From: Pseudomonadota bacterium
GTDB lineage: Bacteria; Pseudomonadota; Gammaproteobacteria; Burkholderiales; Methylophilaceae
Assembly (NCBI GenBank): GCA_029556915.1
Contig: JAKQIT010000088.1
Location: 43,932-107,931, forward strand
DNA: 64,000 bases
Reading direction: 5' to 3'
Shown: piece after piece, positions 1 through 64,000 of the stretch
How the letters are laid out: each line of letters opens with the position of its first letter
How positions within the stretch are numbered: the first letter of the stretch is position 1
Position numbers and translations under genes: made by a program
The notes under the pieces: generated by a model
Seen by the model: only the letters and a program-made list of their open reading frames with translations
Told to the model about the DNA's origin: nothing
Database searches by the model: none

Positions 1-255
1 TGCCCAAGTGGCTTGAGTGCAGATAAAGAGGCGCAAATACAAGCGGAGGCATTATTGGCCTTTAAGACGATAGGTTGCAGAGGTTGGGGAAGAGTGGATT
101 TTTTAATGGATGAAGCAGGACAACATTACTTTTTAGAAATCAACACAAGTCCGGGTATGACAGACCATAGTTTAGTTCCTATGGCGGCAAAAGTAGCTGG
201 CATAGATTTTGAAGATTTGGTGATACGCATTTTGGAGCTGGCGGATGTGGGATAA
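1..255 (+). CDS. ddl: D-alanine--D-alanine ligase, C-terminal fragment
   Basis: This is the 3' end of a gene whose start lies before the window; the frame is open from base 1. Ddl joins two D-alanines with ATP to make the dipeptide used in peptidoglycan precursors, in the cytoplasm. The visible part is the end of the ATP-grasp fold: a GWGRVDF strand and the EINTSPGMT motif, whose Glu and Asn bind Mg-ATP in this family. It ends in a TAA that overlaps the ATG of ftsQ by 11 bases, the usual ddl-ftsQ coupling of the dcw cluster. The assignment rests on these motifs and on the ftsQAZ genes that follow. Confidence 0.93.
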
Positions 256-1039
256 ACCTACATTGTTAAATTGGATTGCAAATCTGCTATTTGCATTAAG
301 CGTCGTGGCAATGTTGTACGCGGCGCTGTATGCAGTAGTGCATTTGCCTATATTCCCGTTACGCGAGGTGAAAATTGATGGACAGCTTAATCATGTAAAT
401 CGTGACCAAATAAAGTTGATTGTGGGCAAACATTTAAAGGGTAATTTTTTTACGCTTGATTTAGCTAAGGCGCGCGATGCATTTGAGAAGTTGCCGTGGG
501 CGCGCAAAGTGAGTCTTCGCCGCCGTTGGCCGGACACACTAGAAGTTATGGTTGAGGAGCACCAGCCGCTGGCGCGTTGGGGATCTGTAGCTTTGGTGAA
601 TACGCATGGGGAGTTATTTCAAGCTGCATCTAATGCAGATTTACCAACGTTTTATGGTCCTGGTGAGGGTGTTAATGAGGTTGCATTGCAATATGGTGAG
701 TTTAGCAAAATCTTGCAAAAAGCAAATTTGCATATTGCGAGTATTACGCTAACCCCAAGAAGAGCATGGCAAATAAATACTGAGAGCGGAATGTTGATTG
801 AGCTTGGAAGAGTAGAAATGCTTCCTAGGATAGAGAAATTTGTGAATGTTTATGTGAGTACGATTGCTAAGTTAAATAGAAAAATCACATATGCAGATTT
901 GCGCTACCCCAATGGGTTTGCTGTGCGCAGACCAGCAAATATGCAACTACCAGCAGATAAAAATCGTGTGAGTAGTTCTAAACCAGCTGGCGTAGTTAAA
1001 CATAAACAAGCAATAAAACCAGAAGATGCAGATATTTAA
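245..1039 (+). CDS. ftsQ: Cell division protein FtsQ
   Basis: FtsQ is a bitopic inner-membrane protein that links early and late divisome proteins (the FtsQLB complex). The 264-residue protein has a short cytoplasmic tail, one membrane segment at about residues 10-30, a POTRA-type domain at about 37-106 ([10 protein letters not shown], then [24 protein letters not shown]) and the FtsQ beta domain to about residue 225. The ending is basic and low in complexity, as in many betaproteobacterial FtsQ proteins. It starts inside the end of ddl, and ftsA follows after 42 bases, so the genes are probably one transcript. Confidence 0.95.
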
Positions 1040-1081
1040 TGGATGTGAAAAAGCGTGCGAAAACTACGCAGGGAGTAAGAA

Positions 1082-2320
1082 ATGAAGAAAGTTAAAGAAG
1101 ATAAAAATTTAATTGTTGGCCTAGATATTGGCACCTCGAAGATTGTAGCTATCGTAGCTGAGCTTCAACCAGAGGGCTCAGTCAAAGTGATTGGGTTGGG
1201 ACAGCATGTATCGCGTGGTCTTAAAAAAGGTGTGGTGGTCAATATTGAATCGACTATGCAATCTATTCAGCGCGCTTTAGAAGAAGCTGAGTTGATGGCT
1301 AATTGCAAAATTAATACGGTATTTACTGGGATTGCTGGTAGCCATATCAAGAGTTTAAATTCTCACGGTATGGTGAAAATTAAAGATGCGGAAGTTTCGC
1401 AGATGGATGTTGATAAAGTGGTCGAAACTGCGCGTGCCATAGCACTGCCAGCTGACCAGCAAATATTACACATTTTGACGCAAGAGTTCATTATTGACGG
1501 TCAAGAAGATGTGCGTGAACCACTAGGTATGAGTGGCATGAAGCTCGAAGTAAAAGTGCATATTGTCACAGGCGCTGTGGCTGCTGCGCAAAATATTGTG
1601 AAGTGTATTAAACGCTGCGGTATAGAAGTGAGTGATTTGATTTTGCAACCATTAGCTTCTAGTTTGGCGGTGCTTACAGAAGATGAAAAAGAGTTAGGTG
1701 TTTGCTTAGTAGATATTGGTGGCGGTACAACCGACATTGCAGTGTTTAAGCAAGGCGCTATTCGCCATACGGCGGTGGTGCCAATTGCAGGTGACCAAAT
1801 GACCAATGACATCGCAGTAGCTTTCCGCACACCTACACAAGCGGCTGAAGATATTAAGGTTAAACATGGCTGTGCGCTTCGCCAGCTTGCGGATGCACGT
1901 GAAATTATTGAAGTTCCTGGCGTGGATGGCCGCGAAGCTAAACAACTTTCAGTTCAAACGCTCGCAGAAGTACTAGAGCCTCGGATTGTTGAATTGTATG
2001 AATTGGTGCTTAGTGAGTTACGTCGTAGTGGCATGGAAGACATGATTGCGTCTGGCATTGTCATTACAGGTGGCTCGGCCATGATGAAAGGCATGGTGGA
2101 ACTGGGCGAAGAGGTTTTTCACATGCCAGTTCGCATGGGCTTGCCTAGATATGTAGGCGGTTTGTCTGAGGTGGTTGGAAACCCGCGTTTTGCAACGGCT
2201 GTGGGCCTAGTGCTGATGGGCAAACAACAGATTGAGAAAATGCTTAATGATCAATCTGACATTGGCTCTTTTGGACGTATTTTGGAAAAAATGAAGCGCT
2301 GGGTTCAAGGCAACTTTTAG
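1082..2320 (+). CDS. ftsA: Cell division protein FtsA
   Basis: FtsA is the actin-like protein that anchors FtsZ filaments to the inner membrane. The 412-residue protein begins the actin fold with NLIVGLDIGTSKI (phosphate 1 loop) and has the second phosphate loop VDIGGGTTDIAVF near residue 210 and an adenosine-motif-like GIVITGGSAMMKG near 320. The last 15 residues (ILEKMKRWVQGNF) form the amphipathic membrane-targeting helix typical of the family. The start has a GGGAG ribosome site close upstream. It lies between ftsQ and ftsZ as in other Proteobacteria. Confidence 0.97.
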   Translation: MKKVKEDKNLIVGLDIGTSKIVAIVAELQPEGSVKVIGLGQHVSRGLKKGVVVNIESTMQSIQRALEEAELMANCKINTVFTGIAGSHIKSLNSHGMVKIKDAEVSQMDVDKVVETARAIALPADQQILHILTQEFIIDGQEDVREPLGMSGMKLEVKVHIVTGAVAAAQNIVKCIKRCGIEVSDLILQPLASSLAVLTEDEKELGVCLVDIGGGTTDIAVFKQGAIRHTAVVPIAGDQMTNDIAVAFRTPTQAAEDIKVKHGCALRQLADAREIIEVPGVDGREAKQLSVQTLAEVLEPRIVELYELVLSELRRSGMEDMIASGIVITGGSAMMKGMVELGEEVFHMPVRMGLPRYVGGLSEVVGNPRFATAVGLVLMGKQQIEKMLNDQSDIGSFGRILEKMKRWVQGNF

Positions 2321-2440
2321 CAAGAGATGATTTTTTGTAGTAGTTAGCTGTTGGGGAGTAGTTGTTTTTTTAAGTCGTCATGCGTTGCGGCATCAACAAG
2401 TGACATTTGTTAAGTTAATTAAAAAAAGAGGAGAGGTACC

Positions 2441-3613
2441 ATGTTTGAGATTATGGAAAAAAACGCGCAAGAAGCTGTCATTAAGGTGATTGGCGTGGGC
2501 GGTTGTGGTGGAAACGCAGTGGCGCACATGATTGAAAAAAATGTGAGCGGCGTAGAGTTTATTTGCGCGAACACTGATATGCAAGCACTTAAAAAGAGCC
2601 AAGCGAAAACCATTTTACAAATGGGTGTGGAGATGACCAAAGGTTTAGGTGCAGGAGCTCGCCCAGAAGTTGGCCGTGAGGCTGCGATTGAAGATCGAAA
2701 TGCAATAGCTGAGTTGATTGATGGCGCTGATATGTTGTTTATTACCGCAGGTATGGGAGGTGGTACAGGTACTGGCGCAGCTCCAGTGATTGCTCAAGTA
2801 GCAAAAGAAATGGGTATTTTAACGGTTGCAGTGGTAACTAAACCGTTCTCATTTGAAGGTAAACGTACTAAAGTAGCTGTAGATGGATTGGAAGAGCTTT
2901 CAAAATACGTGGACTCATTGATTGTGATTCCAAACGAGAAGTTGATGGAAGTTTTGGGCGAAGATGTGCCTTTCTTAGAGGCATTCCGTGCGGCAAATGA
3001 TGTATTACACAATGCAGTTTCTGGCATTGCTGAAATCATTAATTGCCCTGGTTTGGTGAACGTGGACTTTGCTGATGTGCGCACTGTCATGAGCGAAATG
3101 GGTATGGCGATGATGGGCTCAGCGATTGCAACAGGCCCAGACCGCGCGCGTATTGCTGCTGAGCAAGCCGTTGCAAGTCCATTGCTTGAAGATGTCAACT
3201 TGGCAAACGCACGTGGCGTGCTGGTCAATATCACTTCTTCAGCTTCTTTCAAAATGAAAGAGTACTACGACGTGATGAATACCATCAAAGAGTTTACTGC
3301 GGAAGATGCTACCGTGATTGTGGGTAATGTGTTTGACGAAACGATGGGTGATGGTTTACGTGTGACTATGGTGGCAACAGGTTTGTCTGGTGCTGCTCGC
3401 CGTCAACAAAAACCTGAATTACGCGTGATGACGCAAGAAGTGGTGCGCAATGGTACAACAGGCCAACCGATGTATGCTGGCTATGAAAATGCTGCATTTG
3501 AGGATGCACCTCAGGTGATGGGTTCAAACCGTCGTGCGCAAGTGGATGCGATGAAAAGTGCGGGTGTTGAAGAGTATGACATTCCAGCCTTTTTGCGTAA
3601 ACAAGCAGACTAA
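2441..3613 (+). CDS. ftsZ: Cell division GTPase FtsZ
   Basis: FtsZ is the tubulin-like GTPase that forms the Z ring at midcell. The 390-residue protein has the N-terminal nucleotide loop GVGGCGGNAV (about 18-27), the tubulin signature GMGGGTGTGAAP (104-115) and the T7-loop region NVDFADVRTVMSEMG. After a variable linker it ends in the conserved C-terminal peptide YDIPAFLRKQAD, which binds FtsA and ZipA. A strong GAGGAGAGG ribosome site lies just upstream. The 120-base gap after ftsA is longer than elsewhere in the cluster and could hold an ftsZ promoter, but I could not define one. Confidence 0.98.
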   Translation: MFEIMEKNAQEAVIKVIGVGGCGGNAVAHMIEKNVSGVEFICANTDMQALKKSQAKTILQMGVEMTKGLGAGARPEVGREAAIEDRNAIAELIDGADMLFITAGMGGGTGTGAAPVIAQVAKEMGILTVAVVTKPFSFEGKRTKVAVDGLEELSKYVDSLIVIPNEKLMEVLGEDVPFLEAFRAANDVLHNAVSGIAEIINCPGLVNVDFADVRTVMSEMGMAMMGSAIATGPDRARIAAEQAVASPLLEDVNLANARGVLVNITSSASFKMKEYYDVMNTIKEFTAEDATVIVGNVFDETMGDGLRVTMVATGLSGAARRQQKPELRVMTQEVVRNGTTGQPMYAGYENAAFEDAPQVMGSNRRAQVDAMKSAGVEEYDIPAFLRKQAD

Positions 3614-3773
3614 TTGCACTAAAAACTAAAAAAGTGTTCAAATTGCAATTAGATGCGTAGTTCAGCATTTTAATGCTACAGTTGCTTAGTTGACTGTATG
3701 ATATTATTTGCTTGATTTATAACGCTATATTGTTATTTTATTTGCACACCACTGAGGTTTTAAAAACTAAAAA

Positions 3774-4700
3774 ATGTTAAAGCAGCGCACATTGAAAAAA
3801 GCGATTAGTGCCACAGGGGTTGGCTTGCACAACGGCGAAAAGGTTACTCTTACCCTGCGCCCGGCAGCAGCCGACACTGGCATTATCTTCAGAAGGGTTG
3901 ATCTGCCTCAACCTAATGAACTCAAGGCAACGGCACAAGCGGTGCATGATACCCGCTTGTGCTCTGCGCTTGAGGCTGATGGTGTGCGTGTTGCTACGGT
4001 AGAACATGTGATGTCGGCATTGGCAGGCCTAGGCATTGATAATGTGGTTGTAGAAGTCGATGCATCAGAAATTCCTATCATGGATGGAAGTGCTGGACCT
4101 TTCGTCTATTTATTGCGCGAAGCTGGCGTAGCCGAGCTAGATGCGCCAAAAAAATTTATACGCATTAAAAAAACTGTTGAAATTAAAGACAAGGATAAAT
4201 GGGTACGTTTTGAACCCTATCACGGCTTTAAAATTGACTTTACGATTGCTTTTAATCATCCCGTGTTTGAACAGTCTGGATGCCAAGTCACCATTGATTT
4301 TGCAACCGATTCGTATATTCAAGAAATAAGCCGTGCGCGCACATTTGGCTTTATGCACGAGGTGGAATACCTGCGTAACAATGGATTAGCTCGTGGCGGC
4401 AGTTTAGAAAATGCGATTGTGCTAGATGAGTACCGCGTACTCAATGCAGATGGCTTGCGCTACGATGACGAATTTGCCAAACATAAAGTGCTAGACGCCA
4501 TTGGCGATTTATATATGCTTGGGCATCCCATTTTGGGGGCGTTTTACGCATATAAATCAGGTCACGCGCTCAATAATCAACTCATCCGTGCATTGATGCA
4601 GGATGCTTCGGCTTGGGAATATGCTACTTTTGACAAAGTAGAAGACGCCCCAAATGAATTCTCCACGGCTGAGAACAGCGCAGCTTTTGCCTTTGTCTAA
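3774..4700 (+). CDS. lpxC: UDP-3-O-acyl-N-acetylglucosamine deacetylase LpxC
   Basis: LpxC is the zinc enzyme for the first committed step of lipid A synthesis: it removes the N-acetyl group of UDP-3-O-acyl-GlcNAc. The 308-residue protein has the zinc ligands in place: His78 in [12 protein letters not shown], and His237 and Asp241 in [16 protein letters not shown]. The probable catalytic His264 is in [10 protein letters not shown], and Glu77 is also present. The length matches the family (about 305). It follows ftsZ after 160 A/T-rich bases, the normal end of the dcw cluster. No FtsH-type degradation tail is evident to me. Confidence 0.97.
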
Positions 4701-4828
4701 GTGTTTTTTAACGACAAAAATACACATTATAAGCACTAAAATTGACAACATTTTCTTGTGTATCTAAGCATATCCACTTAGAATAAATTTGTTAAATTTA
4801 ACAGCGTTTTTTAGAACATATCTTTTTG

Positions 4829-4885
4829 ATGCTCTGGAAGCCGCTTAGAATAAGGCTTCCAGAGCATTATTATTTTCTCGGACGT
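4829..4885 (+). repeat. Family A hairpin repeat, copy a (subfamily 2 loop)
   Basis: Perfect 12-base inverted repeat GCTCTGGAAGCC (4831-4842) and GGCTTCCAGAGC (4854-4865) with loop gcttagaataa, then an A/T run and TTCTCGG. It lies between lpxC and slt. It contains an ATG (4829) in frame with slt, which makes a false upstream start for that gene. Confidence 0.85.
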
Positions 4886-4900
4886 ATTTTAAAGATAAAA

Positions 4901-6865
4901 ATGCAATTTTTCACCCTGTTACTAGCAGCAATTTTGCTGGCGTTTTCTAGCCTAACATTAGCATTGTCAGACGAAGCGTTGTTTCAACATGCGCGTTCAG
5001 CTTTTGCGACTAAAAATGCACCGATATTAGCTGAGGATGTTAATCAACTTCAAATTCAGCAATATATTCTTACCCCTTATGCAGAGTATTGGCATATAGC
5101 TTTAGCACTTGAGCAACAGCAAGTGCGCGATGAAGAAGTGCAAAATTTTTTGGCACAATTTTCAGATATGCCATTTACCGACAAAGTGCGAGGTGAGTGG
5201 CTAAAAAAACTAGCCAAAGATCAAAATTGGGGGCCATTTTTTAGCGAGTTAGTACTATTTAAGCGGGATGACATTGCAGTGCAATGCTACGCCATGCAAG
5301 GGCATCAATTGCTCAACGATGCTGATATTACGGCACAAGCGACGGCTATGTGGCTTACCACGCTCGATTTAACCAGTAATTGCACGGCAGTTTTCGATAA
5401 TATGCAAGCTGCAGGTAAGCTGAGTAATGATGATATTTGGGCGAGATTTAGACTAGCCTTGCAAGCAGGTAAATTAAGTGTTGCCAAAAATACTATTGCG
5501 CGATTACCGGGATTTGACAATGCAAATTTCAAATTGTTAGACCGTGCATACCAAGCGCCACAAGCGTTTTTAGATAAAAAATTGGCATCATTTAAAACGC
5601 GTTTTGGTGCAGAGGCAAATTTATACGCGGTAGATAGGTTGGCGCGTAATCAACTCAGCGATGCAATTCGTACTTATGAGAAAGTGCAAAATCAGTTTGA
5701 GGCGGATAATCGCGCTTTTGGCTGGGGTCGCTTGGCCTTTCATGCTGCGCGCAATCATCACCCGCAAGCCGTTAGTTATTATTATTTAGCGGAAGGCGCA
5801 CAATTGGATGATGAGCAGCGCGAGTGGCAAGTGCGCGCCGCACTGCGCGACCAAGACTGGCAAACCGTACTAAGTGCCACGAGTGCAATGTCTGCTAGAC
5901 AGATGGAAAAAGGGGCGTGGCGTTATTGGAAAGCGCGCGCAATGCAGGTGGTGGATGCTAGTAATCCAGAAATTGGGCAGTTGCTTAGCAAACTTTCGAC
6001 TGAGCGACATTTTTATGGTTGGTTAGCGCAAGATTTAGTGGGGGCCGTTGCAACTAATCCTGTTTTTGATTTTGTGCCTAATAATGATGAAGTAAATGCG
6101 GTGGCAAGTTTGCCTAGTATTCAACGTGCACTTGAATTGCAAAAATTAGATTTACGTATTGAAGCTAAAACAGAGTGGGCATGGGCTACACGCAATTTTT
6201 CAGATGAGCAATTGCTTGCAGCAGCTGAGCATGCGCAACGTAAAAAATGGTATGAAATGGCCATCAATACCGCAGATAACACCAAAGTGACGCATAATTT
6301 TAACTTGCGTTATCCCACACCTTATCGTGAAATGTTTCGTACTTCAGCTAAAAGTGTGGGTTTAGATGAAGCTTGGGTGTATGGTATCACGCGCCAAGAA
6401 AGCCGCTTTATGCACTACGCAAAGTCAAATGTAGGCGCAGCCGGCCTGATGCAATTGATGCCTGCCACCGCCAAGTGGACAGCGAATCGCATGGGAATGA
6501 ATGGCTATCATAATGGACTGATACACGATTTGGAAACGAATATTGAATTGGGCACTAACTATATGCGTTATATATTTGACCAACTGGGTGGTAAAGCGGT
6601 GTTAGCCACTGCAGGCTATAATGCAGGCCCTAGCCGCGCTAAAAAATGGATGGCAGCAAAACCCTTAGAGGCGGCGATTTATATTGAGAGCATTCCTTTT
6701 GCAGAAACCAGGGGTTATGTGCAAAAAGTCATGGCCAATGCGCAAATGTATGCGCCACGACTTAACAACGGCAAGCAAATGCTGAAAATACAAACGCTCA
6801 CTGAGCGAATTGGCACTATTCCAGGCACTGGGTTAACTGCGGTTGTGGATAATGGCAGTGAATAA
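4901..6865 (+). CDS. slt: Soluble lytic murein transglycosylase
   Basis: This periplasmic enzyme cleaves peptidoglycan glycan strands to 1,6-anhydro-muropeptides. I place the start at 4901 (MQFFTLLLAAILLAFSSLTLALS), which gives a clean signal peptide. The open frame reaches back to 4826, but that extension is translated repeat DNA. The 654-residue protein has a long alpha-superhelical domain (roughly 25-440), a linker, and the C-terminal lysozyme-like SLT domain with catalytic Glu500 in TRQESRF, then GAAGLMQLMPATA and a downstream AGYNAGPSRAKKW motif. Length and order match Slt70-type enzymes. Confidence 0.93.
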   Translation: MQFFTLLLAAILLAFSSLTLALSDEALFQHARSAFATKNAPILAEDVNQLQIQQYILTPYAEYWHIALALEQQQVRDEEVQNFLAQFSDMPFTDKVRGEWLKKLAKDQNWGPFFSELVLFKRDDIAVQCYAMQGHQLLNDADITAQATAMWLTTLDLTSNCTAVFDNMQAAGKLSNDDIWARFRLALQAGKLSVAKNTIARLPGFDNANFKLLDRAYQAPQAFLDKKLASFKTRFGAEANLYAVDRLARNQLSDAIRTYEKVQNQFEADNRAFGWGRLAFHAARNHHPQAVSYYYLAEGAQLDDEQREWQVRAALRDQDWQTVLSATSAMSARQMEKGAWRYWKARAMQVVDASNPEIGQLLSKLSTERHFYGWLAQDLVGAVATNPVFDFVPNNDEVNAVASLPSIQRALELQKLDLRIEAKTEWAWATRNFSDEQLLAAAEHAQRKKWYEMAINTADNTKVTHNFNLRYPTPYREMFRTSAKSVGLDEAWVYGITRQESRFMHYAKSNVGAAGLMQLMPATAKWTANRMGMNGYHNGLIHDLETNIELGTNYMRYIFDQLGGKAVLATAGYNAGPSRAKKWMAAKPLEAAIYIESIPFAETRGYVQKVMANAQMYAPRLNNGKQMLKIQTLTERIGTIPGTGLTAVVDNGSE

Positions 6866-6927
6866 TTTTATAGCGTAGCAGTGTTGCGCTTTATTTCAGC
6901 TAAAAATTGTAGAAAGTAGTATTTATC

Positions 6928-7878
6928 ATGCAAGCTAAAGAAATATGTGTATTAGGTGGTTCAGGTTTTGTCGGCAGTGCGATTGTGAATAAATTAGCAG
7001 CAGCGGGCTATATTGTGCGAGTACTCACTCGCCGTCGTGAATCTGCAAAACACTTAATTTTATTGCCTAATACTAAAGTGCTGGAATGTAATGTGCTTGA
7101 TTATAAAGCGCTTAATAATGCATTGCGGGGTGCTGATATTGTTATTAATCTATTGGGCATTTTGCACCAAACTAAAGGTCAAAGCTTCAGCACTATTCAT
7201 CAACAGTTGCCGAGCCAGTTGACTAAAATATGTGCTGATTTACATATTCCTCGCTTGGTTCAAATGAGCAGTTTGGGCGCAAGTAGAAATGCCCCTAGCC
7301 AGTATTTGCGTAGTAAAGGTGCGGGCGAAGAAGCGCTGAACGCTGCGCGCGATGTGCTCAACATTACCATATTTAAGCCATCCATTATTTTTGGTCGCGG
7401 CGATAAATTTATCAATTTATTTGCTAGCTTAATCAAGACGCTGCCTTTTATCTTGTTGGCAAAACCCAATGCTAAATTTCAACCTATTTGGGTAGAAGAT
7501 GTAGCCACTTGCGTAGTGAATAGTTTGGAGAAAAGCGCTACTTTTGGCAAAACTTATGAATTGGCTGGGCCTAAAGTGTACACATTTAAGGCGCTAGTAC
7601 AGACTATTATGCAAACATTGAAAACAAAACGCCCGATTATTGGGCTGGGTGACGGCTTATCGTACGCGCAAGCTTTTTTTATGGAGCTATTACCGGTTAA
7701 ATTAATGTCTCGCGATAATATTCGCTCTATGGAACTAGATAATATGAGTGCCAGTGCTTTTCCCGCAGAATTCGGTATTCTGCCAACTGCACTTGAGTCG
7801 GTCATCCCGCAATATTTAATCAACGACACGCAGCGTGGTGATTATGACCGTTATCGTCAAAGTGCAGCGAGATTTTAA
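6928..7878 (+). CDS. NAD(P)-binding epimerase/NDUFA9-like protein
   Basis: The 316-residue protein belongs to the extended SDR superfamily. It has the Rossmann motif GGSGFVGSAIVNKL near residue 9, an ADIVINLLGILH strand and a QMSSLGAS segment near 110. The usual YxxxK appears as YLRSKGAGEEAL. It most resembles the atypical SDRs related to the complex I subunit NDUFA9, common next to cca in Betaproteobacteria. Substrate unknown; a quinone, NAD(P)H or lipid-related role is possible. No signal peptide. It ends only 9 bases before cca, so the two are probably co-transcribed. Confidence 0.8.
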   Translation: MQAKEICVLGGSGFVGSAIVNKLAAAGYIVRVLTRRRESAKHLILLPNTKVLECNVLDYKALNNALRGADIVINLLGILHQTKGQSFSTIHQQLPSQLTKICADLHIPRLVQMSSLGASRNAPSQYLRSKGAGEEALNAARDVLNITIFKPSIIFGRGDKFINLFASLIKTLPFILLAKPNAKFQPIWVEDVATCVVNSLEKSATFGKTYELAGPKVYTFKALVQTIMQTLKTKRPIIGLGDGLSYAQAFFMELLPVKLMSRDNIRSMELDNMSASAFPAEFGILPTALESVIPQYLINDTQRGDYDRYRQSAARF

Positions 7879-7887
7879 ATAATTAAA

Positions 7888-9117
7888 ATGAGCATAGACC
7901 CCAAGCAAACTTACTTAGTCGGTGGTGCAGTCCGCGATGAATTGTTGGGTATTGCCGTACAAGATAAAGATTACGTTGTGGTCGGCAGCACGCCAGAAGC
8001 CATGATGGCGGCTGGTTTTAAGCCAGTTGGTAAAGACTTCCCAGTTTTTTTACACCCAAACAATCACGATGAATATGCGCTAGCACGCGCTGAGCGAAAA
8101 ACCGCACGCGGCTATAAAGGTTTTATTGTGGATGCGGCAATCGATGTGACGCTTGAAGAGGATCTCGCCCGCCGTGATTTAACCATCAATGCAATAGCCA
8201 AAAATCTGGATGGCAGATTGATAGACCCTTATGGTGGTTTGGTTGATATTCAATCTAAAACATTGCGCCATGTAAGCGCAGCTTTTGCAGAAGATCCAGT
8301 GCGTATTTTGCGTACAGCACGTTTTGCAGCGCGCTATGCTGACTTTACAGTTGCCCCTGAAACCATGCAGCTGATGCAAAAAATGGTACAAGATGGTGAG
8401 GTAGATGCTTTAGTGGCTGAGCGAGTATGGCAAGAGTTAGCCAAAGGCTTAATGGAAAGGGCGCCCAGTCGCATGTTTGAGGTGCTTCGTGCATGTGGTG
8501 CATTGCAAAAAATATTGCCTGAATTAAACAAACTGTGGGGTGTGCCGCAACCCGCTCAGTATCACCCAGAAATTGATACAGGTGTCCATATCATGATGGT
8601 GATAGATTACGCCGCCAATCAGCAGTTTAGCTTGCCAGTGCGCTACGCGGCATTGATGCACGATTTAGGTAAGGGGACAACGCCTGTAGAGGTGCTCCCC
8701 AGACATATTGGGCATGAAGCGCGTAGTGTGCACTTACTTAATGTTATAAATAAGCGTTTGCGAGTGCCCAATGAATGTAAAGAATTGGCAGTCATGGTGG
8801 CAAAATTTCACGGTAAATTACACACTGTTGAAGAAATGCGCCCAAGTACTTTGCTTAATTTTTTAATAGAATTAGATGCAATTCGCCAGCCAGAGCGCTT
8901 AAAAGATTTTTTGAAAGCTTGTGAAGCAGACTCACGTGGAAGAACAGGTTTTGAAAACCGATTATTGCCAGAAGCTGAAAAGTTAATGATGGCATTAGAA
9001 GCAGCTATGCGCATTGACGCAGGAAAGATTGCCAGCGGCATAGAGTTGCCAGAAAAAATCAAGCTAGCAGTGTATGAGGCCAGATTGATGGCTATCAAGC
9101 AAAGGCTAAAAAGTTAA
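7888..9117 (+). CDS. cca: Multifunctional CCA-adding tRNA nucleotidyltransferase
   Basis: This enzyme adds or repairs the CCA end of tRNAs and, in this subclass, carries an HD phosphohydrolase domain. The 409-residue protein starts YLVGGAVRDELLG and has the metal-binding DKD at 26-28, then the RRDLTINAIA motif that starts the nucleotide-recognition part. The HD domain follows with ALMHDLGKGTTP and GHEARSV in the C-terminal half. Length and order match the gammaproteobacterial and betaproteobacterial Cca (about 410 residues). The ATG start fits the conserved N-terminus. Confidence 0.96.
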   Translation: MSIDPKQTYLVGGAVRDELLGIAVQDKDYVVVGSTPEAMMAAGFKPVGKDFPVFLHPNNHDEYALARAERKTARGYKGFIVDAAIDVTLEEDLARRDLTINAIAKNLDGRLIDPYGGLVDIQSKTLRHVSAAFAEDPVRILRTARFAARYADFTVAPETMQLMQKMVQDGEVDALVAERVWQELAKGLMERAPSRMFEVLRACGALQKILPELNKLWGVPQPAQYHPEIDTGVHIMMVIDYAANQQFSLPVRYAALMHDLGKGTTPVEVLPRHIGHEARSVHLLNVINKRLRVPNECKELAVMVAKFHGKLHTVEEMRPSTLLNFLIELDAIRQPERLKDFLKACEADSRGRTGFENRLLPEAEKLMMALEAAMRIDAGKIASGIELPEKIKLAVYEARLMAIKQRLKS

Positions 9118-9200
9118 TTTTAAGTAAAAAATGATTGTAAACATTGTGTTATATTCATTTTGTGATATAAAGTGGCAAGATGTTTAAGGAGTTAATTAAG

Positions 9201-9524
9201 ATGCTTAACAAATTAAAAGTAATGCTATTTGGAGGTAAGCCAGATGTTGAGCGCCGAAGGGTCGCACGCGCAGGCAAAGCCCCCAAAGTGGGCGCACACA
9301 TTGCACGGCAAAATATGGTGATAAAAATCACAGAAGCAATATCCGCAGACTTGTGGGAATGGTTTGTGTTGATGGGATGGCGCGAAGTGAGCATGCGGAC
9401 TAATCGGCGCAAGTTGACCATGTTGCCACAATCTACTTATGTGACTATTGCGGGTGCAACAGTATCTGATCGCGAAGCGATTTATAAAAAACTGATTAAA
9501 ACTCACCAAAAACCTGACGCATAG
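9201..9524 (+). CDS. Small basic protein of unknown function before the ECF sigma gene
   Basis: I do not recognise this 107-residue protein. I start it at 9201 because AAGGAG lies 9 bases before that ATG; an upstream ATG at 9180 is also open but has no ribosome site. It has a basic N-terminus (MLNKLKVMLFGGKPDVERRRVARAGK), no signal peptide and no membrane segment, and a central LWEWFVLMGWREVSMRTNRRKL stretch rich in aromatic and basic residues. It lies 54 bases before the sigma factor gene on the same strand, so it may belong to that operon or simply be its neighbour. Confidence 0.6.
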   Translation: MLNKLKVMLFGGKPDVERRRVARAGKAPKVGAHIARQNMVIKITEAISADLWEWFVLMGWREVSMRTNRRKLTMLPQSTYVTIAGATVSDREAIYKKLIKTHQKPDA

Positions 9525-9578
9525 TCATGCTTCTTTCAAAATGTATTTGAGCATTTTGTATGTTGAAAACTTGATGTA

Positions 9579-10133
9579 ATGACTTTGTCAGCCCACAATG
9601 ACTGGCTAGAGGCGCACGGTGATTATTTGTATCGCTTTGCGTTGGCACGTTTACGTGACCCTCATTGGGCTGAAGATGCCGTACAAGAAACATTTTTGGC
9701 TGCGATTAAAGCGACTAATTTTGCTGAGCAGTCTTCTCAACGGACTTGGTTAACAGGCATTCTCAAACACAAAATAATAGATGTGATGCGCAAAAGTCAA
9801 CGTGAAGTCGTTGCATCCGATTTAATCAGCGATGAAGACGCTAATATGGATGATTTTTTTGACGATAAAGGGCACTGGCTGGAGCCGATACAAGCTTGGG
9901 GAATACCTGAAAACACATTGGAACAAAAGCAGTTTTTAAGCATCTTACAAGCTTGCATGGATAAGTTGCCACAAAAATTGTCGGCACTTTTTATCATGCG
10001 GGATGTGCATGAAGAAAATAATGAAGAAATTTGTAAGGAACTTGAAATTAGCACGACCAATGCTTGGGTGATGTTATATCGCGCCCGAATGCGTTTAAGA
10101 AAATGTTTAGAAATTAATTGGTTAGCGAGTTAA
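9579..10133 (+). CDS. ECF-type RNA polymerase sigma factor
   Basis: The 184-residue protein has the two domains of an extracytoplasmic-function sigma factor. Region 2 is at about residues 10-75 (YLYRFALARLRDPHWAEDAVQETFLAAIK, then RTWLTGILKHKIIDVMRK). Region 4 is at about 125-180 (LPQKLSALFIMRDVHEENNEEICKEL followed by a helix-turn-helix). The inter-domain segment is long and acidic. The gene is followed by a small Cys-containing protein, a Cys-repeat peptide and the DUF692/DUF2063 pair, the usual arrangement of sigma factors controlling such clusters. It probably activates its own operon; I could not define the promoter. Confidence 0.9.
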   Translation: MTLSAHNDWLEAHGDYLYRFALARLRDPHWAEDAVQETFLAAIKATNFAEQSSQRTWLTGILKHKIIDVMRKSQREVVASDLISDEDANMDDFFDDKGHWLEPIQAWGIPENTLEQKQFLSILQACMDKLPQKLSALFIMRDVHEENNEEICKELEISTTNAWVMLYRARMRLRKCLEINWLAS

Positions 10134-10145
10134 AGACTTCATCAA

Positions 10146-10403
10146 ATGCGAATATTTATTTCATGTAAATCTGCTAGCCAATTAGTTTCGCAATCGTTAG
10201 ATGCGCCACTTACATGGCAAAGTCGCTTGGTTTTACGTTTGCATTTAGTCATATGTAAGTATTGCCGGCGATTCAGTCAGCAGTTAGCGGTATTGCGAAA
10301 AGCAGTTCAAAACATGGTGCAACTTACAGAAGCAGATGAAAGCATTCAACTTAAACCTGAAGCAAGACAGCGCATCATTAATGTAATAAAGCAAAACCAG
10401 TAG
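10146..10403 (+). CDS. Putative zinc-binding anti-sigma factor
   Basis: This 85-residue protein has a central HLVICKYCRRF segment, which resembles the H-x3-C-x2-C zinc-binding motif of ZAS anti-sigma proteins. It starts 12 bases after the sigma factor gene, where the cognate anti-sigma usually sits. It has no clear membrane helix, so it would be a soluble, cytoplasmic type that may sense metal or redox state directly. The assignment depends on motif and position; binding to the sigma factor is inferred. Confidence 0.7.
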   Translation: MRIFISCKSASQLVSQSLDAPLTWQSRLVLRLHLVICKYCRRFSQQLAVLRKAVQNMVQLTEADESIQLKPEARQRIINVIKQNQ

Positions 10404-10437
10404 TTATTTTTAATATTGATTAAAGGAATTATTCACA

Positions 10438-10818
10438 ATGAAAAACACACAAAAAGCATTATTAGTATCAGTAGGCGCAGCATTTGCACTTTCAGTGGCA
10501 GCGCCTGTCATGGCAGTTGAGAATCCATTTGCGCTCAAAACATTATCTTCAGGTTACCAAGTGGCGGATAATCACGATACAAAAATGAAAGATGGCAAAT
10601 GTGGCACTGGCAAATGTGGTGCTAATAAAAAATCTAAAGATGGCTCATGCCACCATGACAAAGCCAAAGAAGGCTCATGTAGCCATGATAAAGCCAAAGA
10701 GGGTTCATGCAGTCACGATAAGGCAAAAGAAGGTTCATGCTCAGCAGAGAAAATGAAAGAGGGCTCTTGTTCTGCTGAAAAAATGAAAGAAGGTAGCTGT
10801 GGTGGTGAGAAAAAATAA
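10438..10818 (+). CDS. Secreted Cys-repeat precursor peptide (HvfA-like)
   Basis: The 126-residue protein has a Sec signal peptide (residues 1 to about 26, ending APVMA) and a hydrophilic body. All 8 cysteines lie in short repeats: two GKC(G) motifs, then one KDGSC and five KEGSC units spaced 9-10 residues apart and separated by SHDKA or SAEKM blocks. Such arrays resemble the EGKCG repeats of HvfA-type precursors, which DUF692/MNIO enzymes modify on Cys (oxazolone/thioamide formation in known cases) and which bind metals. An AAAGGA site lies before the ATG. The modifying enzyme follows directly. Product chemistry and metal are not determined. Confidence 0.8.
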   Translation: MKNTQKALLVSVGAAFALSVAAPVMAVENPFALKTLSSGYQVADNHDTKMKDGKCGTGKCGANKKSKDGSCHHDKAKEGSCSHDKAKEGSCSHDKAKEGSCSAEKMKEGSCSAEKMKEGSCGGEKK

Positions 10819-10845
10819 TTTCACATGGCTGATTGAAGTAGCCTT

Positions 10846-11697
10846 GTGGCATTATTAAGCAACATTCAAGGCGTGGGTTTGGGGTTAAAGCGTGAGCTGA
10901 TACCTCAAATCCAAACGCTTTATGGCGAAGAAGTCATTCGCAATATCAACTTTCTAGAAATCGCTCCCGAAAATTGGATTAACGTAGGTGGAAAATATAA
11001 AGACCAGCTGGATTGGTTTTTAGCACGTTACCCTATCATTTGTCATGGGCTTTGTCTTTCACTCGGTGGTTTAGAGCCACTCAATGTGGCCTTTATCAAG
11101 CAAGTCAAAGAATTTTTGCGCCAACATGAAATCCCCCTTTATACAGAACACTTAAGTTTTTGCAGTGACGGTGGCTATTTGTATGACTTATTGCCAATTC
11201 CCTTTACTGAAGAGGCGGTGCATTATGTAGCGCAGCGTATTAAGCAAACCCAAGATATTCTGGGTCAGCAAATTGGCATTGAGAATGCCTCCAGCTATGT
11301 GGCCGCCCCAGTTTCTGAAATGGACGAACTCACTTTTCTTAAGGCGGTGATTGAAGAAGCCGATTGCTTGCTACATTTAGACATCAATAATATTTACGTA
11401 AACAGCGTGAATTTTAACTACGATCCACATCTGCTCTTGCGCGGGATTCCAAGCGAGCGGATTGTCTATGCGCATGTAGCTGGGCATTATCAGGAGTCGC
11501 CAAATTTATTGGTGGATACGCATGGTGAAAATATAATTGACCCTGTATGGCAACTGCTTGAAGCAGCCTACAAGCAATTTGGTGTATTTCCCACTTTGCT
11601 TGAGCGTGATTTAAACATTCCACCACTCACCACGCTCATGGCAGAGGTTGATAAAATCGCGAGTATTCAGCAAAAGTACTCGCTGAATCATGGCTGA
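10846..11697 (+). CDS. DUF692/MNIO multinuclear iron oxidative enzyme (HvfB-like)
   Basis: The 283-residue protein is a TIM-barrel enzyme of the DUF692 family, multinuclear non-heme iron oxidases that rearrange Cys residues in peptide precursors. Family motifs are present: HGLCLSLGG (His67), TEHLSF (Glu101, His102), IGIENASSYV (Glu146), LDINNIYVN (Asp179 and Asn residues), HVAGHY (His210, His214), DTHGE (Asp224, His226) and LLERD (Glu253). The start is a GTG, since a stop lies 10 bases upstream in frame and no ATG precedes the conserved N-terminus. It overlaps the next gene by 8 bases, so the pair is translationally coupled. Confidence 0.9.
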   Translation: MALLSNIQGVGLGLKRELIPQIQTLYGEEVIRNINFLEIAPENWINVGGKYKDQLDWFLARYPIICHGLCLSLGGLEPLNVAFIKQVKEFLRQHEIPLYTEHLSFCSDGGYLYDLLPIPFTEEAVHYVAQRIKQTQDILGQQIGIENASSYVAAPVSEMDELTFLKAVIEEADCLLHLDINNIYVNSVNFNYDPHLLLRGIPSERIVYAHVAGHYQESPNLLVDTHGENIIDPVWQLLEAAYKQFGVFPTLLERDLNIPPLTTLMAEVDKIASIQQKYSLNHG

Positions 11698-12478
11698 TAT
11701 GATGAAAACCGCAGCGTCTAAAATACAAGAACCTAGTTTTCAAGCATATCAACGTGCATTTACCCAGCATATTCGCGACCCAAAAGCGCATTCGCGACCC
11801 CCAAACGTCCCTGCAAAGCGCATGGCGATATACACTGAAATCGTCTATAACAATATTGACAGCACCCTATCTGCTTGTTTTCCTGTAGCAAAAAGCTTGC
11901 TTAGCGCAAAAAAGTGGCAGGTGCTGGTGCGCAGTTTTATGGCTGACTATCGCGCGAGCACCCCTTTTTTTAGAGAAATTTCTCAGCAGTTTTTACAGCA
12001 TTTAGCGGCAATGGAAACAACAAAGCTAAAGTTGCCAGAATTTTTGCCTAGTTTATTGCACTATGAATGGGTAGAGCTAGCATTGTCTGTGCTTGATGTG
12101 GCGGTTGCGGATAACGCGCCACAAGATGTTTTACTCGCGCCATTAATCCTCAACCCAGCGCTATATTTATTGCAATATGCTTATCCCGTGCATCAAATAT
12201 CTGTGGATTTTCAGCCAAAAAAACCCGCCAAAATGCCCACGTATTTATTGGTCTTTAGAAACGCCAATCATCAAATACAATTTATAGAACTTAACCCGAT
12301 TACGTTTCAGCTTGCGAGCATATTGCAAAACGCAAGCCTGACGGGTGAGCAAGTTTTGCAAAAATTAGCCGCTCAAAATCCACAAATTACCCCTGAAGTT
12401 GTACTGCAATTTGGTGCACAAACACTTGCCGAACTCGCTAAAAAAGAAGTGATTTTTAGTACAAAAAAAGCCCAATAA
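11690..12478 (+). CDS. DUF2063 partner protein of the MNIO enzyme (HvfC-like)
   Basis: The 262-residue protein has the N-terminal DUF2063 domain (QEPSFQAYQRAFTQHIRDP, then RMAIYTEIVYNNIDSTLSACFPVAKSLL) followed by a second helical and beta region. In studied systems the DUF2063 protein delivers the precursor peptide to the DUF692 oxidase. It overlaps the DUF692 gene. No transporter or DoxX gene follows, so the operon probably ends here. Soluble, with no signal peptide. Confidence 0.87.
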   Translation: MADMMKTAASKIQEPSFQAYQRAFTQHIRDPKAHSRPPNVPAKRMAIYTEIVYNNIDSTLSACFPVAKSLLSAKKWQVLVRSFMADYRASTPFFREISQQFLQHLAAMETTKLKLPEFLPSLLHYEWVELALSVLDVAVADNAPQDVLLAPLILNPALYLLQYAYPVHQISVDFQPKKPAKMPTYLLVFRNANHQIQFIELNPITFQLASILQNASLTGEQVLQKLAAQNPQITPEVVLQFGAQTLAELAKKEVIFSTKKAQ

Positions 12479-12504
12479 ATGGGCGTTATTTTACAGATAT
12501 CAAT

Positions 12505-12572
12505 TCAGCACCTCTGTAAGCCAGTATCCATGAGGCTTCCAGAGGCATAAAAATCTCTCGAGAGATTTTATA
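12505..12572 (+). repeat. Family A hairpin repeat, copy b
   Basis: Arms CCTCTGTAAGCC (12511-12522) and GGCTTCCAGAGG (12534-12545) with loop agtatccatga, then an A-rich run and a TCTCGAGAGA palindrome. It sits between the convergent DUF2063 and DUF1289 genes. Confidence 0.88.
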
Positions 12573-12639
12573 GCAAAAATAAAACTTATTTTAACGCATC
12601 AAAATCGGCTGGTGAGTGCCATTAAATTAGCAAGGAATG

Positions 12640-12831
12640 CTAATCAAAACTATCATTCATTCGCGTATCTAGCGCACGTAAAACCGCAATCTTTTCGGCA
12701 TTGGTTTTATCCCACCAATTTTTTATTTCATCAGCAGTACGGTAGCAACCCAAGCAAAAACCCGTAGCTTCATCTAAAGTGCACACCCCAACACAGGGGC
12801 TTTCAACTTCTTGATCTGTTTCGTTCGACAT
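12640..12831 (-). CDS. DUF1289 domain protein
   Basis: This 63-residue protein has the DUF1289 pattern SPCVGVCTLDEATGFCLGCYRTADEIKNW: four Cys that probably bind a metal, followed by the E-I-x-W helix. Function unknown; such proteins are small, soluble and cytoplasmic. It lies 25 bases downstream of secA on the same strand and may be its last cistron. Confidence 0.85.
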   Translation of the reverse strand: MSNETDQEVESPCVGVCTLDEATGFCLGCYRTADEIKNWWDKTNAEKIAVLRALDTRMNDSFD

Positions 12832-12856
12832 GATTAAAGTTTCACTTAACTTTTAA

Positions 12857-15583
12857 TTAACTTAACTGGCCATGGCAACTTTTATATTTTTTGCCAGAAC
12901 CGCATGGACATGGGTCATTTCGACCAACTTTAACCCCTTCGCGAATAATCGGCTCGCCTTTGGCTAACTTCACCGCTTCGTCATCTGTTGGATTTGCAAG
13001 GGCTTCATCAAAGTCCGCATGTTGATAGTGGACGTTTTCAACCGCTACAGGCTGTTCTACAGCTTCAACATCTGCTTCTGTTTTAACTTGTACCAACATA
13101 GTGATTTTAGTCACTTCGGCTTTTACTGTGTTGAGCAAGCCTTCAAAAAGCTGAAAGGCTTCACGCTTGTATTCCTGCTTAGGATTTTTTTGCGCATATG
13201 AGCGTAAATGGATGCCTTGGCGTAGGTGATCTAGCGCTGCTAAATGCTCACGCCAGTGATTGTCCAAACTTTGCAACATGACGGAACGTTCAAACTGACG
13301 CATCACGTCTGGGCTCGCTAGCTGCTCTTTTTCAGAATAGGCTTTATTGGCGGCCTCAATCACGCGTTCGCGCAAAGTTTCTTCATGCAAATCTGGATTA
13401 TCTTCAAGCATTTGTTGCAAAGGTAAATCTAGATTGGCTTCTGATTTGAGTTCTCGTTCTAAGCTTGGCACATCCCATTGTTCTTCAACCGAGCCGGGTG
13501 GAATATGCGTAGCTATCGTGCTGGTGAGCACATCTTCACGCATGGCTTGAATGGTTTCACCCACGTCGGCGGCCTCTAGCAATTCATTACGTTGCTCGTA
13601 AATCACTTTTCGTTGGTCGTTGGCAACATCATCAAACTCAAGTAACTGTTTGCGAATATCAAAGTTGCGACCTTCAACCTTGCGTTGTGCGTTTTCAATC
13701 GCACGGGTCACCCACGGATGCTCAATCGCTTCACCTTCAGGCATATTGAGTTTTTCCATGATGGCAGAAACGCGGTCTGAGGCAAAAATACGCAGCAGTT
13801 GGTCTTCAAGTGAAAGATAAAAACGGCTTGAACCGACGTCACCCTGACGTCCAGAGCGACCACGTAATTGATTATCTACGCGGCGAGACTCATGGCGCTC
13901 GGTACCCGCAATATGCAAGCCCCCAGCGGCCAATACTGCATCGTGGCGTTGTTGCCATTCCGCCTTAAGTTGTGCGATTTTGGTTTCTTTTTGAGTGTCT
14001 GATAGCGATTCATCATGCTTCACCGCTTCAATATCCGTTTCAGGGTTGCCACCCAACACAATATCGGTACCACGGCCTGCCATATTGGTGGCAATTGTAA
14101 TCACACCGGGGCGACCCGCTTGCGCAATCACATGTGCTTCACGTTCATGCTGTTTGGCGTTTAATACTTGATGCTCGAGTTTTTCAGCATTGAGTAAATT
14201 TGAAATAATTTCCGAATTTTCAATGGATGTGGTGCCCACTAACACTGGCTGACCACGACTTTGGCAATCTTTAATGTCTAAAATCACCGCCGCATATTTT
14301 TCTGCCGTAGTGCGGAAAACCTTATCCATATTGTCTTTACGCAACATAGGGCGGTGGGTTGGAATGACCACTGTTTCTAGTCCATAAATTTGGTTAAATT
14401 CATAAGCTTCTGTATCGGCAGTGCCCGTCATTCCCGATAGTTTTTTGTACATACGGAAGTAGTTTTGGAACGTGATAGATGCCAAGGTTTGGTTTTCTTT
14501 TTGAATTTCCACACCTTCTTTGGCTTCTACCGCTTGATGCAAGCCGTCTGACCAGCGGCGACCAGGCATCATACGGCCGTTAATCTCGTCCACAATGATA
14601 ATTTCGCCATCGCGCACTACATAATGTTGGTCGCGATGATAGAGATTTTGCGCACGCAAAGAAGCATACAAATGATGCACTAATGTAATATTGGCAGCAT
14701 CGTATAAGCTGCTTCCAGCCGGCAGCATGCCTGAAGATTCAAGCAAATTTTCTGCGTGTTCGTGGCCCTGCTCAGACAGGATAACGTTGTGGCCTTTTTC
14801 ATCCACCCAGAAATCTCCCGCACCATCTTCAACCTCTTGCTTGGTGAGTTTGCCAGCAATGGCGTTAATTTGGTTATAAAGCGCAGTGCTGTTATCTGCT
14901 TGCCCAGAAATAATGAGTGGTGTGCGGGCCTCATCAATCAAAATGGAGTCCACTTCATCGACCAAAGCGAAGCTTAGGCCGCGCTGCACACGTGCTTCGC
15001 GCTCATGCACCATATTGTCACGCAAGTAATCAAAGCCGTATTCGTTATTGGTGCCGTAGGTAATGTCGGCGGCGTAGGCTTCACGTTTTAGCTCATTGGG
15101 CATTTGCGATAAATTGATACCCACGCTTAAGCCTAAGAAATTGTAGAGTTTACCCATCCACTCTGCATCACGTTTGGCGAGGTAATCGTTCACAGTCACC
15201 ACATGTACGCCTTTACCTGCAATTGCGTTGAGGTAAACTGGCAAAGTTGCAACCAGCGTTTTACCTTCACCCGTACGCATTTCAGCGATTTTGCCAGCGT
15301 TCAGTACCATGCCACCTATCATTTGCACATCAAAATGGCGCATGCCCAGTGCACGCACGCCACCTTCGCGCACCACGGCAAAAGCTTCAGGCAATAATTG
15401 CTCTAGTGTTTCGCCATTTTGAAAGCGTTGTTTAAATTCTGCTGTTTTAGCCCTAAGTTCATCGTCGCTCAAAGCTTGCATAGCGGGTTCTAATGCATTG
15501 ATTTTTTGAACTTTTTGTGAGTATTGTTTAACGAGCCTATCATTACGACTGCCAAATATTTTTTTGAACAACGAAGAAATCAT
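12857..15583 (-). CDS. secA: Preprotein translocase ATPase SecA
   Basis: SecA is the motor that pushes unfolded preproteins through SecYEG. The 908-residue protein has Walker [12 protein letters not shown] near residue 103, the DEAD-like [20 protein letters not shown], the conserved [13 protein letters not shown] and the RGRSGRQGD arginine-finger region. The C-terminus carries the zinc site with Cys892, Cys894, Cys903 and His904 ([15 protein letters not shown]), which binds phospholipid and SecB. Length is normal. It is followed by DUF1289 and divides the M23 peptidase from the peptide cluster. Confidence 0.98.
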
Positions 15584-15679
15584 GAAGTATGGCGCTTTCC
15601 GCTTTACAAGGATAAAAGACTTTTAAATGAGGGTAATAAAATTATTTGTGATTAAATGATTGGGTTGAAATTTTAAAAT

Positions 15680-16618
15680 TCAACCCCCAGCTTTCAAGTA
15701 TTGTCTTGGGTCTAGCGCATTGCCATTGAGCCTAATTTCATAATGCAAATGCGGCCCTGTTGAGCGCCCTGTGCTACCCATTTCAGCAATCACTTGGCCC
15801 TTTTCAACACGCTCACCCGCTTTAACTAATAGTTTTGAGTTGTGTGCGTAGCGTGTTTCTAAACCAGCACCATGCTCAATTTTTAGTAGTTTACCATAAC
15901 CCGCTGACTCTTCCGAAGTTGAGACAATACCGCCAGCAGCTGCGTAAATCAGCGTCCCAGTAGGCGCAGGGAAATCTAAACCCTCATGAAAAGCATTTTC
16001 ACCTGTAAATGGATCAGAGCGCCAGCCATAACTGGATGAGCGATAAGCTACCGCCACAGGGCTACTGTTAGGCAACATGTCTTTAAGCACGCTTTGTTGC
16101 AAAATTTTAGCTTCTACTTTACCCAAGTAATCGGTATTGAATTGAATTTTTTCAGTAAGTTCTGCAATACTTTTTTGCAAATCATCTTCAGTCATGGGGT
16201 TGGCCAGAGGCGCTAGTGGCGGGTTTAGTATGAGTGGGCCACCTTTGCCATCTAACTTCACCTGTTTATCTGCATTAGCTTTACTTTCAGTTGGTGAGAC
16301 GGGTTGAGAAGCAGATTTTTCACCCGCCAGCTTGGCTAGGCGCTCGCTTTGGGCATCTAAACGCATCATACGGGCTTGCATTTCGCCTAGTTGTACAGCG
16401 TAAGCATCCAAATGTTTTTGAGAGTGGTTAAAGGAAAAACGCAGTTGTTTGGGAATCAGCGAGTTGCCGCTCTTCTGTGCGGTGGCTTCCTGTGGCACAA
16501 TAAACAACAATGTGAGCAACACTGGCACCGCAACCAAAGCAAGTGTAATCAGGGCGACTTGCCAAGTGGATAGCGTTCTGGCCTTTGCCATGTTGTTTGA
16601 AACAAAAATGATGTTCAT
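15680..16618 (-). CDS. M23 family murein peptidase with N-terminal membrane anchor
   Basis: The 312-residue protein has one N-terminal membrane helix (about 18-42), a coiled-coil region (about 60-185, with LDAQSERLAKLAGE) and a C-terminal M23 domain. Zinc ligands are in the expected motifs: FHEGLDFPA (His, Asp) and GPHLHYEIRLNG (HxH). The family cuts peptidoglycan crosslinks or, when inactive, activates amidases; here the ligands are intact. It is divergent from the DUF721 gene and upstream of secA, a common betaproteobacterial order. Confidence 0.92.
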   Translation of the reverse strand: MNIIFVSNNMAKARTLSTWQVALITLALVAVPVLLTLLFIVPQEATAQKSGNSLIPKQLRFSFNHSQKHLDAYAVQLGEMQARMMRLDAQSERLAKLAGEKSASQPVSPTESKANADKQVKLDGKGGPLILNPPLAPLANPMTEDDLQKSIAELTEKIQFNTDYLGKVEAKILQQSVLKDMLPNSSPVAVAYRSSSYGWRSDPFTGENAFHEGLDFPAPTGTLIYAAAGGIVSTSEESAGYGKLLKIEHGAGLETRYAHNSKLLVKAGERVEKGQVIAEMGSTGRSTGPHLHYEIRLNGNALDPRQYLKAGG

Positions 16619-16656
16619 AATTTAGTCACTTTTAACGCAACGAATTGACATAAGCC

Positions 16657-17073
16657 ATGCGCCAGTTAAATACTTTGCTCCGTCAGCCTGAACTCAATAC
16701 GCTGACCAAACAAGCAAAACAAGCCGCCACAGCACAAGCTTTATGGCAAACTGTTGCCCCTATCGAAATAGCGCGATTTAGTCATGCTATTGGTGTTAAA
16801 AGTCAACAATTACTATTGTTTGCTGACAATAACGCTGTGGCTGCCAAAATTAAGCTTTTGTTGCCTAGCTTGTTGATTCAGCTTGAAAAGCAAGGCTGTG
16901 AAGTTACTGCAATTCGCGTAAAAGTGCAAGTAAAATCTACCCCACAACCGCCCAAAAAAGCGACTAAAAAACTCAGCAGTAAGGCTGCGGTGAATATTAA
17001 ACATTTGGCTGAAAAGTACGCTGGTTCGCCATTGGGGGATGCGTTAGCAAGGCTAGCCGATAGGGCAAATTAA
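16657..17073 (+). CDS. DUF721 (DciA-like) protein
   Basis: The 138-residue protein has a DUF721 core at about residues 10-85 (TLLRQPELNTLTKQAKQ, then LLLFADNNAVAAKIKLLLPSLLIQLEKQG), a K-homology-like fold, followed by a basic Lys/Pro linker and a helical tail. DciA proteins load or operate the replicative helicase DnaB where DnaC is absent. The function is inferred from the family; the neighbouring secA and M23 genes are the typical synteny. Basic C-terminal residues could bind DNA. Confidence 0.75.
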   Translation: MRQLNTLLRQPELNTLTKQAKQAATAQALWQTVAPIEIARFSHAIGVKSQQLLLFADNNAVAAKIKLLLPSLLIQLEKQGCEVTAIRVKVQVKSTPQPPKKATKKLSSKAAVNIKHLAEKYAGSPLGDALARLADRAN

Positions 17074-17140
17074 CTGTTTTTTCAGCGCATCATACATCCT
17101 CAAAAATAACGCTTACTCGGCATTTAAAAAGATTGTGAGC

Positions 17141-17166
17141 GACGCATAATGGTGTAATAATGCGTC
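17141..17166. promoter_or_regulatory. Inverted repeat upstream of hppA
   Basis: GACGCAT (17141-17147) and ATGCGTC (17160-17166) form a 7-base inverted repeat with a 12-base A/T-rich spacer, about 115 bases before the pyrophosphatase start. No U-run follows, so it is not a classic terminator. It could be an operator or a structured leader. The remainder of the 207-base gap shows no other clear signal except a GGGAGAG ribosome site. Confidence 0.35.
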
Positions 17167-17280
17167 ATTGTTACCAATTATTTACATTTTAATTTCTCGG
17201 TAGCTTTATAAAGTTTTTGTTCAGGCTTGGTTCTAGTTCGTACTTGTTTTTAATAAAATTTAGTTGATTAGGGAGAGATT

Positions 17281-19314
17281 ATGCCAGTTGAATTGATGTT
17301 AATCATAGGCGCTGCGGTGCTTGCAGTGCTCTATGGGTTAGTAATGAGTAAATGGATTACTGGGTTGCCAGCAGGTAATGCACGTATGCAAGAAATTGCG
17401 GGTGCAATTCAGCAAGGAGCAGCGGCCTACTTAGCTCGGCAATATAAAACGATTGCAATTGTTGGGGTGGTGCTTGCGGCATTGATATGGTGGCAACTTG
17501 GGGCTAATACCGCTGTAGGATTTATTATCGGGGCAGTTTTATCAGGGGCTTGTGGCTTTATTGGCATGAAGGTTTCTGTAAAAGCCAATGTACGCACCGC
17601 ACAAGCTGCAACGCACGGTATTGTGCAAGCGTTTGATGTGGCCTTTAAGGGGGGCGCGATTACTGGCATGCTGGTGGTAGGCTTGGGCTTATTAGGCGTG
17701 GCTGGTTTTTACTGGTTTTTAGGTGGACAAAGAGATACCGACTTAAATCCGCTGATTGGTTTAGCGTTTGGTTCATCCCTTATTTCAATTTTCGCGCGTT
17801 TGGGTGGCGGTATTTTCACAAAAGGTGCAGACGTTGGGGCCGATTTGGTGGGTAAGGTTGAAGCGGGAATTCCTGAAGATGACCCTCGCAACCCAGCGGT
17901 GATTGCAGATAACGTAGGCGACAACGTAGGCGATTGCGCGGGTATGGCGGCTGACTTATTTGAAACTTATGCAGTCACTTTAATTGCCACCATGGTGCTC
18001 GGTAGCTTGATGACTGAAAATGCGGGCAATAATACGATTATTTATCCGTTGTTATTGGGTGCAGTCTCAATTATTGCCTCCATTATTGGCTGCTTTTTTG
18101 TTAAAGCCTCTGCAGGTACAAAAAATGTGATGCCAGCCTTATATCGCGGGCTAGCAGTTGCAGGCTTATTATCTTTAGGTGCATTTTATTTTGTATCGCA
18201 CCAAATGTTTCCAGAAGGGTTCAATCATGCGCCTAGCTTAGTGTCTTCAGCCAATGCCTTGTTTGGCGCTTGTGCGGTTGGCTTGGTATTAACTGCGGCA
18301 TTAGTTTGGATTACCGAATACTACACAAGTACTGAATATGCGCCTGTTAAGCACATTGCGCAGGCTTCAACCACTGGTCATGCTACAAATATCATTGCAG
18401 GTATTGGTATTTCAATGAAATCTACTGCATTGCCAGTGATTTGTGTGTGTATTGCAATCTTAGTGGCTTACAAATTGGCTGGCTTATACGGTATTGCCAT
18501 TGCAGCAACTTCTATGTTGAGTATGGCCGGCATTATTGTGGCCCTTGATGCTTATGGCCCTATTACTGATAACGCGGGCGGTATTGCGGAAATGGCTGGT
18601 TTGCCAGCTGAAGTGCGCGATGTGACTGATCCATTAGATGCGGTTGGTAATACGACTAAAGCAGTTACTAAAGGTTATGCGATTGGTTCTGCTGGTTTGG
18701 CGGCGCTAGTGTTATTTTCAGATTACACGCACAAACTAGACGGCATGGGTATTGCCGCTTCATTTGATTTAAACGACCCAAAATTAGTTGTCGGCCTATT
18801 TATTGGCGGTATGATTCCATTCTTATTCGCTTCAATGGCGATGGAAGCAGTCGGACGTGCGGCAGGCAGCGTGGTTGAAGAAGTGCGTCGTCAGTTCCGT
18901 GAAATCAAAGGCATTATGGAGGGCACCACCAAGCCGGAATACGGCAAAGCAGTAGATATGCTCACTATTGCTGCTATTAAAGAAATGATGTTGCCATCAC
19001 TCTTGCCAGTCGCAGTGCCGATTTTGGTGGGCTTGTTGCTTGGCCCAGTGGCTTTAGGTGGACTGCTCATGGGGACTATTGTGACAGGTTTATTTGTGGC
19101 AATATCCATGTGTACAGGCGGCGGCGCGTGGGATAACGCTAAAAAATACATCGAAGATGGACATTTTGGTGGTAAGGGTTCTGAGGCGCACAAAGCAGCT
19201 GTGACTGGTGATACCGTAGGCGACCCTTACAAAGATACGGCTGGCCCAGCGGTAAACCCATTGATTAAAATTATTAACATTGTGGCGTTGCTAATTGTGC
19301 CATTGTTAACTTAG
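17281..19314 (+). CDS. hppA: Membrane-bound proton-pumping pyrophosphatase
   Basis: This integral membrane enzyme couples hydrolysis of pyrophosphate to H+ (or Na+) export. The 677-residue protein has about 16 hydrophobic segments, the pyrophosphate-binding [11 protein letters not shown] motif followed by [19 protein letters not shown], and the late [10 protein letters not shown] and [21 protein letters not shown] motifs. The K/A position is Lys460 (NTTKAVTKG). Lys here marks the K+-independent subfamily, which are H+ pumps. A GGGAGAG site precedes the ATG and a strong terminator follows. A soluble pyrophosphatase gene lies 1 kb away. Confidence 0.97.
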
Positions 19315-19330
19315 AGTTTTGCATTAAGTA

Positions 19331-19367
19331 AAAGGCGACCCATCTTAAAAAATGGGTCGCTTTTTTT
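19331..19367 (+). terminator. Rho-independent terminator of hppA
   Basis: GCGACCCAT (19335-19343) pairs with ATGGGTCGC (19352-19360) around an A-rich loop and is followed by seven T. Confidence 0.93.
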
Positions 19368-19450
19368 ATGGAAAAAACAATCTGGCTTATATTTAAAATA
19401 AAGAAAATTTTTAGTTAAATATGCTCTAAAATAACAGTATCTTCTTTTTA

Positions 19451-19508
19451 ATGCGCTGGAAGCCGCATAAAATAAGGCTTGCAGAGGCAATGTTTTTTCT
19501 CGGGCACT
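19451..19508 (+). repeat. Family A hairpin repeat, copy c (subfamily 2 loop)
   Basis: GCTGGAAGCC and GGCTTGCAGAGG arms around loop gcataaaataa, then ATGTTTTTTCTCGGGC. It is the same subfamily as copy a, located between the hppA terminator and the vit-like gene. Confidence 0.83.
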
Positions 19509-19558
19509 TTTATGGGTATTATTTTTTCGTGTTGTTAAAAATTTTATAGGAATCATTT

Positions 19559-20251
19559 TTGAAACATTCTGAAAAACATCGCTCACATCATATTGGCTGG
19601 TTACGCGCAGCCGTACTAGGTGCCAATGATGGCATTGTTTCTACCGCCAGCTTGGTGGTAGGGATTGCCGCCGCCCACGCCACACATGAAACTATTTTGC
19701 TCACTGGCGTGGCCGGTTTGGTAGCAGGAGCCATGTCGATGGCAGCTGGTGAATATGTTTCGGTGAGTTCGCAATCTGATACTGAAAATGCAGATTTGTC
19801 TAGAGAGCGTGAAGAATTAGCCACTCAGCCTGAGCATGAACTTGATGAACTCACTGGCATATATGTAAAGCGCGGCTTAACGCCAGAACTTGCAAGGCAA
19901 GTGGCTGTTCAAATGACAGAACATGATGCGCTAGGTGCGCACGCGCGTGATGAATTGGGAATAATAGAGGCGACCAGTGCTAACCCCATTCAAGCAGCAC
20001 TTTATTCGGCGGTCACTTTTGCTATTGGCGCCGCTTTACCCTTAATCGTGGCTTGGTTGATGCCAAGACCGCAAATTGTGGTGAGTGTAGCCATCATGTC
20101 GCTTGTGTTTTTAGCTTTACTAGGCGGTCTGGCCGCAAAAGTAGGTGGCGCTAGCTTGTGGAAAGGTGCGTTACGTGTGACATTTTGGGGTGCGTTAGCC
20201 ATGGCGGCTACAGCTGGTGTAGGTAGTTTATTTGGTGTGGCCGTTGCGTAA
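19559..20251 (+). CDS. VIT1/CCC1-family metal transporter
   Basis: The 230-residue protein has the VIT/CCC1 pattern: RAAVLGANDGIVSTASLVVGIAAA in the first helix, then GLVAGAMSMAAGEYVSVSSQSDTE, a hydrophilic Glu-rich helical hairpin (about 75-130), and three C-terminal membrane segments. Family members move Fe2+ or Mn2+ out of the cytosol. The start appears to be TTG at 19559, with AGGAA eight bases upstream and no nearby ATG. The product ends right before a GC-rich terminator. Confidence 0.9.
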   Translation: MKHSEKHRSHHIGWLRAAVLGANDGIVSTASLVVGIAAAHATHETILLTGVAGLVAGAMSMAAGEYVSVSSQSDTENADLSREREELATQPEHELDELTGIYVKRGLTPELARQVAVQMTEHDALGAHARDELGIIEATSANPIQAALYSAVTFAIGAALPLIVAWLMPRPQIVVSVAIMSLVFLALLGGLAAKVGGASLWKGALRVTFWGALAMAATAGVGSLFGVAVA

Positions 20252-20279
20252 AAAAAAGCGCGCTTATGCGCGCTTTTTT
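20252..20279 (+). terminator. Terminator of the VIT-like gene
   Basis: GCGCGC (20258-20263) and GCGCGC (20268-20273) with loop TTAT, flanked by A-run and T-run, so it could work on both strands. Confidence 0.92.
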
Positions 20280-20299
20280 AACTGTGATGAGTAACCAAT

Positions 20300-20384
20300 A
20301 ATCTCCCGAGAGAAAACCTCGCCTCTGTAAGCCAATAACGGCGAGGCTTCCAGAGCATCAACAAAGAAGATGCTCTGTTTTTTT
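20300..20384 (-). repeat. Family A hairpin repeat, copy d, with nested terminator-like hairpin
   Basis: In reverse orientation: the TCTCCCGAGAGA box comes first, then arms CCTCTGTAAGCC and GGCTTCCAGAGC. The right arm is reused in a second hairpin, CAGAGCATC (20351-20359) with GATGCTCTG (20369-20377), followed by a T run. This second stem reads as a plus-strand terminator, backing up the one just upstream. Confidence 0.75.
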
Positions 20385-20398
20385 CTGTTATATTAAGA

Positions 20399-20947
20399 TT
20401 AAAACGCTGGTTTTACTTCGGCCTCGTTGTAGCGCTTTACGCCGTCCATAATTTCTTTGTGCGCTTCATCAATATCGACCCAACCTTCAATTTTCACCCA
20501 TTTGCCTTTGTCTAAGTCTTTGTAATGCTCAAAGAAGTGCGAAATCATTTCTAAACGCCAAGGTGAAACATCTTTATAAGTTTTCTGATAAGCGTATAAA
20601 CCACATACTTTTTCTACAGGCACCGCGAGCAATTTAGCATCACCACCTGCTTCATCAGTCATTTGCAACATACCTAACGCGCGGCAACGTACCACAACAC
20701 CTGGCAATAATGGTACAGGCGTAATCACCAACACATCCACTGGGTCGCCATCATCGGCAAGAGTGTGGGGGATATAGCCATAATTGCATGGGTATTGCAT
20801 TGAGGTACCCATAAAGCGATCAACAAATAGCGCACCGCTTTCTTTATCCACTTCATATTTTACAGGGTCGCCCTGCATGGGGATTTCAATAATAACGTTG
20901 AAATCGTTAGGTAAATCTTTGCCTGATGGAACTAAATTGAGTGACAT
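20399..20947 (-). CDS. ppa: Inorganic pyrophosphatase, family I
   Basis: This soluble Mg-dependent enzyme hydrolyses pyrophosphate and so drives biosynthetic reactions. The 182-residue protein has the family I signature [19 protein letters not shown], with the Asp residues that bind metal, and further conserved elements [18 protein letters not shown] near the end. Length matches bacterial hexameric enzymes. Transcribed alone on the minus strand, convergent with the VIT-like gene. Confidence 0.96.
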
Positions 20948-21001
20948 TTTTTGTTTCCGTTAATAAAAAATTGTGTATTCAAGGCGCGCATTGTATCAAA
21001 C

Positions 21002-21289
21002 CTAAGTTGAATATTGTTGATTGACTTGCGCGCGGCATGCCTCGATGACCTCTTTGGGTGTGAGCCAAATGGCTAAATATAGAAGAATCGGGATGATAAC
21101 CACATCATCTAACTGCCCTAAAATGGGAATAAAATCAGGAATTAAATCGAAAGGTAATAGCAAATAACCCACTGCCAAGCCTAAAAAAAACTTGGCGAGC
21201 TTGGGTGTTTCAGGGTGTTTTAATACTAGTTGATAAGTCGCCAACTCTTTTTTGAGCTGGCGCGTAATGTTCTTTAATTTTTTAAACAT
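21002..21289 (-). CDS. YkvA/DUF1232 family small membrane protein
   Basis: The 95-residue protein has the DUF1232 core: PKLAKFFLGLAVGYLLLPFDLIPDFIPILGQLDDVVIIPILLYLAI, with the PFDLIPD(F)IP motif that defines the family, and one or two hydrophobic segments. Function unknown. It overlaps the end of purC by 8 bases on the same strand, so it is probably co-translated with it. Confidence 0.87.
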   Translation of the reverse strand: MFKKLKNITRQLKKELATYQLVLKHPETPKLAKFFLGLAVGYLLLPFDLIPDFIPILGQLDDVVIIPILLYLAIWLTPKEVIEACRAQVNQQYST

Positions 21290-22178
21290 CCAGCTTTTTG
21301 CCTGTCAGCTTCTCAAACGCTTCCATGTATTTTTCAGAGGTACGTTGCGCCACATCTGCTGGCAAAGCAGGCGCAGGCGGTGTTTTATTCCACCCAGTAC
21401 TTTCCAACCAGTCACGCACAAATTGTTTATCGTAGCTTGGTGGATTACTGCCGATTTTGTAGCTGTCTGCAGGCCAAAAACGGGATGAATCGGGCGTCAG
21501 CACTTCATCCATCACATGCAGTACGCCATGCGCATCCAAACCGAATTCAAATTTTGTGTCGGCAATAATGATGCCTTTGGTAAGCGCATATTCCGCAGCT
21601 TTGCTGTAAAGCGCAATGGCCACTTTTGCTACTTGCGCGGCTAACTCTTTACCAATTAATGCTTCAACCTGAGCAATACTAATGTTTTCATCATGCTCTC
21701 CCACCGCTGCTTTGCTGGAAGGCGTAAAAAGTGGCTCAGGTAGTTTGGAAGCTTCTTGCAAACCAGATGGTAATTGAATATCACATACTGTGCCTTTGGC
21801 TTTATATTCTTTCCAACCACTACCCACCAAATAGCCGCGCACAATCGCTTCAATCGGCAAGGCTTTGAGTTTTTTTACCACCACGGCGCGGTGTGTCACT
21901 TGTGTTTTTTCGTCAGCACTCACCACTGTTGCAGGGTCGATGCCAGTTAAATGGTTAGGCACCACATCTGCCAATTTCTCAAACCAAAAGTTAGCCATTT
22001 GCGTGAGCATGGCACCCTTATTGGCTATGCCTGTGGGTAAAATTACATCAAAAGCTGAGAGTCTATCTGTACTCACTAACAGCATGGTGTTGGCATCAAT
22101 ATCATAAATATCGCGCACTTTGCCTTGATGTATGCGTTTTAAACTTTTAATGTTAGTTTTTAATAATGGTTGGCTCAA
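21282..22178 (-). CDS. purC: SAICAR synthetase (purine biosynthesis)
   Basis: PurC joins CAIR and aspartate with ATP to form SAICAR. I place the start at a TTG (22178), which has AGGTGAA just upstream and gives MSQPLLKTNIKSLKRIHQGKVRDIYD, close to the family N-terminus; the frame is open to an ATG at 22223 but that adds 15 unconserved residues. The 298-residue protein has HQGKVRDIYDID, VLLVSTDRLSAFDVILPTGI-like, EAIVRGYLVGSGWKEY and GIIIADTKFEFG motifs. Confidence 0.95.
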   Translation of the reverse strand: MSQPLLKTNIKSLKRIHQGKVRDIYDIDANTMLLVSTDRLSAFDVILPTGIANKGAMLTQMANFWFEKLADVVPNHLTGIDPATVVSADEKTQVTHRAVVVKKLKALPIEAIVRGYLVGSGWKEYKAKGTVCDIQLPSGLQEASKLPEPLFTPSSKAAVGEHDENISIAQVEALIGKELAAQVAKVAIALYSKAAEYALTKGIIIADTKFEFGLDAHGVLHVMDEVLTPDSSRFWPADSYKIGSNPPSYDKQFVRDWLESTGWNKTPPAPALPADVAQRTSEKYMEAFEKLTGKKLDV

Positions 22179-22272
22179 AACTTCACCTATGGATAAAAAA
22201 ACAGCTTGCGCATCACTTTGCACGGCTCTAAAACATATATTAATGACCCTTAAAACCTACGAGGGCAAGACA

Positions 22273-22312
22273 CCACCCCGTTAAGCCGCATAGAATAAGG
22301 CTTGCAGGGCAG
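22273..22312. repeat. Family A repeat, degenerate copy e
   Basis: A short relic, CACCCCGTTAAGCC then gcatagaataa and GGCTTGCAGGGC, has the subfamily 2 loop but lacks the A/T tail and TCTCGGG box. It lies between purC and psiE. Confidence 0.6.
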
Positions 22313-22336
22313 CGCTGGTAATGATGTGCCTAATTA

Positions 22337-22777
22337 CTATTTAATAATTGGCACATTCGGGTTGTCGCCATCTTCAGTATAAGGGAAGCGTACATGCCCA
22401 AAACGCACAACTAAAACTGCCAGCGCCATCACCAGTACAGCAACAGAAACGGCAAATATATGCTCTGGTGTTAACGTTTTAATCTCTAACACCATATAGC
22501 GCGCCAGTGCAACAATACCAATATAAAGTGGGTAGCGCACAGCCAGCTTACCAGAACCCATATAATGCTTGACCATCGAAAGCACTTCTAAATATAAAAA
22601 TAACAGAAGTAAATCGCCTACCCCAACCACATGGGTAACCCACATTTTGTAGATTTCATGAAAGGTAGCGTACACCGTAGCAATAGCAATAAACACCAGC
22701 ACTAGCATTTCAACGTGGCGCACCACTTCTTGCCCGGCTTTGCCTATAGGATTTTTAGGGAGATTATTTTGCATCAT
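22337..22777 (-). CDS. psiE: PsiE-family membrane protein
   Basis: The 146-residue protein has four hydrophobic segments and the PsiE pattern: VEMLVLVFIAIATVYATFHEIYKMW, LLLLFLYLEVLSMVKHYMGSGKLAVRYPLYIGIVALARYMV. In E. coli psiE is induced by phosphate starvation, but the function is unknown. I see no Pho box just upstream, where it is only 50 bases behind the end of pyk and may be read through from it. Confidence 0.85.
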   Translation of the reverse strand: MMQNNLPKNPIGKAGQEVVRHVEMLVLVFIAIATVYATFHEIYKMWVTHVVGVGDLLLLFLYLEVLSMVKHYMGSGKLAVRYPLYIGIVALARYMVLEIKTLTPEHIFAVSVAVLVMALAVLVVRFGHVRFPYTEDGDNPNVPIIK

Positions 22778-22826
22778 GTTTTAGCCTTTCTATAGTGAGA
22801 TTATAGCTGAGCTAAATGCAGTTATA

Positions 22827-24257
22827 TTATTTTTGTGCACCAATAGTAATCACTTTGAGCGTGTTGGTGCCACCAAGGCAGCCAATAGGCTCACCAAAAG
22901 TAATCAAAACTAAATCTCCTTCATTCACCGCATGCTCAAACAGCAACACTTGTTCCATCTCTTTGAGAATTTCATCTCTATTTTTATTGCCTTGCTCAAT
23001 CGGGAAAGGGTAAACGCCGCGATGTAAAGTAAGCTTTCTACGCGCAAATTTGTCTGGCGATAGGGCATAAATGGGCACTTCAACGTCCGCACGCGATAAC
23101 CATTGCGCGGCGTTACCCGATTGTGTGAGGGCTGCAATGGCTTTAACTTTTAAATGTTTGGCCGTGTAAATAGCTGCAGCAGCAACGGCTTCATCGGTAC
23201 GTGAAAACACCGGCTCAGACATCTGTGCATGATATTGGTTGACATACTCTTTTTCAGCTTCCATCACCACACGATGCACTGCTTGCACAGTTTCAAGCGG
23301 ATATTGACCTGAAGCAGTTTCTGCAGACAACATCACAGCATCTGTACCGTCTAGCACTGCATTTGCCACATCTGAAACTTCTGCTCTTGTGGGAATCGGG
23401 CTTGATATCATGGATTCCATCATTTGCGTGGCGGTAATCACCAATTTATTTTGTGCTCTAGCCATGCGTATCATGCGTTTTTGTAAGCCTGGCACAGCAG
23501 CATCACCCACTTCTACGCCCAAATCACCTCGCGCAACCATAATCGCGTCAGAGGCTTCAATAATGGATTCCAAATTATCAATGGCCTCAGCACGCTCAAT
23601 TTTGGCAATAATGCTAGCCGTGCCACCCGCTTTTTTGACTAAAGTACGCGCCAGCTCAACATCTAGGGCATTTTTAGGAAAAGACATCGCGATATAATCC
23701 GCCTCAAGTGCCACCGCCGTTTTAATGTCTTCACGGTCTTTTTTGGTGAGTGCATCCGCACTTAAGCCGCCACCTTGACGATTTATACCTTTGTTATTGC
23801 TTAATACGCCGCCACTTAGCACCATGCAATGAATTTGATTGCCTTTCACGCGGTCAACTTGCATGGTGATGCGTCCATCATCAAGCAGCAAAATCACGCC
23901 TTCGCTCACTTCCTGCGGTAGCGTTTTATAATCAAGTCCCACATGATCTTGGTTGCCCAATTCACAATCAGCATCTAACACAAAAATATCGCCCATTTTT
24001 AGGGTGATTTTACCTTGTTCAAATTTGCCGATACGAATCTTCGGCCCCTGTAAATCGCATAGCACACCCACAGGGCGGCCTAATTTCAAGGCAATGTTGC
24101 GTACCGTTTCAGCACGTTGAATGTGCTCTGCTGCCGTGCCGTGTGAAAAGTTCAGGCGCACCACATTCACCCCCGCAGTAATCATGCGGGCGAGCATTTC
24201 TTCGCTGGTTGATGATGGGCCAAGTGTTGCAACAATTTTTGTTTTGCGTAGGGTCAA
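22827..24257 (-). CDS. pyk: Pyruvate kinase
   Basis: Pyruvate kinase makes pyruvate and ATP from phosphoenolpyruvate. The 476-residue protein begins RKTKIVATLGPSS and has NVVRLNFSHG, the catalytic ASIIAKIERAEAIDNL (Lys) and the VARGDLGVEVG and TATQMMESMI motifs, then the C-terminal allosteric domain. The start is TTG at 24257 with AAAGG seven bases upstream. A terminator and a 24-base tandem repeat separate it from pgk, so it may also have its own promoter. Confidence 0.96.
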   Translation of the reverse strand: MTLRKTKIVATLGPSSTSEEMLARMITAGVNVVRLNFSHGTAAEHIQRAETVRNIALKLGRPVGVLCDLQGPKIRIGKFEQGKITLKMGDIFVLDADCELGNQDHVGLDYKTLPQEVSEGVILLLDDGRITMQVDRVKGNQIHCMVLSGGVLSNNKGINRQGGGLSADALTKKDREDIKTAVALEADYIAMSFPKNALDVELARTLVKKAGGTASIIAKIERAEAIDNLESIIEASDAIMVARGDLGVEVGDAAVPGLQKRMIRMARAQNKLVITATQMMESMISSPIPTRAEVSDVANAVLDGTDAVMLSAETASGQYPLETVQAVHRVVMEAEKEYVNQYHAQMSEPVFSRTDEAVAAAAIYTAKHLKVKAIAALTQSGNAAQWLSRADVEVPIYALSPDKFARRKLTLHRGVYPFPIEQGNKNRDEILKEMEQVLLFEHAVNEGDLVLITFGEPIGCLGGTNTLKVITIGAQK

Positions 24258-24269
24258 GTAATACCTTTG

Positions 24270-24317
24270 TAGATTAAAAAATAAATAATTAAGTAGATTA
24301 AAAAATAAATAATTAAG
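24270..24317. repeat. Perfect 24-base tandem duplication upstream of pyk
   Basis: Two adjacent identical 24-base units (24270-24293 and 24294-24317), very A/T-rich, each starting TAGATTAAAAAA and ending ATTAAG. They lie between the pgk terminator and the pyk start. Confidence 0.9.
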
Positions 24318-24326
24318 TTATAAAAC

Positions 24327-24353
24327 AAAAATGGGGCTAGTAGCCCCATTTTT
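24327..24353 (-). terminator. Terminator between pgk and pyk
   Basis: AAAAATGGGGCTA and TAGCCCCATTTTT form a perfect 13-base stem with a single-base centre, bidirectional. It should reduce pgk-to-pyk read-through. Confidence 0.9.
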
Positions 24354-24375
24354 AAAGTGCCTAAAAGCAAGAGGC

Positions 24376-25572
24376 TCAACTTTTAGCGCGTTGTTCCAAT
24401 ATTTCGACTGCCGGTAAGATTTTGCCTTCTAAAAACTCTAGAAATGCACCGCCAGCGGTGGAAATATAATCAACTTTGTCTTCAATGCCGTATTTCTGAA
24501 TGGCTGCAATGGTGTCGCCGCCACCCGCTAGGGTAAATGCTTTGGTGTTGGCAATTGCATTGGCAATTGTTTTTGTGCCTTCGCCAAATTGGTCAAATTC
24601 AAATACGCCTACAGGGCCATTCCACACCACTGTACCCGCGTTTTTAATAATCTCTGCTATTTCATTAGCAGATTTTGCGCCAATATCAAAAATCATATCA
24701 TCAGCAAGCACCGAAGCCACGTCTTTCTTCACTGCAGGTTCATTTGCATCAAATTTTTTGCCGCAAACAACATCCACTGCAATCGGTATTGTTGCACCTC
24801 TTTGGCGCATTTTGTCCATCAATGTGCGTGCTACCGGTACCAAGTCGTCTTCGCAAAGAGATTTGCCAATTTCGTTTCCCGCAGCCTTTAAAAAGGTGTT
24901 GGCAATGCCACCACCCACTACAAGTTGATCCACTTTTTCAGACAAGCTTTCTAACACGGTTAGCTTGGTGGATACTTTAGAGCCAGCTACAATCGCCACC
25001 ATTGGGCGTTTTGGACTCAATAGTGCTTTTGTTAAAGCTTCTAGCTCTTCTGTTAGCAAAATGCCTGCACAGGCCACGGGTGCAAACTTAGCAATGCCAT
25101 GCGTGCTAGCTTCTGCGCGGTGCGCCGTACCAAAAGCGTCCATCACAAATATATCGCACAAACTGGCATATTTTTGTGACAATTCATCATTATTTTTCTT
25201 TTCGCCTTTATTGAAGCGGCAGTTTTCTAGCAAAATCAATTCGCCGTTGGCAATTTCCATGCTACCTGCGGGGGCGGCATCACTCAGCCAGTTTTTCACT
25301 AGCCTTACTGTTTTACCCAGCTTTTTCGACATCACATCTGCCACAGGTTGTAGCGAATTTTCTTCAGAGTAAACGCCTTCTTCAGGGCGACCTAAATGTG
25401 AAGTGACCATCACTTTAGCGCCCGCTTTTAGCGCATATTCAATGGTAGGCATACTGGCGGTAATGCGGGCGTCAGAAGACACTTTGCCATCCGCCACAGG
25501 CACGTTTAAATCCGCACGAATAAAGACGCGTTTTCCTGCTAAATCTAGGTCGGTCATTTTGATAAATTGCAT
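24376..25572 (-). CDS. pgk: Phosphoglycerate kinase
   Basis: Pgk transfers phosphate between 1,3-bisphosphoglycerate and ADP. The 398-residue protein has the N-terminal [28 protein letters not shown], then the C-terminal nucleotide domain with [28 protein letters not shown] and GGGDTIAAI. Length fits. It follows gap on the minus strand, separated by a family B element, in a tkt-gap-pgk-pyk block for sugar phosphate metabolism. Confidence 0.97.
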
Positions 25573-25597
25573 GATTTACTCCTAAAAAATTTATGCC

Positions 25598-25738
25598 CAA
25601 ATAACTGAGCGAGCGAGATAAAATGCAAGGCGCACGGCGCACAAAAAGCGGAATGTACACATAGTACATGAGCATTCTGAGCGCGCTTTGATTCTAAAGG
25701 CGGCAACGCCGCAGATTGCTCGCGCAGCCAGTTATTTT
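25598..25738 (-). repeat. Family B intercistronic inverted-repeat element, copy 1 (gap/pgk)
   Basis: Outer arms AAATAACTG-AGCGAGCGAG and CTCGCGCAGCCAGTTATTT pair imperfectly. The core has CAAGGCGCACGGCGCAC and, at the centre, GTACACATAGTAC. The right arm includes the TAA stop of gap (25732-25734) and the left arm ends just before the pgk ribosome site. The same core occurs at 29084, 45130 and 49196 with different arms. Confidence 0.8.
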
Positions 25739-26730
25739 GAAATATGTTGTACCAAGCGCATTAGGTTGCAGGTGTAACCATATTCATTATCGTACCAACC
25801 CACTACTTTAACAAAAGTTGAGTCGAGCATAATGCCCGCATCGGCATCAAATACACCAGCTTCAGCACTACCGCGAAAATCAGTTGAAACTACTTTTTCG
25901 TCAGTGTAACCCAGCACACCCTTTAATTCGCCGTTTGCGGCCGCTTTCATCGCGTCACAAATTGCTTCATAAGTGGTTTCTTTATTGAGTTCCACAGTTA
26001 AATCCACTACTGAAACATCTGCACTTGGCACTCGCATGGCCATACCAGTGAGTTTTTTGTTTAAGGATGGTATCACCTTGCCAACTGCTTTTGCAGCGCC
26101 TGTGCTAGAAGGGATGATGTTTTCAAATACACTGCGTCCGCCGCGCCAATCTTTTTTAGATGGGCCATCCACCGTCAGCTGTGATGCAGTCGCCGCATGA
26201 ATAGTGGTCATCAAACCACGTTTGATGCCAAACTTGTCGTTCAACACTTTAGCTAATGGTGCTAAGCCATTAGTTGTGCAAGAGGCTGCAGAAACAATGG
26301 CCTGACCTTTGTAATCGTTATGGTTTACACCATAAACAAACATGGGGGTGTCATCTTTGCCGGGTGCAGATTGCACCACTTTTTTTGCACCATTATTAAT
26401 GTGTGGTTGGCAGGTATCGAGTGTTAAAAATGCGCCTGTGGACTCAACGACTACATCTACGCCAGTCCATTTAATGTTATTAGGGTCACGCTCGGCAGTA
26501 AGTTTTATCAATTTGCCATTCACCATGAGACCGCCATCAACAGCTTCCATCTTGGCATCAAAACGACCGTGCACGGAGTCATATTTTAGTAGGTAAATAA
26601 TATAATTGATGTCATACGAGCTATTGACGGCGACGACTTCAATATCGCTGAACTCTTTCTCTTGCACTGCCGCACGCAACACCATGCGCCCAATGCGCCC
26701 AAAACCGTTAATACCTACACGAATCGCCAT
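25732..26730 (-). CDS. gap: Glyceraldehyde-3-phosphate dehydrogenase
   Basis: Gap oxidises glyceraldehyde 3-phosphate to 1,3-bisphosphoglycerate with NAD(P). I start it at 26730 ([19 protein letters not shown]), preceded by AGAGAGA; the open frame extends 11 codons further to 26763 but these are not conserved. The 332-residue protein has the catalytic Cys in [17 protein letters not shown] and the C-terminal [16 protein letters not shown]. The stop codon lies within the family B element. Confidence 0.97.
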
Positions 26731-26793
26731 GATATTTTCTCTCTTTAATTTCAGTTTAACCAACAGTAGCTTGCTAGACGTAGTTTACCAAAT

Positions 26794-26821
26794 AAAAAGG
26801 GCCTCATACAGAGACCCTTTT
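26794..26821 (-). terminator. Terminator-like hairpin between tkt and gap
   Basis: On the minus strand, AAAAGGGTCTC and GAGGCCCTTTTT pair (one G-T wobble) around TGTAT and are followed by T-rich DNA. It would end tkt transcription or tune expression of gap. Confidence 0.82.
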
Positions 26822-26868
26822 GGGTAATGCTTGTTTTAAATCAAATTACTTTAAATTTAGCCTCAAAA

Positions 26869-28854
26869 TTAAAGTACAGATTTTGCCGTGTTTACAACAT
26901 TTTCAACCGTAAAGCCGAAATGTTTAAACAATGCGCCGCCAGGAGCTGACTCACCAAATGTATCAATACCCACCACTGCGCCATCTAAACCTACATATTT
27001 ACGCCAGAAATCTGGATGCGCAGCTTCAATCGCAACACGTTTAACGCCAGCGGTTAACACGCTGTCTTTGTACGCTTGGTCTTGACGGTCAAATACGTTT
27101 GTAGATGGCATTGAAACCACACGTACTTTCTTACCAGCAGCTGTTAATTCTGCAGCAGCTTGGATTGCTAAGTCCAACTCAGAGCCGTTAGCAATGAAAA
27201 TCAAATCAGCTTTACCCGCGCAATCGGAGAACACATAGCCACCTTTGCGGATTAAGTCGAAATCTTTAGCATCATGCTTGATACCAGGCACAGCTTGACG
27301 GCTTAATACTAAGCTGGTTGGACCTTCAGTACGCTCTACTGCAGCAACCCATGCAATGGTTGTTTCGGTAGAGTCAGCTGGACGCCATACATCCATACGA
27401 GGAATCATGCGCAAGCCTGAAGTGTTTTCAACTGGTTGGTGAGTAGGACCATCTTCACCTTGGCCGATAGAGTCATGTGTTAACACGTAAACAACGCGTT
27501 GGTGCATCAATGCAGACATACGCATGCCGTTTTTCATGTAGTCAGAGAACATGTGGAAAGTACCGCCGTATGGTAACAAACCACCGTGCAATGCCATACC
27601 GTTCATGATGGCTGCCATGCCGAATTCACGCACACCGTAAGAGATGTAGTTGCCTGGCTCTTTACCACTCACATGTTTGAACTCTTTCGCTGCTGTCAGG
27701 TTAGAACCTGTCAAGTCAGCTGAGCCGCCTAAAAATTCTGGCAAGATTGGTGCTAAAGCCGTAATTGCTTTTTGTGAAGCTTGACGAGTCGCCAATTTTT
27801 CAGCTTTTTCGTTTGTTTCAGCAATAATCGCGTTAGTTAATGCTTTCCAGTTCGCTGGCAATTCGCCTGCCATGCGGCGTTTGAATTCTGCGGCTTCTGC
27901 TGGGAATGCTTTAGCGTATGCAGCAAATTTTGCATCCCAATCTGCTTCGCGTGCAGCGCCTTTGGCTTTTTGATCCCAACCTGCATAAACATCAGCAGGA
28001 ATTTCAAATGGGGCATGTGGCCAGCCGATTTCTTTACGTGTTGCTGCAACTTCGTCATCACCTAGTGCAGAACCGTGGCAATCGTGTGAGCCTGATTTAT
28101 TTGGTGAACCTTTACCGATAATCGTTTTACAGCAAATCAATGATGGTTTGTCTGTGACTTTTTTAGCCGCATCAATCGCTTTTTGAATTGCCGCTGAATC
28201 GTGACCATCTACAGATTGCACGTGCCAGCCATAAGATTCAAAGCGTTTAGCGGTGTCATCTGTGTACCAGCCTTCAATATGACCGTCGATAGAAATACCG
28301 TTGTCATCCCAGAAAGCCGTCAGTTTACCTAAGCCCCATGTGCCAGCTAAAGCGCAAGCTTCGTGAGAAACGCCTTCCATCATACAACCGTCGCCTAAGA
28401 ACACATAAGTGTGGTGGTCAACAATGTTATGGCCTGGTTTGTTAAATTGGTCTGCTAATAATTTTTCAGCCATAGCAAAGCCAACACCGTTAGCAATACC
28501 TTGGCCTAATGGGCCAGTGGTTGTTTCAACGCCAGGTGCGTAGCCGTATTCTGGGTGGCCCGCGCAACGTGAGTGCAATTGACGGAAAGTTTTGATGTCG
28601 TCCATTTTTACATCGTAGCCAGTCAAATGTAAAAGTGAGTAAATCAACATTGAGCCGTGGCCGTTTGACAGCACAAAGCGGTCACGGTTAGCCCATTTTG
28701 GATTGTTTGGATTGTGGCTCATATTGTGATTCCACAAAACCTCAGCAATCTCAGCCATACCCATAGGCGCACCTGGGTGGCCAGAGTTAGCTTTTTGCAC
28801 TGCGTCCATGCTCAAAGCACGGATGGCATTGCATAAATCGTTACGTGTTGCCAT
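26869..28854 (-). CDS. tkt: Transketolase
   Basis: Transketolase moves two-carbon units between sugar phosphates, using thiamine diphosphate, in the pentose or ribulose-monophosphate pathways. The 661-residue protein has [15 protein letters not shown], the ThDP motif [13 protein letters not shown], and [13 protein letters not shown], with [14 protein letters not shown] and a [12 protein letters not shown]-like segment in the pyrimidine domain. A GGGAGAAAAT site precedes the ATG. It is the first gene of the tkt-gap-pgk-pyk block. Confidence 0.97.
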
Positions 28855-29083
28855 TATTTTCTCCCTAATGATTTGCTAGATAGTTGAAGATGAAACGATA
28901 AAACTTGTGCTTGATTGCCTTAAAACACAATCATGCCATGGCTTTTTATGTTTAACAGCCATTATTGCGCAAATAGCCCATTTCAGCAAGGGCTAAACGG
29001 GGCGTTGACACGCTACATTTGCTATAAAAACAGGCTATAAGCTACATCACTTGGCTATTTTAATTGCACGCAATTTAAATGCT
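28855..29083. other. Upstream region of tkt
   Basis: First part of the 503-base gap between tkt and the Gfo/Idh/MocA gene. It should hold the tkt promoter. I cannot place a convincing promoter or operator. The other half of the gap is family B copy 2 and family A copy f. Confidence 0.5.
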
Positions 29084-29231
29084 AAGAGACCCCTGTACGA
29101 ATAGGCGAACGTAGCGCAGACAAGGCAAAAATTGGCAAAAAACCGGAGTTTATGCGGCATAAATGAGGATTTTGCGCCAGTTTTTAACACAGTATCCGCA
29201 AGTGCAGGCATTCGTGCGAAGGTCTCGCTAA
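29084..29231 (-). repeat. Family B inverted-repeat element, copy 2
   Basis: Arms GAGACC...ACGAAT (29086-29102) and ATTCGT...GGTCTC (29210-29226) with a core of GACAAGGC, an A-run, TTTATGCGGCATAAATGAG and TTTTGCGCC. It is the most diverged copy and the only one not touching a stop codon. Confidence 0.65.
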
Positions 29232-29251
29232 AAATAAGCCTTTTATTGCAC

Positions 29252-29326
29252 ATCTTCCTAACAGCACCTCTGCAAGCCAGTATCTATGCGGCTTCCAGAG
29301 CATCAAAAATCTCTCGGGGGTTTTGG
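29252..29326 (+). repeat. Family A hairpin repeat, copy f
   Basis: CATCTTCCT leader, then CCTCTGCAAGCC (29267-29278), loop agtatctatgc, GGCTTCCAGAGC and ATCTCTCGGGGG. It lies next to family B copy 2, just after the end of the oxidoreductase gene. Confidence 0.87.
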
Positions 29327-29357
29327 TGTAATTTAAAAGTAATTTTTTTGAGGCTTT

Positions 29358-30413
29358 TTAACGCAAGATTTTTGTGCCTGAAGTTATTGACTGCAAAACC
29401 ATTTCTATCGCCTTGCAATTGCCCTTAGCATCGGCAAAAGTCAGGTGTGGCGGTTTGTTGTTTAACACGCAATCGCTAAAGTGCTCAATCTCTAAAGTAA
29501 AGTGGTTGGCTGGCGCAAATTGCTCTTGTGCAAATTTACCATCTTCCGTCGCCCAGCTAATCACAGGCACATCGTTTTGAAACACCCAAGCGGCATGACA
29601 CTTCACCCAGCCTTTGGTGCCGATGATTTCATATTCTGATTTTCTACTGCGTTCAAAACTAATATCAAAATTGCCAAAGCGCGCACGGCCTTGTGCATCG
29701 TTGCCAAAATCCAACACGCCGCTAGTGACAATATCTGCGCCATGTGCATTCAGCTTGGCGTGTGCAATCACACTTGTTGGCTCGGCTGGCACACCGTTTT
29801 GAGCAAAGCACCAACGCAAACTATGAATCGCATAAGGCCCAATATCCCACATTGCCCCGCCGCCATTGGCCATGCTACGGTTAATGCGGTACATGCGGGC
29901 TTCTTTCATCAAAAATGAAAACGAAGCGCGGGCTGAAAGCACATCGCCAATCAAGCCGCTATCGACAATTTCTTGCAGCCTTTTGTGTTGCGGATGAAAG
30001 CGATACATAAAGCCTTCCATCACCTTCACACTAGCTTTGTTGGCTGCTGCTTCAATCGCTTCAATTTCTTTTTGGTTGGTTGTCATCGGCTTTTCAATTA
30101 GCACATGCTTGCCTGCGGCAATCGCTTTAAGCGCCCACTGCGCATGCTCTTCATTGGCCATCGGGCAATAAATCGCTTCTACATTTTTGTCGTGAATCAG
30201 CGCGTCCATGTCATCATAGCAAGTCACGCTATCAGCGTGCTTTTCTATAAAACCTTGGGGCGCATATTTCTCAAGCGTTGCTTTTGCAGCCCCAGCGCGA
30301 CGGCTGGCAATGGCGACGAGTTGAGAGTTAGAGGTTTCAATAATTGCAGGTAAAAGGCGCTCGTTCACGCGGGCTGCGCCTAGAATGCCCCAGTTTAGTT
30401 TATTTAAATTCAT
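29358..30413 (-). CDS. Gfo/Idh/MocA-family oxidoreductase
   Basis: The 351-residue protein has the Rossmann start LNWGILGAARVNERLLPAI, the family motif VLIEKPMTTNQKEIEAI (Glu-Lys-Pro of the NAD-binding domain) near residue 105, and a C-terminal alpha/beta domain with GGGAMWDIGPYAIHSLRWCF, whose Asp and His are the usual catalytic area. Substrate unknown, probably a sugar or cyclitol. It stands alone on the minus strand, followed by family A and B repeats. Confidence 0.88.
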   Translation of the reverse strand: MNLNKLNWGILGAARVNERLLPAIIETSNSQLVAIASRRAGAAKATLEKYAPQGFIEKHADSVTCYDDMDALIHDKNVEAIYCPMANEEHAQWALKAIAAGKHVLIEKPMTTNQKEIEAIEAAANKASVKVMEGFMYRFHPQHKRLQEIVDSGLIGDVLSARASFSFLMKEARMYRINRSMANGGGAMWDIGPYAIHSLRWCFAQNGVPAEPTSVIAHAKLNAHGADIVTSGVLDFGNDAQGRARFGNFDISFERSRKSEYEIIGTKGWVKCHAAWVFQNDVPVISWATEDGKFAQEQFAPANHFTLEIEHFSDCVLNNKPPHLTFADAKGNCKAIEMVLQSITSGTKILR

Positions 30414-30468
30414 TTTGTAGTTCCATAGTCAATTGGAATGTGTAATCTTGTAAGGTATATATTTTCTT

Positions 30469-31020
30469 TCACTTCGGCAAGTTCACTATTTCGTAACTTT
30501 TTACCCACTTATACCCAAGCCCACCATTTTTTATTTCTAGGGTTAATTTGGAGTTTACTTTTAATCTGTTGTATTCGGCTTTACTGAGCTTAAAATGTTT
30601 AAATTCACTGTATGCTTTATCTAGGTTTAGTTCAGCAGAGTATGAGTAACCACGACCCTTGCTATTTTTATATTCACTTACAGTTTTTTCTATAACACTA
30701 GCTTCAACATAAATGCTTTCACTGGTATCAAAGTAGCAGTTCATTAGAATTGGGTATGATTGGTAAATCATCGGTATAGAAACTAATACAAAAATAAAAG
30801 CTAGTACCCAATTGTTTTTTGAATTCGTTATTGTTTGATATATGACTATGGCAAGACTTAAAACGATGCATATGACCCAAACTGTTCCAGAGTATAAAGT
30901 TTTAAGGTGCGCAGAGGGGGCATTAATGCTAGCTGCCACCATCATCAAATACATTGAATAAATAAAGAACAAAAAACCTAGTGCGTAAGGTAATGATTTT
31001 TTGAAAAAAGTATCAGACAC
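30469..31020 (-). CDS. Membrane protein with C-terminal beta domain (unknown, paralogue of 32415-33602)
   Basis: I do not recognise this 183-residue protein. It has three hydrophobic helices (about 12-30, 45-62, 70-88) and a C-terminal domain of about 80 residues, probably beta-rich (SIYVEASVIEKTVSEYKNSKGRGYSYSAELNL). That domain resembles the end of the protein at 32415-33602 in pattern (small strand, SxxRG-like turn, then KV/KLTLEIKNGGLGYKW). A GTG start directly follows the stop of the thioredoxin-like gene, with GGTGAG before it, so it is translationally coupled. Confidence 0.6.
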   Translation of the reverse strand: MSDTFFKKSLPYALGFLFFIYSMYLMMVAASINAPSAHLKTLYSGTVWVICIVLSLAIVIYQTITNSKNNWVLAFIFVLVSIPMIYQSYPILMNCYFDTSESIYVEASVIEKTVSEYKNSKGRGYSYSAELNLDKAYSEFKHFKLSKAEYNRLKVNSKLTLEIKNGGLGYKWVKSYEIVNLPK

Positions 31021-31575
31021 TTACTCACCAGCCCATTTTATTGAACACCCAATACTGGCAATCTGTTCTCTCGGCCCTGCACCAGTTTCTGCAATCAGTT
31101 TCATCGCTTTAAATAAATCACGTGTGCTATCGGGCGCAGTTTCTTTGCGGCTTTCGTCAAAGCGGCCGCGATATTGCAACTCGCCTTTGTTATTGAAGCC
31201 AAAAAAATCTGGCGTACACACCGCGCCATAATTTTTGACAATTTGCTGCATTTCATCGAGCAAATAGGGGAATGGAAAAGTCATGTCTTTGGCGAGTTTT
31301 TGCATATTTTCAAAGCTATCTTCAGGGTAATCCGTAGGGTCGTTGCTCATAATCGCCACGGTGTTGACGCCTAAAGTTTGTAGTTCGCGCACATCTGCAA
31401 TCAAGCGCGGCAAAATAGCCTTAACATAAGGGCAGTGGTTGCAAATAAACATCACCAGCAGGCCATTTTTGCCCATCATCGCATCACGCGTGACGAGCTT
31501 GCCATCAATACTGGGTAATTTAAAATCGGGCGCTTGCCAGCCAAAATTGCAAACGGGTGGGTTGATGCTTGCCAT
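31021..31575 (-). CDS. Thioredoxin-fold (peroxiredoxin-like) protein
   Basis: The 184-residue protein has an AhpC/TSA-type thioredoxin fold: FKLPSIDGKLVTRD, the active-site segment GLLVMFICNHCPYVKAIL with CNHC in place of CxxC, DYPEDSFENMQKLAKDM and GVCTPDFFGFN-like AVCTPDFFGF. No signal peptide, so cytoplasmic. Probably a disulfide or peroxide reductase; substrate unknown. It ends at the GTG of the small membrane protein. Confidence 0.87.
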   Translation of the reverse strand: MASINPPVCNFGWQAPDFKLPSIDGKLVTRDAMMGKNGLLVMFICNHCPYVKAILPRLIADVRELQTLGVNTVAIMSNDPTDYPEDSFENMQKLAKDMTFPFPYLLDEMQQIVKNYGAVCTPDFFGFNNKGELQYRGRFDESRKETAPDSTRDLFKAMKLIAETGAGPREQIASIGCSIKWAGE

Positions 31576-31648
31576 GTTAAATAAGCCTTTAATAGAATCT
31601 TAATGGTTTATCTTACCACTAACTGATTTTTTTATTTAAACTGTCGCC

Positions 31649-32413
31649 ATGAGTAACTTACGATTCTACAGTTCCGAAAAATTACGCGTTGGCGGCGTAG
31701 TTAAATTATCTGATAACGCCGCCATTCACGCCGCCAAAGTCATGCGCTTGGGCGTGGGCGATAAACTAGTGCTGTTTGATGGCAGCGGTGTTGATTTTGA
31801 GTGCGAATTGTTATCCGTGCAAAAAAGTGCCACTTCGGCGCAAGTGTTAAGCGCAAAAGAAATTAGCAAAGAATCGCCGCTTAACATCACCTTGTTGCTC
31901 GGTATTTCTGCTGGCGACCGCATGGATATTGGCATCCAAAAAGCGGTAGAGTTAGGCGTCAACCAAATTGTGCCGATTAAAACCGAGCGCAGCGTGGTGC
32001 GGCTGGATGACGACAAAGCCAAAAAGCGTGTGGCGCATTGGCAAAATGTGGTGATTGCCGCGTGCGAGCAATCTGGCCGCGCAAAAATCCCCACCGTTTA
32101 TGCCCCCGAGAGCTTATCGGCATGGCTGCAAGCCAGTATCCATGCGGCTCACAGCGGGGGTGATTTAATAAGTGCCGCAAAAACCCGTATTTTATTGAAT
32201 CCCATTGGCGCAAAAAAGCTGAGCGAATTAGAAAAACCAAAGGGTGAAATTCAGTTGCTCATAGGCGCAGAAGGTGGCTTAAGCGACAAAGAAATTGCAC
32301 TAGCGATTTCGCAAGGTTTTCAATCCATCGTGCTAGGCGCGCGTATTTTGCGCACCGAAACCGCACCACTTGCCGCCATTGCTGCCATGCAAACCATTTG
32401 GGGGGATTTTTAG
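31649..32413 (+). CDS. rsmE: 16S rRNA m3U1498 methyltransferase RsmE
   Basis: RsmE is a SPOUT methyltransferase that methylates U1498 in 16S rRNA. The 254-residue protein starts with the PUA-like domain (LRFYSSEKLRVGG, then HAAKVMRLGVGDKLVLFDG) and has the trefoil-knot motifs ELGVNQIVPIKTERSV, LLIGAEGGLSDKEIALA and VLGARILRTETAPLAAIA. Residues 160-169 (LQASIHAAHS) are encoded by a partial copy of the family A repeat in frame, in the loop just before the RILLNP strand. This copy seems to lengthen the protein by about ten residues. Confidence 0.95.
   Translation: MSNLRFYSSEKLRVGGVVKLSDNAAIHAAKVMRLGVGDKLVLFDGSGVDFECELLSVQKSATSAQVLSAKEISKESPLNITLLLGISAGDRMDIGIQKAVELGVNQIVPIKTERSVVRLDDDKAKKRVAHWQNVVIAACEQSGRAKIPTVYAPESLSAWLQASIHAAHSGGDLISAAKTRILLNPIGAKKLSELEKPKGEIQLLIGAEGGLSDKEIALAISQGFQSIVLGARILRTETAPLAAIAAMQTIWGDF
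32126..32156 (+). repeat. Family A repeat, partial copy g, within rsmE coding sequence
   Basis: CTGCAAGCCAGTATCC then ATGCGGCTCACAGC matches the core of the intergenic repeats, lacking the tail. It is translated in frame. Confidence 0.83.
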
Positions 32414-32414
32414 C

Positions 32415-33602
32415 ATGTGGTTTTATTTTGGCTTGATAACTGTTTCAGTTTCTTTAATTGTTTATCTATATCAAAAGCTATCAATTAAATCTGCATTGCA
32501 GATGCGTAAAACCGCCTTACAAAATTGGACGTTCGATAAAACCCAATTAAGGTATCTATTAACGAATGCAACTGATAAAAACAGAGGTTTATTTGTTATA
32601 GAAATACCGTGTTTAACTACTTTGCAATTTTCAGCTCGGCAAGAGCTTCAAAAAGATAAGTGGGCTAAAAGATTAGGTGTTTCTTATGAATTTGAAACTG
32701 GGTCTCAGCCGTTTGATGAGCAAACATATCTAGCCAGCATTACGCAAGAAGACGCTGAAATTATTGGCACTAATAAAGAAATAATTGCTGAAATACGCGA
32801 TTTAATTTTTAAAAATCAAGATATTAACATTGTTGCTAAACGTACCATGCTTATTTGCGATGGCGAACATTTATATCTTGAACTGCACTTTAAAAAAGAC
32901 AGTGCTAAAAAAGATATCAATGTGCTTGCGGCCTATTACTTGCCTAAATTAAATGCGCTAGCAAATCATCTAGAGTGTTACAAGCGAGAATCGCAACATT
33001 TCTGGAAAGTGCCTGCACAACGTAACACTGCGATATTTTTGGCTATAAGTTGGGCGCTTGCAACTTGGGGTGGGTTGGAAGCAATCCGTTTCTTTATTGT
33101 AGATAAAAATGCATTATTCTCGCCATTAAGCTTAATGCCTGAAGCGAGTATTTTGGCTATATTTCTTTTGTTAGCCTTGTTATTTTTTGCCTTTCGGTTA
33201 ATTAAAAAGTCTGCAAGGCGGCATTTAGTGCTCATAGATATTTTAATATTTGGTGGGCTAGGTTTGCTTTTTTCAGTTTACGGGATGCTTTACGACTTAA
33301 ATTTAATGAAAGATTACAGCAAAGCATCAATCGTTAACTATCAAGTTGCTAGTAAATATAGTGAAAGTCATCGTGGAAGAAAGGGGCGTACTTATTACAC
33401 CTATCATTTCAAGTTGAATAACGCTGTTGAGCCAGTTGAATCCACAATTAAAGTAGGGCATGATTTTTACAACGAGATTGCAGAAGGCGACTTTATAACT
33501 TTCACCATTCGTGACGGCTATCTAAATAAAGTCTGGTTGGAAAAATTAGAAAAGTGCAACAAATGTGATTTGAAGAGCGAAAGTGAGCAAAATAGCTTTT
33601 AA
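32415..33602 (+). CDS. Membrane protein with C-terminal beta domain (unknown)
   Basis: I do not recognise this 395-residue protein. I start it at the ATG two bases after the rsmE stop; a start inside rsmE is open but unlikely. It has an N-terminal membrane helix (about 2-22), a soluble domain of about 190 residues, then three hydrophobic segments (about 215-300) and a C-terminal beta domain (YTYHFKLNNAVEPVESTIKVGHDFYNEIAEGDFITFTIRDG) that resembles the DUF3592 pattern. The same domain plan is seen in the shorter protein at 30469-31020 on the other side of the thioredoxin-like and rsmE genes. Confidence 0.6.
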   Translation: MWFYFGLITVSVSLIVYLYQKLSIKSALQMRKTALQNWTFDKTQLRYLLTNATDKNRGLFVIEIPCLTTLQFSARQELQKDKWAKRLGVSYEFETGSQPFDEQTYLASITQEDAEIIGTNKEIIAEIRDLIFKNQDINIVAKRTMLICDGEHLYLELHFKKDSAKKDINVLAAYYLPKLNALANHLECYKRESQHFWKVPAQRNTAIFLAISWALATWGGLEAIRFFIVDKNALFSPLSLMPEASILAIFLLLALLFFAFRLIKKSARRHLVLIDILIFGGLGLLFSVYGMLYDLNLMKDYSKASIVNYQVASKYSESHRGRKGRTYYTYHFKLNNAVEPVESTIKVGHDFYNEIAEGDFITFTIRDGYLNKVWLEKLEKCNKCDLKSESEQNSF

Positions 33603-33605
33603 ATA

Positions 33606-33637
33606 TTGTAATAAAAACATATTAATGTTATTATAAT
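33606..33637 (+). promoter_or_regulatory. Promoter of the HTH-NAGS gene
   Basis: A perfect TATAAT (33632-33637) with a weak TTGTAA (33606-33611) 20 bases upstream. Initiation about 7 bases downstream of TATAAT would leave a leader of only about 10-18 bases. There is no ribosome site before the ATGs, so the message may be leaderless. Confidence 0.6.
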
Positions 33638-33652
33638 GTAAATTTTACATTA
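33634..33652 (+). promoter_or_regulatory. Palindromic operator overlapping the -10 of the HTH-NAGS gene
   Basis: TAATGTAAA (33634-33642), one base, TTTACATTA (33644-33652): a 9-base perfect inverted repeat starting inside the -10 hexamer. A further TTAATGTTA half-site lies just upstream. The position over the promoter suggests repression, perhaps by the XRE domain of the gene it precedes. Confidence 0.65.
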
Positions 33653-33661
33653 ATGATAAAC

Positions 33662-35233
33662 ATGTCAATCGGAAACACCATAAGAAGTCGGCGTAAATCG
33701 CTAAAAATAACTCTACAAACACTGGCAGTGAGCGTAAAAGCCGATGCTGGCAATTTATCGCGCATTGAGCGTGGTGAGTTGGGCGTTTCTGAAGCCATGC
33801 TACGCAAAATTTCCAGCGCGCTTAACACTACACCAGCCGCGCTGTATGCGCAAAGTGACGCTAGTCAAAGCACAGCATTGCCACCGACCATTCAAAAACA
33901 TAACACCAAAGATTTTGTGCAGTGGTTTCGTTCTGCCACGCCTTATATTCACGCCTTTGGTGGGCGTACGTTTGTGATTGCTTTTGGTGGCGAAATTGTG
34001 GATGAGAAGCAATTTGTAGCACTCACCCATGATTTAAATTTGCTCGCCAGTTTAGAAGTGCGCTTAGTCTTGGTGCATGGGGCGCGGCCACAAATTGAGC
34101 AACGTCTTAAGCGCGATAAAATCACCCCTATGATGCATAACGGTTTGCGTATTACCGATGATGCAGCGATGGAGGCGGTGAAAGAAGCCAACGGTGCGGT
34201 GCGGGTGGAGATTGAAGCGCTGCTTTCAATGGGTACTGCCAATTCACCGATGGCAGGTGCGGATATTCGTGTGGCGAGCGGTAATTTTGTCACGGCCAAA
34301 CCCTTGGGTGTGCGCGATGGTGTAGATTTACAGCACACTGGCGAAGTGCGCAAAATTGATGCTATCGGTATTCAAAAGCGTCTGGACGATAATGAATTGG
34401 TGTTGCTTTCACCGGTTGGATATTCGCCGACGGGTGAAACTTTTAACTTAAGCCTTGAAGACGTGGCGGTAAGCACGGCGATTGCGCTGGATGCCGATAA
34501 GCTGATTTTCTTGATGGATTCGCAGGGCGTGCAAAATTTACGCGGTGAATTATTGCGCGAAATGACAGCCGAGAAAGCTAAAAATTTGCTCAAAAATGTG
34601 GCTGATACTGAAAATCCATTGCATATTTCTGAGGATACTTTGTATTATTTACCCGCTGCGATTCGTGCATGTGAGCACGGCGTTGCCCGTACACATCTAA
34701 TCTCTCGTCACATTGACGGGGCAATTATTCAAGAGCTATTTACGCATGAAGGCATTGGCACGATGGTGACGGAGTTGCCGTTAGAAACCATGCGCCAAGC
34801 CAATATTGATGATGTGGGTGGTATTTTGAAGTTGATTGAGCCGCTTGAAAACGAAGGTATTTTGGTGCGTCGTGGTCGCGAGCGCATCGAGATGGAAATC
34901 AACTATTTTTATGTGATGGAACACGATAATCGTGCGATTGGCTGCGCAGCTTTGTATCCATTCAAAGAAGAAAAAATGGCTGAATTTGCTTGCCTAGCGA
35001 TAGATCCACAATATCGCGGCGGCGGACGTGGCGATAAATTGTTTAATTTTTGCCAAGCGCAAGCTAAAACCCTAGGCTTCAAGCAACTATTTTGCTTAAC
35101 CACCCGCACTGAACATTGGTTTTTAGAGCGTGGCTTTATTGAAAAAACAGTTGAAGACTTGCCAGCAGAAAAAAAACAAATGTACAACTTTCAACGTAAA
35201 TCTAAGGTTTTTATCAAGTCACTCACACTTTAA
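33662..35233 (+). CDS. argA: XRE helix-turn-helix fused to N-acetylglutamate synthase
   Basis: N-acetylglutamate synthase makes the first intermediate of arginine synthesis. This 523-residue protein has an extra N-terminal XRE domain at about residues 5-63 (TIRSRRKSLKITLQTLAVSV, GNLSRIERGELGVSE, ALNTTPAALY), then a normal ArgA: amino acid kinase fold from about 84 (FVQWFRSATPYIHAFGGRTFVIAFGGE, VLVHGARPQIEQRL, GADIRVASGNFVTA) and a GNAT domain at about 385-523 (ACLAIDPQYRGGGRGDKL, FLERGFIEK). No stop or frameshift divides the parts. An ATG at 33653 is also possible. argB lies 0.9 kb downstream. The HTH suggests DNA binding, possibly autoregulatory. Confidence 0.9.
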   Translation: MSIGNTIRSRRKSLKITLQTLAVSVKADAGNLSRIERGELGVSEAMLRKISSALNTTPAALYAQSDASQSTALPPTIQKHNTKDFVQWFRSATPYIHAFGGRTFVIAFGGEIVDEKQFVALTHDLNLLASLEVRLVLVHGARPQIEQRLKRDKITPMMHNGLRITDDAAMEAVKEANGAVRVEIEALLSMGTANSPMAGADIRVASGNFVTAKPLGVRDGVDLQHTGEVRKIDAIGIQKRLDDNELVLLSPVGYSPTGETFNLSLEDVAVSTAIALDADKLIFLMDSQGVQNLRGELLREMTAEKAKNLLKNVADTENPLHISEDTLYYLPAAIRACEHGVARTHLISRHIDGAIIQELFTHEGIGTMVTELPLETMRQANIDDVGGILKLIEPLENEGILVRRGRERIEMEINYFYVMEHDNRAIGCAALYPFKEEKMAEFACLAIDPQYRGGGRGDKLFNFCQAQAKTLGFKQLFCLTTRTEHWFLERGFIEKTVEDLPAEKKQMYNFQRKSKVFIKSLTL

Positions 35234-35261
35234 AGTGTACTTTAGATTTGTCAGCGTAACG

Positions 35262-35999
35262 CTATCTGTATTCCTTAGGAATCAAACGCATGGGCCTACG
35301 CATGCGTGACTCTAAAACCAACTCTTTTTGCCCTGCCTTAATTTCTACAAATTCCTCATACTCAACCACAGTGCTCACATTAAAGTTTTGATTTCGGTAG
35401 TGTTGCACTGTCCCCACTGGTACGCCCCAACCGTTGCTAACCACGCCAACACCATCCGGAACAGTTTCTGAACCACCTGATGTGATATTTTGATTTTCGG
35501 CAAGAATATAATAACGTCCTGGCTTTAGTGATTTAAAAAAGTAGCGCCCGTAGTCATCGGTTTTACTATGTAGCGCATATTTAAAAATTCTTGAATCAGG
35601 AATGAAGTGTTTCAGTTGCTTATCTTTTGAAAAAGGTGAAAAGCGGTTTTTATTTTCATTTTCAAGCCGATTCAACTCTAGTAAATGTGCAGTTACTGGA
35701 TAAAGGTAAACATTTACATTTTTTAAATTAACCGCAGGGCTTAGAGTAAATGGCGCATCTGAGCCAGCATTTTTGCCGCCACTACTCACCTTATGGTAAA
35801 GCACACCTTTAATGTTGGTGCTGCCAAGCTCCATTGCCGTCTTTGCTTGTGCCTCATCAAATGGCACGGTGATTTTTACTTCAACAGGAGTGTTTAGCTG
35901 CTGTTTTTTCGCCTCTTGATCGGCTTTCTGCATGGGTGAGGCGCAGCCAATAAGTGCAGTAGAGATGATTAAGTTTAGTATTACTGATTTGAACTGCAT
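35262..35999 (-). CDS. Lipoprotein with carboxypeptidase-regulatory-like (CnaB) domain
   Basis: The protein starts at 35999 (MQFKSVILNLIISTALIGCASP), a lipoprotein signal with LIGC lipobox; the open frame goes 33 codons further upstream but without a signal. The 245-residue protein has a beta-sandwich segment at about residues 120-175 (HSKTDDYGRYFFKSLKPGRYYILAENQ), the typical CnaB/carboxypeptidase-regulatory pattern, and a basic end. Function unknown, probably envelope. It separates the HTH-NAGS gene from argB, on the opposite strand. Confidence 0.75.
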   Translation of the reverse strand: MQFKSVILNLIISTALIGCASPMQKADQEAKKQQLNTPVEVKITVPFDEAQAKTAMELGSTNIKGVLYHKVSSGGKNAGSDAPFTLSPAVNLKNVNVYLYPVTAHLLELNRLENENKNRFSPFSKDKQLKHFIPDSRIFKYALHSKTDDYGRYFFKSLKPGRYYILAENQNITSGGSETVPDGVGVVSNGWGVPVGTVQHYRNQNFNVSTVVEYEEFVEIKAGQKELVLESRMRRPMRLIPKEYR

Positions 36000-36115
36000 C
36001 TTATCTTTCTTAAAAACTACTAGTAAGGGTTTTAATGGAGGTGGCACAATATTAACAAGAAAAATGTCGTTTAAACATAACCCAAATGGATATAACACGG
36101 TTTTATTTAGAGTAA

Positions 36116-37036
<921 letters not shown>

Positions 37037-37065
37037 ATACTTAATTAACAGTCGAAAATTACATA

Positions 37066-37140
37066 TCTTCCTTAGACCACCTCTGCAAGCCAGTATCCAT
37101 GCGGCTTACAGAGGCGTTAAAATCTCTCGGGAATATTTTT
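37066..37140 (+). repeat. Family A hairpin repeat, copy h
   Basis: ATCTTCCTTAGA leader, arms CCTCTGCAAGCC (37080-37091) and GGCTTACAGAGG with loop agtatccatgc, then TAAAATCTCTCGGGAATATTTTT. It lies between argB and the HAD nucleotidase. Confidence 0.88.
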
Positions 37141-37214
37141 GCGTTATTTTAGGTGTTATTTCAAGGCAAAAATCATAAAAAAATCTCACCAAAACTAGCG
37201 CTAAAATCTACGCC

Positions 37215-37850
37215 ATGACTGCCGATAAAATCTGGATTTTTGACCTAGACGACACGCTGCATAACGCCTCTGCGCATATTTTCCCCGTGATGAATTGTGC
37301 TATGACGCAATATATTATGCAGCATTTAGCGTTGGACGAAAAAGCCGCCCACCAATTGCGTCAGCATTATTGGCACATTTACGGCGCCACCTTAAAAGGC
37401 TTGGTGCGCCATCATGGCGTCAATCCACATCATTTTTTGGATAAAACTCATACACCGCTTGATTTGCCCAATATGGTGTTAGAAACAAAAAGGCTGAGGC
37501 AAACATTGCAAAGTCTTACAGGCCGTAAAGTCATATTTACCAATGCCCCGCTTGCTTACGCCATGCGGGTGCTCAATTTATTAGGCATTGAGGATATATT
37601 TGCGCATGTGTTTAGTGTAGAAGCGACACATTTTCATCCTAAGCCAGCGGTGCGTGGTTTTTATAAATTGCTCAATAAAATCAAAGCAAAACCTAGCAAT
37701 TGCATTATGGTGGAAGATAGTTTGCCTGCCCTCATGACCGCAAAACGGCTCGGCATGCAAACGGTTTGGGTGACAAAAAATCTACAAAAACCAAATTTTG
37801 TTGATTTTCGCATCAATAAAGTGTTAGCACTTACTCACATTCGGTTATAA
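37215..37850 (+). CDS. HAD-family pyrimidine 5'-nucleotidase
   Basis: The 211-residue protein has the HAD motifs: FDLDDTLHN (nucleophile Asp and acid Asp), IFTNAPLAYAMRVLNLLGI (motif II Thr), KPAVRGFYKLL (motif III Lys) and CIMVEDSLPALMTAKRLG (motif IV acids). The spacing corresponds to the betaproteobacterial pyrimidine 5'-nucleotidase (YjjG/SDT1-like) group next to slmA. It probably removes phosphate from UMP/CMP-type nucleotides; substrate not verified. Confidence 0.88.
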   Translation: MTADKIWIFDLDDTLHNASAHIFPVMNCAMTQYIMQHLALDEKAAHQLRQHYWHIYGATLKGLVRHHGVNPHHFLDKTHTPLDLPNMVLETKRLRQTLQSLTGRKVIFTNAPLAYAMRVLNLLGIEDIFAHVFSVEATHFHPKPAVRGFYKLLNKIKAKPSNCIMVEDSLPALMTAKRLGMQTVWVTKNLQKPNFVDFRINKVLALTHIRL

Positions 37851-37884
37851 TTTTACCTATTGAACATGCGTATTGGAGATAAAA

Positions 37885-38445
37885 ATGGCAGGCGAACGTA
37901 AACAACAAATTTTAGAAGCGCTAGCAAAAATGTTAGAAGCGCCAAAGCGCGAAAAAATTACCACAGCGGCATTAGCTGCTAAGTTAGACGTATCTGAAGC
38001 GGCACTTTATCGACATTTTGCTAGCAAAGCGCAAATGTTTGAAGGCCTGATTGCGTTTATTGAAGAAACTATTTTTGGGCTTATCAACAAAATTAATACC
38101 GAAGAAACCGATGGCCTACGTCAAGTGCAACGTATCATCACCATGTTACTGGCATTTGGTGAAAAAAATCCTGGCATGACGCGCGTTTTAATTGGTGATG
38201 CTTTGGTGAATGAAGATGAAAAACTGCAATTGCGCATTAACCAATTGCAAGATCGTATTGAAGTGACGATTAAACAAATTTTAAAAATTGCCGTGGCTGA
38301 GTCAGGTAAAAAAGTATTACCTGAAGCGCAGGCGAATCTCATTATGTCCTACGTGATTGGTCGTTGGCATCAATCCGCAAAAAGCGGCTTTAAACGTAAA
38401 CCACTAGAGTTTGCTAGTGCGCAAGTGGCTTTTTTAGCGAGTTAG
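37885..38445 (+). CDS. slmA: Nucleoid occlusion factor SlmA
   Basis: SlmA is a TetR-type DNA-binding protein that keeps FtsZ from assembling over the chromosome. I start at 37885 (MAGERKQQILEALAKML), with GGAG before it; an in-frame ATG at 37873 adds four residues. The 186-residue protein has the TetR helix-turn-helix AALAAKLDVSEAALYRHFASKAQMFEGLIAFIEE at about 30-62 and GEKNPGMTRVLIGDAL in the FtsZ-binding domain. It fits the family throughout. Confidence 0.93.
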   Translation: MAGERKQQILEALAKMLEAPKREKITTAALAAKLDVSEAALYRHFASKAQMFEGLIAFIEETIFGLINKINTEETDGLRQVQRIITMLLAFGEKNPGMTRVLIGDALVNEDEKLQLRINQLQDRIEVTIKQILKIAVAESGKKVLPEAQANLIMSYVIGRWHQSAKSGFKRKPLEFASAQVAFLAS

Positions 38446-38462
38446 TTTAACAGGAGCGGATT

Positions 38463-38684
38463 GTGGAAGGGACAGTTTTTGGCTTCACTGAAGCGCAAAT
38501 GGTTGAATTGGGGATGAACTATGCTGTTCCTGGCCTGATGCTGCTGATGCTGTTTATTGTTGGGCATTTGGCTTGGGAATCTAAAGCAGGTAAATTCGGT
38601 ACGATGATTTTGTTTATTGGCCTTGCCCTAGGGATGGTCGGTTATGTGGCAAAATACCTCATTAAAGCCAAGATTGGCATTTAA
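38463..38684 (+). CDS. DUF2788 family small inner-membrane protein
   Basis: The 73-residue protein has two hydrophobic helices (about 16-38 and 45-66) and the DUF2788 pattern (AVPGLMLLMLFIVGHLAWESKAGKFGTMILFIGL). The start is GTG, with AGGAGCGG upstream. It follows slmA after 17 bases. Function unknown. The end overlaps the convergent APP1-type gene by 4 bases. Confidence 0.82.
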   Translation: MEGTVFGFTEAQMVELGMNYAVPGLMLLMLFIVGHLAWESKAGKFGTMILFIGLALGMVGYVAKYLIKAKIGI

Positions 38685-39571
38685 GTTAAGCTTGTAAGCA
38701 AGGTTTCAAAGTCTTGTTGCTGCGGATATTTCAGCTTTGTATGCACAATACGCCTTATCCAAACGCCTTCTACCTGAAGCGGAAAGCGGCTTTGAATTTC
38801 ATGGTAAATATCTGGGTCGTGCTCACCATCATCGCCAATTAAGGTAAACTTTACGTGTGGTAATGCATTAAAAATCGCTGTAATTTTTTCAATTTTATAC
38901 GTTTTAACATGCAGGGAATCCCCTGCTTCATCACGCGTCAGTCGGCGGGTAATAATGAGGCCAGCAGGAAAGTCATAGTGCTGCAAAAAACCTTGTACAA
39001 AATGAAAAAGCTGCCTAGGCGTGGCAGAGAGATAAAAAATTGGGGTGTGAGGCTGTTGCGCGGTTAAATGATGGTAAACCTGCGCTGCCCCAACCACCGC
39101 CTCGCGCTGCAGAGGGTTTTTTAAAAAAGTGTTCGTTAAAAGCCGCAGTTTTTTGGTGACTTCTGAGACTAAAATGGTATCGTCTAAATCAGTGATGACA
39201 CCACAAGTCACTTGCTCGCCGATAACTAAACACTGACCCTCATGCTGTGAAAATGTACTTTTAACTGTGATTTTTTGCCAGCCATGCACGTGGCTATTGG
39301 TTTGAATGGCTACTTTAAAATAACCTTCATCATCCGTCGTGCCTGTGTAGTGATGTTCGCCAAAAGTAAGTGTAAACGGCACGCATTTTCGCTCGCGGTT
39401 AATCATCAACGATAAACTGCGCGTTAAGTTTCTGCGCCAGCCATCTTCAAAAGAAAATTGGCGCATTTTGCGTTGCTTGATAATGCGCCCTTCAATTGTG
39501 CCACCGTTGCTGCTTATAAAGGCAGGGTAAATAACAATCTCATCTTTTGGCAAAACTTGGCTTGATGACAT
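38681..39571 (-). CDS. APP1-type phosphatidate phosphatase (DUF2183)
   Basis: The 296-residue protein has the catalytic HAD-like motif GVITDLDDTILVSEV (Asp128, Asp130 and Asp131) and FYLSATPRQLFHFVQGFLQHYDFPAG, KIEKITAIFNALPHVKFTLIGDDGEHDPDIY, typical of the APP1 catalytic domain, which removes phosphate from phosphatidic acid to give diacylglycerol in yeast. The N-terminal 110 residues form a beta domain as in bacterial homologues. It is the last gene of a three-gene unit with the membrane protein and the MGDG-synthase-like glycosyltransferase. Confidence 0.85.
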   Translation of the reverse strand: MSSSQVLPKDEIVIYPAFISSNGGTIEGRIIKQRKMRQFSFEDGWRRNLTRSLSLMINRERKCVPFTLTFGEHHYTGTTDDEGYFKVAIQTNSHVHGWQKITVKSTFSQHEGQCLVIGEQVTCGVITDLDDTILVSEVTKKLRLLTNTFLKNPLQREAVVGAAQVYHHLTAQQPHTPIFYLSATPRQLFHFVQGFLQHYDFPAGLIITRRLTRDEAGDSLHVKTYKIEKITAIFNALPHVKFTLIGDDGEHDPDIYHEIQSRFPLQVEGVWIRRIVHTKLKYPQQQDFETLLTSLT

Positions 39572-39584
39572 AATTTATCGAACT

Positions 39585-40055
39585 CTATCTTCTATTTGGG
39601 CTACGCCAATATGAAAACACAATAAGTGCGATACCCACTATAGTAAACGTCCAATAATCGGTAGGCATAAAGCCAAACCAATGTTTATGCCACGGGATAA
39701 ATTCAGGGCTAAATTTACCTAAACCATAAGCTGGGTTAAGTAAAAACCACAGCGCATCTTCAATAATCCAAAATAGCGCTACCGCACCTAAAATGCGTGC
39801 TTCAAGCCGCCAATGCCATGTGTTTAGCATCACTGCAGGTAAGTGAAAAACCAATAACATGAAAGGGAAAACCCAAGCGTGATAACCTGTCATCGGGCGG
39901 CTACCCCAAAAAATATCGAGTAACCAGTGGTGTTCAACACGCCAAGTCGGTAAGTTAGCTGCCCAACCAGCAGCACCTTCGATTTGAATCTCTACTTCAG
40001 CAAAAAATAGCGCGAGTATTGCGATGTAAATAATTAACCAGATTGCACGTTTCAT
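39585..40055 (-). CDS. Small polytopic membrane protein, unknown
   Basis: I do not recognise this 156-residue protein. I start it at the ATG at 40055, which directly follows the stop of the glycosyltransferase gene; a TTG at 40067 is also open. It has about four hydrophobic segments (about 2-20, 60-85, 92-112 and 130-150), and its loops are rich in Trp and His (PTWRVEHHWLLDIFWG, FIPWHKHWFGF). It sits between the glycosyltransferase and the APP1-type phosphatase and may act with them in the inner membrane. Confidence 0.65.
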   Translation of the reverse strand: MKRAIWLIIYIAILALFFAEVEIQIEGAAGWAANLPTWRVEHHWLLDIFWGSRPMTGYHAWVFPFMLLVFHLPAVMLNTWHWRLEARILGAVALFWIIEDALWFLLNPAYGLGKFSPEFIPWHKHWFGFMPTDYWTFTIVGIALIVFSYWRSPNRR

Positions 40056-40056
40056 C

Positions 40057-41190
40057 TTAAGCTTCAAGCGTTCCTAGCACATGAGATAACACCATGTTTG
40101 CAGCAGTGGGTTTGGCAATCTTGCTCATGCGTTCACGCATCATATTTAGTAGCACGGGGTTTTGCGTGAGTTTTTGCACTTTGTAGCATAGCGCTGGAAT
40201 GTCTACCGCTTTTAATGCCGCACCAGATTCTAATAGATAGTCAGCGTTGCGTTCTTCTTGCCCCGGGATGGGCGACACCGCAATCATTGGTAAATGCATA
40301 GCAAGACATTCTGAAGAAGTGAGTCCGCCAGGTTTGGTGATGGCAAGGTCAGATACCGCCATCAGCCGCTCGATTGTTTTGGTAAAACCCATCGCAAAAA
40401 GCCGCCCGGGATATTGCGCGGATAATTGCTGTAAATCATGCAACATTTTTTCATTTTTACCCGCCAGGGCAATCATTTGAAAGTCATTTGGCAGTTGCAA
40501 CAAAGCCTGCGCCATATTGGCAATATTGCCCACGCCCAGCCCGCCAGACATCATGATGAGGGTTAATTTGTTAGGATTAATACCAATTTCATTGGCACAT
40601 AAGGTTGGATTAAGCGGGATAGAAAATTGCGGCATGATGGGAATGCCAGAAACTTTAATGTGTTCTGCCGCAATGCCGCGTGCTTGCAGCCGTGCGGCCA
40701 CCTCATCGCTGGCCACAAAATAGCCTTGAATGTGTGGATGTACCCATAAACCATGTACATCAAAATCCGTCACCTGCACCCAAACTGGCGGCATGGCTTC
40801 GCCCTTTTCAATACGTCGTGAGGCGAGTTCCGCAGGTAAAAAATGTGTGCAGATAATCGCATCGGGCGCAATTTTTTTGATTTCTTTTTTGAGGTCACGC
40901 GTGTTGAGTCGCTCAATATTGCGGCGAATCTTGGTCAATAAAGATGAGCTTTCTTGTTTATCGGTATTTTGATAAAGATACGCCCAAAGCAGCGGCGCTT
41001 TATCTACCAGCTTTATGTAAGAGTCAGCATACACTTTACGAAAACTGCTGGGTACAAAATCCATCACATCTAAATGCGTGATGTTGGCATGCGGATAATC
41101 GCGCTCAGCGGTAGCTACTAATGCTTGTGCAGCACGCACATGCCCAGCGCCAGCTGAGACACTTAAAACAAGAATATGCGGATTTTTCAT
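40057..41190 (-). CDS. MGDG-synthase-like glycosyltransferase
   Basis: The 377-residue protein has the GT28/MurG fold of diacylglycerol glycosyltransferases: N-terminal HILVLSVSAGAGHVRAAQALV (the GAGH motif of the MGDG-synthase group), ICTHFLPAELASRR, and C-terminal LTLIMMSGGLGVGNIANMAQALL and DLAITKPGGLTSSECLAMHLPMIAV (nucleotide-sugar binding). It therefore probably adds a sugar to diacylglycerol at the inner membrane. The product is unknown. It starts the three-gene unit. Confidence 0.82.
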   Translation of the reverse strand: MKNPHILVLSVSAGAGHVRAAQALVATAERDYPHANITHLDVMDFVPSSFRKVYADSYIKLVDKAPLLWAYLYQNTDKQESSSLLTKIRRNIERLNTRDLKKEIKKIAPDAIICTHFLPAELASRRIEKGEAMPPVWVQVTDFDVHGLWVHPHIQGYFVASDEVAARLQARGIAAEHIKVSGIPIMPQFSIPLNPTLCANEIGINPNKLTLIMMSGGLGVGNIANMAQALLQLPNDFQMIALAGKNEKMLHDLQQLSAQYPGRLFAMGFTKTIERLMAVSDLAITKPGGLTSSECLAMHLPMIAVSPIPGQEERNADYLLESGAALKAVDIPALCYKVQKLTQNPVLLNMMRERMSKIAKPTAANMVLSHVLGTLEA

Positions 41191-41267
41191 GGTGATTATC
41201 CTAGCCTGTGATGGGTCGAAAATTGATCAGAAATTTTGTGGTTATAGTAGGGGTGTTTTGTGCACAC

Positions 41268-41341
41268 ATCATTTGACCACCCCGCAAAGCCAGTCTGCAT
41301 GAGGCTTACAGAGGCATGATTTTTTCTCGGGAGATTTTTCA
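41268..41341 (+). repeat. Family A hairpin repeat, copy i
   Basis: CATTTGACCACCCCGCAAAGCC, loop agtctgcatga, GGCTTACAGAGGCATG and TTTTTTCTCGGGAGATTTTT. The left arm has mismatches. It lies between DUF1841 and the glycosyltransferase. Confidence 0.82.
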
Positions 41342-41370
41342 TTGTTTATTACGCATAAAATAAGTGGTCA

Positions 41371-41802
41371 TTATCCAAGTTTTTTTAACAAACTTAAATA
41401 GCTTTCACTATTCATCGGTGTTTGGTTGCGCTGTGCTTGCCATATCGTTTCGGCCAGACAATCTAATATAGCATGCTGCGCAATATGCGCATCACTATGC
41501 TTCATTTTTAAATTTTCATATATGGTTGAAATACCAATTGGTTGGTTAATGCTGGTTTGTTCTATCACCGATAAATGCAAACTCATATGCAAAAAAGGGT
41601 TAGTTTCACCCATTTCAGGAAAATACTCTTGCGCGGCAAATTGCGCTGGATTGCTCAAAATAGTTTGATATTCGGGGTGCATTTGAATCACTTCCAGCGC
41701 AATTTTTTCTAAATCCGTTAAAGGCTGATGTTGTTGAAACTTAGCCCAAGTATCAAAGAAAAATTGGCGCACTTGGTCGCGCGTAGGGTTAAACAAACTC
41801 AT
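41371..41802 (-). CDS. DUF1841 family protein
   Basis: The 143-residue protein starts MSLFNPTRDQVRQFFFDTWAKFQQHQPLTDLE, and has PEMGETNPFLHMSLHLSVIEQTSINQP, which match the DUF1841 family. All-alpha, soluble. Function unknown. It is 13 bases behind the FIST-domain gene and is likely co-transcribed with it. Confidence 0.85.
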   Translation of the reverse strand: MSLFNPTRDQVRQFFFDTWAKFQQHQPLTDLEKIALEVIQMHPEYQTILSNPAQFAAQEYFPEMGETNPFLHMSLHLSVIEQTSINQPIGISTIYENLKMKHSDAHIAQHAILDCLAETIWQAQRNQTPMNSESYLSLLKKLG

Positions 41803-41815
41803 GGCTTAAATAGAC

Positions 41816-42916
41816 TCATTCTTGTAGTTCTGCAAACAAACTAAGCACGGCCGAATACGGCAATAATTGATTGTTGCCACCAATCGGGGCAATTTCGCCA
41901 TTGCCATAAAAGCCAATGAGCGGCATGTGAGGAAATTGTTGTGTCAGCACATTTAAATCATGGTCAATGCCGTCATAATAGGGGCCACGCCCGATGCAAG
42001 AAAACAGCAAACCAAAATCAGGTTCGGCTTCTAGCATTTGCGTCAGTTGATGTGCCGTAATGCGTAAATCTGCCTGCGCGGTGGATTTATCACGTAATGC
42101 CCAACTGATAAATTGCCCTTCTTGCAAGGCTTGCGCCAATGTCACAACGCCTTCAGTTTCATCAAAGCTGATAATATGCGTCTGCTTGTAAACCCCTTTG
42201 TTAATGGATTCAGCACTGTCTGCATAAAGCGCCATCACCAGATGTAAGGGCACAGGGTCATCACTTTTGCTATAGTTTTGCCAAGCTTTTTGTAAAGCTT
42301 GAAAAGGCGGTTTATGGTCAAGCAACGCAATATCAAAGCCAGCCAACTGTTGAATTTTTTTTGCTTTGGTGAGAATTCTAAGCCCGTGCGAAGCCATGGA
42401 AGCTTGTTTGACGCCAGAAAAAAAAGCTTCAACCCGCCCAGAACTATCGCCTTTACCATTTTGCCATACCGAAAATGGCCCTTGCCCGACCACGTCGCCA
42501 GAAACACCGCCGTAGCGTACGTTGCCATCATTGAGCCACGCACTGTTAATAGCATTAGGCGCAGTGAGCGTTAGTAACGCTTGTTGCGTAGTGTTTTGGC
42601 GTGCCAGTTGAATGCCCACATCGCCACTAAACACCATCGCGGCAGCGGCGGGGGCGTCTAACACCCAATCTTCTTCAGTAAAAATACCTGTCGCAGAGCA
42701 ACCAAATACTTGTGTGCAATTTGCCGCTTTGGCGGCAGCTCGTATTGCAGGTTGCGGGTTATTAGCAAACTCTGAACTTAGCAAGAGCAATACGCTATTC
42801 GTATGGCTGATGTCGGCTTTGTGCATGGCAAGCGTGACGGCTTGCGACGCTAAGTTGGGGTTGGCGGTGCGGCCGATAACAATGCTAGTAGCCACGTTTT
42901 GACTTGGGGAAACCAT
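41816..42916 (-). CDS. FIST-domain (FIST-N/FIST-C) protein
   Basis: The 366-residue protein has the FIST-N domain with FGCSATGIF, and GVSGDVVGQG, then FIST-C with LFSCIGRGPYYDG and MPLIGFYGNGEIAPIGGNNQLLPYSAVLSLF. FIST domains bind small ligands, perhaps amino acids, in sensory proteins; here there is no output domain. It starts four bases after the end of nth on the minus strand, so it is the tail of the rnf-nth operon or of a short nth-FIST-DUF1841 unit. Confidence 0.87.
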   Translation of the reverse strand: MVSPSQNVATSIVIGRTANPNLASQAVTLAMHKADISHTNSVLLLLSSEFANNPQPAIRAAAKAANCTQVFGCSATGIFTEEDWVLDAPAAAAMVFSGDVGIQLARQNTTQQALLTLTAPNAINSAWLNDGNVRYGGVSGDVVGQGPFSVWQNGKGDSSGRVEAFFSGVKQASMASHGLRILTKAKKIQQLAGFDIALLDHKPPFQALQKAWQNYSKSDDPVPLHLVMALYADSAESINKGVYKQTHIISFDETEGVVTLAQALQEGQFISWALRDKSTAQADLRITAHQLTQMLEAEPDFGLLFSCIGRGPYYDGIDHDLNVLTQQFPHMPLIGFYGNGEIAPIGGNNQLLPYSAVLSLFAELQE

Positions 42917-42919
42917 GCG

Positions 42920-43555
42920 CTAATTATAGACCTTTGCTTCAAATTCGCATAAGTCTTCAATGCAGCAAGCATCGCATTTGGGTTTGCGTGCGACGCAAAT
43001 ATAGCGCCCATGCAAAATCAGCAAATGATGCGCGTCGTGCATAAACTCTTGAGGGATGGTGTTAAGGTATTTCTTTTCAACTTCAAGCACCGTTTTACCA
43101 GTAGCCAGTTTGATGCGATTGCCCAGTCTAAATAAATGTGTATCTACCGCGATGGTGGGCTGCCCAAAAGCGGTGTTGAGTATCACATTAGCCGTTTTAC
43201 GACCCACCCCAGGCAATGCCTCAAGCGCTTCACGCGTATTGGGGACTTGCGATTGGTGTTGGCTAATCAATATCTGGCAAGTGGTCAAAATATTTTTTGC
43301 TTTGGCGTGATATAAACCGATGGTTTTGATATAAGTCTCTAAGCCTTCAACGCCCAGTGCCAGAATGCTTTCAGGCGTATTTGCCACTGCAAATAATTTG
43401 TCGGTGGCAATATTCACGCCTTTGTCGGTGGATTGTGCTGAAAGCATCACCGCAATCAGCAATTCAAAGTGACTGCTGTGCTTGAGCTCAGTTTCAGGCT
43501 TGGGAATGGCTTCTTTTAAACGTTGAAAAATAGCGAGGCGCTTCTTTACATTCAT
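42920..43555 (-). CDS. nth: Endonuclease III
   Basis: Nth removes oxidised pyrimidines from DNA and nicks the abasic site. The 211-residue protein has the helix-hairpin-helix and catalytic LEALPGVGRKTANVILN (Lys120) and the catalytic Asp138 in VDTHLFRLGNR. The [4Fe-4S] cluster ligands form C-x6-C-x2-C-x5-C near the end (CVARKPKCDACCIEDLC). It directly follows rnfE, as in many Proteobacteria. Confidence 0.97.
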   Translation of the reverse strand: MNVKKRLAIFQRLKEAIPKPETELKHSSHFELLIAVMLSAQSTDKGVNIATDKLFAVANTPESILALGVEGLETYIKTIGLYHAKAKNILTTCQILISQHQSQVPNTREALEALPGVGRKTANVILNTAFGQPTIAVDTHLFRLGNRIKLATGKTVLEVEKKYLNTIPQEFMHDAHHLLILHGRYICVARKPKCDACCIEDLCEFEAKVYN

Positions 43556-43579
43556 ACTGGGCGATTATTTAAATTGCGC

Positions 43580-44263
43580 TTAACCTTCAACCAGCCCATG
43601 CTGAGCATTTGGCGGCAACATTTTGGCCTTAGCCGCATTTTTTAATTCCACCCAATTGCGTAAGGCGATTAAAGTGCCTAAGCCTAAAAAAGCGCCAGGA
43701 GGTAGCACCGCTAATAAAAAGCCGTGGTAATCTGGCATGGTGTAAAGTGCTTTAGGCATGCCGCTAAACACTAGGTCTAGCCCGGATAACACCGTGCCTT
43801 TACCAATAAATTCGCGCATGGCCCCCAGCAAACCTAGCACTAAGGTGAGGCCAATGCCCATCGTAAAGCCATCCAAAATAGAAGGCACGGGTGCATTTTT
43901 AGCGGCAAATGATTCTACGCGCGCCAACACAATACAATTGACCACAATCAGCGGAATAAAAATACCCAGCACTTTGTGTAGCGGATGGGCAAATGCGTTG
44001 ATAGATAAATCAATCACCGTCACCAAAGCGGCAATCACCAAAATAAACACCGGCACGCGAATTTCAGAAGGAATAAACCGTCGCACGGGCGATACCGCGC
44101 CATTAGCGCACGCCATCACCAAAGCTGTGGCTAGACCTAAACTTAAGCCATTGACTGCGGTAGTCGTCACCGCCAGCGTTGGACAAAGCCCCAGCAGTTG
44201 CACCACACCTGGATTTTGTTTCCATAAGCCGTTTTCGATAATGTCTTTATATAGATTACTCAT
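43580..44263 (-). CDS. rnfE: Rnf complex subunit RnfE (RsxE)
   Basis: RnfE is an integral membrane subunit of the ion-translocating ferredoxin:NAD oxidoreductase complex. I start at 44263 (MSNLYKDIIENGLWKQNPGVVQLLGLCPTLAVTTTA), which has GGAAGTG upstream; a GTG at 44272 is also open. It has six hydrophobic segments and the Cys-containing motifs GLCPTLA (2Fe-2S or 4Fe-4S site shared with RnfA) and VVNCIVLARVESFA. Adjacent to nth, it ends the rnf operon. Confidence 0.95.
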   Translation of the reverse strand: MSNLYKDIIENGLWKQNPGVVQLLGLCPTLAVTTTAVNGLSLGLATALVMACANGAVSPVRRFIPSEIRVPVFILVIAALVTVIDLSINAFAHPLHKVLGIFIPLIVVNCIVLARVESFAAKNAPVPSILDGFTMGIGLTLVLGLLGAMREFIGKGTVLSGLDLVFSGMPKALYTMPDYHGFLLAVLPPGAFLGLGTLIALRNWVELKNAAKAKMLPPNAQHGLVEG

Positions 44264-44325
44264 CTTTTTCACTTCCTAAATCATGACAAATTGCATGATT
44301 TTTTTAATCGCATTTCACGCGCCAA

Positions 44326-44445
44326 AATGCCCGAGAAATTTTTATGCCTCTGAAAGCCTTATGGATACTGGGTTTCGCATTCGACTTAGTGCTTTAGCAC
44401 TTAGCGAGAATGGTGATGCCAAGTACTGGTACAGAGGTGCTCAAA
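44326..44445 (-). repeat. Family A repeat, interrupted copy j
   Basis: Read on the plus strand: CCCGAGAAATTTTTATGCC, TCTGAAAGCCTTATGGATACTGG, a roughly 50-base insert, and then (TACTGG)TACAGAGGTGC. The insert contains an almost perfect hairpin (44378-44412), with CATTC...TTAGTGCT pairing with AGCACTTAG...GAATG. The TACTGG on both sides suggests a target duplication. It lies between rnfG and rnfE. Confidence 0.75.
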
Positions 44446-44481
44446 CGATATACGCTTAAAAAGCATTGTTTTTAATGCATT

Positions 44482-45114
44482 TTAAGCAGCCGGCGTTGCA
44501 AACAATGTGGCTTTATTTTCTTCAAAATACTGTAACGCTTTATGCACCGCTTTCACTACCGCGCGTGGGGTAATAGTGGCACCCACCATATAATCAAATT
44601 TCCCACCGTCTTTTTTTACTAACCATTGCTCGGCTGATGTTTTTTGGATATCTTCATCGTTAAAAAGTTTAATCCAATCACCGTGGCTAATGTCAATATA
44701 GTCGCCCAGCCCTGGTGTTTCTTTATGCGCCAGCACGCGCACGCCGCTAATGCTGCCATCCGCGCGAATGGCAATCAGCAATTTAATATCACCACTATAA
44801 CCGTCGTGCGCAATCGCTTCTAAAATCACGCCTGAAGCTTGGTGATTATGCGTGGCAATATTCGCCACGCTGGTTTGCGTGTTACCCAATAGCGCATTGG
44901 GGGCAATTTCAACTGTTTGCTTGAGCAAATCATTATCGTAGGTATTTTCTGGCAAAATCTGCTTAAATAAAGCCAGACGCGCTTCTTTTTCACTGGCCTC
45001 AATCGGCGCACGTGTAATGTTAAATATGTAGGCCAGCATCGCCGTGCCCACAAATGCAAACGCAATTAAAGTGAGCGCTGTTTTTGAAGCGTGTTTTAAA
45101 ATGGTTTCAGGCAT
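44482..45114 (-). CDS. rnfG: Rnf complex subunit RnfG
   Basis: RnfG is a periplasmic flavoprotein held by one N-terminal membrane helix (about 10-30, KTALTLIAFAFVGTAMLAYIF). The 210-residue protein has the covalent FMN attachment motif near residue 180 (YMVGATITPRAVVKAVHKAL; the Thr after GAT(I) carries FMN in the family) and the FMN-binding segment RVLAHKETPGLGDYI. Next to family B copy 3, which fills the gap after rnfD. Confidence 0.93.
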   Translation of the reverse strand: MPETILKHASKTALTLIAFAFVGTAMLAYIFNITRAPIEASEKEARLALFKQILPENTYDNDLLKQTVEIAPNALLGNTQTSVANIATHNHQASGVILEAIAHDGYSGDIKLLIAIRADGSISGVRVLAHKETPGLGDYIDISHGDWIKLFNDEDIQKTSAEQWLVKKDGGKFDYMVGATITPRAVVKAVHKALQYFEENKATLFATPAA

Positions 45115-45129
45115 ACTTTAACCAAACCT

Positions 45130-45250
45130 AAAAATGAAAACAGCGAAGTAGGACGAGGCGCACGCCAAAAAATAGGACGCCGCATATGTTGTATATGTAA
45201 GGATGATTTTTTGAAGCGCAACAAAGTCATACAAAGCAGCTTTCATTTTT
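45130..45250 (-). repeat. Family B intercistronic element, copy 3 (rnfD/rnfG)
   Basis: Outer arms AAAATGAAAACAGCGAAGTA and CAAAGCAGCTTTCATTTT pair imperfectly. The core has GACGAGGCGCACGCC, an A-run and GCATATGTTGTATATG. The right arm contains the TGA stop of rnfD (45243-45245), and the left arm ends just before the rnfG start region. Confidence 0.82.
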
Positions 45251-46262
45251 TGTGTCCAAAAACGCGTGGTTGTGTGAGCGCATCAATCAGCGGCACGCAC
45301 ATATTCATGATGAGCACGGCAAAAGCTACGCCATCTGGGTAGCCGCCATACACACGAATTATATAAGTCAACATGCCAGCCCCAGCCGCAAAATAAAGCT
45401 TGCCGCGCGGCGTGGTGGGGCCGCTCACAGGGTCGGTAATAATAAAAAATGCCGCCAGCAATGAAGCGCCACTGACCAAATGGAACATCGGGTTGGCATA
45501 ATGTGCAGGGTTAATGGCGTAAAATGCCAGCGAAATTGCCGCTAAAGCTGCTAAAAATGCGGTGGGTAAATGCCAGCTAATAATACGTTGCTGAATTAAA
45601 TATAAACCGCCCAACAAATATGCGCCTGTCACAAGTTCGCCGCCTTTTGCGCCGAAAGTACCAAAAATCGGCGCTTGCGCAATGCCAGCAACTTCATGAT
45701 TCAACTTTAATTGCGTTTTCAAATAGTCAAGTGGTGTGGCAGAAGTGATGGCATCCACTTTGACATCGTAAGGCAAAATGTTGCTGAAAATAAATTGCAA
45801 CTGGTCAAAAAAGCCTAATTTGGTTTGCGCCAGCAATAAAGGCGCAGGCCATTTAGTCATGATAAGCGGAAAGGAAATCAACAATACCGCATAACCAACC
45901 ATGGCTGGGTTAAATGGGTTGTAACCAAGACCTCCGTAAAGCTGCTTGGCAATCACAATGGCAAATAAAGTGCCCACCACAATCAGCCACCATGGAGCAA
46001 GTGGCGGCAAGGCAAGAGCGAGTAACCATGCGGTAACTACAGCACTTAAATCCATTAAATGCGGCTTTACGGGACGACGGCGAATTTTTAACAACGCGGC
46101 TTCTGAAATTAATGCAGTCACCGTAGCAAGCGTGATTGTCACTAAAATGCCACCACCATAAATCCACACGTAAGCAAAAATACCAGGCACGAGTGCCAGT
46201 AACACCTTGAGCATAATGGTGCTAACGGATGGTGCGTTCATGATATAAGGTGAGCGGTTCAA
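45243..46262 (-). CDS. rnfD: Rnf complex subunit RnfD
   Basis: RnfD is a polytopic subunit with a covalently bound FMN. I keep a TTG start at 46262, since AGGAAC lies just upstream and the resulting N-terminus (NRSPYIMNAPSVSTIM) has the conserved SPY of the family. About ten hydrophobic segments. FMN-binding Thr/Ser is in DAITSATPLDYLK (residue about 187). Subunit order here is A, B, C, an extra membrane gene, D, G, E. Confidence 0.94.
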   Translation of the reverse strand: MNRSPYIMNAPSVSTIMLKVLLALVPGIFAYVWIYGGGILVTITLATVTALISEAALLKIRRRPVKPHLMDLSAVVTAWLLALALPPLAPWWLIVVGTLFAIVIAKQLYGGLGYNPFNPAMVGYAVLLISFPLIMTKWPAPLLLAQTKLGFFDQLQFIFSNILPYDVKVDAITSATPLDYLKTQLKLNHEVAGIAQAPIFGTFGAKGGELVTGAYLLGGLYLIQQRIISWHLPTAFLAALAAISLAFYAINPAHYANPMFHLVSGASLLAAFFIITDPVSGPTTPRGKLYFAAGAGMLTYIIRVYGGYPDGVAFAVLIMNMCVPLIDALTQPRVFGHKK

Positions 46263-46275
46263 AAATGTTCCTAAA

Positions 46276-46743
46276 TTAGAATTTAGTTTGGTTAGCTATT
46301 GTGGATATATGCTTCCCAAGATACCAATAAAATGTTGAATACATTAACAACGAAGTAAATACGTCATTCCAGCCTGTAGTCTTCGCATCAGCATGCACCA
46401 ATCCAAGCATCGTTAGTATGGTCAATATGACAATGAATATGGGTATTGCAATCACGAAAAATCTAATAGACGCTACCCAGCCAACTGTAAAATAGCGGTG
46501 AATAAACTGTTTACCATTATCGCCGCCATTTTGTTTAAAAAGCCAAATGGTGCCATAAATGCAACTTACCAATTGCAATAAAAGCGTGAAGAAGAATGGC
46601 AATCCATAATCTGTAGGTAAACCTATATACATGCACAATGCGTATAAAATTAAAGTAGCAATTAAATAAGGTAAAGCTTCTTTATCGGTGAGCGGCTTTT
46701 CAATCAGTTGCGCTTTTAATTTTTCAATTTTCCAGAAATACAT
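46276..46743 (-). CDS. Small membrane protein inserted between rnfC and rnfD
   Basis: I do not recognise this 155-residue protein. It has four hydrophobic segments (about 24-43, 48-70, 90-117 and 128-146) and a hydrophilic N-terminus that starts with Lys-rich helix MYFWKIEKLKAQLIEKPL. It lies 2 bases before rnfC's stop region and 13 bases before rnfD, on the same strand, so it is co-transcribed with the Rnf subunits. It could be an assembly factor, a subunit, or an unrelated passenger gene; I cannot tell. Confidence 0.6.
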   Translation of the reverse strand: MYFWKIEKLKAQLIEKPLTDKEALPYLIATLILYALCMYIGLPTDYGLPFFFTLLLQLVSCIYGTIWLFKQNGGDNGKQFIHRYFTVGWVASIRFFVIAIPIFIVILTILTMLGLVHADAKTTGWNDVFTSLLMYSTFYWYLGKHISTIANQTKF

Positions 46744-46745
46744 GG

Positions 46746-48590
46746 TTAAGGTTCCTTTTCTAGCTTTTCAGCTTCTTTTGCTGCTTTCATGACTTTTGCA
46801 CGCTCAATGGCGGCGGCGATTTTGGCTTGTTTTTCAGCGTCAATATTGGGGTTGGTTTCTACCGCTTTTTCTAGCCCAACATGTTGACGTCTTGCATCTA
46901 TCTCTGCAATTTCTTGTTGAACCGCAGGGTTGGTTGGCGTCATGTTTTTTGGCGCATCTCCCGCTTGTTGTGCTGCTAGTTTTGCCGCTTTTGCACGTTC
47001 AATGGCGGCGGCGATAGCGGCTTTTTTGGCATCATCCGCTTGCGTCTTCGTGGTGGCATCGCTGGAAGCCGCATGGTTATTGGCTTCCAGAGCATCATTT
47101 TTTTCTCGGGGCGCTTCAGTGCTATTTTCCTGTTTTGCAGAATCTTGTTTCGCCCCTAACGCGCGTTCGGCATGTTTTTGTGCACGCTCTTGTTTTTCAC
47201 GCTCGATACGGGCAAGCCTAAACTCATTACGCTCGCGCGCTAAATCAGCCGCCTCTTTTGCTTTATCTTGCGCAATCATCTCACTTTTTGCATAGCGATA
47301 ATATTGCACCAGCGGAATATTACTGGGGCAAACATAGCTGCACACGCCGCATTCTATGCAGTCAAATAAATTGTAATCACGCGCTTTTTCAAAGTTATCT
47401 GACTTAGCAAACCAATATAATTCTTGCGGTTGCAATTGTATGGGGCAAGCATCCGCACAGCGCGCGCAGCGTATGCAAGGCATCGCAGGCGGCGGCGGTG
47501 CAAACAAGGCAGGGGATGCCGCAATAATGCAATTGGCCGCTTTAGTGATGGGTACTTCATTTGTCGGTAAATCAAAGCCCATCATCGGCCCGCCCATAAT
47601 AAAGTGCGTGGTATTTGGCTTTTCACCCCCAGCCGCTTTTAGTAATTCTGGCAATGGCGTGCCAAATAACACTTCAAAATTTTGTGGCTGATTCACATTG
47701 CCTGTAACGGTCACCACGCGGCTTATCGCAGGCTCACCTAAGCAAAAAAAGCGGTAAAGCGCACGTACTGTTGCTACGTTAAACACTTGTACGCCCATTT
47801 GCGTAGCGCGTTTGTCGTGCGGAACTTCAATATTAGCCACTAATTTAATCAACTGCCTCGCATCCCCGCTTGGGTATTGCGTTGGCACAGTGACAATAGC
47901 TGTCTGCATCGCCGACTTTTGAACCGCAGTTTCCATCGCCTTTGTCGCTTGCGGCTTATTGTCTTCAATGCCGATAATGCTTTTTTGCGCGCCTAGCAGA
48001 TGCTGCGCAATGGCGATGCCTTGCACAATTTCATCCGCACGTTCGCGCATCAGCATGTCGTCACAGGTGATATAAGGCTCACACTCAGCAGCATTGATAA
48101 TCAGCGTATGGATTTGGCACTTGCTCTCGGCGCATAGTTTAATATAGGTCGGGAACGTTGCCCCGCCCATGCCCACAATCCCTGAGTTACGCAGACTCGC
48201 GACGAGTTCATGCTTATCTGTATGTTGCCAATCTTGTGGTTTACGTTCTATCCACGTGTCTTTGCCATCTGGCAAAAGTGTAATGCATAAATCAGGCAAA
48301 CCGGATGGGTGTGGAATCACTGCGTCGCTAATCGCCGTTATTTGACCTGAAGTAGGCGCATGAATGGCAGCCGACACCGTGCCTTCAGCCTCAGCCAGTA
48401 ATTGCCCTTTTAACACGTGGTCGCCCACTTGCACTAAAACTTTAGGGAAATGCCCAATGTGCTGGCGCAAAGGCAATACCAATTTTTCTGGAAGCGGTAA
48501 AGTTGCAATCGGTAATTGTGTTGATTCAGCCTTATGCTCTGGTGGATGCACGCCACGTTTTGGCTGAAAAAAATTAAGAAAGGCGTTCAT
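46746..48590 (-). CDS. rnfC: Rnf complex subunit RnfC
   Basis: RnfC is the NADH-side flavoprotein of the complex. The 614-residue protein has a glycine-rich NADH/FMN region (GIVGMGGATFPTYIK, ECEPYITCDD), a SLBB-like domain and two [4Fe-4S] motifs, CIRCARCADACP and CIECGVCSYVCP, near 370-420. The C-terminal tail is long and Ala/Lys-rich, with repeats KxAIAAAIERAKAAK as in Rnf tails. Residues about 494-510 are encoded by a family A repeat in frame (copy k). Confidence 0.95.
   Translation of the reverse strand: MNAFLNFFQPKRGVHPPEHKAESTQLPIATLPLPEKLVLPLRQHIGHFPKVLVQVGDHVLKGQLLAEAEGTVSAAIHAPTSGQITAISDAVIPHPSGLPDLCITLLPDGKDTWIERKPQDWQHTDKHELVASLRNSGIVGMGGATFPTYIKLCAESKCQIHTLIINAAECEPYITCDDMLMRERADEIVQGIAIAQHLLGAQKSIIGIEDNKPQATKAMETAVQKSAMQTAIVTVPTQYPSGDARQLIKLVANIEVPHDKRATQMGVQVFNVATVRALYRFFCLGEPAISRVVTVTGNVNQPQNFEVLFGTPLPELLKAAGGEKPNTTHFIMGGPMMGFDLPTNEVPITKAANCIIAASPALFAPPPPAMPCIRCARCADACPIQLQPQELYWFAKSDNFEKARDYNLFDCIECGVCSYVCPSNIPLVQYYRYAKSEMIAQDKAKEAADLARERNEFRLARIEREKQERAQKHAERALGAKQDSAKQENSTEAPREKNDALEANNHAASSDATTKTQADDAKKAAIAAAIERAKAAKLAAQQAGDAPKNMTPTNPAVQQEIAEIDARRQHVGLEKAVETNPNIDAEKQAKIAAAIERAKVMKAAKEAEKLEKEP
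47061..47111 (+). repeat. Family A repeat, copy k, within rnfC coding sequence
   Basis: Subfamily-2-like copy GCTGGAAGCC, loop gcatggttatt, GGCTTCCAGAGC, then TTTTCTCGGGG. It lies antisense to rnfC and is translated as part of the Ala/Lys-rich tail (PREKNDALEANNHAASSDA region). Confidence 0.85.
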
Positions 48591-48592
48591 AT

Positions 48593-49177
48593 TTAATTAA
48601 CTGCTTCTTTTAACTTTACATCGCTCAATGGCACGGCGCGAATCGGAATAATCGGATATTTCCACTTCCAATTATCTGGGGTCACCGCGATGGGGTGCAT
48701 AGTAATACAATCTACGGGGCAAGGTGGCAAACATAGTTCACAACCCGTGCACTCACTGCTAATAATGGTATGCATGTGTTTAGCCGCGCCTAAAATCGCA
48801 TCTACCGGGCAAGCTTGTATGCACAGCGTACAACCAATACAAGTATTTTCATCAATAAAAGCCACCGATTTTGGTTTAGGCGCGCCGTGCTCGGCATTGA
48901 GTGGCTTATATTCCACCCCCATTAAATCGGCCAGCGCGTGTACGCCAGCATCGCCACCAGGTGGGCACTGGTTAATATCGGCTTCTCCCGCGGCAATGGC
49001 GGTGGCATAAGGCTTGCACCCTGGGTAACCACATTGACCACATTGTGTTTGCGGCAAAATGGCATCAATACGCGCTACCAGTGGATCGCCTTCCACCTTA
49101 AATTTAAGCGCCGCGTAGCCAAGTCCCAAGCCTAAAACCAGTGCCAGCCCAAGCATAATGTAAAGTGCTATTAGCAT
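48593..49177 (-). CDS. rnfB: Rnf complex subunit RnfB
   Basis: RnfB is a ferredoxin-like electron-transfer subunit. The 194-residue protein has an N-terminal membrane helix ([21 protein letters not shown]), the [13 protein letters not shown] motif for one [4Fe-4S] cluster and two more from [12 protein letters not shown] and [12 protein letters not shown]. It starts after family B copy 4, which fills the gap after rnfA, and runs into rnfC after 2 bases. Confidence 0.95.
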
Positions 49178-49195
49178 TGTTTTACAAAAACACCC

Positions 49196-49320
49196 TTAAA
49201 AATTTCAGTTTCTAAGCCAGACAAGGCGCGCGCAAAAAAAGGCTGGGCCGCATACGCCTTATATGTAAGCGGGCGTTTTTTGTAAGCAACGCAGTATGGT
49301 AACGAAAATGACATTTTTAA
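49196..49320 (-). repeat. Family B intercistronic element, copy 4 (rnfA/rnfB)
   Basis: Arms TTAAAAATTTCAGTTTCTAA and TTACCATA...TCATTTTTAA-type pairing (TTAAAAATGTCATTTTCGTT on the minus strand). The core has GACAAGGCGCGCGC, an A-run and GCATACGCCTTATATGTAAG. The right arm contains the TAA stop of rnfA (49317-49319). Confidence 0.82.
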
Positions 49321-49910
49321 TATCTATCTAGGCCCGCAAAACCCATAAATGCAAGGCTCATGAGCGCAGCAGTAATCATGGCAATGGCTGAACCTTGCAG
49401 TGCTTTTGGTACATCAGCAGCTTCTAAACGCTCGCGCATGGATGCAAATAAAATCAGCACCAGAGAAAAACCAACTGCGCCGCCCAAGCCAAAAAAGAGG
49501 GATTCTAAAAAGCTGTGGCTTTGCTGCGCGTTAAGTAATGGGATGCCTAACACCGCGCAATTCGTGGTAATGAGTGGTAAAAAGATGCCTAAACCTTGAT
49601 ACAGCGGTGGAAAGTTTTTTTCTAGTACCATTTCGATGAGTTGCACGACGCTGGCAATAATCACGATAAACGATAGCGTGCGTAAATAAAGCAAGCCATT
49701 CGGTTCTAGTAAATAATGATTGACGCCCCAGCTTGTCATCGAACCGATACTTAACACCAGCGCGGTGGCGCCCGCCATGCCGATAGACGCTTCTAATTTT
49801 TTAGAAACGCCCATAAACGGACACAGCCCGAGAATTTTAACCAGCACAATGTTGTTTACAAACACGGTGCCAATTAAAATCATGATGTAGTGGTGAAAGT
49901 CAAAAGTCAT
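49317..49910 (-). CDS. rnfA: Rnf complex subunit RnfA (RsxA)
   Basis: RnfA is an integral subunit with about six hydrophobic segments. The 197-residue protein has [27 protein letters not shown]-type start ([22 protein letters not shown]) and [14 protein letters not shown], whose Cys residues bind the shared iron-sulfur cluster within the membrane. It is the first gene of the operon; upstream is a 525-base region shared with dapA. Confidence 0.96.
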
Positions 49911-50201
49911 TGCATGCTTAATCTATGATATTTGAATGCGTAATTATACCGCTTTTGGCTGCGTATAATAAGAATCTCATCGCAACTATAAGACCGTGCA
50001 ATATAGCGATGGTTACGCTTAAATTCAAAGAATTTTTGCTTATATCTTATAACTTAAATGTATATTGCTCAGTTGGCACCTATTAAAAATGCATACAGCG
50101 CTTGAGCGGGTTTGTCGGTTAAAAGTGCAGTGCAATAACAAGCTGCTGACACGGTTTTTATATTCTAAAAATAATCAAAAAAACAGGTGTTTTATCCACG
50201 A
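49911..50201. other. Upstream region of rnfA
   Basis: This half of the divergent gap rnfA/dapA shows a long A/T-rich stretch. I cannot place a convincing promoter, operator or FNR-type site. The other half holds family A copy l and the dapA promoter region. Confidence 0.4.
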
Positions 50202-50276
50202 CATCATTTTGCCACCTCTGCAAGCCAGTATCCATGCGGCTTCCAGAGGCATGAAATTTTCTCGGGGGAGTTTTCT
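50202..50276 (+). repeat. Family A hairpin repeat, copy l
   Basis: The most complete copy: CATCATTTTGCCA, arms CCTCTGCAAGCC (50215-50226) and GGCTTCCAGAGG (50238-50249) around agtatccatgc, then CATGAAATTTTCTCGGGGGAG. Confidence 0.9.
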
Positions 50277-50435
50277 GGTTATTCGCACAGTCATTTTTTA
50301 CGTTTTTAACTTCAACAAACACAAGGTTTTTTAACTATTTAAACATCTGGTTAACGCGGCATTTACTATCATTCGCGTGTGGTAATTTAAAATCTGAGTT
50401 AAAATATAGGATTATGAAAACTTTAGGTTTTGAGT

Positions 50436-51311
50436 ATGTTAGAAGGTAGCTTAGTCGCGATAGTGACGCCTATGTTTGAAGATGGCGCGCTTGATATTCC
50501 TGCGTTAAACGCGCTGATTGATTGGCATATTGCGCAGGGGACAGACGGTATCGTCATCGTCGGCACTACTGGCGAGTCTCCAACGGTAGATGTTGATGAA
50601 CATTGCCTGCTCATTAAAACAGCGGTGAGCCAAGTCGCTGGCCGCGTGCCAGTGATTGCCGGTACAGGCGCTAACTCAACAAAAGAAGCCATTATTCTTA
50701 CTCAAAAAGCCAAAGATTTGGGCGCGGATGCTTGCTTGCTAGTTGCACCATATTACAATAAACCCACGCAAGAAGGCTTGTACCAGCACTTTATGGCGGT
50801 GGCTAATGCTGTAGATATTCCACAAATTTTATACAATGTGCCTGGCCGTACGGGCTGCGATATTAGTAATGACACAACGATTCGGCTTAGTGCGCACAAA
50901 AATATCGTTGGCATTAAAGATGCCACTGGTGGCATAGAGCGCGGTACGGATTTAATTTTGCGCGCACCAAAAGATTTTGCTGTGTTGAGCGGCGATGACG
51001 CAACCGCAATGAGTTTGATGTTACTTGGTGGCAAAGGTGTGATTACCGTTACAGGTAATGTTGCGCCTAAACTCATGCACGAAATGTGTGTGGCGGCTGT
51101 GGCTGGCAACGCTGTGTTGGCACGGGAAATTAACGCAAAATTGTTTGCTTTACACCAAAAATTATTTGTAGAAGCGAACCCCATTCCTGTGAAATGGGTC
51201 CTAGCGCAGATGGGGCGCATCAAAACCGGCATTCGCTTGCCGATGGTGCAAATGTCCGCACAATATCATGATGTGCTGCGCGCTGCTTGCAAGCCAGCTA
51301 ATATTCTTTAA
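50436..51311 (+). CDS. dapA: 4-hydroxy-tetrahydrodipicolinate synthase
   Basis: DapA condenses pyruvate with aspartate semialdehyde in the lysine and meso-diaminopimelate pathway. I start at the ATG at 50436 ([17 protein letters not shown]); a TTG six bases upstream is also open. The 291-residue protein has the Thr-Thr motif GTTGESPTV, Tyr133 in [10 protein letters not shown] and the Schiff-base Lys161 in [10 protein letters not shown]. It is followed by bamC after 8 bases. Confidence 0.96.
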
Positions 51312-51319
51312 GAGGTCTG

Positions 51320-52609
51320 ATGAAATATATGAACAAATTTAATAAGATTAAACAAACCGCTATTTATGTGTTGCTACTCTCAGGTTTGGCGGCTTGCGAC
51401 TCTATTCCATTTATTGATAACTCATCCGATTATAAAGGTGCTGGCCGTGCCAGACCATTAGAAGTGCCACCAGATTTAACTTCTAGCCCAGTCAGTGATG
51501 CTTATTCAGTGCCAGGAAGCACGAGCTATTCAACTTATAGCCAAGCGCAAGAAGGCCAGCAAGCCGCTGCTGAAAAAGTGCTAACAACGCCTGAAGGTGT
51601 GCGTATGGAACGCGCGGGTGCGCAACGCTGGCTGGTGGTAAACGCGCCAGCTGAAAAAGTATGGCCAATCATTCGTGACTTTTGGGCAGACCAAGGCTTT
51701 GCGGTGCGTAAAGAGGACGCGCAGTTAGGCGTGATGGAAACGGAATGGATTAAAGCCGATGCGATTAAATCCGCTGAGCAAAAAGGGGGTAATTATTTAG
51801 ATAAGTTTGATAAATGGTTAGATGGTTTATCGGGCTTGGCAGACAGAAGAAAATTTCGTACTCGCATTGATCATGGCAGTGAAGAGGGCACGACCGAGAT
51901 TTATATGACGCACCGCACCGTTGCAGGGGCACCAGACGATGGTAAAAATCGTGTACGCACCCAAATGGGAGAGGTTGATACGGGCTACCGTTTAGATGCA
52001 GACAAGAAAAATACTAGTAAAGATAACGAGCGCGAAGCCGATGAGTTAGACGCAGAGTTATTACGTCGATTGATGGTGAAATTGGGAGTTGAAGAACAAA
52101 AGTCGAAACAAGTCATCAGCAATATGGTGGATACCAAACGCGCTGAAGTGGTAAAAGAAAAAGATGGTAGCGCAACGCTTTACATCAACGATCCGTTTGA
52201 CCGTGCATGGCGTCGAGTGGGTTTAGCGTTAGATAGAATTGGTTTTGTGATTGAGGATAAAAATCGCTCTGAAGGCGTATTTTATGTGCGTTATGCTGAT
52301 GTGGATATTGACGATACGCCGAAAAAGAAAAAAGGCTTACTCGAAACCTTGAAGTTTTGGGGCGATGACGAGGATAAAAACGTGGCTGAAAACGGCGATA
52401 AAAAAGAAGAAAAAAGCGTGATGGATAGCCTGAAGTTTTGGGGTAAAGATGACAAGAAAAGTGGCAACTTAGAAAAACAATATCGTATTAAAGTGACTGA
52501 AGGCGATGGAGACAGAAGTGCGGTTTCTGTGGTGGATAAAGAAGGTGCGCGTGTTGGTACCACGACAGCTAATCGCATAGTAGCGTTGATGTACGAACAA
52601 TTACGATAG
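51320..52609 (+). CDS. bamC: Outer membrane assembly lipoprotein BamC
   Basis: BamC is a lipoprotein of the beta-barrel assembly (BAM) complex. The 429-residue protein starts with a lipoprotein signal (YVLLLSGLAAC, lipobox LAAC), a disordered N-terminal part that contacts BamD (FIDNSSDYKGAGRARPLEVPPDLTSSP), and two helix-grip domains (about 90-200 and 275-428). AAGAGGTCTG precedes the ATG. Between the domains, an inserted stretch rich in Lys and Asp holds a near-duplicate of MDSLKFWGKDD/LETLKFWGDDE. This internal repeat looks unusual. Confidence 0.9.
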   Translation: MKYMNKFNKIKQTAIYVLLLSGLAACDSIPFIDNSSDYKGAGRARPLEVPPDLTSSPVSDAYSVPGSTSYSTYSQAQEGQQAAAEKVLTTPEGVRMERAGAQRWLVVNAPAEKVWPIIRDFWADQGFAVRKEDAQLGVMETEWIKADAIKSAEQKGGNYLDKFDKWLDGLSGLADRRKFRTRIDHGSEEGTTEIYMTHRTVAGAPDDGKNRVRTQMGEVDTGYRLDADKKNTSKDNEREADELDAELLRRLMVKLGVEEQKSKQVISNMVDTKRAEVVKEKDGSATLYINDPFDRAWRRVGLALDRIGFVIEDKNRSEGVFYVRYADVDIDDTPKKKKGLLETLKFWGDDEDKNVAENGDKKEEKSVMDSLKFWGKDDKKSGNLEKQYRIKVTEGDGDRSAVSVVDKEGARVGTTTANRIVALMYEQLR

Positions 52610-52616
52610 CAAATTG

Positions 52617-53390
52617 ATGCGCTTTGCCTCACTTGGTAGTGGCAGCGCAGGCAACGCGCTAGTGGTAGAAGTCCAACAAACGCGCTTGATGCTTGATTGT
52701 GGTTTTAGCACCAAAGAAACGCTAACGCGGCTCGCGCGACTAAAGCTTGCCCCTGACGATATAACTGGCATTATTGTTACCCACGAGCATGATGACCATG
52801 CGGGTGGGGTATTTAAGTTTGCGGCTAAATATCAAATTCCTGTTTGGCTCACTTACGGCACGCTAAAAATGGCGCAACGTTATTCGCCCAATCGGCATGA
52901 TTTACAACTGAACGTGATAGATAGCCATTGCAGCTTCGATATTCAAGAAATTCAAATAAATCCATTTCCAGTGCCACACGATGCACGTGAGCCTATGCAA
53001 TGTTTATTTTCTGATGGTAAGTCACAGCTTGGTGTGCTTACTGATGTAGGACATTCCACCCCGCACATTGAGTCGCAATTAAGTGGCTGTCATGCTCTTG
53101 TTCTAGAGTGTAATCATGATGCAAACATGCTGCAAACAGGGCCTTATAGTTGGCCGCTAAAGCGGCGCGTGGGCGGTGATTTAGGGCATTTGGAAAATGC
53201 CGCATCTGCAGATTTATTAGCTCGCTTAGATAACAGTCGATTGCAGCATATTATTGCTGCGCATCTAAGTGAGAAAAATAACACGCCAGCGCTGGCAAAA
53301 GGTGCTTTATCGAGAGCGCTGAGTTGTGCAACAGACTGGGTAGGAATAGCCAACCAGCAAATAGGATTTGATTGGCGTAGCATTGCATAG
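52617..53390 (+). CDS. Metallo-beta-lactamase-fold hydrolase (YycJ/WalJ-like)
   Basis: The 257-residue protein starts RFASLGSGSAGNALVVE and has the metal-binding THEHDDHAGGV motif, then PHDAREPM, LGVLTDVGHST and VLECNHDANML. These fit the YycJ/WalJ-like branch of the MBL fold, proteins of unclear role in DNA metabolism or cell-wall signalling. The start at 52617 (ATG) follows a TTG. It ends before a strong bidirectional terminator. Third gene after dapA-bamC. Confidence 0.88.
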   Translation: MRFASLGSGSAGNALVVEVQQTRLMLDCGFSTKETLTRLARLKLAPDDITGIIVTHEHDDHAGGVFKFAAKYQIPVWLTYGTLKMAQRYSPNRHDLQLNVIDSHCSFDIQEIQINPFPVPHDAREPMQCLFSDGKSQLGVLTDVGHSTPHIESQLSGCHALVLECNHDANMLQTGPYSWPLKRRVGGDLGHLENAASADLLARLDNSRLQHIIAAHLSEKNNTPALAKGALSRALSCATDWVGIANQQIGFDWRSIA

Positions 53391-53442
53391 CGAGATTTGC
53401 CTAGCTTACACTTGCATAGTGCCAATGCGCAGTGCATACAAT

Positions 53443-53472
53443 AAAAAAGCCGACTAAAAAGTCGGCTTTTTA
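53443..53472. terminator. Bidirectional terminator
   Basis: AGCCGACT and AGTCGGCT with an AAAA loop, flanked by A-run and T-run. It serves the MBL gene on plus and the Ala-rich lipoprotein gene on minus. Confidence 0.93.
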
Positions 53473-53487
53473 ACTGCAAAAAACTAA

Positions 53488-53835
53488 TTAGTGAGCAGCA
53501 GCTTCTGTTGCTGAAGCAGCAGCATCAACTACAGCAGTAGCAGCGTCAGCGGCAGCAGCTGGAGCAGCTTCAACAGCAGCAGCGGCAGCGTCAGCAGCTG
53601 GAGCAACAGCAGCGGCAGCAGCATCAGTCGCAGTAGCAGCAGCTTCAGTTGTTGCAGCAGCAGCGGCATCAGTTGCAGTTGCAGCAGCGTCAGTTGCTGT
53701 AGCAGCAGCGTCAGTTGCTGTAGCAGCAGCTTCAGTTGTTGCAGTTGCAGCAGCGTCAACAGCTTCAGCAGCTTTTTCGCCACAAGCAGTTAAAGTAAGA
53801 GCTAATAAAGCAGCTAATAGAGCAGAACGTGTCAT
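53488..53835 (-). CDS. Ala-rich low-complexity lipoprotein
   Basis: This 115-residue protein has a lipoprotein signal (LLAALLALTLTAC, lipobox LTAC) and then almost only Ala, Thr, Asp, Glu and Val, in irregular 7-residue units like (A)TATDAA. It is compositionally very like the plus-strand protein at 59511-59801. It could form an extended or coiled-coil helix in the periplasm, comparable to Lpp-like or structural lipoproteins. I do not recognise it. Antisense frames of the same repeats also stay open, and I regard them as shadows. Confidence 0.72.
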   Translation of the reverse strand: MTRSALLAALLALTLTACGEKAAEAVDAAATATTEAAATATDAAATATDAAATATDAAAAATTEAAATATDAAAAAVAPAADAAAAAVEAAPAAAADAATAVVDAAASATEAAAH

Positions 53836-54033
53836 TTTAATTTCCTTAAGGTTTAGAACGATTTAAAAAACTTTTTCGAGTGCAACAACGATTTTTATCG
53901 TATGCGTATGTCGAGTGGCGCGAATTCTACCAGACTGTACAAAATAATCTAGCGTAAAAAGCAGAAAAAAATGATTTTTTTACAAAAAAGTCTTATTTTT
54001 ACAACAAATTAGCCAATTTATCTAAAGTTAGCC
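53836..54033. other. Intergenic region, no recognised feature
   Basis: A/T-rich 198 bases between two minus-strand genes. It should hold the promoter of the Ala-rich lipoprotein gene; I see no clear repeat or operator. Confidence 0.4.
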
Positions 54034-54855
54034 TTAATCAACCTTAATAGATAGCGAACTGTTTTGTATTTTGCTTAGGCTTTGTCTGCTCAAAATGGCG
54101 CGGCTGACCTCATCATTTTGCTGCATCGTACCGCCCAAATCAAACCATTCGCCCTTATTAACGCGCACAGTCGTGCTCAGTTCTTCAAAATCGATAAAAC
54201 CTTGTTGATTAAGCTGGGCGATTCTAGGCGTGATTTCCAACTCCACTTGATTGCCTATGCTGCGCGGACGCACGGCAAAACCAGTTGTAATGTCCACAAA
54301 ATCTGTAGTGCGTTCAGTACGCACATAGCGGTGCGTATAGGTCACCCACTCTTGCGTAAAAGGCACAGATTGCCCGATGCGTATATAAGCAGGCTGGCCA
54401 TCTAGCACGTTGATAAATTGGTTGTTACTGCTTTGGGTGTTGGATTGGCGATTTTCTATATTTATTTGCGCGCCATCGGGTGCATTGTGTGGATAACGAT
54501 TGGTGCGCACTACTACATTGCCAATACGCTTTTGTCCAGCCACAGTAACGCCATCGCGCGAAGTATTAACATTGTTTTGCTGGCTAACAGTAATCTTTAA
54601 GTTTTGCTGCGCCACATCTAAACTGGCGATAAGTTGCTCAATTTCTGCCATATTTTCGGGGCTGGCGCGCACAATAATATGATTTTGCATACCCGTTACA
54701 GTGGCACCTTCGGAGGCGGTAGATTGAATAATGGGCAAAATATCTTGGGCAAATCGATGTTGCAAGGTGATGATTTTAAAATCAGTCACGGCCTGCGCGC
54801 AAAGTGAGCAACATAAAATGAGCCAGTAAAAATGCCGAAATATAGGTATTTTCAC
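54034..54855 (-). CDS. Secretin-like N-domain/secretin-fold protein
   Basis: The 273-residue protein has a signal peptide (WLILCCSLCAQA) and a secretin N-domain-like part (FKIITLQHRFAQDILPIIQSTASEGATVTGMQNHIIVRASPENMAEIEQLIASLD), then a section like the secretin C-domain (DGQPAYIRIGQSVPF, VRPRSIGNQVELEITPRIAQL, GEWFDLGG). It lacks the length of a true secretin, so it is not a complete outer-membrane channel. It is next to a 165-residue cytosolic protein. Probably an isolated homologue; function unknown. Confidence 0.65.
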   Translation of the reverse strand: MKIPIFRHFYWLILCCSLCAQAVTDFKIITLQHRFAQDILPIIQSTASEGATVTGMQNHIIVRASPENMAEIEQLIASLDVAQQNLKITVSQQNNVNTSRDGVTVAGQKRIGNVVVRTNRYPHNAPDGAQINIENRQSNTQSSNNQFINVLDGQPAYIRIGQSVPFTQEWVTYTHRYVRTERTTDFVDITTGFAVRPRSIGNQVELEITPRIAQLNQQGFIDFEELSTTVRVNKGEWFDLGGTMQQNDEVSRAILSRQSLSKIQNSSLSIKVD

Positions 54856-54857
54856 GT

Positions 54858-55355
54858 TTAAAGCCCTAAGTTGGTGACTGAAAGCGTGCTTTGCGTGGCT
54901 TCTAAAAGATCATCAAAACGGCTACGCAATTGCTTTACGGTTTCTTGGTCACTAAGCGCATATTTAAATCGTGCGTGGTCAATGTGAATGCGTTTAATGT
55001 AATGTTGACCATCGGCCAAAATAAAGCAATCTTTGGCATGTTTGGCGGTGTCATCGGTTTCATAAACGGTCATTTTATGGCCGTAAGTTTCAAGCAAATC
55101 AAATAAACGTGGGCACTTTTCTTTAAAATACGTGGTGCTATGTAAAATGATGGTTAAACGGCTAGCAGCATTTTCGCTTAAAAAACGCTGAAATGCGCCA
55201 AATTTTTCTAAGCTGGCAAAATCACCACGACTAAAATCTTGATCAAAAATCAGCAGTTCTTGTTGCGCGTTGGCAAGTACAATGTCAATGGCATCTTCAT
55301 ATAATCGCTCGCCAATAATAACTTGGTTGGGGCTTAAAGTTGCGTGATTTTCCAT
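54858..55355 (-). CDS. Phospholipase D-like/DUF7931-type protein, unknown
   Basis: The 165-residue protein starts at 55355 (MENHATLSPNQVIIGERLYEDAIDIVL), with GAGGTG upstream; a start at 55385 is also open. It has LLIFDQDFSRGDFASLEKFGAFQRFLSE and FILADGQHYIKRIHIDHARFKYA, which look like one half of a PLD-type fold without a complete HKD motif. I am not sure of the family. The gene adjoins the secretin-like gene by 2 bases, so they are co-transcribed. Confidence 0.6.
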   Translation of the reverse strand: MENHATLSPNQVIIGERLYEDAIDIVLANAQQELLIFDQDFSRGDFASLEKFGAFQRFLSENAASRLTIILHSTTYFKEKCPRLFDLLETYGHKMTVYETDDTAKHAKDCFILADGQHYIKRIHIDHARFKYALSDQETVKQLRSRFDDLLEATQSTLSVTNLGL

Positions 55356-55507
55356 GTTGCACCTCGCTGTTAAATGAGTTTGCAATATACCATGCTAGCA
55401 CTTGCTGTAAAGCCTAGCTCTTGCTTTAAAGAATAGCGCAGCCGCAATTTAGGTGAGTTTTTGCTAGATTTTTACAATATTGCATATCAAATTTTACTGA
55501 TATTGCT

Positions 55508-55568
55508 GCGCGAGCAAAATTGATGCCTCTGGAAGCCGCATGGATACTGGCTTAGCGGGGTGCTCAAA
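55508..55568 (-). repeat. Family A hairpin repeat, copy m
   Basis: In reverse orientation: GCGAGCAAAATTGATGCC, TCTGGAAGCCGCATGGATACTGGCTT, then AGCGGGGTGC. It lies between the sensor kinase and the PLD-like gene. Confidence 0.82.
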
Positions 55569-55631
55569 AGAAGTTGAGTTAAAATGTGTTAAAAATCACA
55601 ATTAATTTTGCTTTTGATGGTTACGTTATTT

Positions 55632-56945
55632 TTAGCTTTGAATAGGTAAACTGAGTCGCGCTTCTAAGCCACCTTCAGGGCGGTTAATCAATTCTAATCT
55701 GCCTTTGTGGAGCTTGGCAATTCGGTCTGCAATAGCGAGACCTAAACCACTTCCCCCTGCGTTACTACGCGCCGTATCAAGCCGTTCAAACGGGCGCAGC
55801 AGCTTTTCTTTGTGCGTTTCAGGAATACCAGGTCCGTTGTCATAAACGCTAATCACCACAAATTCTGCGGTAATTTTACTGGCAACACGCACTTGTCCAC
55901 CACCGTAAGCGTAAGCGTTGCCTACTAAATTATCGAGCAAGCGCTGCATGGCTAATGGCTTAATGGGAATAAAATAAGTTGGGGAAAGCTGAATGGCAAT
56001 GTCGCGACCAGCGCGCAACTGGCGGTCATGAATGGCTTGCAACAGCGTATTGATATCCACCATTTGTGAAGGCTCACCTTCTACCCCTTTTACAAAATCT
56101 AAAAATTGGTGAATGATGTTGTTCATGTCAGAAATATCTTCTACCATGCCGCTTTTAAAGCTAGCGCAACTATCCTCAGGTAACATTTCTACGGCCAAGC
56201 GTAATCTTGCCAGCGGTGTGCGAATATCGTGCGATACGCCTGCTAAAATAAGCGTACGCTCGGCATCAAGCTCTGCCAAAGCGTCAGCCATATTGTTAAA
56301 GGTGTTGTTCACCTCTTGCAGTTCTGCAAAGCTACCTTCAGGAAGTTTTTCCGGTTTTTCTCCGTTACGCAAACGTTCAGCAGCATCCATCAAAAGCCGT
56401 AGAGGGCGGTTAATACGTGCTGCAATAAAGTAGCCGCCCGCGAGAGAAAGTGCCGCCACTAATGCCGCCCAGCCCAACCACTGCCAAGGAAATGGCCGTG
56501 ACACATGCACTTTAGGAATCACCACCCAAAAATCATCAAGGCCGATATTAAAACTCACCCAAAGACCTTCAATGCCATAATGTTTGGTGGTGATAATCGT
56601 TTCAACGCCTAAGCGCTCACGAATTTTCGCCGCCACCATTTGAATAAAGGGATCGTCAGGCAATGGCGCAATTTCTTCCATAAAATCAGCATAGTAAACA
56701 CGCACACCCTCTTTGCCAGTAATTTCAGAAAGCAGCGCTAGCCGCAGATTTTCTTGCGAGGCAATGAGTGAGGCACGGGTGTAATTGACCACTGTAACCG
56801 CTTGTAACGCGGTTGCTTCAGCACGTGGCTTGCGCTCAAAATATTCAAAAATTTCTAATGACGCATATTGCCCAATCGCCAAGAGTACGGCAATGAGCAA
56901 CATCACTCTGGCGAGTAGTGTCTTAGGTAAAAGTTTAACTTTCAA
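55632..56945 (-). CDS. EnvZ-like sensor histidine kinase
   Basis: The 437-residue protein has two N-terminal membrane helices around a periplasmic domain (about 12-30 and 152-175), HAMP (about 175-228), HisKA with GVSHDIRTPLARLRLAVE and a HATPase domain with LLDNLVGNAYAYG, YDNGPGIP, PFERLDTARSNAGGSGLGLAI. It lies downstream of an OmpR-type regulator on the same strand. The pairing and the TFD-like order resemble EnvZ/OmpR. Stimulus unknown. Confident in class, less in the exact name. Confidence 0.9.
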   Translation of the reverse strand: MKVKLLPKTLLARVMLLIAVLLAIGQYASLEIFEYFERKPRAEATALQAVTVVNYTRASLIASQENLRLALLSEITGKEGVRVYYADFMEEIAPLPDDPFIQMVAAKIRERLGVETIITTKHYGIEGLWVSFNIGLDDFWVVIPKVHVSRPFPWQWLGWAALVAALSLAGGYFIAARINRPLRLLMDAAERLRNGEKPEKLPEGSFAELQEVNNTFNNMADALAELDAERTLILAGVSHDIRTPLARLRLAVEMLPEDSCASFKSGMVEDISDMNNIIHQFLDFVKGVEGEPSQMVDINTLLQAIHDRQLRAGRDIAIQLSPTYFIPIKPLAMQRLLDNLVGNAYAYGGGQVRVASKITAEFVVISVYDNGPGIPETHKEKLLRPFERLDTARSNAGGSGLGLAIADRIAKLHKGRLELINRPEGGLEARLSLPIQS

Positions 56946-57018
56946 CGGTGAGCGTCTAGTTTTTAGTTGGGGTGAAGTTTATTGCTGTATTTATAGGCAG
57001 ATATTTTTAACCGTGCCG

Positions 57019-57744
57019 TTAGTCGCTCTCGCCATCGGGAATAAACACATAACCAAAACCCCACATAGTTTGTAAATAACGTGGATGTGCAGGGTCTGGT
57101 TCAATCAATTTACGTAAACGAGACACTTGTACATCAATACTGCGGTCAAATACATCTAGCTCGCGCCCACGGGCGAGTTGCATGAGTTTGTCGCGCGATA
57201 AAGGCTGGCGTGGGTGATCTACAAATACTTTTAGTAATGCAAATTCTCCGCTAGTAATGGTCACAGAGGCACCATCTTTAGAGAGCGAACGTGTAGAAGC
57301 GTTAAACACAAATTCACCAATATTGACTTGGTCGCTGCTAATAGCTGGCGCGCTGGGCAACAAGCGTTCATGTCTGCGCAACACTGCATTGATGCGAGCA
57401 AGTAACTCACGCGGGTTAAAAGGTTTTGGCAAATAATCATCAGCGCCCATTTCTAGACCAATAATTCTATCCACTTCATCACCACGGGCGGTGAGCATGA
57501 CAATAGGTAAAATTGTACCCATGCCGCGAATTCTTCGGCAAATTGACAAACCATCTTCACCTGGCAGCATTAAATCAAGCACCATTAAATCTACCGAGCC
57601 CGCCGCTAGCGCAGCATCCATTTCTTTAGCATCTGCTGCGACCTTAACCGAAAACCCTTGTTCAGTTAGGTATCTCTGCAACAACTCGCGTAAGCGAATG
57701 TCATCATCGACTACTAAAATTTTTTTACTTTGTTCTGTCGTCAT
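57019..57744 (-). CDS. ompR: OmpR-family response regulator
   Basis: The 241-residue protein has a receiver domain (about 8-122) with phospho-acceptor Asp57 in DLMVLDLMLPGEDG and Lys in YLPKPFNPRELLARI, then a winged helix DNA-binding domain with GEFALLKVFVDHPRQPLSRDKLMQLARGRELDVFDRSIDVQVSRLRKLIE. The sequence follows OmpR closely. The kinase gene is 73 bases downstream. Direct TGTTACAA repeats upstream could be an autoregulatory site. Confidence 0.92.
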   Translation of the reverse strand: MTTEQSKKILVVDDDIRLRELLQRYLTEQGFSVKVAADAKEMDAALAAGSVDLMVLDLMLPGEDGLSICRRIRGMGTILPIVMLTARGDEVDRIIGLEMGADDYLPKPFNPRELLARINAVLRRHERLLPSAPAISSDQVNIGEFVFNASTRSLSKDGASVTITSGEFALLKVFVDHPRQPLSRDKLMQLARGRELDVFDRSIDVQVSRLRKLIEPDPAHPRYLQTMWGFGYVFIPDGESD

Positions 57745-58048
57745 AATTTGAGTTCTTATCGTTAAAATGCGAGTGAAATAGATTGAAAATATTATAAGGC
57801 TTATATGAGGCTTTGTGATGAAATAATCAAGAGGGATTTTTAAGAAACTAAATGAAATTTCTCACATCAAAAGCAGTGTTACAAAACAGATTAATTTACA
57901 TTTTGTTACAATCTTTTCTAAAATGAAACAGTCAATTAACAATCACGGGGCATGATGTTTGGTTATACTACGCGTTCGCTATTAAAACTAAAAAAAACCA
58001 AATAACGGATAGATTTTTGTAACCCAATTGAGCGACAAAAATATTACG
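57745..58048. promoter_or_regulatory. Divergent promoter region ompR / EF-hand gene
   Basis: This 304-base region separates the divergent ompR and EF-hand genes. It holds two direct TGTTACAA octamers (57877-57884 and 57904-57911), 27 bases apart, and TGAAA(T/C) elements. These are like the GTTACA half-sites of OmpR boxes. Promoters were not identified with confidence. Confidence 0.45.
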
Positions 58049-58642
58049 ATGCTGAAAAATAAAATAATTTCTCGCTGTAGTTATTTACTTGCATGTATTG
58101 GCGTTTTTATGACGTTTCAAGCGGTGGCAGGTGGGCGAGTGAATTTACTTGTTGCAGAAGGCACCGCCAAGCAAATGGCGGATGATGATAATGTTAATGA
58201 TGGCCTGCAACAAACCCTAAACCTCAATTTCAGCCCAGAAAACAGAGAGAAATTACGCCGTGCATTAGATGATTATGCGCGCTCAGTTGACCAAAATCAT
58301 GACCAAATTGAAGAAAGTCGCCGCGCCATGCAAGAAAGCATTGAGCGCCGATTTTTAGATGCTGATAGTGATGGCGACGGATCAGTCAATCGACAAGAAG
58401 CTACTGAAAAACTTCCCCAAATTGCGCGACATTTTAATCAGGTAGATACTAATCAAGATGAAGCGATTACCATTGATGAACTAGAAGATGCACAGGCACG
58501 TATTTTAGAGCGCAGAAAGGCGGCAGAACTTGCGCTACAAGCTAAAAAATTACAAGATGCAGTAGATGCCGTTGCTGGTAAAGTAAAAGAAAAAACGGTC
58601 GAAAAAACGATTATAAATACCAAAAAAGTGCGAGTGAATTAA
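58049..58642 (+). CDS. Secreted EF-hand protein
   Basis: I start it at 58049 (MLKNKIISRCSYLLACIGVFMTFQAVAGG), which gives a signal peptide; a TTG at 58028 also lies in frame. The 197-residue protein has two EF-hand loops of calmodulin type, DADSDGDGSVNRQE and DTNQDEAITIDE, in the middle, followed by a Lys-rich coiled coil. It could bind Ca2+ in the periplasm. The first loop is complete; the second ends at E. Its role is unknown, though the two-component genes next to it may hint at regulation. Confidence 0.75.
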   Translation: MLKNKIISRCSYLLACIGVFMTFQAVAGGRVNLLVAEGTAKQMADDDNVNDGLQQTLNLNFSPENREKLRRALDDYARSVDQNHDQIEESRRAMQESIERRFLDADSDGDGSVNRQEATEKLPQIARHFNQVDTNQDEAITIDELEDAQARILERRKAAELALQAKKLQDAVDAVAGKVKEKTVEKTIINTKKVRVN

Positions 58643-58726
58643 AGTATTTTTAGATAAATACTCGCCATGCGGCTGGTGGGTAAATATAAATTCTCTTTTT
58701 CCTAATCTGTCACCGCAAATTCAAGT

Positions 58727-59392
58727 ATGAAAAAAAATCAACAAACATTACTTAAAGCAGATGCACTGGCGTTATTTGGTGCGGTTCTGCTATTGCAAAT
58801 GAGCCATGTTTGGGCTGCTACAGTAGATGGGCGCTGGCACGCTGGTATTGGTGACCCCACTATTTATGGTTGGATAACGGTGGGATGTTATTTCTTTGCA
58901 GTAGTTATTTGCGCTAATAAGACATTTAATTTGAAAAATGCTGGTGAAGGCTGCCGCTTCTGGCTATGTTTAGCACTTTTTTTGTTGTTATTAGGAATTA
59001 ACAAGCAGCTTGATTTGCAAACTTGGTTTACGCAAACCTTAAGAGACTCAGCACGCGAACATGGCTGGTATGAGGCTAGAAGACCATTACAAGCGCTGTT
59101 TATTGCTGGGTTAGCAGGGGGTATTCTGATTTCCTTGGTTTCTATCCGACGGTTTTTGGCAGCGTCATGGCATCGTCATAAAATAGCATGGATTGGTGTA
59201 GAGTTGCTTTGCGCTTTTGTGCTGATGCGTGCGGCTTCTTTTCATCATATGGATGTATTTATAAATCACCATTGGTTTGGAGTGCGCTTTAATGTGTTGC
59301 TAGAAATAGGGGCAATTTTAGTGATTATTGCTGGCGCGTTAAAAGAACAAGCGCCTAAGCCAAGTCACCCTAAAACTCGCTTAGCACAGTAG
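58727..59392 (+). CDS. Polytopic membrane protein, unknown
   Basis: I do not recognise this 221-residue protein. It has six hydrophobic segments (about 12-30, 45-60, 78-92, 123-145, 158-178 and 190-210), and an N-terminal Lys-rich start. One segment has RAASFHHMDVFINHHWFGVRFN, with several His. It may be a small transport or sensory membrane protein. It follows the EF-hand gene by 84 bases. Confidence 0.6.
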   Translation: MKKNQQTLLKADALALFGAVLLLQMSHVWAATVDGRWHAGIGDPTIYGWITVGCYFFAVVICANKTFNLKNAGEGCRFWLCLALFLLLLGINKQLDLQTWFTQTLRDSAREHGWYEARRPLQALFIAGLAGGILISLVSIRRFLAASWHRHKIAWIGVELLCAFVLMRAASFHHMDVFINHHWFGVRFNVLLEIGAILVIIAGALKEQAPKPSHPKTRLAQ

Positions 59393-59510
59393 CGATATTT
59401 TAGGTTGTTCTAGGCCTTTGTGTGGAGTAGAATAATCCTATCAGGGCGGCGTATTGGGCTAGTGCGTGATAGTTAGCCAATCATTTATTTAACTTTATAA
59501 GGAACTGAAC

Positions 59511-59801
59511 ATGCATAAATTATTAAAAGTGGTATTGCTTGGCTTGGCGTTATCATTAAGTCTAGCCGCTTGTAAAAAAACTGAAGAGGTCGCTACCGAT
59601 GCTGCTGCAACTGCAACCGAAGCAGCGTCAACAGCAACAGAAGCTACAGTTGATGCGGCTAAAGATGCCGCCGCCGCAACAGGTGAGGCAGCCGACGCAG
59701 CTGCCGCAGCAACTACAGAGGCTGTAGCCGAAGCAAAAGATACAGCCGAAGATGCTGTACAAGCGGCCAAAGATGCCGCCGCAGCTGAAGCCGCAAAATA
59801 A
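59511..59801 (+). CDS. Ala-rich low-complexity lipoprotein (second copy)
   Basis: The 96-residue protein has a lipoprotein signal (LLGLALSLSLAAC, lipobox LAAC) and an Ala/Glu/Thr/Asp/Lys-rich body built of about 7-11-residue units (ATEAAST, ATEATVD, AAKDAAA). Unlike the one at 53488-53835 it has Lys and Glu, so it may form an alpha-helical coiled coil. The two are probably distant paralogues. A terminator follows. Confidence 0.72.
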   Translation: MHKLLKVVLLGLALSLSLAACKKTEEVATDAAATATEAASTATEATVDAAKDAAAATGEAADAAAAATTEAVAEAKDTAEDAVQAAKDAAAAEAAK

Positions 59802-59817
59802 ACTTAGACTGAGTTGC

Positions 59818-59845
59818 AAAAAAAGGAGCCTCGGCTCCTTTTTTA
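59818..59845 (+). terminator. Terminator of the second Ala-rich lipoprotein gene
   Basis: GGAGCC (59825-59830), TC, GGCTCC (59833-59838), in A- and T-runs. It can also act on minus. Confidence 0.92.
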
Positions 59846-59872
59846 TTCAATATAATTTTTTATGTTGATGAT

Positions 59873-60589
59873 TTAAAAAGGTAAAAAGAGTGCGGTAGCA
59901 ATATTTTGTACCACACGCGAAATGGTGCGCTGCGATTTTTCTGCGAGTGTGATTGAAAACAAGTCCATGCTACCAATCATTTTGCCAAACTCACGCTCAA
60001 AAGATAAGTTTTGTCCTTGTGCACTCATTTCGTTGGACAATAAATACAGTTTTCCGCTGCTATCTCGTGCGTTGGCAAGCTTCCATGCGGCGATTTCAAC
60101 ATTGCGTGCCACGTTATAAATTTTTTGTGGATCAAGACTGTCTGTTAGATAAAAGTCCGTTTTATTGCCATGGGCTTTGAGTAACATAGTATGCAGGCCA
60201 ACAATAAAAGACAGCACGCGATCCCCTTTATATTTTGGGTCAAAAGCCAGAAAAATCGCCTCGGTATCTTGTTTGTTATTGAGCTCTTTAAATTTAAAAT
60301 GGTGTTGTTCATCCCCATCAAACACCCAATCAACCATTTTTTCAGCGTTGTCTGTGGTGCTTTTGGCAAGTTCATGCGGGTTGCGTTTGTAGAGTTTGAG
60401 CATCAATAAACGTAGGCTTTGTAAATTTTCTGAAAGCTCTACATCGGCCATTCGATCAAAGTCGCTTTTAATCAATTGGTTGCCTGTGCTTCTGTCGTGC
60501 CGCTCAGGAATTGGCTTGCTATTGGAGGGGGCATTGCTAGCGCAAGCAGATAAGTAACTGCAAAGGATTAAAAAATAGATATATTTCAT
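59873..60589 (-). CDS. Lipoprotein, unknown, next to phoR
   Basis: The 238-residue protein has a lipoprotein signal (YFLILCSYLSAC, lipobox LSAC). It has conserved-looking segments: ELSENLQSLRLLMLKLYKRNPHEL, TEAIFLAFDPKYKGDRVLSFIVGLHTML, but no domain I recognise. It starts 6 bases after phoR on the same strand and so may be co-transcribed with phoBR. Its role is unknown. Confidence 0.68.
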   Translation of the reverse strand: MKYIYFLILCSYLSACASNAPSNSKPIPERHDRSTGNQLIKSDFDRMADVELSENLQSLRLLMLKLYKRNPHELAKSTTDNAEKMVDWVFDGDEQHHFKFKELNNKQDTEAIFLAFDPKYKGDRVLSFIVGLHTMLLKAHGNKTDFYLTDSLDPQKIYNVARNVEIAAWKLANARDSSGKLYLLSNEMSAQGQNLSFEREFGKMIGSMDLFSITLAEKSQRTISRVVQNIATALFLPF

Positions 60590-60595
60590 ATTTTC

Positions 60596-61912
60596 TTATA
60601 GTGAGTGAGTCACAACACGCGATTTAGGAAATATTACTCTAAAAGTACTGCCTGCACCAAGCGCGCTGGTAATTTCCAGCTTAGCTTGATGGCGAATTAA
60701 AATATGTTTGACTATTGATAACCCCAAACCTGTGCCACCAGTTTCGCGGCTACGACCGCGGTCAACCCGATAAAAACGTTCAGTCAGTCTGTCAATATGT
60801 TCAGACGCGATGCCTATACCAGTATCGCGCACTGCGAACACCGCATTACCATCAATACGTTGCCAGCTAAGCCATAGTTCTCCGCCTTTTGGGGTATAGC
60901 GCACAGCATTGCTGACTAAATTACTTAAGGCGCTGCGCAGTTCTTCTTGCGCACCGTTAATGTAAAGTTGTGGGTCAGCATCAAGATGAACGTCGTGTTT
61001 GGATTTATACAAACTTTGGCTCAGGCTTAAGGCATCATTTTGCATAGATTGCAACAAACTGGGCATGTTAATTTCAATATTTTCCGGCGTTTCAGCATTG
61101 CTTTCAATGGTTGATAATGTAAGCAAATCCTCAATAATGCGGCGCATGCGCACTGTTTGCTCTTCCATCATAGCGAAATAGTGTTTGATTTGTGCAGGAA
61201 TCGCCCCTTCCATATCGCTTAGCGTTTCTAAAAAGCCACCCACCACAGTAAGTGGCGTGCGTAACTCGTGCGAAACATTGGCGATAAAATCACGGCGCAT
61301 GGTTTCCACTTTTTCAAGCTGCGTGGTATCGCGGCTAATCAGCAATTTTTGGTTATTGGCAAATGGAATCAGCAAAATTTCTAGCGTTAGCTCTGGGTTG
61401 CGCCAAGATTTGAGTTTGAAAGGCGTATCAAAATCGCCGTTGTATAAATAAGCAATAAAATGACTATCGCGAATTAAGTTAACGATAGGCAAGTGTTTAT
61501 CTTGCGCTAAATTCAAGCCGAGCTGGTTTTCAGCGTGTGGTGTACACCATTCAATTTCATTGCTAGCACTTAAAATCACCAATCCATCGGGCATGGCGGT
61601 GGTGGCAAGACTAAAGCGCTCTAAGGATTCACTAAGTTGCGTTTGATTTTTCTGGTTATTACGCTCGTATTTCAATAATGCGGTAAAGACATCTTCCCAC
61701 ACGCCTGCGCCTTCTGGAATGTTATTTACATGGGGTTTTTTAAACCATTTTTGTAGCTGATATAACCAATATATATGGCGAGCAAGATAAACGAGAAGAC
61801 CAGAACAAAAAGTAACTAAGGCAATTTTCTCGCCAGCAATAAACCATAAAAAAACGCAGATTACGCTAAATGCGCAAAACAGTAAAAATGCTTTCCAGCG
61901 AACATCTAGCAT
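60596..61912 (-). CDS. phoR: Phosphate regulon sensor kinase PhoR
   Basis: PhoR is the sensor kinase of the phosphate regulon. The 438-residue protein has one or two N-terminal membrane helices (about 9-50), a PAS domain (about 105-195, GLVILSASNEIEWCTPHAENQLGL), HisKA with FIANVSHELRTPLTVVGGFLETL, and HATPase with LVSNAVRYTPKGG, RDTGIGIASEH, FYRVDRGRSRETGGTGLGLSIV. It follows phoB on the minus strand after 120 bases, which hold family A copy n. Confidence 0.95.
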   Translation of the reverse strand: MLDVRWKAFLLFCAFSVICVFLWFIAGEKIALVTFCSGLLVYLARHIYWLYQLQKWFKKPHVNNIPEGAGVWEDVFTALLKYERNNQKNQTQLSESLERFSLATTAMPDGLVILSASNEIEWCTPHAENQLGLNLAQDKHLPIVNLIRDSHFIAYLYNGDFDTPFKLKSWRNPELTLEILLIPFANNQKLLISRDTTQLEKVETMRRDFIANVSHELRTPLTVVGGFLETLSDMEGAIPAQIKHYFAMMEEQTVRMRRIIEDLLTLSTIESNAETPENIEINMPSLLQSMQNDALSLSQSLYKSKHDVHLDADPQLYINGAQEELRSALSNLVSNAVRYTPKGGELWLSWQRIDGNAVFAVRDTGIGIASEHIDRLTERFYRVDRGRSRETGGTGLGLSIVKHILIRHQAKLEITSALGAGSTFRVIFPKSRVVTHSL

Positions 61913-61956
61913 AGTTTTTTTCGGTCAGTGAATTACAAAATTATACCGGAATTTTA

Positions 61957-62022
61957 GCCCGAGAGATTTTAATGCCTCTGTAAGCCAGTATCTGAGCGGC
62001 TTGCAGAGGTGCATCAAGGAAG
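61957..62022 (-). repeat. Family A hairpin repeat, copy n (phoB/phoR gap)
   Basis: In reverse orientation: GCCCGAGAGATTTTAATGCC, TCTGTAAGCCAGTATCTGAGCGGCTT, GCAGAGGTGCATCAAGGA. It lies in the intercistronic gap of the phoBR operon. Confidence 0.87.
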
Positions 62023-62032
62023 ACTGCTTATT

Positions 62033-62737
62033 TTAAGCGATTTTTTCATCACTTTTTTCAGATAAACGATAGCCTGCACCGCGCACAGTTTGCACCAAAT
62101 TTTCATGCCCTGAAACTGCTAATGCGTTGCGCAAACGGCGAATATGTACATCCACTGTGCGGTCTTCAACAAACACGCGGTCACCCCAAACTTTGTCGAG
62201 TAATTGGCTACGCGTGTGCACACGCTCGGCGTTGGTCATAAAAAAATGCAGAAGCCTAAACTCAGTTGGGCCTAAATCAATATTGGTCTGGTTACCGGTC
62301 ACGCGGTGTGTGGTAGGGTCAAGGCGCAAGCCTGCAATCTCTATCGGGTCATCCGTCATTTGCGGCGCACGGCGGCGCAATACAGCTTTAATACGCGCAT
62401 TCAGCTCGCGCGGGCTAAACGGTTTAGTCACGTAATCGTCAGCGCCCACCTCTAAGCCCCGCACTTTGTCATATTCATCGCCGCGAGCGGTGAGCATGAT
62501 GATAGGAATAGATTTGGTATGATTATCCGATTTTAATTTACGCGCAAATTCTAGGCCATTCATACCGGGCAACATCCAATCCAACAGAATTAAATCTGGC
62601 GTGGTTTCGCGCATTAAGTTTTGCGCAATTTCTACGCTAAGCGCACGAATCGCATTGTGTCCAGCTTGCGTGATATTGAGCGCAAGTAACTCTTGAATAG
62701 CAGGTTCATCTTCTACAACTAATATATTTGCTGGCAT
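62033..62737 (-). CDS. phoB: Phosphate regulon response regulator PhoB
   Basis: PhoB binds Pho boxes and activates phosphate-starvation genes. The 234-residue protein has a receiver domain with Asp53 (LILLDWMLPGMNG), YVTKPFSPRELNARIKAVLRR and a winged helix with GPTEFRLLHFFM, SQLLDKVWGDRVFVEDRTVDVHIRRLRNAL, GYRLS. Its own promoter has a Pho box (62783-62800), so it is autoregulated. Confidence 0.97.
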   Translation of the reverse strand: MPANILVVEDEPAIQELLALNITQAGHNAIRALSVEIAQNLMRETTPDLILLDWMLPGMNGLEFARKLKSDNHTKSIPIIMLTARGDEYDKVRGLEVGADDYVTKPFSPRELNARIKAVLRRRAPQMTDDPIEIAGLRLDPTTHRVTGNQTNIDLGPTEFRLLHFFMTNAERVHTRSQLLDKVWGDRVFVEDRTVDVHIRRLRNALAVSGHENLVQTVRGAGYRLSEKSDEKIA

Positions 62738-62782
62738 TTTTTAATCCTTAACTATTGCTAGCCTTTAGTGTATGAACTTAAT

Positions 62783-62800
62783 ATGACATATTCGTGACAA
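62783..62800 (-). promoter_or_regulatory. Pho box of phoB
   Basis: On the minus strand TTGTCAC-GAAT-ATGTCAT, two 7-base direct repeats separated by 4 bases, the exact spacing of a PhoB box. Ten bases farther is TACACT (62772-62767), a possible -10. Confidence 0.75.
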
Positions 62801-62840
62801 AAAACAATGGGGTATTGAAAAATATCACGCAACTAAAATG

Positions 62841-62871
62841 ACAAAACCCTCTAAATCTTAGAGGGTTTTGT
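62841..62871 (-). terminator. Terminator of rpoH
   Basis: A perfect 14-base stem (ACAAAACCCTCTAA with its reverse complement) and a 3-base loop, 62841-62871. It probably ends rpoH, and is symmetric. Confidence 0.92.
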
Positions 62872-62898
62872 TTATCATTCACGTCAATATCTAAAAAC

Positions 62899-63756
62899 TT
62901 AACGGCTTTCCAGCATCAATGTTTTCATTTTTTGCATAGCTTTCACTTCAATTTGGCGAATACGCTCTGCAGATACGCCAAACTCATCTGCCAACTCATG
63001 CAAAGTTTGGCCGCCCGATTCTTGCAGCCAGCGCGCTTCCACCACGCGGCGGCTGCGCTCATCAAGACTTTGTAGCGCGTTTGCTAAGCCTGTTGTTTCA
63101 GCCATTTCCATTTGTTTGGCTTGCAGAGCTTCTAATGGCTCTAAGCTTTCATCTTGCAAATAAGCAATTGGGCTGTAATTTTCTTCACTATCGTCATCGA
63201 TATTGGCTTCAAGCGAGATTTCATGTCCGTTTAAACGCGCTTCCATCTCAAGCACTTCTTCAGGTTTTACATTGAGCTCTTTTGCAATGTGCGCGACTTC
63301 AGCAGTTTGCAAGCTATTAATGCCAGATTTCATGCTGCGCAAATTAAAGAACAATTTACGTTGTGCTTTGGTGGTGGCAATTTTTACCATGCGCCAGTTG
63401 CGTACAATATATTCGTGAATCTCGGCTTTAATCCAATGCATAGCAAATGAAACCAAACGCACACCGCGCTCAGGGTCAAAGCGTTTCACCGCTTTCATCA
63501 AACCAATATTGCCTTCTTGAATTAAATCAGCTTGTGGTAAACCGTAGCCAATGTAGCCACGTGCAATGCTCGCTACCAATCGCAGGTGCGAGACAATCAG
63601 CTTGCGGGCGGCTTCTAAATCATTTTCTTTTTTAAACTTTACTGCAAGCGCATACTCATCTTCTGCTGAGAGAATAGGGTAGGCTTTAATGGCGCGGGCA
63701 TAATGCTCGACGCTATCAACGGCGCTGATTGCTGGTAATGTTAATGCGTTACTCAT
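62899..63756 (-). CDS. rpoH: Heat-shock sigma factor sigma-32
   Basis: RpoH directs RNA polymerase to heat-shock promoters. The 285-residue protein has region 2 (DLIQEGNIGLMKAVKRFDPERGVRLVSFAMHWIKAEIHEYI), the RpoH box (KAQRKLFFNLRSMK) and region 4 (TLHELADEFGVSAERIRQIEVKAMQKMKTLM). An AGGAGG site lies 11 bases before ATG. A CIRCE operator lies about 60 bases upstream, suggesting HrcA control. Confidence 0.97.
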   Translation of the reverse strand: MSNALTLPAISAVDSVEHYARAIKAYPILSAEDEYALAVKFKKENDLEAARKLIVSHLRLVASIARGYIGYGLPQADLIQEGNIGLMKAVKRFDPERGVRLVSFAMHWIKAEIHEYIVRNWRMVKIATTKAQRKLFFNLRSMKSGINSLQTAEVAHIAKELNVKPEEVLEMEARLNGHEISLEANIDDDSEENYSPIAYLQDESLEPLEALQAKQMEMAETTGLANALQSLDERSRRVVEARWLQESGGQTLHELADEFGVSAERIRQIEVKAMQKMKTLMLESR

Positions 63757-63807
63757 TAATGTTGTTACCTCCTAGTAACTATAATCTATAAGTAAGGAGT
63801 GCATAGT

Positions 63808-63834
63808 TTAGCACTCTAACTAAGAGAGTGCTAG
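63808..63834. promoter_or_regulatory. CIRCE operator upstream of rpoH
   Basis: TTAGCACTC (63808-63816), 9 bases, GAGTGCTAG (63826-63834): eight of nine bases of each arm fit the CIRCE consensus TTAGCACTC-N9-GAGTGCTAA exactly and the ninth differs only on the right. CIRCE is bound by HrcA, which represses groESL and dnaK in many bacteria. Confidence 0.9.
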
Positions 63835-64000
63835 TGGCAAATAGTTCCTAATATTTTGAACGTTTGTTGTTTACGGACATTAAAGTCATTAACTTGACAA
63901 TAAAGTCGTTAGTGAAAAGGGCCATCAAAACCTATATCAAAGTAACTACTTAGAATTTTTTCTAATGATCCGCGATTTTCAAACAATGGACCCCAAAAAT
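63835..64000. other. Upstream of rpoH, window end
   Basis: An A/T-rich stretch with a direct repeat, TAAAGTCATTA (near 63890) and TAAAGTCGTTA (near 63913). It may hold the rpoH promoter, but I could not place it. No gene was recognised; the window ends here. Confidence 0.35.

Follow-up and report, generated by a model that had tools for sequence, protein, structure and literature searches.

A helix-turn-helix domain fused to N-acetylglutamate synthase across the Methylophilaceae: a probable trigger enzyme facing paired candidate operators at its own promoter

The HTH-ArgA fusion, in which an XRE-type helix-turn-helix (HTH) domain precedes a complete N-acetylglutamate synthase (NAGS, ArgA) in one chain, is a family-wide trait of the Methylophilaceae. 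From comparative sequence analysis we propose that the protein is quite probably a natural trigger enzyme, that is, a NAGS that represses its own gene, or its own argA-argB unit, with arginine as the probable co-repressor.

Results

Architecture of HTH-ArgA

The window (the whole 64,000-nucleotide stretch of DNA analysed, from a genome most closely related, among named groups, to Methylotenera and other Methylophilaceae) contains a single open frame at 33653-35233 that encodes an XRE HTH followed by a complete NAGS. An earlier note on this DNA had read the frame in the same way, and the ORF, Pfam and NCBIfam matches bear it out: Pfam returns HTH_3 at 24.0 bits (cut-off 23) together with AA_kinase and GNAT, with HTH_31 at 24.8, below its cut-off of 27, and the NCBIfam NAGS equivalogs NF003641 and TIGR01890 score 695.7 bits (cut-off 344, E 2.4e-209) and 584 (cut-off 202.85), respectively. 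The preferred and likely start is the Met at 33662 (MSIGN), where MS(I/L)G opens most relatives' proteins, with an alternative in-frame ATG at 33653; residue numbers are counted from the former. The gene and its parts lie as follows:

33662..35233, plus strand: HTH-ArgA, XRE helix-turn-helix plus N-acetylglutamate synthase, 523 aa (ORF; Pfam/NCBIfam; start position in relatives)
33668..33877, plus strand: XRE HTH domain, residues 3-72 (AlphaFold model; HTH_3/HTH_31; alignments to ClgR and the P22 C2 repressor)
33746..33769, plus strand: predicted recognition helix, residues 29-36, AGNLSRIE (helix in the AlphaFold model)
33779..33781, plus strand: Leu40, two residues past the conserved Gly38 (Leu/Gln here correlates with TGT/TGC half-sites)
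33869..33901, plus strand: flexible linker, residues 70-80 (pLDDT <50; length varies in the alignment of relatives)
33899..33958, plus strand: N-terminal helix of the NAGS part, residues 80-99 (AlphaFold model; alignment to 2r8v; available part of PMC4490483)
33968..34705, plus strand: amino-acid kinase (AAK) domain (PF00696, E 6.3e-27)
34733..34762, plus strand: arginine-site loop ELFTHEGIGT, residues 358-367 (match to the published motif; partner Lys280)
34901..35140, plus strand: core of the GNAT (NAT) catalytic domain (PF13508, E 3.5e-11)

The AlphaFold model, computed for the monomer from 46 sequences (mean pLDDT 86.5, pTM 0.69; the oligomer lies outside its scope), predicts five HTH helices at residues 3-13, 18-25, 29-36, 44-53 and 58-72, with pLDDT values of 86-92 up to residue 60 and of 71 for residues 61-70. 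Leu32, Ser33, Ile35 and Glu36 of the recognition helix are invariant among 42 fused proteins. The top Foldseek match of the model is the N. gonorrhoeae NAGS 2r8v, and the best superposition is obtained with the arginine- and CoA-bound structure 3d2p (TM 0.89 by target length). With 36% identity to 2r8v over 440 columns, HTH-ArgA resembles the classical NAGS of 2r8v and 3d2p in its AAK and NAT domains, arginine motif, catalytic residues and N-terminal helix; unlike the classical enzyme, whose chain begins at the AAK domain, it carries an XRE HTH and a linker, some 80 residues, in front.

The N. gonorrhoeae residues for glutamate binding and catalysis are named in the available part of a NAGS review (PMC4490483), and in the 2r8v alignment R316, E353, C356, S392, R425 and S427 correspond to R404, E441, C444, T480, R512 and S514 of HTH-ArgA, with a single substitution among the catalytic positions, Ser to Thr at T480. 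The arginine-site pair K201/E270 of the N. gonorrhoeae enzyme is matched by K280/E358, and ELFTHEGIGT fits the published arginine motif E-(L/I)-(F/M)-(T/S)-x-x-G-x-G-T. These six HTH-ArgA residues and the K280/E358 pair are identical in 46/46 proteins. Judged by its residues HTH-ArgA is apparently a competent N-acetylglutamate synthase, and the intactness of both the arginine site and the catalytic residues makes a combined enzyme and regulator plausible.

The fusion is spread throughout the family and not seen in the outgroups sampled

We found argA in 175 of 187 Methylophilaceae genomes, in 24/24 genera and in 118 of the 119 good-quality genomes; 11 of the 12 genomes with no argA match are less than 90% complete, the twelfth being G069 (91%). 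The fusion, for which the earlier note had proposed checking ArgA homologues, is present throughout the family (24/24 genera with argA), with 171/175 alignments extending to query residue 11 or earlier, i.e., into the HTH. The domain is reached in 146/150 cases outside the genus g18 and in 25/25 within it, so that the fusion is kept even in a genus whose genomes at least 90% complete measure 1.2-1.4 Mb. As for the four alignments that stop short of the HTH, G103 nonetheless has the domain in frame (L202), G197 has an HTH, then a run of unknown bases and then NAGS (L228), G009 has its argA on a contig fragment, and G112 is represented by only one of its two pieces. An assembly error or frameshift as the origin of the fusion is ruled out by its recurrence across family genomes.

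Outside the family, alignment starts indicate an HTH fusion in 0/137 ArgA proteins of the same order (lowest start, residue 50) and in 0/69 of the same class (lowest start, residue 47), two sets that share one genome. An HTH HMM that recovers 105/105 fused loci outside its training set likewise gives no match at E 1 ahead of 31 outgroup argA genes; these outgroup tests seek a homologous HTH, and a non-homologous one ahead of ArgA would escape them. At two outgroup loci the BLAST alignments ran further forward, to residue 32 in L088 and to residue 11 in L255; the HTH HMM is negative in both, and the L088 extension consists of low-similarity sequence.

Two candidate operators bracket a −10-like element

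The palindrome TAATGTAAATTTTACATTA is found exactly at 33634-33652 and is the sole site of its kind in the window at up to 3 mismatches; 0.13 sites like TAATGTAAATTTTACATTA are expected in the window, and at least one occurred in 12/100 shuffles. The local features are:

33606..33620, no strand: candidate operator 1, TTGTA-N5-AACAT, here TTGTA-ATAAA-AACAT (overlaps the −35; 9/10 consensus letters; 30-bp register; kept in relatives)
33636..33650, no strand: candidate operator 2, ATGTA-N5-TACAT, here ATGTA-AATTT-TACAT (10/10 letters; core of the 33634-33652 palindrome; covers the expected transcript start; kept in relatives)
33606..33611, plus strand: −35-like hexamer TTGTAA (promoter scan; not above chance alone)
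33629..33634, plus strand: −10-like hexamer TATTAT (promoter scan; 17-bp spacer, TG in front)

Operators 1 and 2 are separated by exactly 30 bp, start to start, with the −10 between them, and an A/T-rich −10-like stretch between the operators is retained in relatives of the L class (see below). The earlier note had described a palindrome lying over TATAAT with a further half-site beside it. Both the exact palindrome and the TATAAT are present, but the conserved −10 position is that of TATTAT: as a −10, TATAAT (33632-33637) is the less likely candidate, given the 17-bp spacer of TATTAT and its register kept in relatives. The half-site is there as well and is really a second full dyad, at 33606-33620.

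The promoter scan is at chance level, with 2 sites in 33400-33900 against 1.3 in shuffles, the other site being on the minus strand, and at up to 2 mismatches the paired site is found in the window's own genome once, as compared with 3 places for the reversed control. The significance of the operator pair stems from its conservation across relatives and not from the genome that carries it. An Rfam search of the window gave no match.

The operator pair is conserved in helical register

Across 138 dereplicated upstream regions, scored at a minimum of 15/16 letters for two copies of the looser form WTGY-N7-RCAW (leaving out loci with less than 90 nt upstream and, by hand, L189, L227 and L228), the spacing between paired dyads peaks at 30 bp, which is seen in 58/138 against 0.0 in dinucleotide shuffles, with the neighbouring spacings of 31 and 29 bp in 20 and 12 sequences. 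Smaller peaks occur at 22, 39, 41, 42 and 50-52 bp, and those at 22 and 39 bp, with 8 sequences apiece, fit a helical series poorly or not at all. In L227, where the start is wrongly assigned, two TTGC-N7-GCAA dyads, both perfect and 29 bp from each other, can be read by eye. In a set of 98 dereplicated upstreams, which includes the window's own and sets the g18 and Methylophilus types apart, 75 pairs score 15-16/16, 16 score 14 and 7 lower, as compared to 0 at 15/16 or above, 21 at 14 and 959 lower among 980 mononucleotide shuffles scored in the same way.

The 417,436 nt around argA at 59 loci contain 34 pairs with at least 19/20 letters, all of them within 130 nt upstream of HTH-argA, one per locus and none elsewhere. 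In the window's genus a mismatch-free pair is found in 21/41 genomes, each time at argA, and a pair with up to 2 mismatches lies at argA in 34/41, with scattered other places at that threshold; of the remaining 7 genomes, G016, G021 and G044 show no argA in the assembly, G009 has the argA fragment, and G010, G011 and G017 belong to the Q class and have another operator type. Upstream of the 31 outgroup argA genes that are negative in the HTH HMM, the pair score is at most 14/16. Information content is concentrated in the TGTA/TACA or TGC/GCA letters of both dyads. The distance from operator to start codon ranges from about 10 to 54 nt, and the conservation of the pair is thus more than alignment inertia.

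Perfect TGTA-type pairs are spaced 29-32 bp outside g18 (25 pairs) and 41-42 bp (7) or 50 and 52 bp (4) within it, values that approximate three, four and five helical turns. This pattern suggests that two protein dimers may occupy the same DNA face with a flexible bridge between them, and a single rigid hexamer docking on both sites is hard to reconcile with the 41-52 bp spacings of g18. Within g18, 7/25 upstreams score below 14 at 29-31 bp, and part of the pairs at 29-31 bp are located inside the rsmE coding sequence. Methylophilus-type genes are without full dyads (11/15 score below 14/16); they have TTTGC half-sites in the 30-bp register (14/15) and keep the HTH, and their proteins carry Ser at position 30. 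The conservation of the palindrome upstream of the fusions, on which the earlier note had staked its proposal, therefore holds in the form of a phased pair and for most relatives other than Methylophilus and part of g18.

Half-site type correlates with HTH residue 40

In proteins with Gly30, Leu40 pairs with TGT(A) half-sites and Gln40 with TGC. With the Leu (L) class taken as Leu, or Ile, Met or Val, two residues after Gly38, the T:C counts at half-sites 1-4 are 42:23, 64:2, 64:1 and 66:0 for the Leu class and 2:32, 5:21, 7:29 and 12:23 for the Gln (Q) class; the counts omit 20 sequences scoring below 14 and 1 whose HTH is unreadable, and Fisher values on them ignore relatedness and are not readable as probabilities. 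The same tendency is seen whether residue 29 is Ala, Ser or Pro, most weakly in the Q-class subgroup with Ser29 and Glu39, which is nearly even (6C:5T). On the tree, from which 3 short proteins and 1 lacking an operator label were left out, the residue changes 3 times and 2 pairs are independent, with 1.5 in the same direction on average, which is too few for power; the Leu/Gln correlation is phylogenetically clumped, and relatedness could explain it. Position 40 presumably corresponds to the base-contacting Asn55 of the lambda repressor.

Neighbouring argB and the search for ArgR

The second arginine gene of the window is placed as follows:

36152..37036, plus strand: argB, N-acetylglutamate kinase (ORF; AA_kinase), 0.9 kb beyond argA

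An opposite-strand gene lies between argA and argB in the window; in most relatives argB stands directly behind argA, with a gap of at most 260 bp in 50 of the 57 loci that have downstream sequence. According to the available part of PMC5343134, many gammaproteobacteria show high conservation of the arginine repressor ArgR, which other classes lack. Our search for ArgR (PF01316), positive in 9/14 control genomes, found it in 0/31 genomes, 19 of them of the window's genus and 12 from other families of the order, and the PF01316 Arg_repressor DNA-binding domain is absent from the HTH-ArgA protein by Pfam.

Discussion

A proposed arginine-responsive autorepression circuit

The portion of the NAGS review available to us describes the N. 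gonorrhoeae enzyme as six subunits joined via interlaced N-terminal helices, with arginine sitting beside the N-terminal helix, shifting it and widening the ring (PMC4490483). By analogy with that enzyme we assume the Methylophilaceae HTH-ArgA to be hexameric, and since the HTH comes directly before the helix whose counterpart in the N. gonorrhoeae protein is moved by arginine, it would be tethered to the moving part. From here we infer DNA binding by the HTH of such a hexamer, repression, and both the role of arginine and its sign. Each interlaced N-terminal helix pair of the hexamer would bear one HTH dimer, able to bind a 15-bp dyad, (A/T)TGTA-N5-TACA(A/T); occupation of two dyads bracketing the −10 in helical phase would cover the −35 with operator 1 and the start point with operator 2, the −10 lying in between, and would block RNA polymerase. 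ArgA in excess or loaded with arginine would in this way lower transcription of argA and usually of argA-argB. Arginine, the catalytic inhibitor bound beside the N-terminal helix, would most likely act as co-repressor by altering how the HTH pairs are oriented or spaced, and upon arginine starvation the ring would relax, with catalysis restored and the promoter freed.

It is possible, if rather doubtful, that the HTH is instead a plain level-sensor, with excess enzyme repressing argA and arginine either having no direct effect on DNA binding or even releasing the protein from DNA, as substrate does with PutA. Such a sensor would suit operators that flank the promoter and occur almost nowhere but at argA, as with PutA, and the 11-residue, low-confidence linker of the model could uncouple the HTH from ring motions; against this stand the position of the HTH directly ahead of the helix moved by arginine in the N. 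gonorrhoeae enzyme and the lack of ArgR in the 31 genomes, which would leave arginine-responsive control otherwise missing. We consider it unlikely that the operators are bound by another protein, for instance a stand-alone XRE regulator or an arginine repressor that escapes recognition, while the HTH does something else, such as stabilising the oligomer or tethering it to DNA or RNA. Methylophilus genes, which retain the HTH yet have only half-sites, are what one might expect of such an arrangement, but the paired site is essentially confined to argA, is absent from the 31 outgroup argA genes that lack the HTH, and varies in its half-sites with a residue of ArgA's own HTH; the dyad form, furthermore, suits an XRE dimer.

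A wider role for HTH-ArgA as the global arginine repressor of the whole arginine regulon would provide for the other arg genes, which the absence of ArgR leaves without a known regulator, but we judge it very unlikely. Single dyads in the window's own genome are no commoner than in the reversed control (15 places vs. 17), and an arg regulon built on them was rejected on that count; 5 of them are strong (control, 3), and argA's alone adjoins an arg gene. The genome does contain argJ, and no dyad with at least 9/10 letters is found in the 4.2 kb around it. Finally, the notion that the fusion is vestigial, drifting or an accident of gene calling or assembly, with a palindrome arising by chance in AT-rich DNA, may draw on the paired site not being rare in its own genome at 2 mismatches but is highly improbable and in the main already refuted by the fusion in 171/175 family alignments, streamlined genomes included, by the invariant HTH core residues, and by the failure of all 980 shuffles to attain the observed pair score.

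Relation to known trigger enzymes and arginine regulators

Read as an autorepressing NAGS, HTH-ArgA resembles the trigger enzymes PutA, BirA and NadR in that a metabolic enzyme and a DNA-binding domain share one conserved chain, the regulatory role being predicted here. It differs from them in enzyme and pathway, its XRE HTH being mounted on a NAGS, a biosynthetic enzyme containing its own site for the end product; the DNA-binding fold of PutA, BirA and NadR is also different from the XRE HTH. The available text of PMC8249747 lists five E. coli trigger enzymes, BirA, NadR, PepA, PutA and PyrH, with NAGS not among them, and describes PutA as binding solely its own put region and as a repressor without proline.

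Nearest in build are BzdR/BoxR of Betaproteobacteria, in which an XRE HTH and a linker are followed by a shikimate-kinase-like domain derived from a metabolic enzyme. Only the HTH of HTH-ArgA matches NF006015, at 22.1 bits vs. 204, and its C-terminal part is a NAGS, which places the protein outside BzdR/BoxR. According to the accessible portion of PMC3602430, no shikimate kinase activity is detectable in BzdR, its loss was judged essential, and Q1, the bifunctional BzdR intermediate, was synthetic; in HTH-ArgA, unlike in BzdR, the enzyme residues appear intact. With ArgR/AhrC the protein would share its expected job, the arginine-dependent repression of arginine genes, but not the ArgR domain. 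H-NAGS (ArgH-NAT, Moritella) and NAGS/K (Maricaulis, Xanthomonas) are likewise NAGS proteins with altered domains, but they combine enzyme functions, and the part of PMC4490483 at hand mentions no DNA-binding domain for either, nor any helix-turn-helix, DNA-binding or transcription in connection with NAGS. Among the open-licence papers listed, judged by title and abstract beginning, we found no report of a DNA-binding NAGS; one may exist elsewhere.

Implications for arginine control in the Methylophilaceae

The evolution of enzymes into regulators is proposed to include a state in which an enzyme carries an HTH; HTH-ArgA exemplifies that state in nature and has its catalytic residues intact, and if the proposed regulation is true it would represent in living bacteria what was made synthetically as the bifunctional BzdR intermediate. 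The Methylophilaceae hosts are methanol- and methylamine-using bacteria, harmless and easily grown methylotrophs of a kind used for amino-acid production.

We regard it as an evenly balanced question whether the first enzyme of arginine synthesis itself serves the Methylophilaceae as their missing arginine repressor, a single allosteric arginine site in a hexameric ring setting both catalysis and transcription of its own operon, with the arginine signal passing via HTH pairs on the interlaced N-terminal helices of the ring to the two phased operators. If true, this would fill a gap in the control of arginine synthesis for bacteria without ArgR, and enzyme inhibition and gene repression would share one sensor.

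Operator-Type Dyads in Relatives and Away from argA

Among the loci for HTH-ArgA, the XRE helix-turn-helix fused to N-acetylglutamate synthase, those of the streamlined genus g18 (L164–L189) encode divergent helix-turn-helix domains; perfect pairs of the predicted operator, (A/T)TGTA-N5-TACA(A/T), are found at 41–52 bp spacing in 11 of 25 g18 upstream regions, and some of these regions, such as those of L164, L166, and L169, lack clear sites. The HTH-ArgA of locus L227 (genus g39) features an apparent N-terminal extension preceding its helix-turn-helix, with two perfect TTGC-N7-GCAA dyads, spaced by 29 bp, in its upstream region.

In the window's own genome, two strong argA-type dyads (L096 and L097, at C82:108455 and C82:108945) are located inside what we read as a metW-like gene behind metX, and similar weak pairs were also matched in relatives G009, G010, and G017. 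These dyads probably reflect a coding coincidence, yet a recurrent one. An identical long palindrome-rich sequence is carried by G005 (C1:57966-58010) and by G044 (C86:2842-2886), in whose assembly no argA was found; it resembles a degenerate operator pair and does not lie at argA. G053 harbors an operator pair at argA itself, on C17, and a second copy of it at a contig edge (C6:22-66), the latter perhaps a product of redundant assembly.

Gene Order around argA

Three open reading frames near argA returned zero matches in the Pfam search, two of them flanking argA; they are listed here together with argB:

30472-31020, minus strand, open reading frame without Pfam match
32454-33599, plus strand, open reading frame without Pfam match, between rsmE and argA
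35262-36098, minus strand, open reading frame without Pfam match, between argA and argB
36152-37036, plus strand, argB

The opposite-strand frame at 35262-36098 separates argA from argB in the window; the argA-argB distance is at most 260 bp in 50 of the 57 relatives' loci compared. A loose dyad, ATGTCGTTTAAACAT, is present at 36064, ahead of argB, and is a candidate for a separate operator that argB may have acquired.

On the other side of argA, the gap to rsmE is at most 200 bp in 29 of 59 relatives and measures 1.20–1.25 kb, similar to that of the window, in six others. This shared gap length suggests that the open reading frame inserted between rsmE and argA is perhaps common to those six, such that the window and these relatives may possess the same inserted gene.
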